A stretch of DNA of 35,191 nucleotides from Candidatus Parcubacteria bacterium. Lineage in GTDB: Bacteria; Patescibacteriota; Minisyncoccia; UBA6257; 2-01-FULL-56-20. A model generated the notes under the pieces. The model had not been told where the DNA came from. It saw only the letters and a program-made list of their open reading frames with translations, and ran no database searches. The stretch covers positions 1-35,191 of the forward strand of contig DAIDLF010000028.1 of NCBI GenBank assembly GCA_027449645.1. The letters are read 5' to 3'. The position numbers and the translations under genes are program-made. Positions 1 through 35,191 of the stretch are shown piece after piece; the first letter of the stretch is position 1; every line of letters starts with the position of its first letter.

Positions 1-52
1 TTCTCCGCCTCCCTTATTGCAATGGTCAAAAATTTCTTTGAATCAATCATAG

Positions 53-124
53 TGCGCCTTGTAGGGATCGAACCTACGACCTCTCCGATGTGAACGGAAC
101 GCTCTACCACTGAGCTAAACGCCC
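53..124 (-). tRNA. tRNA-Val (anticodon CAC)
   Basis: On the minus strand this folds as a 72-nt tRNA. The D-arm is GCTC/GAGC, the anticodon stem is TTCCG/CGGAG with loop TTCACAT (anticodon CAC, reading GUG), and the T-arm is GTAGG-TTCGATC-CCTAC. The acceptor strands GGGCGTT and AAGGCGC leave two G-G mismatches (positions 2-71 and 5-68), which is unusual for a working tRNA. CCA is not encoded: the discriminator A is followed by CT, so a CCA-adding enzyme would be needed. The D, anticodon and T arms are intact, so I call it a tRNA, with the acceptor mispairing noted as odd. Confidence 0.85.
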
Positions 125-182
125 TTGTTGCCTTGCCAGAAAATTGTAGCGAAAGGGCGGGAAAAAAGCAAAAACAGGGAAC

Positions 183-220
183 AAAAAAAACGGGCACCGC
201 GCGCGGCACCCGTTTTTTTT
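183..220 (-). terminator. Intrinsic terminator after rplL (may work both ways)
   Basis: A GC-rich inverted repeat (ACGGG..CCGCG / CGCGG..CCCGT, with a two-base internal mismatch) is flanked by eight A on one side and eight T on the other. Read on the minus strand it ends in TTTTTTTT two bases after the rplL stop codon. The A/T symmetry means it could also stop plus-strand transcription. Confidence 0.9.
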
Positions 221-221
221 G

Positions 222-593
222 TTACTTGATCTCCACTTCGGCGCCTGCCTCCGTGAGCTTCTTCTTGATCTCTTCGGCTTCCTCCTTCTTCGCGCCTTCC
301 TTCACCGCCTTCGGCGCATTGTCCACGAGGTCCTTCGCCTCCTTCAGGCCGAGCGCAGGGTTCACCTCGCGCACCGCCTTGATGACGTTGAGCTTGCTCG
401 CCCCGGCTGACTTCAGGATGACGTCGAAGCTGGTCTTCTCCTCGGCAGCGGCCGCCCCTGCGCCCGCACCGCCGGCAGCGGCCGGAGCCGCAGCCGAAAT
501 GCCGAACTTTTCCTCGAGGGTATGTACGAGCTCCGCGAGCTCTACGACCGTGAGGGACTCGATCTTCGCGATCAAATCATCGAAATTTGCCAT
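222..593 (-). CDS. rplL: Large ribosomal subunit protein bL12 (L7/L12)
   Basis: 123 aa, the usual length for L7/L12, the stalk protein that recruits translation GTPases to the ribosome. The N-terminal dimerisation helices (residues 1-33, with [16 protein letters not shown]) are followed by an Ala/Gly-rich hinge (about 34-52) and the conserved C-terminal domain with [12 protein letters not shown] and GLKEAKDLV. It lies 28 nt downstream of rplJ in the standard stalk operon order and is followed at once by a strong terminator. The start codon is preceded by ACTATCATC, with no Shine-Dalgarno sequence. Confidence 0.98.
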
Positions 594-621
594 GATGATA
601 GTTGCTTATTGTTTGCTTGCG

Positions 622-1143
622 TTAGCTCGACCTTTTTGCTTTCTGGTCCAGAAGATACATGAAGGAACGGATGGGTCCGGCAAGGACGCCGAGGAACTGC
701 GCGAGGAGCACGTCGCGCGGCGGAAGGGTGCCGATCTTCACGACCTGCGCGCCTTCGATCATTGCGCTCGCCTTGATGTCATAGCCGCCGAGCAGCTTCT
801 TGATCCACGTATCTTTCGGCATGCCTTCGGGCAATTCCAAACCGGAGAAGAACCGGTACGCCGGCCCGGCAATCGTATCCGCGCCGCCCTCGGCGAAGAT
901 CGTGCCAACAGAGATCTTGAACTGAGAAAGGTCCATATCGATGCCGCGCTCCTTGAGGGCAATGCCCAGAAGGCGCTTCTTGATGACGAGGAAGTTGGCC
1001 CCGTTCTTCTTGAGCTCGATGCGGAGTTTGCGGAGATTTTCCGCCGTCACCTTGGTGAAGTCGGCAAAAATGAGCGACTGGCTTTTGGCGAGAAGCGCCC
1101 GCGCCTTCTCGAGCTCTTCGGTTTTCTGCGCTTTGGTTTTCAT
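622..1143 (-). CDS. rplJ: Large ribosomal subunit protein uL10
   Basis: 173 aa from the chosen start MKTKAQKTEELEKA. uL10 is the base of the ribosomal stalk, binding 23S rRNA and carrying L7/L12 dimers on its C-terminal helix. Family features are visible: an N-terminal helix with LLAKSQSLIFADF, the motif LRKLRIELKKNGANFLVIKKRL, and a C-terminal segment ending LAGPIRSFMYLLDQKAK. The ORF track extends 17 codons upstream, but those codons fall in the leader and have no family similarity. No Shine-Dalgarno is present (CATCATCACC before ATG). It is cotranscribed with rplL from the promoter at 1278-1305. Confidence 0.96.
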   Translation of the reverse strand: MKTKAQKTEELEKARALLAKSQSLIFADFTKVTAENLRKLRIELKKNGANFLVIKKRLLGIALKERGIDMDLSQFKISVGTIFAEGGADTIAGPAYRFFSGLELPEGMPKDTWIKKLLGGYDIKASAMIEGAQVVKIGTLPPRDVLLAQFLGVLAGPIRSFMYLLDQKAKRSS

Positions 1144-1188
1144 GGTGATGATGGGTCGACGATAATGATTGATAAAAGAAAAACGGCC

Positions 1189-1267
1189 ATCCAAAGCCGC
1201 TGCCGTACAGAGCCTTTCCTCTATAGGGCTTACCCGCCATTTCTCCGGCGGAACCTATGATCTTTGG
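1189..1267 (-). promoter_or_regulatory. L10-leader-like autoregulatory RNA
   Basis: It lies between the rplJ promoter and rplJ. On the minus strand a long-range 7-bp stem (TCCAAAG with CTTTGGA) closes an element that contains a CCGCC/GGCGG hairpin and further GC-rich helices. In many bacteria uL10 or the L10-L12 complex binds such a multi-branched leader to repress its own operon. Position and fold fit that class. The match to the Rfam L10 leader model is inferred by eye only. Confidence 0.6.
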
Positions 1268-1277
1268 AAGTGGTCTC

Positions 1278-1305
1278 AGTATAGCGCAACCCCGCCATTT
1301 GTCAA
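1278..1305 (-). promoter_or_regulatory. Sigma-70-type promoter for rplJ-rplL
   Basis: Minus strand: -35 TTGACA (perfect), 16-nt spacer, -10 TATACT. The predicted start near 1271 gives a leader of about 130 nt holding the L10-leader-like RNA. The -35 box overlaps the stop codon of the upstream 213-aa gene. Confidence 0.85.
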
Positions 1306-1943
1306 ACCGGCCGCTTCCACTCGGTGAGCTTGCCCGCACGGCGCTCCAGGGGATGCGCAAGCCGCAGCCTTGCAAGGGCGCGCTGGGGCGCGATGGCGAA
1401 GTGCGGCGAGCGGTCGAGGGCATTGTTGATTTCCCAGAGGTCCCTTTCTGCCGTAAGCCATGCGCTTCCGAACCGCAGAAGGCTGAACGGGCGCGAATAG
1501 CTCCGCAAGGTCTTCGTGCCGTCATCCAGGAAGTATTCATGGAAAAAGGACATCGCGAGCTCGCGCGGCGTGCGATAAATGGGGTCGCGGAATCTGAGCA
1601 CGGCGTGATTCGTCTTGCTGAGGGCGCCCCAAAGCCCCCCGCGGCGGAACAGCGCCACCACATGGTCGTGATCGCCCCGGCCTTTCTGGACCTTGAGGTC
1701 CATGAGGAGCGGGGGCTCGCCGTGATACCAGAGCGCGGCGGCGGCAAGGAGCGCGCCCTCTATGCAATGGGCTTCGCGGCGGCAAAGCACGGTGAGCGGC
1801 GAGCGCGACGTATCGCCCCCGGGTTCAAAGTTGATCTTCAGGGAATCCAAAAAATCCTGGATCTTCTCCGGCGTATCCAGTTTTGCGAACAGGGCAGATG
1901 CCTCGGGATGGTCCTTCAGTGCCGTTTTCGGGAACATGCTCAT
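1302..1943 (-). CDS. Transglutaminase-like (papain-fold) hypothetical protein
   Basis: 213 aa, soluble, with no signal peptide. A Cys in a helix-like context (AHCIEGALLAAAAL, Cys60), a downstream His in DHDHVVALF (about His94) and Asp in RFRDPIYRT (about 120) resemble the Cys-His-Asp arrangement of bacterial transglutaminase-like cysteine peptidases. WGALSKTNHAVLRFRDPIY and the preceding GEPPLLMDL look strongly conserved. Substrate and role are unknown. It begins 19 nt after the ychF stop, so it is probably cotranscribed with ychF. The start could be M1 or M3. The fold assignment is by motif only. Confidence 0.7.
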   Translation of the reverse strand: MSMFPKTALKDHPEASALFAKLDTPEKIQDFLDSLKINFEPGGDTSRSPLTVLCRREAHCIEGALLAAAALWYHGEPPLLMDLKVQKGRGDHDHVVALFRRGGLWGALSKTNHAVLRFRDPIYRTPRELAMSFFHEYFLDDGTKTLRSYSRPFSLLRFGSAWLTAERDLWEINNALDRSPHFAIAPQRALARLRLAHPLERRAGKLTEWKRPV

Positions 1944-1962
1944 GGCAAATCGTGGCTATGCA

Positions 1963-2991
1963 TTATCCATGCCGGACCTCCAGCACATCGCCATCCTGCA
2001 CTTCATATTCCTTCCCTTCCACCCGGAGCCAGCCCTTCTGCTTCGCCTTGCTCCATCCGCCCGCCTCGAGCAGCTTGTCGCATGCAATCACCTCAAGCCG
2101 GATGAACTTATGCTCAAAATCCGTATGGATGACGCCTGCCGCCTGCGGGGCCTTCGTCCCCCGCGCGATCGTCCATGCGCGCGTCTCGTCCTCGCCGGTC
2201 GTGAAGAAGCTGATGAGGTCGAGCACGGCATAGGATTTCCGGACGAGGTCCGGTACGCCGTTCACCTGGGCCACGTCGGAGGCCAGATCTATGGCGAGAT
2301 GGTCGCCGCCGAGCGCCGCGATCCTTTCGGAAAGCGCGGGCGGCACGTCGGATGCGGTGCCGTTCAGAAGATAAAGCTGGCGCTTGAGGGTAAGGAGGTT
2401 GAGGTCGGCAAGCCGCACGTTCTCCTCGAGCTCCTTCACGAGCTCGGCATCCGCGCGCGGCAGATCGCCCGCCTCAAGGATCTTTTTGAGCCGGCCAAGC
2501 AATTCGCGGTCCTGCACGGCCTCCTTCTTTCCCGTGCGCGCCTCCGACTCCGATTTTGCATACCGCTTCTCCACCGACTCCAGATCCTTCAGGATAAGTT
2601 CCTGGTTGATGATCTCCAGGTCGCGCACAGGATCCACGGAATTTTCCACGTGGATGATCTCGGGGTTTTGGAACACGCGGAGGACAATGACGATCGCCTG
2701 CGTCTCGCGGATGTGCGCGAGGAACTGGTTGCCGAGACCCTCGCCCTTGTTCGCGCCCTTCACGAGGCCCGCAATATCGTAGAACTCCACGACGGCAGGG
2801 ATCTTCTTTTTTGACCTGCTCAATTCGTTCAATTTTTCCAGCCGCTCGTCCGGCACCGTAACGATGCCCACATTCGGATCAATGGTGGCGAACGGGTAAT
2901 TCGCGATCACGATATCCTGCTTGGTGAGCAGTTTAAAAAGCGTGGATTTGCCGACATTCGGGAGACCGACGATGCCGATGGAAAGTTTCAT
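1963..2991 (-). CDS. ychF: Ribosome-associated Obg-family ATPase YchF
   Basis: 342 aa, close to the usual 363. YchF/OLA1 proteins are P-loop NTPases of the TRAFAC/Obg group that prefer ATP, bind ribosomes and act in stress responses. Visible motifs are the P-loop GLPNVGKST (residues 9-17), NYPFATIDPNVG (switch I region), DIAGLVKGANKGEGLGNQFL (G3 and switch II), and a C-terminal TGS-like domain with FTTGEDETRAWTI, GVIHTDFEHKFIRLEVI and YEVQDGDVLEVR. The gene has its own promoter and a leader of about 45 nt, and CACGATCATC rather than a Shine-Dalgarno before ATG. It leads a two-gene unit with the transglutaminase-like gene. Confidence 0.97.
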   Translation of the reverse strand: MKLSIGIVGLPNVGKSTLFKLLTKQDIVIANYPFATIDPNVGIVTVPDERLEKLNELSRSKKKIPAVVEFYDIAGLVKGANKGEGLGNQFLAHIRETQAIVIVLRVFQNPEIIHVENSVDPVRDLEIINQELILKDLESVEKRYAKSESEARTGKKEAVQDRELLGRLKKILEAGDLPRADAELVKELEENVRLADLNLLTLKRQLYLLNGTASDVPPALSERIAALGGDHLAIDLASDVAQVNGVPDLVRKSYAVLDLISFFTTGEDETRAWTIARGTKAPQAAGVIHTDFEHKFIRLEVIACDKLLEAGGWSKAKQKGWLRVEGKEYEVQDGDVLEVRHG

Positions 2992-3042
2992 GATGATCGT
3001 GCAATGAATAAGCAGCGAGAGAAACCGATGCCTACAGGAGTC

Positions 3043-3071
3043 AGTGTAAGAGAAATAGCGCCGTCCGGCAA
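3043..3071 (-). promoter_or_regulatory. Promoter for ychF
   Basis: Minus strand: -35 TTGCCG, 17-nt spacer, -10 TACACT. It gives a 5' UTR of roughly 45 nt. The remaining intergenic DNA from 3072 to 3219 holds a perfect 10-bp palindrome TTGGCGCCAA near 3099 and nothing else I can name. Confidence 0.65.
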
Positions 3072-3219
3072 GGAGGTCCGAACCCTAAACCAGTTTATTG
3101 GCGCCAAATTTGTCGTCATTTCCCGCACACGGAACTTGGCTGAAAAGGCCTGATTTGCTAAGGTTTTTTCCGGACGGCATTCCGGAGCCCCGCGCAAAGG
3201 ATAGATTTCCAGTTTCTCC

Positions 3220-3247
3220 TTGCGGCATGGTGCCCTCTTTTTATAAT
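3220..3247 (+). promoter_or_regulatory. Promoter for the riboswitch-like RNA
   Basis: -35 TTGCGG, 16-nt spacer, perfect -10 TATAAT. Transcription would begin near 3254, just before the structured RNA. The -10 match and the position make this one of the better promoter calls in the window. Confidence 0.75.
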
Positions 3248-3254
3248 GAATAGG

Positions 3255-3440
3255 CATTGGATGCGGCGTCGCGGCAAGGGCAAGGCGGTCGCGTCCAAAA
3301 CAAAAGCCATAAAGGCTGGGGAACGGAGAAGCAGGTGAAAATCCTGCACAGTGCCGCTACGGTGATCTGCGCGCAACATCATGCAATGATGGCCTGCGTG
3401 CGGAAAGTCCGGTCGCCGCTCCCCTGCCGTAAACGTCTGA
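3255..3440 (+). ncRNA. Cobalamin-riboswitch-like RNA
   Basis: The conserved B12-riboswitch core is readable: GGGGAA, then a P5-type hairpin GCAGG-TGAAAAT-CCTGC, then ACAGTGCCGCTACGGTGA. These match the family signature (GGGAA, GGTGNAAATCC, GCCGCNACNGTRA). A peripheral arm follows (CTGCGCGC with GCGTGCGG, enclosing CATCAT/ATGATG). A degenerate B12 box is AGTCCGGTCGCCGCTC, against the usual AGYCAGGARACCTGCC (about 9 of 16 match). A 5' hairpin (GGATGCG/CGCGTCC) precedes the core. It has its own promoter and ends in an intrinsic terminator just before the 3563 gene. AGGCAA-type RNase P motifs were considered and rejected. No B12 transport, synthesis or B12-dependent gene is nearby. With the terminator and the promoter regions, this element accounts for most of the gene-free stretch 2992-3562. 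Confidence 0.82.
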
Positions 3441-3500
3441 CATTCCTCGAGCAAGGGAAAGTGGATACGCATTGCCGGCTTCGCCGCCGGCACCGATGTC

Positions 3501-3537
3501 CCTTCTCTCGCCGAGAAGGTTTTTTATTTTTTTAAGA
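3501..3537 (+). terminator. Intrinsic terminator downstream of the riboswitch-like RNA
   Basis: A 7-bp hairpin CCTTCTC/GAGAAGG with loop TCGCC is followed by TTTTTTATTTTTTT. A second hairpin (TGCCGGC/GCCGGCA) sits just upstream. An alternative pairing of AAGGGA (3453-3458) with TCCCTT (3499-3504) would disrupt the terminator's 5' arm, as an antiterminator would. It lies 25 nt before the next start codon, so it could gate the whole 3563-9066 operon, or simply end a free-standing RNA. Confidence 0.85.
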
Positions 3538-3562
3538 TCACCCAATTCCCTCACCTCTCCCC

Positions 3563-5689
3563 ATGAACGAAGTCCTGAACCCGGAACTGGAAGAAGCCTG
3601 TCGCGAGACCATCCCCGAAATCGAATTGCGGGAGCAGGTTCCGGAGCGCGATCCCGCAGAGGAAGGCGCGGAGCTTTCGCCATCGCCGAAAAACGAAGAA
3701 GGCGAAAAATCCGGAACCGCATCCGGCCTCGATCTCGTGCTTGAGCGGCACGGGGGTGCCGAAGAGGACTGGAAGATCACCTACCACGAGAGCGGCCATC
3801 GTTTTGATCCCGAGGCCCGGGAGCTGCTCGACGAGCACGGGAAATCGCTCACGAAGGAAATAGAGACGTCGGACGACAATATGTCTGCCGAGAAGATCGC
3901 GGAGCATTACCGGATGCTCGATCATTTCCAATCGAACCCCGACAAGCCCTATCTCCTCCCCGACTGGGTGGAGCAGACCCAGCACGGCGAGGTGATCCAT
4001 TCCACCATCGTCACGCTCGACGAGAACAACATATTCCATTATGAAACGCGATCGCACGAGGTAATGGCGGATGAGCCGGAAGAAGAGGATGCGCGCGAAG
4101 AAGTCCAAGAAGCGCCGGAGGCGGGCATCCTTTCAGATGAAATTCCCGCTTCCGATGATGCCGCAGAAACCGTGGCCAGCATCCCGGTGCTCAGGATCGA
4201 TCTCAATGAAAAGATCCTCGGGTCCCTTTCGGCAGAGCAAGCATATAGTGCAACAGCCGAAACGGCGCCGATCGAGGAAGATATTCTCCCCGCGCTCCAT
4301 GAAAATCCCCATTACGAGACTGCGCCGCATGAAGTTCTTGCGACCATAGGAAAGGATGATGGCACATCGGAAGATGCAGGTCCCGAAACCATGGAGCAAT
4401 CCTCTGTCGCGGCTGAAGCGACGTTCATGGAGATCGCGCCCGCGGAGGCGGTTGGTGCCGAAGCCGCTCCCGAAACGGCAGAAGGGGGAGCGATAACGCA
4501 GGCTGATGGGGCGGCGGCACAAGAGATAAGTCCAATCCCAGAGACAAGCGCAGAAATGCCGGTAGCAGAAGCGGAGGAAGATGGCCAAATCCATCGCTTG
4601 CCCGAAACCGTGATGGCTCCTCGTGAGACAAGCGAATCTATGCCGGCAGACGGCACTGCCGAAGCCGAAACGCTTTCCGAAGCAGTCCTCGAACCTGCAT
4701 CGAGAGAGAAAGAAGGGTCAGAGGCAGAAACAACGGTCGGAAGCGCAGCGGCAGGAGAAAATACCCCCCGGGCCGAAACTGGGGCCGAAACCAGAACTGA
4801 GGCTGAAATTGAAATGTACCCTGCAGTCCATACTGCAGAAACCAGAGAAGCTGTCCAAGTTATGAAATCCTCGGCTGAAAAGGCAGGCGCGACGAATGAA
4901 AGCGAAGTGGAAAGCGCAGAGGCGCAAGCCATTGCCCACAAGACCGCGGCGCGCGCCGGGGAATCGCATCCTCCTCTCCAGGAAAATGCCGACATCGCCA
5001 AATCAGCGGAAAGTTCGACTGACAGGCCGGCAGTAAAAGAAAAAAATGCACCGATCGAGGCTGTCTCCCATGAAGACGCACCGGACTCCGCAGGGCACGA
5101 GATGACTGGTCCCGAAGAAAACGCGTGGACACGGGAAGTGATTGCCGCGCCGCAGGAAAAAACTCTCCCGCGCGAAGCAATCGCCATTGCGCAAAAGCCG
5201 GAGGCGGCGCAACAAGAATCGGCGGTTACCGTCGAGGCCTCCTCCACTGCCCCCGCCGTCGAGGCCCGCGTCATCGCCGCCGGCACTGCCACCGAACGTG
5301 CTGCTTATCCTGAACATGAAAGCGCGGCACTTCCGGAAAGTTCCGCCGAGAAAGATTCTGATATCGCCATCGAGGCATCTGCCGAAGCATCCAACCGCAC
5401 GGAAACGGCGGCAGCGGAAGGGATGACTGGAAGGGAGGTTTTATTGCGGTCGCTCGGTATCGTAACGGAACGGCGGAGCGCAGGTGCGGGCGCGGAGGCG
5501 AAAACGGGCGCGGCCGAGACCCTGGCTCCTTTCACCGTCACCGCGGCCCGCGCGGGCGCGGCAGCGGGAGCACAGACTGCCGGAGCGAACCAATCAGCCG
5601 GGTCACGGCAGCGGGAACAGGAGCTGAAACCGCGCGAACGCGCGAGTGGCACTTCCCTCAACGGGATCACCTTGCGCCGGGCGGCATGA
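3563..5689 (+). CDS. Large acidic, mostly disordered protein of unknown function
   Basis: 708 aa, not recognised. No signal peptide or membrane segment is visible. Residues 1-170 look most ordered (TYHESGHRFDPEARELLDEHG, then AEHYRMLDHFQ). The stretch from about 170 to 640 is Ala/Glu/Thr-rich low complexity and looks intrinsically disordered. The tail is Ala/Arg-rich and ends TSLNGITLRRAA. A short motif recurs: HYETRSHEVMA and HYETAPHEVLA. It is the first gene after the riboswitch-terminator, with the AAA+ gene starting 31 nt later. A scaffold, adaptor or substrate for the AAA+ protein is possible but is only inference. Upstream of ATG is CACCTCTCCCC, with no Shine-Dalgarno. Confidence 0.8.
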   Translation: MNEVLNPELEEACRETIPEIELREQVPERDPAEEGAELSPSPKNEEGEKSGTASGLDLVLERHGGAEEDWKITYHESGHRFDPEARELLDEHGKSLTKEIETSDDNMSAEKIAEHYRMLDHFQSNPDKPYLLPDWVEQTQHGEVIHSTIVTLDENNIFHYETRSHEVMADEPEEEDAREEVQEAPEAGILSDEIPASDDAAETVASIPVLRIDLNEKILGSLSAEQAYSATAETAPIEEDILPALHENPHYETAPHEVLATIGKDDGTSEDAGPETMEQSSVAAEATFMEIAPAEAVGAEAAPETAEGGAITQADGAAAQEISPIPETSAEMPVAEAEEDGQIHRLPETVMAPRETSESMPADGTAEAETLSEAVLEPASREKEGSEAETTVGSAAAGENTPRAETGAETRTEAEIEMYPAVHTAETREAVQVMKSSAEKAGATNESEVESAEAQAIAHKTAARAGESHPPLQENADIAKSAESSTDRPAVKEKNAPIEAVSHEDAPDSAGHEMTGPEENAWTREVIAAPQEKTLPREAIAIAQKPEAAQQESAVTVEASSTAPAVEARVIAAGTATERAAYPEHESAALPESSAEKDSDIAIEASAEASNRTETAAAEGMTGREVLLRSLGIVTERRSAGAGAEAKTGAAETLAPFTVTAARAGAAAGAQTAGANQSAGSRQREQELKPRERASGTSLNGITLRRAA

Positions 5690-5720
5690 CTCTTAACAAA
5701 CACGACAACCAACGATCACC

Positions 5721-7397
5721 ATGGCCGACTTCAAAAAGATCCCCTACTACAGTCTCCGCGCGGAAGCGCTCATCGGCACCCTGCCCGTGCTGATCGGCCG
5801 CGCACAGGAGCAGGAGCGGCTCACGCGCGTCATCAACCGCCGCATCAACAACAACGCGCTGATCGTCGGCCCGAGCGGGATCGGCAAGACGACGTTGGCC
5901 TACGGCTGGCTCAAGCGCCTGAGCGAACAGGAAAAATATGACAACCTCCAGCTGATCCAATTCGACACGGATCATTTTTACGGCATCGACGAGGCGATAG
6001 GCGGCGCAAATGGCGGTGCAGGCAAGGTCTACCGCGAAGCGCTCGCATCATTGCCGCCCTGCGTGCTCTTCATCGACAACTTCGGCCGCGCCATGCGCCA
6101 GAGCTCCAGCTTCGTGCACCAGGTGATGCGCCTCTATGATATGACCCTCAAGAAGCCGGACGTGCGCATGGTGATCGCGCTCCAGCCGCAGGAATACGCG
6201 TGGCTCGAACGGGAGCATCCCGCGTTCGTCCAACTCTTCGAGACGGTCCTCCTCAAGCCGCAGACGTCGGCGGAGTACGTGCGCATTTTGGAGACGGCGC
6301 TCCCCCGCCTCAATCACGAGCACCGCATCATCATCCCCACGCAGTCGCTGCAGGAGATCGTCGCGTATGCCGAACGCTTCCCCGCGCTCGGACAGCTGCC
6401 GCGCTCGGCGATCAGCCTCCTTGACGAAGGCATCGCGTTCGCGGCGGCGAGCGGCCGCAAGGAGCTGATGGGCAACGGCGTGGCGCAGGTGGTGGCGAGC
6501 AAGACCGGCATCCCGGTGAGCCAGCTCAATCCCGACGAACTCGCGTCGCTGAAGGAGCTGGAGCAGAAGCTCGGCGAACGGATCATCAGCCAGTCCGGCG
6601 CGATCGCGAAGATCGCCTCCACGCTCCAGCGCGCCAAGCTCGGCATCCGCAATCCACAGAAGCCGCTCGGCTCGTTCCTGATGCTCGGCCCGTCCGGCGT
6701 GGGCAAGACGGAGACGGCAAAACTGATCGCAGAGACAATGTTCGGCCGCAGCGAGAGCTTCATCCGGTTCGACATGTCCGAGTTCGCGCAGGACCACACC
6801 GTCCAGCGGCTGATCGGCGCGCCCGCCGGCTACACCGGCTACGAACAGGGCGGCGCGCTCACGAACGCCCTGCACGCGGAACCGCACTGCCTCATCCTGC
6901 TCGACGAGATCGAGAAAGCGCATCCCAAAATTTTTGATATCTTCCTCCAGGTGCTGGATGACGGCCGCCTGACGTCCGGCCAGAACGAGACCGTCGACGC
7001 CTGCAACGCGATCATCATGGCGACCTCGAACGTCGGCGTGGAGGAGATCCTGAAGGCCGCCGCCGCGGGCGAGACCGACCTGAACCGGCCGGAATTCATC
7101 CAGGAAAAGATGCTCCCCTTGCTCGCCGGTGCGTTCCGCCTTGAATTCCTGAACCGGTTCGACAGCATCCTTATCTTCAACCCGCTCAGCCTGCCGGGGC
7201 TCGTGCAGATCGCCCAGCTCGAGATAAAGAAGATCGAGCGGCGGCTGGCCAAGCACAACGTGCAGTTCACGATCGATCCCGCAGTGCTCGAGGAAAAGAT
7301 AAAGACGATGACCGACCCGCGCTTCGGCGCGCGCCCGGTGAAGCGCTTCATCGAGGAGACCTGCGAATCGCTGCTCGTGCAGTCGCTGTTACAATAA
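5721..7397 (+). CDS. Clp/Hsp100-type double AAA+ ATPase with degenerate D1
   Basis: 558 aa, short for ClpA/ClpC/ClpB (750-860): the N-terminal adaptor domain and the ClpB middle domain are missing. D1 has a good Walker A (GPSGIGKTT, about 50-58), but its Walker B reads CVLFIDN, with Asn120 where the catalytic Glu should be. The usual RRFQ arginine-finger segment is replaced by VQLFETV. D2 is intact: GPSGVGKTETAK, LILLDEIEKAHP, ATSNVG, the arginine finger in FLNRFD, and a C-terminal GARPVKRFIEE. I see no IGF/IGL loop for ClpP. Likely a ClpP-independent unfoldase or remodeller powered by D2. Its partners may be the flanking operon proteins (inference). Confidence 0.88.
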   Translation: MADFKKIPYYSLRAEALIGTLPVLIGRAQEQERLTRVINRRINNNALIVGPSGIGKTTLAYGWLKRLSEQEKYDNLQLIQFDTDHFYGIDEAIGGANGGAGKVYREALASLPPCVLFIDNFGRAMRQSSSFVHQVMRLYDMTLKKPDVRMVIALQPQEYAWLEREHPAFVQLFETVLLKPQTSAEYVRILETALPRLNHEHRIIIPTQSLQEIVAYAERFPALGQLPRSAISLLDEGIAFAAASGRKELMGNGVAQVVASKTGIPVSQLNPDELASLKELEQKLGERIISQSGAIAKIASTLQRAKLGIRNPQKPLGSFLMLGPSGVGKTETAKLIAETMFGRSESFIRFDMSEFAQDHTVQRLIGAPAGYTGYEQGGALTNALHAEPHCLILLDEIEKAHPKIFDIFLQVLDDGRLTSGQNETVDACNAIIMATSNVGVEEILKAAAAGETDLNRPEFIQEKMLPLLAGAFRLEFLNRFDSILIFNPLSLPGLVQIAQLEIKKIERRLAKHNVQFTIDPAVLEEKIKTMTDPRFGARPVKRFIEETCESLLVQSLLQ

Positions 7398-7407
7398 CCA
7401 CACCGCC

Positions 7408-7749
7408 ATGGCCCAAAACCACGCACCAAACAACGAACATCTCTCATCGCCCGAGGCGCCCGCAACGGCACGCGGCGCGAAGACGCCGATGACAACTGCC
7501 GAGCGGCTGACGGTCGCCGATGCGGAGCGCATGGAGACCAATCGCTATGAGATGCTTGAGGTCGTGGAGGGCTACTTGAGCGAACCGTTCAAGAAGTCGG
7601 TGCGCGAGAAGATCCGGCGCGAAAAGGAACGCCTGCTTGCCTTCGTGTCCTATGAGAAGCAGGTGCAGGACGCGGCAAAGAGGATCGTGCGCGTGCTCAA
7701 CCCGGCGTATTTCGTCCATAAGCCGCTCGATAAAACTATGTTCGAATAA
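7408..7749 (+). CDS. Small hypothetical protein of the AAA+/VirD4-like operon
   Basis: 113 aa, not recognised. The first 30 residues are polar and Ala/Pro-rich. Residues 35-113 look helical and charged (ETNRYEMLEVVEGYLSEPF, KKSVREKIRREKERLLAF) and end with VLNPAYFVHKPLDKTMFE. No membrane segment or cysteine motif is visible. It starts 10 nt after the AAA+ stop and ends 30 nt before the VirD4-like ATPase, so it is surely in the same operon. It may be an adaptor between the two ATPases, but nothing in the sequence proves this. Confidence 0.75.
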   Translation: MAQNHAPNNEHLSSPEAPATARGAKTPMTTAERLTVADAERMETNRYEMLEVVEGYLSEPFKKSVREKIRREKERLLAFVSYEKQVQDAAKRIVRVLNPAYFVHKPLDKTMFE

Positions 7750-7752
7750 AAA

Positions 7753-7766
7753 AATCGCGCGCGATT
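7753..7766. repeat. Perfect 14-bp palindrome in the operon spacer
   Basis: AATCGCGCGCGATT lies between the 113-aa gene and the VirD4-like gene, flanked by A-runs. There is no T-run after it on the plus strand, so it is not a classical terminator. It could be an RNA processing hairpin or a protein site, or chance. Confidence 0.5.
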
Positions 7767-7779
7767 AAAAAACACCACC

Positions 7780-9066
7780 ATGTCATCCGTCACCATCGGC
7801 ATCAACGAATTCCGCAACAAGCTGACCTCCATCCAATTCAAGGACGAGGACCGTTTGCGGCACATGTACATGATCGGGAAGACCGGCGTCGGCAAATCGA
7901 CAATCTTCCAAAACATGTGCCTGCAGGACATCAAACAGCACCGCGGCGCGTGCTTCATCGACCCGCATGGCGAATCGATCGACTGGCTGCTCAAGCGCAT
8001 CCCGGCGGACCGCATGGAGGACGTGATCCTTTTCGACCCGAGCGACGCGGAGTTCCCGTTCGGCCTCAACCTGCTCGAGGCGAAGAGCGACTGGGAGCGC
8101 GACTTCCTGGTGAGCGAGGTCATCCAGATCTTCTACAAGCTCTTCGATCCCGACCACACGGGCGTGATCGGTCCCCAGTTCGAACACTGGCTCCGCAACG
8201 CCGCACTCACCGTGATGGCGGGACCGGGCGGCGGCACGATCATCGAGATCCCGCGGCTCTTCGTGGACGCCGGCTTTGAGGCGGAAAAGCGCCGCCACCT
8301 TACCGACCCGCTCGTGATCGATTTCTGGACGAAGCAGATGGCGAAGACCTCCGATTTCCACAAGAGCGAGATGCTCAATTACTTCATGTCCAAGTTCGGC
8401 CATTTCACGAACAACGCGCTCATGCGCAACATCATGGGCCAACATGAAAGCAGCTTCGACTTCGATTCCGTGATGGATGGCCGCAAGATCCTCCTCGTCA
8501 ATCTTTCCAAGGGAAAGATCGGCGAAATGAACGCGCACATCCTCGGCCTGATCCTCGTGGCAAAATTACAGGCCGCCATTTTGCGCCGCGCGCGCCAGAG
8601 CGGCGGCGAGCGCACGCCGTTCTATCTCTACGTGGACGAGTTCCAGAACTTCATTACCGATTCCTTCATCAGTTTGCTCAGCGAGTCGAGGAAGTACGGC
8701 TTAGGCGTGCACCTTACGAACCAATATCTCGCGCAGCTGCCCGCCGCCCTGCGCGATGCCGTGCTGGGCAACGTGGGCACGCTCCTCTCTTTCGAAGTAG
8801 GCGCCGAGGATGCCGAACTGCTCACCAAAGAGTTCGATCCGTTCACCCTGCACGACTTCATCGGCCTGCCCCGGTTCCATTTCTATATAAAACTGATGAT
8901 CGACGGCAAGACGAGCAACGCCTTCTCCGGCGTCGGACTGCCGCCCGAACCGCCCGCACCTGCGAGCGATGCGATCGACGGTGCCGTGGCGATCGTCAAC
9001 CGCCTGGCCTACGGCACGCCGCGCGTGCTCGTGGAAGAGATGATCAGGCGGGAGCTGGCGCAGTAG
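7780..9066 (+). CDS. VirD4/TraG-like DNA-translocase-type ATPase
   Basis: 428 aa. A P-loop ATPase of the HerA/FtsK/VirD4 group: Walker A MIGKTGVGKST (about 31-41), FIDPHGESIDWLL just after it (typical of TraG/TraD and DUF87-type proteins), Walker B LYVDEFQNF (about 287-296), and a following LLSESRKYGLGVHLTNQYLAQLP (sensor and Gln motif). VirD4 coupling proteins carry N-terminal membrane helices, but this one has none and is predicted soluble. It is the last gene of the operon and converges on the pilin gene, with only 14 nt between them. A role in moving DNA or protein, perhaps with pili, is inferred. No relaxase, VirB4 or VirB6 is in the window. Confidence 0.9.
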   Translation: MSSVTIGINEFRNKLTSIQFKDEDRLRHMYMIGKTGVGKSTIFQNMCLQDIKQHRGACFIDPHGESIDWLLKRIPADRMEDVILFDPSDAEFPFGLNLLEAKSDWERDFLVSEVIQIFYKLFDPDHTGVIGPQFEHWLRNAALTVMAGPGGGTIIEIPRLFVDAGFEAEKRRHLTDPLVIDFWTKQMAKTSDFHKSEMLNYFMSKFGHFTNNALMRNIMGQHESSFDFDSVMDGRKILLVNLSKGKIGEMNAHILGLILVAKLQAAILRRARQSGGERTPFYLYVDEFQNFITDSFISLLSESRKYGLGVHLTNQYLAQLPAALRDAVLGNVGTLLSFEVGAEDAELLTKEFDPFTLHDFIGLPRFHFYIKLMIDGKTSNAFSGVGLPPEPPAPASDAIDGAVAIVNRLAYGTPRVLVEEMIRRELAQ

Positions 9067-9080
9067 TGCCCTGAAATATT

Positions 9081-10289
9081 TTATTTTTCGGCGTTATAGA
9101 TCTGCTGGATCTCGGATGCGGAAAGGACGCGATTATAAACGCGAAAATCGTCAATGAGGCCTACGAATTGATAGGCCAGAGTGCTGTAATTCCCCATATA
9201 AAGGTTGGGCCCATCAAAAGAGGCCGTACCCGGTGCTGAGGTTTGGCCATCAAGGACCCCATTAGCATAGAGCTTCAGGGAAGCGCCATCATACGTTCCT
9301 ACGATAAAATACCAGATTCCCGGGGTAAGGGTGGTATTCCCTCCAACACTCTGTTGAACGCCATTGATGCGCGCAGAAAAATAATCCTTACCAGCATTAT
9401 CCGCAAGATAAGGAAGAGCAAAACTGGCGAATATCTGCAAACCAGAACTGCTTGCGGGATTGATCCATCCCATCATGGTGAACCCCTGACTCATTGAAAC
9501 ACCCGAGGTGACCCCGTTCGCAAGCACATAGCCCGAGGTAAACTGAAGACAGCTCGATCCGAGTTTACAAGCAGACCCCGATTGCCATGTGGGGAGAGTC
9601 GTCCCCGTGAGTGTTCCGTTGGCTCCATGACCGCTCCAGTCAAGCGTGCTGCTGCCCGATCCTTCATCAAGCGGCCAGTAGCCCACGAGGCCTCGTCCGG
9701 TACTAGGAAAAGTGGAGGCTCCAGACCCTACCTCCGCAAGCGCAGGATCGGCACCTCCCGCGGAACTCGATTTTGCATATTTCATTGATTCCATGAAGGC
9801 AGAGATTCCATATTGGGTGCCGTTCGTGGCATAGGTGTAATAAAGATTGCTTGAGGTTTGGTTTGTGGGATCTACGGGGAGATTGGAAAGAGGGCTGCCT
9901 GCGGAGATAGTGGAGAGGTTCACCGGGATCCAGCCGGTTGAAACCGCGCTGCGATTAGTGGAAGATGCCGCACAATGGTAGGTCCAGGTAGAAGAAGGCA
10001 TACCCAAGCCTTGGCATTGGTCACCGAGAGTAGACGTAGCAGAGGTGTCGAAGGTTGAGATATAGCTGGTGGTAGCCGTGCCAAGAGAAAAACTTGATGC
10101 AGCGGATTGGTCCGTCACATAGAGATTCAAAGCTGAGTTCAGGGTGGCAAGATCGGAGACCCGGTTCGCATCGCGGGATTGGCGCAACAGCTCTGCGGGG
10201 TTCAGGGTCAAAACCACCACGACCGCAAGGATCGCGATGATGGCGATCACGACGAGAAGCTCAATGAGGGTGAAGGCAGAGCGTTTCAT
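9081..10289 (-). CDS. Type IV prepilin fused to LamG/concanavalin-like domain
   Basis: 402 aa. The N-terminus KRSAFTLIELLVVIAIIAILA is a class III prepilin signal: processing before Phe with Glu at +5, then one hydrophobic helix. Residues 40-180 form a pseudopilin-like region with Ser/Thr-rich loops. From about 200 to 402 comes a LamG/concanavalin-type beta-sandwich (GLVGYWPLDEGSG, GLIDDFRVYNRVLSASEI). LamG-like domains often bind sugars or surfaces, so the protein may be a pilus-tip lectin or adhesin. Its ATG directly abuts the stop of the upstream paralogue, so the two are translated from one message. It lacks its own Shine-Dalgarno. Confidence 0.92.
   Translation of the reverse strand: MKRSAFTLIELLVVIAIIAILAVVVVLTLNPAELLRQSRDANRVSDLATLNSALNLYVTDQSAASSFSLGTATTSYISTFDTSATSTLGDQCQGLGMPSSTWTYHCAASSTNRSAVSTGWIPVNLSTISAGSPLSNLPVDPTNQTSSNLYYTYATNGTQYGISAFMESMKYAKSSSAGGADPALAEVGSGASTFPSTGRGLVGYWPLDEGSGSSTLDWSGHGANGTLTGTTLPTWQSGSACKLGSSCLQFTSGYVLANGVTSGVSMSQGFTMMGWINPASSSGLQIFASFALPYLADNAGKDYFSARINGVQQSVGGNTTLTPGIWYFIVGTYDGASLKLYANGVLDGQTSAPGTASFDGPNLYMGNYSTLAYQFVGLIDDFRVYNRVLSASEIQQIYNAEK
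10174..10262. repeat. Pilin N-terminus DNA repeat, copy A
   Basis: It contains a 44-nt block (10219-10262) identical to 11479-11522 and a 26-nt block (10174-10199) almost identical to 11434-11459. These code for the pilin helix and the region just after it. The near-identity points to recent duplication or gene conversion between the two pilin genes. Confidence 0.85.
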
Positions 10290-11570
10290 TTATTTCTCGG
10301 CGTTATAAAGCGCCTGGACTTCTGCCGAAGAAAGCGCGCGGTTATAAAGACGAACGTCATCAATGATGCCTGGGAAAAGATTACTGCCGCCCCGCGATCC
10401 AATCGTGAAGGGAATCGTATTGGCCCCAGGTGGATAGGCCCAAGATACCGGGGCACCCGCAACTCCATCTCGATAGGCAATAACTTGCGTTCCATTGAAA
10501 ACTCCTGTGACGAAATGCCAATTCCCGTCACCAATCGCACCTCCGGTTGCCGTACCGCTGTTGCCATTCGCTCCTGAACGGATATTGAACGTAATACCTC
10601 CCATGTAATAACCCAGATCAAAACCACAGGTTCCCGCGCCGACAGTGCATCCGCCATATTCAGCGCCAATACCGTTATATGACGAATTGGGCACTGGTAT
10701 CCTTATCCATGCCGCAACCGTAAGGTTCCCAACAAGCGCAGTGCTTGCACTGCTCGTAACCATCACATAATTCGTGGTTCCGTCAAAGTTTCCTGCCCAT
10801 CCCCCCACCTTTGCATTGCTCGTATAATGGCTTCCGGCTATCATCGATCCATTCCATGCCCCGTTATTCCCATTGCTCGTCTGGTCGTAAGCGATGGTGC
10901 CAGATCCTTCGTTAAGCGGCCAGTAACCGACGAGACCAGCCGGGTCAAAGAGGGAAGAGACGCTGGGAGTGCCTCCGAAGATGACCTCGGGGAAGAACGT
11001 GTCTTGGGGTAAGGCACCATATTGCGCTTTGTACTTCTGAGATTCAAGGTCGGCAGTGACCACAAACTGGGACCCATTCGTATTATAGCTGTAAAAAAGA
11101 TTGGAACTCGTCTGATTCACGGGATCTACGGGAAGATTGCCCAAAGGAGGGCCGGAGGAGATGTTCGAAAAATTCACCGGAATCCAGCCGGTCGTCGTCG
11201 CGTTGCGATAGGTGGAGCTTGCGGAGCATTGCCAAGATTGTCCAGTGCCTAAAGTAGGGAGAGCGAGGCCCTGGCATTGGTCACCCGCCGTACTCGTGGC
11301 CGAAGAGTCATAGACCGAAGGATAAGTGGCGTTTGCGTTCCCTAACGAGAAGGAAGAGGCCCCTGACTGGTCCGTGACATACAGATTGAGGGCGCTGTTC
11401 AGCGTCGCCATGTCGCTTACCCTATTCGCGTCACGGGATTGGCGCAACAGCTCTGCGGGATTCAAGGTGAGGACCACGACGACCGCAAGGATCGCGATGA
11501 TGGCGATCACGACGAGAAGCTCGATGAGGGTGAAGGCGCGACTTTTGCCGTGCGCATTATAAAATGCCAT
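10290..11570 (-). CDS. Type IV prepilin fused to LamG/concanavalin-like domain (paralogue)
   Basis: 426 aa, a tandem paralogue of the next gene. The N-terminus SRAFTLIELLVVIAIIAILA is a prepilin peptidase site plus pilin helix. Residues 30-200 parallel the neighbour almost block by block (NRVSDMATLNSALNLYVTDQ). Residues 210-426 form the lectin-like domain (GLVGYWPLNEGSG, DGNWHFVTGVFNG, GIIDDVRLYNRALSSAEV). Between the copies the pilin part is strongly conserved and the lectin part diverged, as expected for changed ligand specificity. The start ATG is 7 nt after a TATAAT, so the message is probably leaderless. No pilus assembly ATPase or prepilin peptidase is in the window. Confidence 0.92.
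   Translation of the reverse strand: MAFYNAHGKSRAFTLIELLVVIAIIAILAVVVVLTLNPAELLRQSRDANRVSDMATLNSALNLYVTDQSGASSFSLGNANATYPSVYDSSATSTAGDQCQGLALPTLGTGQSWQCSASSTYRNATTTGWIPVNFSNISSGPPLGNLPVDPVNQTSSNLFYSYNTNGSQFVVTADLESQKYKAQYGALPQDTFFPEVIFGGTPSVSSLFDPAGLVGYWPLNEGSGTIAYDQTSNGNNGAWNGSMIAGSHYTSNAKVGGWAGNFDGTTNYVMVTSSASTALVGNLTVAAWIRIPVPNSSYNGIGAEYGGCTVGAGTCGFDLGYYMGGITFNIRSGANGNSGTATGGAIGDGNWHFVTGVFNGTQVIAYRDGVAGAPVSWAYPPGANTIPFTIGSRGGSNLFPGIIDDVRLYNRALSSAEVQALYNAEK
11434..11522. repeat. Pilin N-terminus DNA repeat, copy B
   Basis: Partner of the repeat at 10174-10262, in direct orientation and 1260 bp away. Recombination between the copies would delete one lectin domain and leave a single chimeric pilin. 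Confidence 0.85.
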
Positions 11571-11577
11571 ATACTTT

Positions 11578-11586
11578 ATTATACCA
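11578..11586 (-). promoter_or_regulatory. Extended -10 promoter for the pilin pair
   Basis: Minus strand TGGTATAAT (TGn plus a perfect -10), ending 7 nt before the ATG at 11570. There is no good -35. The spacing predicts a leaderless or nearly leaderless mRNA. Confidence 0.65.
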
Positions 11587-11593
11587 AACCCCG

Positions 11594-12466
11594 CTATATC
11601 CCGAAGATCCGCTGCGCGTTCGCCCAGATCTGCGCCTTCATTTCGTCCGTGGAAACGCCTTTGAGCTCGGCGAGTTTTGCGACGGTGTGCACCACGAATG
11701 CCGGCTCGTTGCGCTTGCCGCGGAACGGTACGGGTGCCACGTAGGGCGCGTCGGTCTCGGACAAGATGCGGTCGGCCGGGATCGCGGCGATGGCGGCATC
11801 GTAATCGCGCGTAAAGGTGACCACGCCGCCGAAGGTAAAGGAATAACCGAGCTCAAGCAGCGCCCGCGCATCGTCCGGTGTGCCAGTGAAGAAATGGATG
11901 ATGCCGGGCGGCAGGCCGCCGCCGCCGTGCTCGCGCAGGATCGGGATCAGGTCGTGGAACGCGTCGCGACAGTGGATCATGAGCGGCTTCCGCACCTCAC
12001 GCGCGAGGGCGATCTGCGCCAAAAAGGCGTCCTTCTGCTTGCGCACCTGTTCATCGCGCGGTTCGTCGTCGCTGAAATGAAAATAGTCCAGGCCGCATTC
12101 GCCGATGGCGAGCGTCTTCGGGTGCAGCGCGAGCGTACGGTAATAATCGTGATCAAAGACCTCGCCGCGCGACGTGAACGCTTTCGCGGCCTCTCCCCCG
12201 CCGAGCTCCTTCTCGTCGTGGAATGACTTGCTCGTGTGCACCGGATGCAGCCCGATGACGGCATAGACGCCATACTCGATCTCGTCCGCCAGCTCCACGG
12301 CACGGCGCGACGTGTCGCGCTGGGTGCCAACGTTCACCACATAGACATCGGCCTCGCGGGCGTGCGCCAAGACCGCGGCGCGGTCGGCGTCAAACAGCGC
12401 AAACTGCGCATGAGTGTGGGCATCAAGAAAATGCATATCGGAAGATGAAGGTTCCATGGTGAACAT
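11594..12466 (-). CDS. tatD: TatD-family metal-dependent hydrolase/DNase
   Basis: 290 aa. TIM-barrel amidohydrolase-superfamily enzyme; TatD proteins are Mg-dependent 3'-5' exonucleases linked to DNA repair. Metal-binding motifs: FLDAHTHAQF near the N-terminus, AIGECGLDYF (Glu), PLMIHCRDAF (His), IIHFFTG and SETDAPYVAP (Asp). The start overlaps the nudix stop by one base (TGATG), showing translational coupling; M4 or M11 are alternative starts. It is the last gene of metG-nudix-tatD. metG next to tatD is a common bacterial arrangement. Confidence 0.93.
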   Translation of the reverse strand: MFTMEPSSSDMHFLDAHTHAQFALFDADRAAVLAHAREADVYVVNVGTQRDTSRRAVELADEIEYGVYAVIGLHPVHTSKSFHDEKELGGGEAAKAFTSRGEVFDHDYYRTLALHPKTLAIGECGLDYFHFSDDEPRDEQVRKQKDAFLAQIALAREVRKPLMIHCRDAFHDLIPILREHGGGGLPPGIIHFFTGTPDDARALLELGYSFTFGGVVTFTRDYDAAIAAIPADRILSETDAPYVAPVPFRGKRNEPAFVVHTVAKLAELKGVSTDEMKAQIWANAQRIFGI

Positions 12467-12915
12467 CAGGAAACATAACGGACATCCGGATGGAGGAGGT
12501 CCCCTGCGCGGAAATCCTCAGCCAACTGCCGCGGGAGGATCTTTACGTCATCCGCGCCGTCCACCCAGCGGATTTCGGCGATCTCATGGGCGTGGGACCG
12601 GACACGCTCTTCGCAGCCTACGTAATCCCCTCCGTTCTTTATCTCAAAGAAAAACTCCACGGACTGCAGGTCTCCTTCGGTAAAATTGTTGATATACAAC
12701 AGTCTCCCGATCGCGGGCTCCACGCCGAGCTCCTCAACGATCTCCCGGCGGATGCATTCCCTGACGTCCTCTCCCCATTCAAGATGCCCTCCCGGCAGGG
12801 CGGCGTGCGTGATGTTGCCGGGATGCCGGACCACAAGCAGTTTGCGGTCGTGCATGATGATGCCCCGACAGCGGATGGTGAATGTTCTTTCGTGCATGGA
12901 TAGGGATGCCATCAT
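12466..12915 (-). CDS. NUDIX hydrolase
   Basis: 149 aa. A full Nudix box GX5EX7REUXEEXGU is present: G43-HLEWG-E49-DVRECIR-REIVEELGV. Nudix enzymes cleave nucleoside diphosphates linked to another group. The specific substrate cannot be read from the sequence; oxidised nucleotides, sugar nucleotides or caps are all possible. The start ATG overlaps the metG stop (ATGA) and the stop overlaps tatD, so the three genes are tightly coupled. M7 is an alternative start. Confidence 0.93.
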   Translation of the reverse strand: MMASLSMHERTFTIRCRGIIMHDRKLLVVRHPGNITHAALPGGHLEWGEDVRECIRREIVEELGVEPAIGRLLYINNFTEGDLQSVEFFFEIKNGGDYVGCEERVRSHAHEIAEIRWVDGADDVKILPRQLAEDFRAGDLLHPDVRYVS

Positions 12916-14384
12916 TTTACCCGGGGGAAAAGCACGTCCGGCTTCGCCGCCGTCACGGTGCCATCGCTGCCGTGCACGATGGCGGCGCGGATCTTCCGCG
13001 ACGCTTCCGGCATGAACGGGGCAAGCTCCTGCGCCACGGCATCCAAAAGCGCGAGCAGGTTTGCGAGTACAGCATAAAGTTCGGCCTCATCCTTGATCTC
13101 CCAGATCTTTTTGTCATTCACATACCGGTCGCCGAAGGCGATTGCGGCCCAGACCGCCGCAAGGGCGTCGCTGAACCTGAACTGCCCGAGCCGCGCCGCC
13201 GCCGTATGGCGCATCGTGCGGATCGCCTCCGCAAATTCGGGCGCAAGCGCGGGACCGCCCGGAGGAATGCCTCCCTGCTGTTTCTCCGCGACGGCAAGCA
13301 CGCGCGCGGCAAAATTGCCGAGGCCGTTCGCCAGGTCGGCATTATAGCGCTCCTTCATCTTCGCTTCGGAAAAATCGCCGTCATCGCCGAACGACACTTC
13401 GCGCAGGAGGAAATACCGCAGGGCATCGTTGCCATAGCGTGCCGCAAGGTCAAGCGGGTCCACCACATTGCCAAGCGATTTGGACATCTTGGTCCCGTCA
13501 ATGGTAAGGAATCCGGTACAGATGACCTGTCCGGGCAGGGGCAGCCCCGCAGACATGAGCATCGCGGGCCAGATCACCGCATGGAACTTCAGGATATCCT
13601 TCGCCATCACGTGGATGTCGGCCGGATGGGCCTCCCATCCTTCCATGCCGACAACCGTAATGTAGTTCACGAGCGCGTCGGCCCACACATAGATGACCTG
13701 GTGCGGATCATTCGGCACCGGGATCCCCCACTCCTTGTTCTCGCGCGAAAAGCTCACGTCCTCCAGGCCGTGTTCCACGAATGCGCGGATATCATTGAAG
13801 CGGTGCGACGGCGCCACAAAGTCGCCGTGCGTCTCGTAAAAATCCAGGAGCTTTTCCTGATAGGCGGACAGTTTGAAGAAATAATTCTCCTCCGTCACGA
13901 GCTCGGGCGCGGTCTTGTGCTCCGGGCAGAGCCCGTCCGGCGTGAGCTCATCCTCTTTCAGGAACGCCTCATGCCCTTTGCAGTACAGCCCCTGATACTG
14001 TCCCTTATAGATGTCGCCTGCCGCCTCCATGCGGCCCCACATATCCCGCACCACCTCGAGGTGCCGCTCCTCCGTGGTCCGGATGAAGTCCGTGTTTGCG
14101 ATGCCGAGCTTCGCCCAGGTGCCGCTCCAGAGCTCCGCCATGCGGTCCAGATAAGCGCCCACCTCTTCGCCCTGCTTTGCCGCGGCATCCACCGTCTTCT
14201 GCGCATTCTCGTCCACTCCCGTGGAAAACACCACATGCTCGCCCTGCGCCTCGCGCCAGCGCGCCAACACGTCCGCCACGATCGTGGAATACGCGTGGCC
14301 GATGTGCGGCTTGTCGTTCACATAATAAATCGGCGTGGTCACATAAAACTCGCCGTGGGTGCCCTGCCGGTCTTGATGGTCCAT
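12912..14384 (-). CDS. metG: Methionyl-tRNA synthetase
   Basis: 490 aa from the chosen start MDHQDRQGTHGEFYVTTPIY; charges tRNA-Met with methionine. Class I signatures: HIGH at 27-30 and KMSKS at 299-303. The connective-peptide metal site reads YCKGHEAF...GLCPEHK, with Cys/His pairs instead of four Cys. WADALVNYIT and the anticodon-binding helical domain are present. There is no C-terminal dimerisation extension. The ORF track extends 22 codons upstream into the permease gene, but a promoter-like -10 (TAATAT) sits 7 nt before this ATG, so I prefer the shorter form. The stop overlaps the nudix start. Confidence 0.96.
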   Translation of the reverse strand: MDHQDRQGTHGEFYVTTPIYYVNDKPHIGHAYSTIVADVLARWREAQGEHVVFSTGVDENAQKTVDAAAKQGEEVGAYLDRMAELWSGTWAKLGIANTDFIRTTEERHLEVVRDMWGRMEAAGDIYKGQYQGLYCKGHEAFLKEDELTPDGLCPEHKTAPELVTEENYFFKLSAYQEKLLDFYETHGDFVAPSHRFNDIRAFVEHGLEDVSFSRENKEWGIPVPNDPHQVIYVWADALVNYITVVGMEGWEAHPADIHVMAKDILKFHAVIWPAMLMSAGLPLPGQVICTGFLTIDGTKMSKSLGNVVDPLDLAARYGNDALRYFLLREVSFGDDGDFSEAKMKERYNADLANGLGNFAARVLAVAEKQQGGIPPGGPALAPEFAEAIRTMRHTAAARLGQFRFSDALAAVWAAIAFGDRYVNDKKIWEIKDEAELYAVLANLLALLDAVAQELAPFMPEASRKIRAAIVHGSDGTVTAAKPDVLFPRVK

Positions 14385-14391
14385 ACCAATG

Positions 14392-14421
14392 ATATTACGA
14401 CGAAAGCGGCGATGTGGGCAA
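14392..14421 (-). promoter_or_regulatory. Internal promoter for metG-nudix-tatD
   Basis: Minus strand: -35 TTGCCC, 18-nt spacer, -10 TAATAT, ending 7 nt before the metG ATG. It lies inside the 3' end of the permease gene, so metG could be made from its own leaderless message. Confidence 0.55.
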
Positions 14422-15447
14422 TGGCGGCGAGCCGGAGTCCCTGCCGGCATGCCGTTTGGTGGACCAGTCCTGGACGACTTCCTGGAACACGGCGGCGGCG
14501 GGCACGGAAATGATCACCCCGAGCATGCCGCCGATCTCGGCCCCTATCAGGAGCGCCACGATGACAATGACCGGATGCAGTCCGACCGAATGCCGCGTAA
14601 GGAGCGGCACCAGGAGATGCGACTCGAACTGCTGGGCCACCAGGAAGAAGATCAGGGTATATACCGCGAGCGACGCGGAAACCGTGAGCGCGGAAACGAT
14701 GGCGATGGCGCCGGAAAGGATGGGTCCGAGGAACGGCACAAGCTCGAAGATCGCGGCGAGCACGCCGATAAGGAAAGCGTATTTCACGCCAAGGAGGGCC
14801 AGGCCCACCCACACGATGCATCCCATGATGAAACTGAGGAACACCTGCATCCGGAACCACGACCCGATGAGCCGCTTCGAGCGCGTATAGATCCGCATGG
14901 TCGTGGCCTCATAATCCGGCGGGGTCACCACCTTGAGAAACCGCTCCACGCCATCATGCCCAAGGCTCAAATAGAACGAGCTCACAATGACGGCGATCGC
15001 GAGGCCGAAGCTCCCGACCGCGCCGGAAAGGAGCGAGAGGGGCGAGGATTGGCCCGCAATGAACTGCTGGGATATCTTGCCGATCACCGCGGTCGCCGAC
15101 TGGGATCCCTGGAAATTCAAAAGGAAGCTCCACGAGCCGAGCGAAGACACGCTCATGCCGGACAGGATCGTGTCGATCTCCACGAGCAGGAACGGCACCA
15201 CGGTGTAGACAATGAGGATGAACGCGATGAGCGCGAGGAGAAAGATGAGGATCACGCTTACGCTCCGCGGCAATTTCACATGCGATTCGAGCAGGTCCAC
15301 AACGCCCTCCAATCCGGATGAGATGACGACCGCAAGGAAAAGGCCGAGCAGGATCTGCCGGCCCTGATACAGGACGCCCACAAGCACCGCGAAGACGAGG
15401 ATCTTCCACAGCATGCCCCAGGAAATATCGATGGCCTTGTTTCCCAT
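14395..15447 (-). CDS. AI-2E/PerM-family membrane transporter
   Basis: 350 aa from MGNKAIDISWGML. A polytopic protein with two N-terminal helices (ILVFAVLVGVLYQGR, ILLGLFLAVVI), one further helix near 70, a soluble stretch, and four to five C-terminal helices. The family motif region is VKYAFLIGVLAAIFELVPFLGPILSGAIA, and QQFESHLLVPLL is also typical. Members export AI-2 (TqsA) or act as Na+/H+ antiporters; the substrate here is unknown. Seven nt separate it from the M16 stop, with GGTGG as a weak ribosome-binding site. The ORF track's first 10 codons are ignored because they overlap the M16 gene. Confidence 0.9.
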   Translation of the reverse strand: MGNKAIDISWGMLWKILVFAVLVGVLYQGRQILLGLFLAVVISSGLEGVVDLLESHVKLPRSVSVILIFLLALIAFILIVYTVVPFLLVEIDTILSGMSVSSLGSWSFLLNFQGSQSATAVIGKISQQFIAGQSSPLSLLSGAVGSFGLAIAVIVSSFYLSLGHDGVERFLKVVTPPDYEATTMRIYTRSKRLIGSWFRMQVFLSFIMGCIVWVGLALLGVKYAFLIGVLAAIFELVPFLGPILSGAIAIVSALTVSASLAVYTLIFFLVAQQFESHLLVPLLTRHSVGLHPVIVIVALLIGAEIGGMLGVIISVPAAAVFQEVVQDWSTKRHAGRDSGSPPLPTSPLSS

Positions 15448-15454
15448 ATACCAC

Positions 15455-16726
15455 CTATAACGTGAGGATGCGCGCAAAGGTTTCCTTGCTCCGGTAAGGT
15501 CCCACTAAGGCGAAGTTGAGCCCCTGCGCCCTGATTACCGTGCGGGCCGCCTTCCGGATGTCCTCCGCCGTGACGCGCTCAATCCTTGCCGCACGCTCCT
15601 TGGGCGACATGACGGATTTCGTGAGGATCTCCTGCCCGCCGTAAAAGCTCGCAAGATCATCGGAGGTTTCAAGGCCCAGCACGAGGTTCCCAAGCATATG
15701 GTCCTTGGATTTCCGGAGTTCCTTCGCGGGGATCAGCTCATCCCGGAGCCGCGCGCATTCCTCGAGGATCGCCTTTGTCACGGCAACGGCCTTCGCCCGG
15801 TCCACGCCGGCCGAGATGCCCAGCATGCCGTGATCAAGCGATGCATCCGTACCGGCACCGACATAGTACGCCGCGCCCATCTCCTCGCGGACACGCATGA
15901 AAAGCCGTGAACTCATGCCGCCGCCCAGCACGTCGGCCAGCACCCGAAGTGCAAAGCGCCGGTCATCAAAAATAGTGAATGCCCGGAATCCCATCACGAG
16001 ATGCGCCTGATCGGTCTTCTTGAAATGCAAAGCCACCCGCGGCGCCGACTGGCGCTCCACGGTCCTCTTCTTGGGAGGCGCGGCGCGGCGCGGCAAGGTC
16101 CCAAATGCGCGTCTCACCTGGGCAAGCACCGTCTTCTCATCGAATTTTCCCGCCACGACGACTACCGTCCCCGGCGTTACGTACCGCGCCTCGCGATATG
16201 CCGTGAAGGCTTCCCTCCCGAGCTTTGCGACGATCTTCTTTTCGCCGGCCACATCCCATCCCGCGGGCTGGTCGCCATATACCAACGCCCCAAAGATCCT
16301 CTGGGCCTTCGCCGGGAGATCGTCTTCATACATATTGATCTCCTGCATGATCACGCCGCGCTCCTTTTCTATCTCAGGGGCATCGAAAATCGGATTGAGG
16401 TAAAGATCCGAGACGATATCCAGGATCTGCGGCAATTTCTCGGCCTGTACCTTGGCCCAGTAGCCGGTGTATTCCTGGTCGGTGAACGCGTTGGACTGGG
16501 CGCCGAGCGCCGCAAGCTCGTGCGCGATCATGCCGGGCTTCGGCCGGTTCGTCGTCCCCTTGAACATCATGTGCTCCAAGAAGTGCGACACGCCGTTCGT
16601 CTGCTTCGTCTCATATTCCGAACCTGCCTCCACAAGGATCAGTACCGTGGCGGCAAGGTTGGAAGGCTGCGGCACAAGGAGTACGCGAAGGCCGTTCGGG
16701 AGGATGATCTTTTTGATGTCCTTCAT
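15455..16726 (-). CDS. M16-family zinc metallopeptidase (processing-peptidase-like)
   Basis: 423 aa from MKDIKKIILPNGLRVLLVPQ; the ORF track's long upstream extension is the wrong frame of the next gene. The inverted zinc motif HxxEH is HFLEH (48-52), and the third ligand Glu129 lies exactly 76 residues later, as in the M16 family. The second, non-catalytic half has GGGMSSRLFMRVREEMGAAYYVG, a known substrate-cavity motif. It resembles the mitochondrial processing peptidase-like M16B group. No signal peptide, so probably cytoplasmic. It follows the transglycosylase gene by 14 nt and precedes the permease by 7 nt. Confidence 0.94.
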   Translation of the reverse strand: MKDIKKIILPNGLRVLLVPQPSNLAATVLILVEAGSEYETKQTNGVSHFLEHMMFKGTTNRPKPGMIAHELAALGAQSNAFTDQEYTGYWAKVQAEKLPQILDIVSDLYLNPIFDAPEIEKERGVIMQEINMYEDDLPAKAQRIFGALVYGDQPAGWDVAGEKKIVAKLGREAFTAYREARYVTPGTVVVVAGKFDEKTVLAQVRRAFGTLPRRAAPPKKRTVERQSAPRVALHFKKTDQAHLVMGFRAFTIFDDRRFALRVLADVLGGGMSSRLFMRVREEMGAAYYVGAGTDASLDHGMLGISAGVDRAKAVAVTKAILEECARLRDELIPAKELRKSKDHMLGNLVLGLETSDDLASFYGGQEILTKSVMSPKERAARIERVTAEDIRKAARTVIRAQGLNFALVGPYRSKETFARILTL

Positions 16727-16740
16727 GGAATGTTCAGGCG

Positions 16741-18225
16741 CTATGACGAGGTCGTGATCGTCTGAATGTCCGCATCGAAGCTCTGGGCGCGGCTCACCAC
16801 CGCCTGTCCATAGGTCCAAAGGTAGTTCTTCCAGCGGCCGCCTGCATAGTACTTTGCCGCAGTGCAGCGCTCCTGATCGATGGTCGCGCTGTAGATCGCC
16901 TTGCATCCGACCATGCCATCCTTCAGGTAAAGTCCCGTGGCCACGAAAGCATCCGCATTGTTCCAGGGCGACGGCGGATTGTCCCCCGTCACCTTGCTGA
17001 TGCCCGGCGCATAAAGCTGCCACGTGGAAGGCACGAACTGCGCCGGTCCCATCGCGCCGCCGTACGCGCCATCCGCATTCGGGCATGAGACCATCATGGT
17101 GTTCGGATCCAGGTTGAGCGCCGCGGTGATCTGCAGGAAGATGGGAATATTGGAAGGGCTCATGGCCGTCTTGTAGCTGCACTGTCCGACATTCTGGCCG
17201 AGCGCCGACTCGCGGTCCAGAATGGCCAGGATGAACGCCGGATCGATCCCGGTCGCGCCGGAAGCGAGCTTCGCATACTGATAGGCATCCTCGAAGGAAA
17301 GCTGGCCGCCGCCAAGGAGTTGGAAGATGCGGTTGCGGATCTGTGCCGCAGTGGCCTGGGTCTGCGTGAGCAGGGCCTGATATTTGGATTCTTGCCCTTT
17401 GGTCGCCACAAGGAGCTGGGTCTTCTGGCTCTTGGTGCCGGCAACCTCCTGGGCCTGCGCCTGCTGATAGGCCACCGCGCTCGCGGCATCCGCCTTGGAA
17501 GCCTGGAAATCCTGCTCCTGGCTCTGAAGCTGGGTCTGCAGGTCAGTGACCTGCTGGACCGTTGCCCGGAGGTTGCTCTGGAGCAGAAGGATGTTCTGCG
17601 TCTCGTTCCAGAAATCGGAAAGCCGCGGATTCTTCAGGAATATCTCAAGGAGGCTGTTCTGGTCACTGCGATAGAGGGCTTCCACCAGCTGGCCCATGGC
17701 GGCCTTCTTGCTTGCGATATCCGCCTGTGTGACGCCGATCTGCGCCTCAGTGCTCGCAATCTGGGTATTGAGCTGCTGGATAGTGAGGTTGGTTGCCTGG
17801 ATCTGCAGGTTGAGCGACGCAATTTTGGCATTGAGCGACGCAATCTGGCCGTTCAGGGTCTTGCCCTGGCTCTGATAGCTCTGGATCTGGCCCTGATACT
17901 GGTCTATCTGCGCCTGAAGCTGCTGCAGCTGGGCCTCAAGCGCGGTGCGTTCGGCGGTAGGGTTCGAGCTGGACGCCGTGGAGGTCGTCGCATCGCCGGA
18001 TGCCCTGGTGAAGAACGTAGGCGCCGACACGGATCCGAAGACCAAAAAGGCCCCTGCAAGGGTGTAAATGGCGGCGCGCGCCACCTTCGTGAAAGGGATG
18101 CGGACCACTTTTGCTTCATCAAGATTCAGCCGCGCCGAAAGGGTGCTGAACGCCGTCCAATTGCGTCCGCCCGCGCGATCGCGCGACACGTCGCCAAGGA
18201 CTTTCGGTTTCAGGAGCTTGCGCAT
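16741..18225 (-). CDS. Coiled-coil protein with lytic transglycosylase domain
   Basis: 494 aa from MRKLLKPKVLGDVSRDRAGG. One membrane segment at about 45-65 (AIYTLAGAFLVFGSVSAP). Residues 90-290 are a long Gln-rich coiled coil (QLQQLQAQIDQYQGQI) like those of peptidoglycan hydrolase regulators. The C-terminal domain is SLT/MltB-like: catalytic-type Glu in ILDRESALGQN and the motif GGAMGPAQFVPSTWQLY. Probably membrane-anchored and acting on cell-wall peptidoglycan in growth or division. One of very few genes here with a purine-rich site before the start (GGAGAGG), although that site lies directly after the -10 box. Confidence 0.9.
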   Translation of the reverse strand: MRKLLKPKVLGDVSRDRAGGRNWTAFSTLSARLNLDEAKVVRIPFTKVARAAIYTLAGAFLVFGSVSAPTFFTRASGDATTSTASSSNPTAERTALEAQLQQLQAQIDQYQGQIQSYQSQGKTLNGQIASLNAKIASLNLQIQATNLTIQQLNTQIASTEAQIGVTQADIASKKAAMGQLVEALYRSDQNSLLEIFLKNPRLSDFWNETQNILLLQSNLRATVQQVTDLQTQLQSQEQDFQASKADAASAVAYQQAQAQEVAGTKSQKTQLLVATKGQESKYQALLTQTQATAAQIRNRIFQLLGGGQLSFEDAYQYAKLASGATGIDPAFILAILDRESALGQNVGQCSYKTAMSPSNIPIFLQITAALNLDPNTMMVSCPNADGAYGGAMGPAQFVPSTWQLYAPGISKVTGDNPPSPWNNADAFVATGLYLKDGMVGCKAIYSATIDQERCTAAKYYAGGRWKNYLWTYGQAVVSRAQSFDADIQTITTSS

Positions 18226-18234
18226 TACCTCTCC

Positions 18235-18240
18235 ATTATA
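18235..18240 (-). promoter_or_regulatory. -10 box for the transglycosylase gene
   Basis: Minus strand TATAAT, followed by GGAGAGGTA and ATG. The -35 position falls in the rplY terminator hairpin (ATGCAA). Nine nt separate the -10 from ATG, so the leader must be very short. Confidence 0.55.
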
Positions 18241-18273
18241 AAACAAACGGCCGCATATTGCATGCGGCCGTTT
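18241..18273 (-). terminator. Intrinsic terminator after rplY
   Basis: A perfect 12-bp hairpin (AAACGGCCGCAT / ATGCGGCCGTTT, 5-nt loop), followed on the minus strand by GTTTT. It lies 22 nt after the rplY stop and abuts the next gene's -10 box. Confidence 0.85.
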
Positions 18274-18295
18274 CTGCGGAAGGTGATGCCAGCGG

Positions 18296-18952
18296 CTATT
18301 CCGCGGTTGCGGACTTCTGCGCGTCGCGCTCGGCCTTCTTCTCTTCGGCCTCGGACTTGATGGCGGAAACATCCACGGCTACCTCGGCAACCGGGGCCTC
18401 CTCCACGACCTTCGGCAACGTCGCCGTTGCAATGGCTGTATCCGGGTCGATATGCAGGGTGACGCCCTTCGGGACGGCAAGGTCCTTCACATAGAAGCTC
18501 TTATCAAGCGCATCAAGCGCAGAAAGGTCGACGACGAACGCGTGCGGGATATCCTGCGGGAACGCTTCCACCTCAATCTCGGAAAGCGAGCGGTTGATGA
18601 CGGCGGAAAGCTCCTTCACCGCCGGCGATTCGCCCTTGAATTCCACCGGCACGTGCGCGCGGACCTTTTCGTCCATGCGAACCGCGTGAAAATCGATATG
18701 CGCGATCTCGTTCGTGATCCGGTCGCGGACCAGGTCGTGGATCATCACCGGATGCTTGTCCTTGCCCACGTGGAGCGTGATGACCGTGGTCTCTCCCGCT
18801 TCCTTGAACGCCTTCACGAATTCCTTCGCCGGCACCGCCAGATGGACGTTCTTTACGCCGCGTCCATAGAGTTCCGCCGGAATAAGACCCTCCTTGCGGA
18901 GCGCCTTCACTTTCTTGCCCAAAACCTCCCGGGACTGTACTGATAATTCCAT
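18296..18952 (-). CDS. rplY: Large ribosomal subunit protein bL25 (TL5/CTC form)
   Basis: 218 aa, the long two-domain form that binds 5S rRNA. The N-terminal L25 domain (SREVLGKKVKALRKEGLIPAELYGRG, then EIAHIDFHAV) is followed by the TL5-type beta domain (VPVEFKGESPAVK, ...SEIEVEAFPQDIPHAFVVDLS) and a charged Ala/Glu-rich tail (about 185-218). It is a single-gene unit with its own promoter and terminator. The start is set by a -10 box 7 nt upstream. Confidence 0.96.
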   Translation of the reverse strand: MELSVQSREVLGKKVKALRKEGLIPAELYGRGVKNVHLAVPAKEFVKAFKEAGETTVITLHVGKDKHPVMIHDLVRDRITNEIAHIDFHAVRMDEKVRAHVPVEFKGESPAVKELSAVINRSLSEIEVEAFPQDIPHAFVVDLSALDALDKSFYVKDLAVPKGVTLHIDPDTAIATATLPKVVEEAPVAEVAVDVSAIKSEAEEKKAERDAQKSATAE

Positions 18953-18959
18953 GGGGAAT

Positions 18960-18987
18960 AGTGTAACAAATTCTCCGAAAAAGGCAA
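18960..18987 (-). promoter_or_regulatory. Promoter for rplY
   Basis: Minus strand: -35 TTGCCT, 16-nt spacer, -10 TACACT, ending 7 nt before ATG, so the message is probably leaderless. Confidence 0.65.
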
Positions 18988-18997
18988 ATGGCGGCCG

Positions 18998-19888
18998 TTA
19001 TGCCATGCCATTGAACAGCTTCATCCGGTCTTCCACGATCTTCTGGATCGCCGTCACTGCCGGGGCTGTCAATTTATAGGGGGCAATCTCATTCGGATCC
19101 CTCAGCCCCTCTTCCACGCCGCGCCGCCACGCAAGGCGGAGTTCGCTTGAAACGTGGATGATCGTCATCCCCGCCTTTGCCGCCGCAGTGAAATCGGCAT
19201 CCTCCGTGCCGGATCCGCCGTGAAGCGTCATGTAATGCACGCCGGCGCCCGCGATCGCCGCCTTGATCGCCGCAATGCGCGGGATGTCCAGATGTTTGCG
19301 TGCCGCATCGGCGCCGCCGGTCGTCATGCTCTTCAAGAGGCCATGCATGTTCCCCACTGCCGGGGCAAGCACGTCAATGCCGGTCGCGGCCACAAACTGC
19401 ACCGCTTCTTCCGGAGTGGAAAGCGCGATGCCCGCCGGCGCGGCATCGATGACCTCGGAGTTCGAACCGATATAGCCGATCTCGCCCTCAATCACGATCT
19501 CCGGGTTGATCGCGCGGATCGCCTCGACGGCCGCTTTCGTATTGGCGATATTCTGGTCCATCGGAAGCGATGAATTATCGAAAATGATCTCATCAAAGCC
19601 CGCCTCCGCCGCCTCACGCACCTTCTCGATGGAGTGCGTATGGTCGGCGTTCAGGAAGATCGGATACTCGTACTCCTCGCGAAGGCTCCTCACAAGCGCC
19701 GCCGCCTGGCGCACGCCGATAAATGCGCGCTCCCCTTCCGACACGCCGATGAGAAGCGGCAGCTGCAGTCCCCGCGCGGCGGCAAAGATGCCCTTGAGCG
19801 CGGCCAGGTCGGAGATATTGAAATGACCTACGGCCACCCGGCGGGCATCGGCATCGGCAAGGACCTCACGAAGGGTTTTCATAGGCAT
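18998..19888 (-). CDS. fba: Class II fructose-bisphosphate aldolase
   Basis: 296 aa. A zinc-dependent aldolase interconverting fructose 1,6-bisphosphate and the two triose phosphates. Zinc and catalytic residues: NADHTHS (His83/His85), EGEIGYIG (Glu), GNMHG (His182), TLHGGSGT (His223), plus IIFDNSS. Tagatose-bisphosphate aldolase (GatY/KbaY) is a close relative and cannot be excluded. It lies 15 nt after the PfkB kinase gene, which may supply its substrate. The start could be M1 or M3. Confidence 0.93.
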   Translation of the reverse strand: MPMKTLREVLADADARRVAVGHFNISDLAALKGIFAAARGLQLPLLIGVSEGERAFIGVRQAAALVRSLREEYEYPIFLNADHTHSIEKVREAAEAGFDEIIFDNSSLPMDQNIANTKAAVEAIRAINPEIVIEGEIGYIGSNSEVIDAAPAGIALSTPEEAVQFVAATGIDVLAPAVGNMHGLLKSMTTGGADAARKHLDIPRIAAIKAAIAGAGVHYMTLHGGSGTEDADFTAAAKAGMTIIHVSSELRLAWRRGVEEGLRDPNEIAPYKLTAPAVTAIQKIVEDRMKLFNGMA

Positions 19889-19903
19889 AGCGGGAGAAAT
19901 CGG

Positions 19904-20902
19904 TTAGAGCGTTTTCGGCATATAGTTTTTGGGCGCCTTCTTCAGGAAGGCCTGCAGTTTGGACTTGGTGAGCAGCCCGGTCTGGGCGCCGAAGAACTGG
20001 ACGACATGCATGGATTCTATCGGCGCCCAACGCAAGGCCTCCTGCACCGGCAGCCCGTAGATGAGCGCGCAGAGAAATCCCGTGGAAAAGGCGTCTCCCG
20101 CGCCGGTGCGCGAGATCGGCTTCTTCGGATCGGGATACGGCGGCATGAAGTAAATGCAGGTGCCGTCGGATGCGTACGCGCCGGCAGGCCCATCGGTGAT
20201 CACCACGATCTTCGGCCCAAGTTTATGGAGGCCGTCAAACAGGAATGTGATGTCCTCATTCTTCGTATGGAGGATGAACGCCGCCTCCTCGCGGTTCACA
20301 AAAAGCACATAGGTGCGCTTATAGATCTCGCGGAGCTTCTCCGCGCCGAACCGCAGCTGGAACGTGCCGGGGTTGAAGCCCATCTTCACGCCGGGGTGCT
20401 TCTTGAGGTATTCGGCCACCTTGCGGTGGAACGGCATGGTGTGCTCGGCAATGGAGGAGAAATAGACCCAGCTCGCCTTCCCGTCCAGAAGGCGCGGATC
20501 GTGATAGGCATACTTCTCGTGCTTGATGAGGATGGTGCGCTCGGCCTTGAAGGTGAGCACAAAATGATAGTTCGTCGGCTTGCCCTTGTTCACCTTGAGA
20601 TACTCCGTGCTCACGCCTTCTTTGTGATAGCGGTCCAGCACCTCGTCGCCGTAATGGTCATCCCCAACTGCCGTGACGATGGCCGTATTCAACCCGAGCC
20701 GCCGCGCGCCCACTGCCACATTGGACGCATTGCCCACGGCAGGCATCACCATGAGCGACTTATAAGGGATCTTGTCCGCGAAAGGCATCTCGAGCTCCGG
20801 ATGCTCATGCTGTTTGTCCCACTCCACTTTTGCCTCCTCGAGCTCGATGAAGGCATCAATCACCACGTCGCCGATGCAGATAAGGTCGTACTTTTGTTTC
20901 AT
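19904..20902 (-). CDS. PfkB-family carbohydrate kinase
   Basis: 332 aa, ribokinase fold. The N-terminal motif reads ICIGDVVIDAF, followed by PAVGNASNVAVGARRLGL (first PfkB signature). The second signature is SRTGAGDAFSTGFLCAL (anion hole and catalytic Asp). The protein is longer at the N-terminus than ribokinase, with a charged insert EEAKVEWDKQHEHPELEMP. Its substrate may be fructose 6-phosphate, ribose or another sugar; pairing with the aldolase favours a phosphofructokinase-like role (inference). It starts 23 nt after the fibre gene's stop. Confidence 0.92.
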   Translation of the reverse strand: MKQKYDLICIGDVVIDAFIELEEAKVEWDKQHEHPELEMPFADKIPYKSLMVMPAVGNASNVAVGARRLGLNTAIVTAVGDDHYGDEVLDRYHKEGVSTEYLKVNKGKPTNYHFVLTFKAERTILIKHEKYAYHDPRLLDGKASWVYFSSIAEHTMPFHRKVAEYLKKHPGVKMGFNPGTFQLRFGAEKLREIYKRTYVLFVNREEAAFILHTKNEDITFLFDGLHKLGPKIVVITDGPAGAYASDGTCIYFMPPYPDPKKPISRTGAGDAFSTGFLCALIYGLPVQEALRWAPIESMHVVQFFGAQTGLLTKSKLQAFLKKAPKNYMPKTL

Positions 20903-20925
20903 AAGGTCATGCGGTTATGCCATGG

Positions 20926-23037
20926 CTATTGGCAGAAGCTGGGCTTGGTGGTGGTCGCCGTCAACGCGCCGTTCACCGTATAGATATATTCAAGCGTCGT
21001 CGTATTCACCGAATCGTATCCTTCCATACAGAAAGCCTTGGTAGAAGTGCCAATCTCCAAAGAATTGCCGCCGAGAAATGTCGCTGCTGTACTGCTGTTC
21101 CCAATTGTCGCGGTATTATTTCCATTGCCCGTCGCATTTGCACCGATTACGATTTCGTTAGTATCCCCGCTTGCCAAGGGATAAGCCTCATAACCGATAT
21201 CCACGGCGTAATTAGTGGCGGCATTAGATGCCCCAGTGGAAGTGAGAAGTCCGGCGTTATCTCCGATTCCAATATTAAACGAACCGGCTACATTATTTTC
21301 CAATGCTTGATATCCAATTCCCGTATTCTGGGCACCCGTATCATAAAAGAGGGCATTGTTCCCCACTGCAGTATTGTTTGTTCCAGTGAGATTAGAACCG
21401 AGCGCTCCCGTACCGAAGGCCGCGTTATTTTGGCCAGTCGTATTGTTTTGGAGAGAAGCGTAGCCGACCGCAGTATTAAATCCTCCCGTCGTATTCCCCC
21501 GAAGAGCATAGAAACCGATCCCGGTATTTCTTGTACCGGCCGTATTGAGTTCAAGGGAATAATAACCCAGAGCAGAATTGGTGCCCCCGGTAGTATTATA
21601 AGCCAATGATTTGAATCCTACGGCAGTATTGCTTGTCCCAGTAGTATTTGATCCAAGAGAATTAGCGCCCACTGCCGTATTGTATAGTCCCGTGGTGTTA
21701 TTCTGCATACTTTCATATCCGATGGCAGTCTCATATCCGCCCGCGTCATTAGCCAGCGCGAGAGACCCGAGTCCTATGCTATCCCCGGATGTAATAATGG
21801 GGATGCCGCTGAGGGTTGTCCCCATATTTGCCGCCGTGATCACCGAAGAGGGAGACGAGGCATTTTGTATGGCTGATATCGAGTTTGCGACATTTTTTGC
21901 CACTATCATATATCCATTCGCCCCATAATGGAGATAGTCCGTCCCCACGAAAGAAGTGTTTGCGGCGTATGACGACGCCGTAGTGCCCGCGTATCCGCGT
22001 ATTGCAGAGGTGATGGTATTGCCGGATATGGCGGAAACATAAATTTGCTCGCTCCCGATAGTGAGAATCTGGCCCACATAAGGAGCATTGAGCGTAGGCG
22101 TCACGCTGAAACTTGTCGAGGCCGCGCCGATCGCCGCCGTGAGCGTTCCCTTGAAGTCGACGGCGCGCAACGAATAGGGTGGAATGCAGTTGTTGTAATC
22201 GATCACGTCGGCAGGAATCGATGGATTATAAGAGTTGAGCAGTATGTTCCTTATATCAAGATAATGGCCTGTTGGGCCATACGTCGAAGAAAGCGCGCTG
22301 TTGATCTGTTGGACGTCGGCCAAATTGGCACTGGCACAATTTTCCCCTTCTCCGTTCACCACGGACAAGACCAGATAGTTCCCGTTTTGGGTCTTTGCTA
22401 CCATGCTCGCGATATCGCTCAATACCGTGCCGGTAGCGGTCAGATTGTTTCGGCCCGCCCATATTACCGTAAACCAGGGCCATGTACTCGACGCCGCGAG
22501 AAAACGAGATGCTATTTGGCTGCTTGTTTGACCCCCGACGCCGAAATCACGGACATTCGGACCGGGAAGATACTGATTGAGCAGGTTAGGATAGGTGTAA
22601 CCCGTATAGTCCTCGTCTCCCAGCGTCAAGCTGTCTCCCCATGCGCCGATGTTCATTGCGCTCACAATAGAAGAGGTGTTGGCGTAGGATATCGCTCCCC
22701 CGCACGTCGTCGTCGTCACCGCGCCAGCGGCGCTTACAGCAAGACAAGGAGAGCTTGAAGCGGCGAGCGAGGTGATGGCAAGATTATTGACGGTCGTCGT
22801 CGCTCCGATGAGCGTGATCGTGCTGCTCGGATTTCCGATATTGATCGTGGTCGCCGTGGACGTTCCAATGGCGATGGTGCCCGTGGCATCAATGATGACG
22901 CCGGAATCCCCAATGATCGTGTTATTGGAAAAATCCAACGCGGCAAACGCCATGGGGACGCCGATAATAAGAGAGATGGCTGCGACAATAGAGAGAAAAA
23001 GCGGAATGCTTCGGAAGGATCGTTTCTCAGAGTCCAT
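20926..23037 (-). CDS. Secreted fibre with SGNH hydrolase domain and 17-residue head repeats
   Basis: 703 aa. A membrane anchor or signal segment at 11-33. Residues 35-110 are a beta-rich stalk (TIAIGTSTATTINIG). About 125-400 is an SGNH/GDSL hydrolase: block I GAWGDSLTLG (Ser136), FGVGGQTSS, WAGRNNLTATG, and DYLHYGANGY (Asp and His). From about 430 to 600 come nine or so copies of a 17-residue repeat (NTAVGANSLGSNTTGTS), like the head repeats of trimeric autotransporter adhesins. The C-terminus has GGNSLEIGTSTKAFCMEGYD, as seen in phage-tail and adhesin C-termini. A surface fibre with a carbohydrate esterase or lipase activity is likely. A promoter with TATAAT lies 8 nt upstream. Confidence 0.85.
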   Translation of the reverse strand: MDSEKRSFRSIPLFLSIVAAISLIIGVPMAFAALDFSNNTIIGDSGVIIDATGTIAIGTSTATTINIGNPSSTITLIGATTTVNNLAITSLAASSSPCLAVSAAGAVTTTTCGGAISYANTSSIVSAMNIGAWGDSLTLGDEDYTGYTYPNLLNQYLPGPNVRDFGVGGQTSSQIASRFLAASSTWPWFTVIWAGRNNLTATGTVLSDIASMVAKTQNGNYLVLSVVNGEGENCASANLADVQQINSALSSTYGPTGHYLDIRNILLNSYNPSIPADVIDYNNCIPPYSLRAVDFKGTLTAAIGAASTSFSVTPTLNAPYVGQILTIGSEQIYVSAISGNTITSAIRGYAGTTASSYAANTSFVGTDYLHYGANGYMIVAKNVANSISAIQNASSPSSVITAANMGTTLSGIPIITSGDSIGLGSLALANDAGGYETAIGYESMQNNTTGLYNTAVGANSLGSNTTGTSNTAVGFKSLAYNTTGGTNSALGYYSLELNTAGTRNTGIGFYALRGNTTGGFNTAVGYASLQNNTTGQNNAAFGTGALGSNLTGTNNTAVGNNALFYDTGAQNTGIGYQALENNVAGSFNIGIGDNAGLLTSTGASNAATNYAVDIGYEAYPLASGDTNEIVIGANATGNGNNTATIGNSSTAATFLGGNSLEIGTSTKAFCMEGYDSVNTTTLEYIYTVNGALTATTTKPSFCQ
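21250..21741 (-). repeat. 51-bp tandem repeats coding for head-type 17-aa units
   Basis: About nine to ten imperfect 51-nt units code for NTAVGxxSLxxNTTGxx. Copies differ at the DNA level, so this is an old, selected protein repeat and not recent slippage. Confidence 0.85.
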
Positions 23038-23045
23038 TGGTAGTA

Positions 23046-23075
23046 ATTATACCTTTTGCACCATGAGGGAGGCAA
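23046..23075 (-). promoter_or_regulatory. Promoter for the SGNH/head-repeat fibre
   Basis: Minus strand: -35 TTGCCT, 18-nt spacer, -10 TATAAT, ending 8 nt before ATG. Probably leaderless. Confidence 0.7.
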
Positions 23076-23088
23076 ACCCCACCCTCAT
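23063..23088. repeat. Inverted repeat around the fibre promoter -35
   Basis: ATGAGGG and CCCTCAT are 7-bp arms separated by 12 nt that contain the -35 box. No T-run follows, so it is not a clear terminator. It could be an operator. Confidence 0.5.
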
Positions 23089-23093
23089 ACGCT

Positions 23094-24269
23094 TTAAAGT
23101 TTTGCCATATAAGCCCTCGTGAGGGGGCCGAAATAGCCCGAGTCGGGCACAATGTCCGCATGCTTCTGGAATTCCTTGAGGGCATTGAGGGTCAGCGTGC
23201 CGAAGTAATCCGTAGAGCCATGCCGCGCAAGGATCTTTGCGGCTGGGCCGGCATCCTCTTGGATCAGGAATGCTTGAAGCGCTTTCACGTCGGCCCCCGT
23301 ATCGCCCCGCTTCAGATTCCGCGTGAAGCGATAGGCATTAACGGCAGGAGAAGTGCCGGTGCCAGCGCTTCCCTTCGCTTGCGCGAGAAGGGCATGAAGT
23401 TCGGCAGTAAGGGATGCGATCTCCGTTTCAAGGGAGGCAGTCGAAGTGCCGGCCGCGGCCGTGGAACTGGCAGTGACCGTGGAAACTGGAGTGCTCATGG
23501 CGGTAGACGTGGCTGTCGCAGGAGTTGTCGTGGCAACCGCGACGGTTGTAGTGGCGGAGGCCACAGGACTGGCCCCGGTATACCCCGCTCCCACACCCAC
23601 CACAATCGAAGCAGTGGTGGTGAAGGTTCCATCCCCCGAAGCCGTTGAGGTGCCGTATTCGGATGAGATCACTTTATAGTGGTAAAGCGTGGTCTCCGCA
23701 AGGCCCGAGAGGGTGATAGTGTGCGCAGCAACCTGGGCGGCATCCGTGGAGGTCGCGCCATACGCGGTGGAGGTGCCATAGGATACCGTGCTGTCGGCAG
23801 GGATATTGGTATTCCAGGTGATGACCGCGCCGCCAGAATTAGGGACTGCGGCAACGCCCGTAATGATCGGCGGCGAGGCATGGGCGCAGTTCGTGGTCGT
23901 GGGAGTCAGCGTGTAGGTTGATGATCCGGTGGCCTGTGAAAGCAATGCGCTTTCCACGCCCGCATTGCAAGAAAGGGTTACCGTCCCGCCCGTACTGGAA
24001 GTGGCAACGGCAAGATCATACGACGGGGAAAGAAGCGTAAACGTGCCGCCGGTCGCCGCGGACATCGTGACCACGACGCTCGTGGCATTGACCTGCAACG
24101 CGTCAGCGACAGAACTGGTGGCGATGGTAACCGTTGCCGCAGGAGAGGAAAGCGTGATCGATTCGGAAGTGGCGAAACTCAACGCTGCCGCATGGACAAA
24201 CTGCATGAGAAGAGGAAGCAAAAAGAATGCGCCCAGGATGGACAAAAAGAATTTCCCTTTCATGCTCAT
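23094..24269 (-). CDS. Secreted FN3-like and peptidoglycan-binding protein
   Basis: 391 aa from MSMKGKFFLS. A signal peptide at 3-28 (FFLSILGAFFLLPLLMQFVHAAA). Ser/Thr-rich beta domain (about 30-130), then an FN3/purple-phosphatase-like domain (135-220: TWNTNIPADSTVSYGTST, LAETTLYHYKV). A long Thr/Ala/Ser linker follows, then a short coiled coil, and a C-terminal peptidoglycan-binding domain (LKRGDTGADVKALQAFL, FGTLTLNALKEFQKHADI, GYFGPLTRAYMAKL). It is probably held at the cell wall. The longer ORF-track start crosses the divergent promoter and is rejected. The -10 box 7 nt upstream supports this start. Confidence 0.87.
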   Translation of the reverse strand: MSMKGKFFLSILGAFFLLPLLMQFVHAAALSFATSESITLSSPAATVTIATSSVADALQVNATSVVVTMSAATGGTFTLLSPSYDLAVATSSTGGTVTLSCNAGVESALLSQATGSSTYTLTPTTTNCAHASPPIITGVAAVPNSGGAVITWNTNIPADSTVSYGTSTAYGATSTDAAQVAAHTITLSGLAETTLYHYKVISSEYGTSTASGDGTFTTTASIVVGVGAGYTGASPVASATTTVAVATTTPATATSTAMSTPVSTVTASSTAAAGTSTASLETEIASLTAELHALLAQAKGSAGTGTSPAVNAYRFTRNLKRGDTGADVKALQAFLIQEDAGPAAKILARHGSTDYFGTLTLNALKEFQKHADIVPDSGYFGPLTRAYMAKL

Positions 24270-24276
24270 GATGCTG

Positions 24277-24305
24277 ATTATACAGGAGTATGGTATATTG
24301 GACAA
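24277..24305 (-). promoter_or_regulatory. Promoter for the FN3/peptidoglycan-binding protein
   Basis: Minus strand: -35 TTGTCC, 17-nt spacer, -10 TATAAT, 7 nt before ATG. It overlaps the opposite-strand promoter-like sequence at 24291. Confidence 0.7.
24291..24299 (+). promoter_or_regulatory. Possible extended -10 for the 155-aa membrane protein
   Basis: TGGTATATT lies 17 nt before ATG at 24317. No convincing -35. It sits within the spacer of the opposing promoter, so the two may compete. Confidence 0.35.
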
Positions 24306-24316
24306 ATAACGAGCGC

Positions 24317-24784
24317 ATGCCCACCAAAAAGCCCAAACTATCGCCAACGATTCCTGAACTCCCCCCGGCGCCCGGCGAGCCTCACGCCATCCCGAAGACG
24401 CCCCTATGGCGAGAGATGAACCTTTTTGCATGGATCTTGCTCGCCCTGCTTGCGGTCGTGCTCATTTGGATCGTCACGATAGCCGCGCAGGCGCATATGA
24501 GCGAATCCCCTTCCGGCTTTTCCGTGGTCTACCTTTCATCCGGCGACGTGCTCGTGGGAAGGCTTTCATTCTCGCCGACGCCTGTTTTGACCGACGCGTG
24601 GATCGCCATCCATAACAGCTCCACGGATTTTTCTGCCCAAGGCCCCATCAATCTTATTTCGTTCAAAACCACCTCGGCCTCCCCGCAAGGCACCGTGCAC
24701 CTTAATTCTCAAAATATCCTGTATTGGGCGAACATAGATCCGATGAGCCAGCTCGCGAAAGAATTGGCGGCAAAGACGCAGTAA
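24317..24784 (+). CDS. Single-pass membrane protein of unknown function
   Basis: 155 aa from MPTKKPKLSPTIPEL. A Pro-rich cytoplasmic head (1-30), one transmembrane helix (about 36-57, FAWILLALLAVVLIWIVTIAA), then an extracytoplasmic beta-rich domain (FSVVYLSSGDVLVGRLSFSPTPVLTDAWIAI ends near 100). Not recognised as a named family. It is divergent from the secreted FN3/peptidoglycan-binding gene and convergent with the transketolase gene. The ORF-track start 9 codons upstream is less likely because it overlaps the promoter. Confidence 0.7.
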   Translation: MPTKKPKLSPTIPELPPAPGEPHAIPKTPLWREMNLFAWILLALLAVVLIWIVTIAAQAHMSESPSGFSVVYLSSGDVLVGRLSFSPTPVLTDAWIAIHNSSTDFSAQGPINLISFKTTSASPQGTVHLNSQNILYWANIDPMSQLAKELAAKTQ

Positions 24785-24816
24785 AAAAGAAGGGGCCGTC
24801 TGTTCGGGAGCCGCCG

Positions 24817-25809
24817 TTATTTCCCCCTGCGGATCGCTTTCTTGGCCGCCGCAACAATATCCTTCGGCGCCATGCCATATTTCTGTATCAGCGCCTCGGG
24901 CGCGCCGGATTCGCCGAACGTGTCCTGCATGCCGATGGATTCCATCGGCGTGGGCGCATGCTTGGCCAAAACCTCGGCCACGGCGCCGGCCAATCCCCCT
25001 TCCACCTGGTGCTCCTCCACCGTGACCACCGCGCCGCATTTTTTCGCCAGCTCCACGATCTTCTTATCGTCAATCGGCTTGATGGTGGCGCAGTTCACGA
25101 CCACCGCGCCGATCTTTTCCTTTTCCAGTTCCCGCGCGGCAAGGAGCGCATTATAGAGGAGGCCGCCGCAGCCGATGATCAGCACCTCCGGCTTCTTGGA
25201 CTGCCAGAATATCTGCGCCTTGCCCGGAATGAACGGCGTCTCGTCCGTCGTCATCACCGGCGTCTTTTCGCGCTGGAAGCGGAGATAGATCGGACCCCAC
25301 ACCTGCGCGGCGGCAACAGTGGCCTTGCGCGCCTCCACGGCGTCGCACGGCACCAACACCTTTATATTGGGCATCACGCGCATGAGCGCGATGTCTTCCG
25401 TTGCCTGGTGCGTCGCGCCATCCGGCCCGACGGAAATGCCCGTATGATGGCCCGCGACCTTCACATTCGCGTTGTTGTAGGCGATCGTCGTGCGGATCTG
25501 TTCCCAGTTGCGGCCCGGTGAAAATGTGGCATACGACGAGATGAACGGAATCTTCCCCGTCACGCCCATGCCGGCGGCGACGGTCGCCATATTCTGCTCG
25601 GCCACGCCAAGTTCGAAAAACCGCTCAGGATATTTTTTTGCGAACGCCTCGTTGCGGGTGGATTCCGTGAGGTCCGCGCACAGCGCGACCACGTTCACGT
25701 TGGCATCGCCGGCGAGCACGAGCCCTTCGCCAAACCCGTCGCGGGTCGGCGCCTGGGCCACGTCGTCGTCAAACAGCTTCGGATTCAGTTTTGCCTCGGG
25801 GTTCAGCAT
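24817..25809 (-). CDS. Transketolase, C-terminal subunit
   Basis: 330 aa from MLNPEAKLNPKLFD. The pyrimidine-binding and C-terminal parts of a transketolase: catalytic Glu region FFELGVAEQNMATVAAGM, GHHTGISVGPDGATHQATEDIALMR, and the C-domain (IIGCGGLLYNALLAA, VTVEEHQVEGGLAGAVAEVL). Acts with the N-terminal subunit as a TPP-dependent two-carbon transferase of the pentose phosphate pathway. The stop of the N-terminal half is 4 nt before this ATG. The split form is common in many anaerobes and CPR bacteria. Confidence 0.94.
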   Translation of the reverse strand: MLNPEAKLNPKLFDDDVAQAPTRDGFGEGLVLAGDANVNVVALCADLTESTRNEAFAKKYPERFFELGVAEQNMATVAAGMGVTGKIPFISSYATFSPGRNWEQIRTTIAYNNANVKVAGHHTGISVGPDGATHQATEDIALMRVMPNIKVLVPCDAVEARKATVAAAQVWGPIYLRFQREKTPVMTTDETPFIPGKAQIFWQSKKPEVLIIGCGGLLYNALLAARELEKEKIGAVVVNCATIKPIDDKKIVELAKKCGAVVTVEEHQVEGGLAGAVAEVLAKHAPTPMESIGMQDTFGESGAPEALIQKYGMAPKDIVAAAKKAIRRGK

Positions 25810-25813
25810 GGGA

Positions 25814-26674
25814 TTATTCGTGTTCGCTTCGGATCTTTCCGCGAAGCGTGCGGAGTTCATCGAGCGCCTTTTCCGCCTCGCCCGGCTTGAAGGTCTTGGA
25901 ATGCCAGAGGTAGTTGTTCTCCATGAAGTCCACGCCCTTGCCGGGCAGGGTATGCGCAATGATCACGGTCGGCTGATCATGTACCGCGCGGGCCTCCGCG
26001 GCGGCGGCGATGATCTCCTCGAAGTTGTGGCCGTCGATCTCCACCACGTTCCAATTATGTGCCGCATATTTTTCCGCGAAGGGTTCGAGCGGCATGATCT
26101 TTTCCACAAAGCCGTCGATCTGGATGTTGTTGCGGTCCACCACCACCGTCAGGTTGCCGAGCTTGTACTTGGCGGCGAACTGGATCGCCTCCCAGGTGTT
26201 CCCCTCCTCGTGCTCCCCGTCGGAGGTCATGCAGTACACCTGGTATTTTTTGCCGTCGAGCCGTGCCGCAAGCGCGATGCCCTCCGCCTGCGAGATCCCG
26301 GAGCCGAGGGGCCCGGAGGTCGTCTCGATGCCGGGCAGGATGCCGCGGTGCGGGTGTCCCTGCAGGCGCGTGCCCAGCTGGCGGAGCGTGCGGAGCTCTT
26401 CCACCGGGAAATAGCCGGCGTGCGCGAGCGCCGCATACTGCACGGGGCAGATATGGCCGTTGGAAAGCACCAAGCGGTCCCGGTCGGGCCAGTTCGGATG
26501 CTTCGGATCATGGCGCAGAATATGGAAGTAGAATGCCGTGAAGATCTCCGCCATATCGAGCGGGCCGGCGATATGGCCCGAACCGGCATGGGAGACCATC
26601 TTGATGATGTCCTCGCGCAGGCGGTTGGCCATGAGTTCCAACGACTTCAGCTTGTCTTCGGTGAGCGATTCCAT
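25814..26674 (-). CDS. Transketolase, N-terminal subunit
   Basis: 286 aa from MESLTEDKLKSLEL. The TPP-diphosphate-binding half: HAGSGHIAGPLDMAEIFTAFYF, LSNGHICPVQYAAL, the TPP/Mg motif SDGEHEEGNTWEA...DRNNIQIDG (Ser where Gly is usual in the GDG motif), and VIIAHTLPGKGVDFME. The ORF track starts three codons upstream at a GTG; ATG at 26674 is preferred but not certain. It lies 19 nt after rpe and 4 nt before the C-terminal half. Confidence 0.93.
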   Translation of the reverse strand: MESLTEDKLKSLELMANRLREDIIKMVSHAGSGHIAGPLDMAEIFTAFYFHILRHDPKHPNWPDRDRLVLSNGHICPVQYAALAHAGYFPVEELRTLRQLGTRLQGHPHRGILPGIETTSGPLGSGISQAEGIALAARLDGKKYQVYCMTSDGEHEEGNTWEAIQFAAKYKLGNLTVVVDRNNIQIDGFVEKIMPLEPFAEKYAAHNWNVVEIDGHNFEEIIAAAAEARAVHDQPTVIIAHTLPGKGVDFMENNYLWHSKTFKPGEAEKALDELRTLRGKIRSEHE

Positions 26675-26693
26675 GGGTATCACGCAAAAAAAA

Positions 26694-27335
26694 TTAAATC
26701 TTCATAAACTCCCCGTACGCCTGCTTTGGGTCGCGGGCGCCGAAGAGATAGCTGGATGAGAGCACGGTATCCGCGCCGGCGATTTTCACGCGGCGCGCCG
26801 TCTCGGGATTCATGCCTCCATCCACTTCAATTGTAGCACCCGGAACGGCTTCCCTCAAAAAAGCGATCTTCTCGCAGACGGACGGCATGAACGCCTGCGC
26901 GGAAGGTCCGGGATGGACCGCGAGCACATGGAACACCGAGAACAGATCGAGGTACGGTTCCATGAGATCTGTGCCCGAGTCGGGATTGGATGAGAGCGCC
27001 ACTTCTGCATGGTGGCGTTCCGCAACGGAACGGATCTCCTCAAGCGAACGGCGCGTGACCGTTTCTGCGTGCACCACAAGCCGCCGGGCGCCGGCGGAAA
27101 GCCAATCATCCGCGCGCTCTTCGGGCCGCTCCACCATGAGATGCACCTCCAGTCCGAAAGGCGCATGGAGGCCTCTCCATCCCCACGGGTCTCCCCACGC
27201 ATGGTGGACGGCGAACACGCCGTCGGTCACATCAAGATGCACCAATCCTTCTTTGGGGTAAAACGCCGCAATCGCGGCAAGCCGCGCCTCCACGCATGGC
27301 TTGTCGGCACAATTAATAACAGGGATGACATGCAT
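26694..27335 (-). CDS. rpe: Ribulose-phosphate 3-epimerase-like protein
   Basis: 213 aa TIM-barrel. Matches to the family: HLDVTDG (metal/catalytic Asp), EVHLMVERPEE, a VHPGPSAQAF loop (VNPGFGGQ in most members) and EVDGGMNPETA (catalytic Asp and phosphate-binding). The N-terminus PVINCAD replaces the usual PSILSAD. Interconverts ribulose- and xylulose-5-phosphate, feeding the transketolase genes directly downstream. The start codon is inside a 13-bp inverted repeat. Allulose-6-phosphate epimerase is a close alternative. Confidence 0.87.
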   Translation of the reverse strand: MHVIPVINCADKPCVEARLAAIAAFYPKEGLVHLDVTDGVFAVHHAWGDPWGWRGLHAPFGLEVHLMVERPEERADDWLSAGARRLVVHAETVTRRSLEEIRSVAERHHAEVALSSNPDSGTDLMEPYLDLFSVFHVLAVHPGPSAQAFMPSVCEKIAFLREAVPGATIEVDGGMNPETARRVKIAGADTVLSSSYLFGARDPKQAYGEFMKI

Positions 27336-27345
27336 CCCTGTTATT
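27315..27345. repeat. 13-bp perfect inverted repeat over the rpe start codon
   Basis: Arms AATAACAGGGATG and CATCCCTGTTATT are separated by 5 nt. The rpe ATG lies in the right arm and the repeat reaches into the -10 box (27343-27348). As RNA, the transcript would hide its own start codon in a hairpin; as DNA, it could be a dimeric repressor site. Confidence 0.85.
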
Positions 27346-27351
27346 CTACCA
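27343..27351 (-). promoter_or_regulatory. Extended -10 promoter for rpe-transketolase
   Basis: Minus strand TGGTAGAAT, ending 7 nt before ATG. No good -35. Leaderless or nearly so, which would put the inverted repeat at the very 5' end of the mRNA. Confidence 0.55.
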
Positions 27352-27375
27352 TACCTCCGCGGCGGTCTTCCCCTC

Positions 27376-30300
27376 CTAGAGGGATTTCAGAAGGCTTTCA
27401 AGCTGACTCAGCATGCCCTGGAGCGATTGGCTCACGATCGCCGTCTGATTGCTCGTGTCGGTCGCGGCCGCGTGGAACAATCCTCCGGTGACCGGCGTAA
27501 GGATCGGCTTGATGATCGGAAGCGGGGCAATCGTGACAGGGCTCACGGTCGCGCTTACCTGCGAGGAAGGCGTTCCTACGAGGCCGTTCATATCCTGTGC
27601 GGCAACGGCGTAATAGTAGGTTCCCGCCGCGAGCCCCGAGTCGGTATATGAGAGCACATTCCCCTGCACGATCCTGTTGGAAGCGCTCGGCGTAAAGTTT
27701 GGCGTGGTGCTGCGGTAGATGTTATAGACCCCTATACCGTTCGTCGCCGTGGCCGCCGACCAGGAGAGGGCCACCGCCGTGCCATTCGCGGTTGCGGAAA
27801 GATTCTGCACCTGGGACACGGTCGGCTGGACCGTCACCGGAGCACTGTTGCAGACGGTCATGCTGCAGCCATTGCTCTCCAGCACCGTATGGCCGCCATA
27901 CGGGCAGTACGGCATGATGTCCGGACATGCCACCGGAAGCTTCGGCGCGCTTGACCCTACGGTCATGTTGTTCCCCAGGATGATGAAGCTTTGATTCGCC
28001 ACGGTGGCGTAGTTGCCCCCGAAGCTGCCGCTCAAACCGAGATCCAGCGCCCCGGATGCCGAAGGGGCGATATCAGCGACATAGGTGAGCACCACGCTTC
28101 CCCCGTTCGGAATGCTCACGGTCTGGTTGAAGAACACGTTTGCCTGGGCACCGGTCACGCCTCCGGCTGAAAGATTGGCGACACTCCCAAGCAACGTGGA
28201 GCCGTTATACACCCTTATGTTCGAGAGTGAGCTTATCGCATTCGCGCTGTTCGAGCCCGCGCCGACGTAGGTGAGGTTCACCGGGCCGCCGGCCGCGGAG
28301 AACTTGACGCTTGCGAAGGTCACGCCCGACTGGCCCGCCGATACGGTCTGCGATGCAGGGGTGGAGGCATCAAGGCCGGCGCTCAGCGTACCATAAGCGG
28401 AAGCGGCAGGCGGATTGATGGTGAGCGTCACCGGAACAGTCTGATAGGTGGACAGCGAGGAGTTGATGATGAACACCGTGCCCGAGTAGGTGCCTGCCGA
28501 AAGGCCTGAGGTGTTGGGCGTAAAGGTCGCCGACGTGAATCCTCCGCCATTGGTGGTTGTGTCCATCTTCATCCATCCGCAGTTGACGCTTCCGTTCACG
28601 ATTGCGTTGCAGTTCCACGAGACCTGCCAGCCGATCGGCAGACTTGGGCTGAAGGTGAGCGTCTGCGCGGCAGGATTCGCCCCGCCCTGGGTCCCGGTGA
28701 ACGAGAGCGCACTCGGAGCGATGGTGGGGTTCTGGGATACGGCGGACGTCACCGTGATCGGGATGGTCTTGGTCACCTGCGTGGTAAGGGCCGGATATTG
28801 CGCGCCGCAGATATTCGTCTGCGAACAATACAGGGAAACGCTCAAGCTATAGGTTCCCGCAGTCGATGCGCTCGGCAGGGTCACCTGCCACAATCCCGTT
28901 GCGCTGTTATAGCTGCCGTTTGCCCAACTCACGTACGACGTCGATCCCTGCGGATACAGATACGCCTGCACATTGAAGCCGCGGGCAGAGGTTGCGGGCT
29001 GCCCTCCCGGAGCGGCACCCGTACTGCCCGGAGAGGCGATGCCATTCAGCGTGAACAAAATCGACTGATTCGGCTGATACGATGACTGTATCCCCGAGAT
29101 GTCCGTGATAGAGAGCGAAGCCTGCGACTGCTGGCCGGCGACAATGGAGAACGGCGCCGGGCTCTGCGCATAATCGTAAGGGTTCACGTATTGCTTCACT
29201 ATCTGGACGTAATATGCCGATCCCGGAGCCAATGTGGCCCCGTTGGTCACCGTGCCCACATTCCAATTGAGCTGCGTGGTGCCATATACCTCGCCCGCAA
29301 TGCCGGCCGCGCTGCCGTTGGCTTGCGTAATGAATACGGTATAGGTGGCATTGGAAGATCCGGCGCTGTCCGACCATTTGATGGTCTGTGTGCTGCCGAG
29401 CGGCCACTGTTCCCCTCCTGCCGGAGCAAGGATATTGATGGTATTGCCGGTTGACGGATTCACCGTAACGTCTGCCGTGAGCGGCATGGATGCCCCGTAA
29501 TCAAGCTGGCCCACTGCCTGGATGGATACCCCAGTCTGGTTCATGAACTGCAGGACATCCGTCCCATTCATGGCAACCGGACGGGCCACATCCCCGCAGG
29601 TAAACGTATGGCCGTTCGTGATATCAAAGATCGTAAGGCCCGTGACACAGCCCACAGTGAAATCGGCATTGCTGGTCCCTGAAAGCGAGCCCGGAATGTT
29701 CCAGGAGAACGTCACCTCGCCCGAACCGTTCACCGAGGTCGGCGATACCGAAAACGACGGCGTGGTGCCTCCTGTCCCTCCCGCGCCGCTCAGGTTGACC
29801 ACGGTAATGGGCGCCTGCTGTTGGGCGGAAAGCGTAAGGGAGACCGCCGAGTTGTCCGTGCCATCATAGTACGAGAAGTCGGCGTTATTCTGGATGGTGG
29901 CGACGACGCTCTGGGCGACATTCGGCGAAGAAGGAAGCCTGCTCAGATCGCCCCACACTGAAAGCGAATAGGAGCTGCCCGCAGGGATGATCAGCGGGTT
30001 GGCATGCGGCAGGAAGGTCCACGTGATCCGGTTTCCGGATATGGAGGACTGCGCCATGCGGTCGGCGGCAACAATATCATTACCGTTCGGGTCATGGAGC
30101 ACCACGGAATTCAGGAATGATTGCGCATGAGAGGCGCTGCCGCTGAAGCTCAGCGTGAGGCTATTCGGGACGGCATCCCCGGCGGCATTGGCCGTAAGAT
30201 TGATGCTGCCGAGCTGCTCAAAAGAGGCCGGAGGCATGGACGCCACCGACTGGCCGGCAAGCGTGAGCGCCGTCCGCACCACCGTGACAGGAGCCGCGGC

Positions 30301-31710
30301 GGCGCCATTCGCGATCACCGTGGCCGTCTCATTGGAAGTCGCTCCGAAGGCCGTACCGCCGGCAATGCTGAAGGTATGCACGCTGTCATCGGTCGCCGAG
30401 CTGCCGGTATAGGAACCGGCGTCCCCGTAAAGCGAGAGCGAGAGCGAACTGCCTGCAGGGACCACCAGCGCATTGGACAGGGAGAAAGTATATTGGTAGC
30501 CGCCGCCGATCTTCACCGGAGCGCTCGCCGCACCGAGCATGGAGAACTTGCAGCAGGTGCCGATCTGCAGGTTCGAGAATGAAGGCAGGTTCCCCGAAGC
30601 GGTCATGTCGGTCACGGTAAGATTCGTGAACTTCACGGCCTCGGCGGCATCCTGATTCGAGAACGTGAACGTTCCGAGCAGGTTGCCGGTGGTATTCATG
30701 ATCGCAAGGCTGGCAGCCGGCGTGTTCGGAGACAACGAGACGCTCACCACCGGGCCGGAGCCCGTTGATGCGCCGCCGATCGTCATCGTCTGCCCCGTTG
30801 TGGGCGTGCAGGAGTAGGCGCTATAGCTTGTAAGGCCCGCCGCCGTGCACGAGGCAAGCGTCGTGGCATTGGCGGGAGCAAGGCCGGCAAGAGACTGGCT
30901 TACCGCCTTCACGTCAGCAAAAACATTGACGTTCGCGGACGATCCGGCAGGGATGCGGACGGGCGAACCGGAAAACACATAATTGTTGTTGTCCGCCACC
31001 ACTGCCTGGGCAGCGCCGAACTGGACGCCATTCACATACAGTCTGAGATTCTGGAAATCGCTGCCGTTTTGTCCGGCGCCCACCACAATGCTGCTCACCG
31101 AAACTCCCTCGGCGGACGGCGCGGAAACCGCATAGCCGCCGACAAGCTGGTTTGCCGCCCCGGATGCGAGCGGCATGGAGGCTACGTCAGGGTTCCGCAC
31201 GACCGCAAGCTGGTTCCCCGTGGAAGAAGCGCTGCATCCAAAGAGCGCATTCAGTTTTGTCCGCGTCGAGGGACCCACATAACCCGTACCGTTGGTCAGG
31301 CCGTACGGAGCGAGGATCGTACTGGCATATTTCTCCTGGAAGCTCGTGACCGCAGCCGCAGTCTGATCGTCAAAGGTCCCGGTCATCTGCACGGACTCGC
31401 CGTCCTTCTGAAGCGCCGTCTGGAGGGCGGTCACTTCTGCGCCGGATGCGCCGTACGTAAGATTATCGGAGAATGCGTAACACCACGTCGAAGTACCCGA
31501 CGTGGTCGGGGTACCCGCGGAACCCGAGGTGCCTGCGCCGCCCGAAGCGGCCAACTGGCTCTGCAATACCTGCAACTGCGCGAGCAGTGCCGCGATCTGG
31601 GCCTGGATGCTCGCGGCACTCGGCGCCGGCGCCGCCTGGGCAAAGGACATTCCCGGCGCCACTAACACGGCCAGTGCGAACACTGCCGCCAATTTATTTT
31701 TTATATGCAT
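27376..31710 (-). CDS. Giant secreted surface protein (possible S-layer or wall-associated)
   Basis: 1444 aa from MHIKNKLAAVFALAVLVAPG. Signal peptide 1-25, then a short coiled coil (IQAQIAALLAQLQVLQSQLA). A peptidoglycan-binding domain (about 75-150: LTYGASGAEVTALQTALQ, VTSFQEKYASTIL, GYVGPSTRTKLNALFGC). Several related beta-sandwich repeats of about 110-130 residues follow, each with an IPAGSSxxxxVxxDv-type ending. Further on are a Kre9/KNH-like segment (APAGGEQWPLGSTQTIKWS), a BACON-like domain (PSALSFTGTQGG), a Cys-rich motif (CPDIMPYCPYGGHTV), and an FN3 domain near the C-terminus (LSWSAATATNGIGVYNIYRS). No LPXTG or membrane anchor. S-layer or major surface protein is inferred from size, signal and wall-binding domain. 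The domain calls are by motif. Confidence 0.85.
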   Translation of the reverse strand: MHIKNKLAAVFALAVLVAPGMSFAQAAPAPSAASIQAQIAALLAQLQVLQSQLAASGGAGTSGSAGTPTTSGTSTWCYAFSDNLTYGASGAEVTALQTALQKDGESVQMTGTFDDQTAAAVTSFQEKYASTILAPYGLTNGTGYVGPSTRTKLNALFGCSASSTGNQLAVVRNPDVASMPLASGAANQLVGGYAVSAPSAEGVSVSSIVVGAGQNGSDFQNLRLYVNGVQFGAAQAVVADNNNYVFSGSPVRIPAGSSANVNVFADVKAVSQSLAGLAPANATTLASCTAAGLTSYSAYSCTPTTGQTMTIGGASTGSGPVVSVSLSPNTPAASLAIMNTTGNLLGTFTFSNQDAAEAVKFTNLTVTDMTASGNLPSFSNLQIGTCCKFSMLGAASAPVKIGGGYQYTFSLSNALVVPAGSSLSLSLYGDAGSYTGSSATDDSVHTFSIAGGTAFGATSNETATVIANGAAAAPVTVVRTALTLAGQSVASMPPASFEQLGSINLTANAAGDAVPNSLTLSFSGSASHAQSFLNSVVLHDPNGNDIVAADRMAQSSISGNRITWTFLPHANPLIIPAGSSYSLSVWGDLSRLPSSPNVAQSVVATIQNNADFSYYDGTDNSAVSLTLSAQQQAPITVVNLSGAGGTGGTTPSFSVSPTSVNGSGEVTFSWNIPGSLSGTSNADFTVGCVTGLTIFDITNGHTFTCGDVARPVAMNGTDVLQFMNQTGVSIQAVGQLDYGASMPLTADVTVNPSTGNTINILAPAGGEQWPLGSTQTIKWSDSAGSSNATYTVFITQANGSAAGIAGEVYGTTQLNWNVGTVTNGATLAPGSAYYVQIVKQYVNPYDYAQSPAPFSIVAGQQSQASLSITDISGIQSSYQPNQSILFTLNGIASPGSTGAAPGGQPATSARGFNVQAYLYPQGSTSYVSWANGSYNSATGLWQVTLPSASTAGTYSLSVSLYCSQTNICGAQYPALTTQVTKTIPITVTSAVSQNPTIAPSALSFTGTQGGANPAAQTLTFSPSLPIGWQVSWNCNAIVNGSVNCGWMKMDTTTNGGGFTSATFTPNTSGLSAGTYSGTVFIINSSLSTYQTVPVTLTINPPAASAYGTLSAGLDASTPASQTVSAGQSGVTFASVKFSAAGGPVNLTYVGAGSNSANAISSLSNIRVYNGSTLLGSVANLSAGGVTGAQANVFFNQTVSIPNGGSVVLTYVADIAPSASGALDLGLSGSFGGNYATVANQSFIILGNNMTVGSSAPKLPVACPDIMPYCPYGGHTVLESNGCSMTVCNSAPVTVQPTVSQVQNLSATANGTAVALSWSAATATNGIGVYNIYRSTTPNFTPSASNRIVQGNVLSYTDSGLAAGTYYYAVAAQDMNGLVGTPSSQVSATVSPVTIAPLPIIKPILTPVTGGLFHAAATDTSNQTAIVSQSLQGMLSQLESLLKSL

Positions 31711-31773
31711 TGTTTTTTTGCGGATAAACGACCATGGCCCCTGACCAGGGAGCCGTAAATATTTGTTGCCATT

Positions 31774-31803
31774 ATTAAACCACGCCAGGAAGACGGCGCG
31801 CAA
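31774..31803 (-). promoter_or_regulatory. Possible promoter for the giant surface protein
   Basis: Minus strand: -35 TTGCGC, 18-nt spacer, -10 TTTAAT. A leader of about 57 nt would follow, with AAAAAAACA before ATG and no Shine-Dalgarno. Confidence 0.4.
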
Positions 31804-31830
31804 GCAGGCTGTGCATAACCGCAGGATCCG

Positions 31831-32283
31831 TCACCGTCCGCCCTCGATCTCCCCTATCTTCTTCAAGCGCCGCGCATAGCGCTCATCGCCCCCAAAGGGC
31901 GCGGTCAGGAACACCTTCACCATTTTGCTCGCATCCTCTGGAGCGATGAAATCTGCGGCAAGGGCAAGCACATTCACATCGTCATCGTGGCGTCCCTGAT
32001 AGATATGGTCCGGGGACATGGCAAGCGCGGCACGGACCCCTTTGGTCTTGTTGGCAACGATATCCACGCCGAACCCCGAACGGCAGATCACGATACCGCG
32101 GCGGCCTTCCGGATCCCCCGCCACCTGTACGGCCACCGCATGGGCGAAATCCGCGTAGTCGTCGTCCGGAACCGGCCGGTCATCGCCCATATCCATCACG
32201 GCATAGCCCTCACTTTTCAACTCGGCTTCCAGTTGGGCCTTTAACGCGAATCCCCCATGGTCCGCACCGATATAGATGTTCAT
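31831..32283 (-). CDS. rpiB: Ribose-5-phosphate isomerase B
   Basis: 150 aa from MNIYIGADHGGFALK; the ORF track extends upstream into the wrong frame. Family motifs: GADHGGFALK, the catalytic loop CRSGFGVDIVANK (most members have C-G-T/S-G-[IF]-G; here Arg replaces the first Gly), ALAMSPDHIYQGRHDDDVNVLALAADF. Converts ribose- and ribulose-5-phosphate in the non-oxidative pentose phosphate pathway, complementing rpe and transketolase nearby. It is divergent from the PrsW-like gene. An extended -10 (TGCTATAAT) ends 6 nt before ATG. Confidence 0.92.
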   Translation of the reverse strand: MNIYIGADHGGFALKAQLEAELKSEGYAVMDMGDDRPVPDDDYADFAHAVAVQVAGDPEGRRGIVICRSGFGVDIVANKTKGVRAALAMSPDHIYQGRHDDDVNVLALAADFIAPEDASKMVKVFLTAPFGGDERYARRLKKIGEIEGGR

Positions 32284-32289
32284 AGGTAC

Positions 32290-32298
32290 ATTATAGCA
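32290..32298 (-). promoter_or_regulatory. Extended -10 promoter for rpiB
   Basis: Minus strand TGCTATAAT, ending 6 nt before ATG. Weak -35. Predicts a leaderless message. Confidence 0.65.
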
Positions 32299-32331
32299 TG
32301 TACATACGCTCTGCACGGAATGATATCGTGG

Positions 32332-32337
32332 TAAAAT
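32332..32337 (+). promoter_or_regulatory. Possible -10 for the PrsW-like gene
   Basis: TAAAAT ends 6 nt before ATG at 32344, the same geometry as the other genes. No convincing -35 is visible. Confidence 0.45.
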
Positions 32338-32343
32338 AATCTT

Positions 32344-33033
32344 ATGATCCCGATCATCATCTCCCTCACGCTTGGCCTTCTCCCGGGATTCGCTTGGCTG
32401 GTGTTCTATTTGAACGAGGAGACCCATCCGGAGCCGAACCGCCTGATCGCATTCACCTTCGTAGCCGGCATGGCCTTCGGCTTTTTCACGGTCGCCATAG
32501 AAACCTTCTTCAGCACGGGCCTTTCCGGAGTGGGCATCGGCGAATTCTCCATTGCATCGCTCGCAGGACTCGCGCTCATAGAAGAGTTCATGAAATTCGC
32601 CGCGGCGCATTTTGCGGCAAGCCGGAATGCCGCGTTCAACGAACCGATCGATGCCATGATCTATGCCATCGTCGCCGCGCTCGGCTTTGCCACCCTGGAG
32701 AACATCGGCGCCCTCTCCAACGTGGCTTCCGGCGCGAATTTCGTGCCGATCACCCTCGCCACCCTCTCTTTCCGCTTTGTCGGCGCGACCCTTCTGCATT
32801 CCCTCACCTCCGCCATCGTGGGTTATTATTGGGCGCTGGGCCTCGTGCGCGGAAAGGTGGCGGGCTATGTGGCCATGGGCCTTGCAGTGGCGACGGCTTT
32901 GCATGGAGGTTTCAACTACCTTATACTTAATTACGGAGATGGCATGTATGCCGTCGTGCTCCTCGTCATTGTCGGATTTTTCGTATTGAATGATTTTGAA
33001 AAATTGAGGACGAAGGTGAATTTCATAAAATAA
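32344..33033 (+). CDS. PrsW-family intramembrane metalloprotease-like protein
   Basis: 229 aa, with about seven hydrophobic helices. The PrsW/CPBP-type motif EEFMK (Glu80-Glu81) is followed by DAMIYAIVAALGFATLEN, TLLHSLTSAIVGYYWALG (His) and ATALHGGFNYLIL (His), the expected metal-ligand sequence blocks. In Bacillus subtilis PrsW cleaves an anti-sigma factor; no anti-sigma factor is visible here. The gene leads a plus-strand run with hsp20 18 nt downstream, so a role in envelope or heat stress is possible (inference). Confidence 0.9.
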   Translation: MIPIIISLTLGLLPGFAWLVFYLNEETHPEPNRLIAFTFVAGMAFGFFTVAIETFFSTGLSGVGIGEFSIASLAGLALIEEFMKFAAAHFAASRNAAFNEPIDAMIYAIVAALGFATLENIGALSNVASGANFVPITLATLSFRFVGATLLHSLTSAIVGYYWALGLVRGKVAGYVAMGLAVATALHGGFNYLILNYGDGMYAVVLLVIVGFFVLNDFEKLRTKVNFIK

Positions 33034-33051
33034 CCATCACTATATCACCCC

Positions 33052-33630
33052 ATGGACGCGAACGACGAAAAATTTTTTGAACAGCTTTCGGGGACAAAAG
33101 CCGATGCGGACGAAAGCTATAAAGTAGAACTGGCCAAAGCGAGCGCCGGAGTCCTCAGTACCGCGGCGGCGCGGCCGAAGATCATCCGGACCGCCAAGCT
33201 TGAGCGGGCCGAGATGCAGGAGAACGAGGAAGCCGAAGCGAAATCCGCCGCCGAAAACGAAACCGACGAACAGGAAGCGGCGTGGTCCGACAGCGAGCCG
33301 GAAGGCAAACTCACCGTGGATGTCTATCAGACGCCTTCCGAGGTGGTGGTAGAGTCCGCGATTGCCGGCGTGAAGCCAAGCGACATCGACGTGAACGTCA
33401 CCACGGACTCGGTCACCATCCGCGGCGCGAGAAAGCGCGAAAAGGCGGTGCGGGACGAGGACTATCTCTATCAGGAGTGCTATTGGGGGCGTTTCGCGCG
33501 CACCATCATCCTGCCGCAGGAAATAGATCCGGACGGCGCGGAAGTGACCTTCAAAAACGGCATCCTCACCGTCATCCTGCCCAAGGCGAACCGCAAGAAA
33601 TCGCGCAAACTCAAGATTGTCATCGACTAG
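33052..33630 (+). CDS. Hsp20/alpha-crystallin small heat-shock protein
   Basis: 192 aa. The alpha-crystallin domain spans about 86-185 (KLTVDVYQTPSEVVVESAIAGVKPSDIDVNV, YQECYWGRFARTIILP, VTFKNGILTVILPKA). An ATP-independent holdase that protects unfolding proteins. The N-terminal arm (1-85) is unusually long, acidic and low in aromatic residues, unlike the hydrophobic arms of most Hsp20. It starts 18 nt after the PrsW-like gene. Upstream of ATG is ATATCACCCC, with no Shine-Dalgarno. Confidence 0.94.
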   Translation: MDANDEKFFEQLSGTKADADESYKVELAKASAGVLSTAAARPKIIRTAKLERAEMQENEEAEAKSAAENETDEQEAAWSDSEPEGKLTVDVYQTPSEVVVESAIAGVKPSDIDVNVTTDSVTIRGARKREKAVRDEDYLYQECYWGRFARTIILPQEIDPDGAEVTFKNGILTVILPKANRKKSRKLKIVID

Positions 33631-33651
33631 CGGCCGCGTCCCGGAGGGCAT

Positions 33652-33680
33652 TTGCATAAATTTTTGATTTACGGTATCAT
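33652..33680 (+). promoter_or_regulatory. Promoter for rpmB
   Basis: -35 TTGCAT, 17-nt spacer, -10 TATCAT, ending 7 nt before ATG. Probably leaderless. Confidence 0.7.
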
Positions 33681-33687
33681 AAGGCCC

Positions 33688-33912
33688 ATGAGAAAGTGCG
33701 CACTGTGCGAAAAAACTTCACGGATGGGCGGCGCGAGGAAGCTTCTGCGCGGCCACTATAACCCCGTCAACTGGTCCCGCAAGTATCCGAACCTGCAGTA
33801 CGCGCAGGTTGAAGGCAAGCGCATGCTCGTCTGCACCGGCTGCATCAGGACGCTCAATAAGGCGCCGAGGAAGCGGGTGGCAAAGAAAGACTCCGTAGCG
33901 GCTGCGGCTTAG
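33688..33912 (+). CDS. rpmB: Large ribosomal subunit protein bL28
   Basis: 74 aa from MRKCALCEKTSRMGGARKLL; the ORF-track start 12 codons upstream lies in the promoter. A zinc-ribbon pair is present, CALC near the start and CTGC near residue 52, showing the Zn-binding (C+) form of bL28. The core KLLRGHYNPVNWSRKYPNLQY is family-like. The C-terminus is a short basic/Ala tail. The kinase-like gene starts 15 nt downstream, so the two may be cotranscribed. Confidence 0.93.
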   Translation: MRKCALCEKTSRMGGARKLLRGHYNPVNWSRKYPNLQYAQVEGKRMLVCTGCIRTLNKAPRKRVAKKDSVAAAA

Positions 33913-33927
33913 CCTTTCATCTCCGCG

Positions 33928-35109
33928 ATGTCAAAAGAAAATATCCATGCGGAAGGACCACTGCAGGAATATCAGGAGGGCGATTTTTCGTTCTTCAGGG
34001 AAGAGATCAAACATCTCCTAGAAACGCGCGCCGCCGTCACCGATTCCGGGAAAAGCGGCCTCGTGTTCCGCGTTGATGCTTCGGAAATATCCCCCGAAAA
34101 CCAGGAACAGCTCCGCTTCCCTCCCGAGGACGATCCCGAGAATGCGCTTTCCATGAAAGCGTTCAAGGTATTCAATCTGGAAACGGCAAAGAAGGAGTTT
34201 CATATTCTGCAAAAGGCCCGGCGCGTGATGCAGGAGGGGGCGACCGACCCTTCCGTGCCGATGTTCCGCGTCCCCCGCGCCATCCGGTTCGACGAAATGG
34301 AAGTGGACAAAGCGGCAGAAGAGCTTCTCAACAAGAATGGTGCCGCCATTTTCGACGGCAAAATCGGGGTCATTACCATGGACTGGATAGAGGGGAAAAA
34401 CCTGGGCGTATATCTCTATGAAGCGGCCCTTGCCATGGCGGAGAAAAACAAGAGCATTCCTCCTGAATCGCCCAAGACCATGGAAGATTTTCGGGCGCTT
34501 GCGCGGACCCTGGAAAAATCAGGATATGTGTTCCCTCAGGAGATATTCTCCCAGCTGAAGCACGGCATCCCCGTATTGCACGAAGGGAAGGTGTGGCACA
34601 ATGACCTTTATCCCCCGAATATGATCGTGCGCCCCGACGGGCAGCTGTATATGATCGACTTCGGCGACGCGAGCGAGGAACACGATGATGCCGATGGCGC
34701 CGCGGGGACGCCGCTCCTTTCGGATGAAAACATCGTCCGCATGCTCGAGCCGCTGACCAAGACCTCCGGAGACAAGGAAAAGGAGCGCCGGGAAAGCGAT
34801 GTACAAGGATGGAACGGCCGCATGGCGGGCATCGACAGCAAACCGCACACAAAACGACAGTATGCGATGCTGAGGGATGCCGCGGAAAAGAACGACTTCG
34901 CCGTCCTTGAAAACCAGCTTATCGGGTCCTCTTCGTCCGACCAGGACCTTGAAAATTATCTTGCTGCCCTCTTTGTGATCTCGCAGGAAGATGATGTTTC
35001 CCGAGAGCACATCCGTTCCTTTTTGGACGGCTACCCCGACAAGAAGACCGGGACAAGGAGCTTTGTCCTGAACCGCCTGAAGGCGCTTCGGGCGGCGATG
35101 GCAATATAG
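33928..35109 (+). CDS. Protein-kinase-like (APH/RIO-like) protein
   Basis: 393 aa. Kinase-fold motifs: FRVDASEI...SMKAFKVF (a possible VAxK Lys near 77-80), ETAKKEFHILQKA (helix C Glu near 90), catalytic loop HNDLYPPNMIV (Asp226, Asn231), and metal-binding MIDFGDA (Asp244). Asn precedes the catalytic Asp where protein kinases usually have Arg, as in aminoglycoside phosphotransferases and other non-RD kinases. There is no membrane segment. Substrate unknown. Residues 280-393 form an extra helical C-terminal region. Could phosphorylate a protein or a small molecule. It lies 15 nt after rpmB. Confidence 0.83.
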   Translation: MSKENIHAEGPLQEYQEGDFSFFREEIKHLLETRAAVTDSGKSGLVFRVDASEISPENQEQLRFPPEDDPENALSMKAFKVFNLETAKKEFHILQKARRVMQEGATDPSVPMFRVPRAIRFDEMEVDKAAEELLNKNGAAIFDGKIGVITMDWIEGKNLGVYLYEAALAMAEKNKSIPPESPKTMEDFRALARTLEKSGYVFPQEIFSQLKHGIPVLHEGKVWHNDLYPPNMIVRPDGQLYMIDFGDASEEHDDADGAAGTPLLSDENIVRMLEPLTKTSGDKEKERRESDVQGWNGRMAGIDSKPHTKRQYAMLRDAAEKNDFAVLENQLIGSSSSDQDLENYLAALFVISQEDDVSREHIRSFLDGYPDKKTGTRSFVLNRLKALRAAMAI

Positions 35110-35158
35110 GAGAGAGTGAGGTAAGATAGACAAAGGTTAGTTATTCCCTCCTCGATTT

Positions 35159-35191
35159 CGGGCCGTAGTATACCGGTAGTACGAGCGCATG
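35159..35191 (+). tRNA. tRNA (probably tRNA-Pro), cut by window end
   Basis: CGGGCCG, then T8-A9, a D-arm GTAT/GTAC with loop ACCGGTA, G26, and an anticodon stem beginning AGCGC with loop starting ATG. The leading C1 and the ATG loop start (first anticodon base G) fit tRNA-Pro(GGG). The rest lies outside the window. The 49 bp between the kinase gene and this tRNA hold nothing clear. Confidence 0.7.

Follow-up and report, generated by a model that had tools for sequence, protein, structure and literature searches.

An AdoCbl riboswitch ahead of an operon without known B12 function in a Candidatus Parcubacteria draft genome

An AdoCbl riboswitch lies directly in front of a co-directional set of genes for an AAA+ protein and a VirD4/TraG-like ATPase in a Candidatus Parcubacteria genome. 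The DNA analysed here (the window, 35,191 nt) is the whole contig C28 of a 40-contig draft of 665,599 bases, which is 85% complete; the genomes of relatives range between 0.4 and 2 Mb, and these small sizes agree with the Patescibacteria-like cell suggested in the initial annotation. As a riboswitch the RNA is unremarkable, and its assignment to a known class is well supported; what is unusual is the target. The computed support comprises the aptamer, a terminator, a competing antiterminator, a platform found clade-wide, B12-linked genes elsewhere in the genome, and a tight, co-directional gene order. We consider it probable that a functional AdoCbl attenuation switch controls the operon at 3563-9066, and that it descended from the leader of an uptake gene through rearrangement. 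For the mechanism and ALTERNATIVES, the best reading is an AdoCbl off-switch; that the RNA binds its ligand and regulates in this direction, that the genes are co-transcribed, and how the arrangement evolved are all predictions. The link between switch and operon is suggested by their position.

A scan of the window against all of Rfam returned two matches, one to tRNA and the other to the AdoCbl riboswitch family RF01482. The latter scored above the curated gathering cut-off of 50 bits (E 5.6e-8), and its alignment was full length (model 1-149). The general cobalamin family RF00174 fell just short at 3269-3437, with 30.6 bits vs a cut-off of 31.5. No second cobalamin riboswitch was found when the genome was scanned with RF01482 or RF00174. 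The leader is composed of the following elements:

3220-3247, plus strand: putative promoter, from direct reading of the sequence
3301-3469, plus strand: AdoCbl riboswitch aptamer including P13/L13 (RF01482, 56.6 bits)
3331-3366, plus strand: conserved core GCAGGTGAAAATCCTGC (3331-3347) and CACAGTGCCGCTACGGTGA (3348-3366), nearly identical in loci L002 and L089
3367-3412, plus strand: P6 extension and core segment AAAGTCCGG (3404-3412), from the covariance-model alignment
3442-3462, plus strand: P13/L13 arm ATTCCTCGAGCAAGGGAAAGT, whose loop and 3' strand supply the 5' half of the antiterminator
3473-3492, plus strand: spacer hairpin TGCCGGC-TTCGCC-GCCGGCA, present in every platform fold
3499-3533, plus strand: intrinsic terminator, with stem CCTTCTC/GAGAAGG at 3501-3519, loop TCGCC, then T6-A-T7

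The RF01482 core elements GGUGAAAAUCC, GCCGCYAC.GUGA and AAGUC.GGUC were all present. P13 was matched within 3430-3469 by the covariance-model alignment and its loop is common to relatives, while the L5-L13 kissing contact is a prediction. The arm motif CCTCGAGCAAGG is common to the window leader and to loci L002, L089, L099 and L100. The window RNA resembles the RF01482 model in its full-length match over the cut-off, in P13/L13 and in its terminator-type platform, but has a longer P6 extension (29 nt vs 5 nt in the model). Unlike the usual RF01482 targets, the operon behind it has no known B12 function; a B12-gene neighbourhood is the usual association of RF01482 and not part of the definition of the RNA. 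The initial annotation had recognised a B12-riboswitch core signature, and both motifs that it quoted were found. The covariance-model check and the conservation of the core in related genomes, both proposed there, agreed with it: the RF01482 score was significant, RF00174 was slightly sub-threshold, and the core recurred almost unchanged in two other loci.

The putative promoter has a perfect -10 box (TATAAT, 3242-3247), a 16-nt spacer and a weak -35 box (TTGCGG, 3220-3225). A transcript would be expected to start near 3254. The site was not called by a consensus promoter scan, because its -35 matches only 3/6 positions of the consensus. The strong promoter described earlier thus holds for the -10 box and not for overall strength, the best -35 being this one. 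The intrinsic terminator was present as described, with the hairpin CCTTCTCTCGCCGAGAAGG at 3501-3519 followed by the T-run.

A possible pairing of AAGGGA with TCCCTT had also been pointed out, and folding showed it to be real: AAGGGA at 3453-3458 pairs with TCCCTT at 3499-3504 inside a longer antiterminator. When 3425-3540 was folded, CTCG.AG..AAGGGA of L13/P13 paired with TCCCTTCT..CGAG of the terminator. This antiterminator was the free minimum-energy structure (-38.4 kcal/mol), vs -33.1 kcal/mol with the terminator and P13 enforced. The two states are mutually exclusive as judged by folding, because the 3' strand of P13 joins both. The antiterminator duplex (-22.4 kcal/mol) was matched by 33 and 26 of 2000 dinucleotide shuffles, either side, placing it in the top ~1.5%. 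Across the class, 10 of the 35 leaders combine an L13 CYCGAG with a CUCG terminator just before the T-run; shuffles gave a mean of 0.085 such devices and a maximum of 2 (200 rounds). In cobalamin riboswitches, an L5-L13 kissing loop connects the aptamer to the expression platform, and the same study predicted a terminator for 37 of the 38 that it classed as functional (PMC9600662).

We propose that positions 3301-3533 encode a functional AdoCbl riboswitch acting via transcription attenuation. In the absence of AdoCbl, 3447-3470 (the L13 loop and the 3' strand of P13) would pair with ~3495-3516, which covers the loop of the terminator and its 5' half. The antiterminator would then form, and RNA polymerase would continue into the operon at 3563-9066. 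Once AdoCbl is bound, P13 would be held by the L5-L13 kissing contact, the terminator at 3501-3519 would form, and the transcript would end 30 nt short of the first start codon. The predicted logic, operon off when AdoCbl is present, follows from the competition between the terminator and the P13/L13-based antiterminator, and is the classical scheme in which a bound ligand, through the kissing loop and P13, favours the terminator. As binding would cause termination, the operon would be expressed at low AdoCbl. The probable ancestor of the switch is a leader that served a transcobalamin-like uptake gene in the same clade, and a rearrangement would have brought the switch in front of the accessory operon. 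Four observations speak against this explanation: an RTPR score under the NCBI curated cut-off (306 vs 340 bits), the weak -35, operon products without a B12 tie, and the lack of a relative with the same pairing of switch and operon. The operon could have a promoter of its own downstream of the terminator. Because the genome is 85% complete, a second switch target could be absent from the assembly.

The genes behind the switch are tightly spaced, with 30 nt from the T-run to 3563 and then gaps of 31, 10 and 30 nt. No plus-strand terminator was called between 3520 and 9066.

3563-5689, plus strand: first gene, 708-aa acidic protein rich in Ala and Glu, no family match
5721-7397, plus strand: 558-aa AAA+ protein with ClpA/ClpC-like D1 and D2 and no N domain (PF07724, PF10431, TIGR02639)
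7408-7749, plus strand: 113-aa protein, no Pfam match and no homologue in the fetched loci
7780-9066, plus strand: 428-aa VirD4/TraG-like P-loop ATPase (PF10412, PF12696)

The codon signal of the first gene was weak, yet best in the correct frame. Its product had no match in Pfam or PADLOC, and no homologue in viral contigs or in the fetched riboswitch loci. The AAA+ protein matched PF07724 with an E value of 4.5e-55 as well as PF10431, and TIGR02639 (ClpA) with 346 bits over residues 12-557. It shares the D1 + D2 architecture of ClpA/ClpC unfoldases but not the Clp N domain. A true ClpA or ClpC was rejected on this missing domain and on the score, compared with 993 bits for ClpA; the protein is ClpC-like. 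Its nearest matches were ClpB/ClpC-like, 27-46% identical over longer alignments, with short partial ones up to 58%. No orthologue was found in the genus, in 244 genomes of the order, in 384 genomes of the class, in GTDB genomes (pattern search) or in viral contigs. The 428-aa ATPase shares the P-loop and TraG-D_C domains of VirD4/TraG coupling ATPases, but lacks the N-terminal membrane part seen in homologues of ~800 aa. Its best relatives are larger, 43-45% identical, and occur in 38/38 genomes of the family. An anti-phage defence system was considered for the operon and rejected, as PADLOC gave only partial P-loop matches.

No gene for B12 synthesis, transport or use, or for a B12-independent isozyme, was detected in 3563-9066 with Pfam, TIGR and PADLOC. 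In the rest of the window, too, no gene was recognised as B12-linked. The earlier statement that there is no B12 link is correct for the window but not for the genome, which encodes two relevant loci elsewhere:

Contig C14 (L134, 6006-8345), minus strand: RTPR-type ribonucleotide reductase, 779 aa, with an N-terminal ATP cone (TIGR02505, PF21995, 1L1L)
Contig C1 (L073, 2774-3819), minus strand: DUF4430 protein followed by a DUF6580 membrane protein; the two genes are a candidate unit for B12 capture

The reductase reached 306 bits against TIGR02505, vs an NCBI curated cut-off of 340. Its insertion domain PF21995 scored 31 bits vs a cut-off of 27, and its nearest solved structure was the RTPR 1L1L (E 2.5e-50). 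The DUF4430 and DUF6580 proteins shared 32% and 41% identity with their counterparts, which form a pair directly in the riboswitch-led cluster of L102. Neither locus has a riboswitch of its own, as revealed by the genome scan. The cell very probably uses B12.

The position of the switch gives a testable clue to the role of the AAA+/TraG-like operon, which should be needed at low AdoCbl. From gene content, we hypothesise that DNA uptake answers a failure of the reductase: AdoCbl shortage would stall the enzyme and turn on the unfoldase and the DNA-translocating ATPase, so that external DNA is taken up or processed for deoxynucleotides. We give this scenario a slim chance. If true, a B12 riboswitch would govern DNA acquisition, not B12 uptake or a reductase isozyme.

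AdoCbl switches were found in 7 of the 61 genomes of a close-relative search (the window's own genome counted) and in 35 of 384 sampled genomes of the class (about 9%), mostly on transcobalamin-like proteins. The label 'orphan' given earlier thus suits the linked gene, not the RNA. At 33 of the 34 loci other than the window, a B12-linked gene was among the first two downstream; this count takes in weak below-cut-off matches, corroborated by their B12 neighbours. The exception was L115, with a partial 30.6-bit match. DUF4430 and/or a squalene-cyclase/prenyltransferase toroid characterised 23 of the 34 first genes. Transcobalamin and intrinsic factor combine these two domains. DUF4430 is the C-terminal domain of transcobalamins (PMC4350170). 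Five first genes encode small membrane proteins with a resemblance to ECF S components or DUF6580, some of them sub-cut-off or unmatched in Pfam; those of L094 and L114 share 53% identity. Two more encode ribonucleotide reductases, NrdD (L105) and a class I-type enzyme (L108); the window genome's own reductase on C14, in contrast, is switchless. A CobC-like/CobU/CobT salvage operon follows the switch in L088, and the transcobalamin-like gene is in second place in L102 and L103. The B12 regulon of the class (L002-L007, L088-L114) thus includes transcobalamin-like and S-component-like proteins, NrdD and class I-type reductases, and CobC/U/T. L095 carries both an AdoCbl and an AdoCbl-II switch (1501-1657 and 2222-2296, minus strand), ~560 nt apart, upstream of a transcobalamin-like gene. 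The open-access literature searched yielded no publication dealing with cobalamin riboswitches of this class.

The aptamers closest to that of the window by alignment include L089, L099, L100 and, from the same family, L002, all located before transcobalamin-like genes. Among the AdoCbl/AdoCbl-II leaders of the class, L002, L003, L089, L099 and L100 have a near-identical core, and most share the arm motif with the window; L089, L099 and L100 also share its CUCG terminator loop. These five precede proteins with an SQHop/prenyltransferase toroid and DUF4430, whereas the window leader does not. Very small-genome bacteria of this class seem to have retained a functioning B12 regulatory circuit, and the window is the only above-cut-off case with a target not related to B12. 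Linkage of the switch to the 3563 gene, which the initial annotation had suggested comparing across related genomes, was absent in relatives: the fetched loci held no homologue, and the AAA+ orthologue was missing from all order (0/244) and class (0/384) genomes. Its suggestion that B12 controls a DNA-translocase/AAA+ operon stands as far as an AdoCbl-class switch with terminator and antiterminator precedes the operon; the control itself is deduced from position.

The main rival is an intact switch with incidental control. Here, a displaced leader would be left over from a lost or relocated B12-uptake gene and would make a short RNA, with the operon transcribed independently from its own promoter past the terminator. 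Among the B12 switches found in the class, this is the only one ahead of such an operon, and the DUF4430 and DUF6580 genes on C1 have no switch directly ahead, both as expected of a displaced leader. The region upstream of ychF also varies within the genus: six members with ychF have different DNA there, and none of them has the switch at this place. However, the 30 nt between T-run and first gene leave little room for a promoter, none was called there, and the full retention of the aptamer and a complex antiterminator suggests continued selection. We regard a displaced leader as unlikely.

A change of ligand, for instance to methyl- or hydroxocobalamin or to a non-corrinoid, would suit the new operon and its genes without a B12 link. 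It could also account for the J6/3-side segment, GUCGCC vs GUCUUU in the Rfam consensus. This segment is, however, off-consensus too in close relatives ahead of B12 genes, every other core position is retained, and the model favours the AdoCbl family (56.6 vs 30.6 bits). With a putative AdoCbl-type RTPR and the DUF4430/DUF6580 pair in the genome, the earlier idea that the RNA now senses something else appears very improbable. A chance covariance-model match, or a chimeric contig fusing a B12 leader with an operon of foreign origin, is hardly credible: the assembly is a 40-contig draft and the junction occurs in no relative, but the E value was obtained across all of Rfam, the adjacent ychF is 73-78% identical to those of the genus, and even GC (0.55-0.61 throughout) speaks against recent foreign DNA or chimerism, as does codon usage, which in the AAA+ and ATPase genes (0.58 and 0.55 bits per codon) matches that of the conserved contig genes (0.53-0.65 for most of them).

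Behind the operon, 9081-11570 (minus strand) holds two tandem pilin-like paralogues, each carrying an N-methylation motif and ending in a Laminin_G_3 domain at the C-terminus; pilin-like relatives adjoin ychF in other genus members. Two large, presumably secreted proteins of 703 and 1475 aa are encoded at 20926-23037 and 27376-31803 (minus strand), the former without a Pfam match and with a repetitive 'NTTGxxNTAxG'-like region. Shine-Dalgarno motifs were scarce, at 2 of 22 gene starts (window starts; also L074, L075 and L134), and many starts were preceded by A/C-rich ends such as CACC. At the minus-strand starts 11570, 23037 and 27335, a TATAAT-like -10 lies within ~10 nt of the ATG, which suggests leaderless mRNAs.
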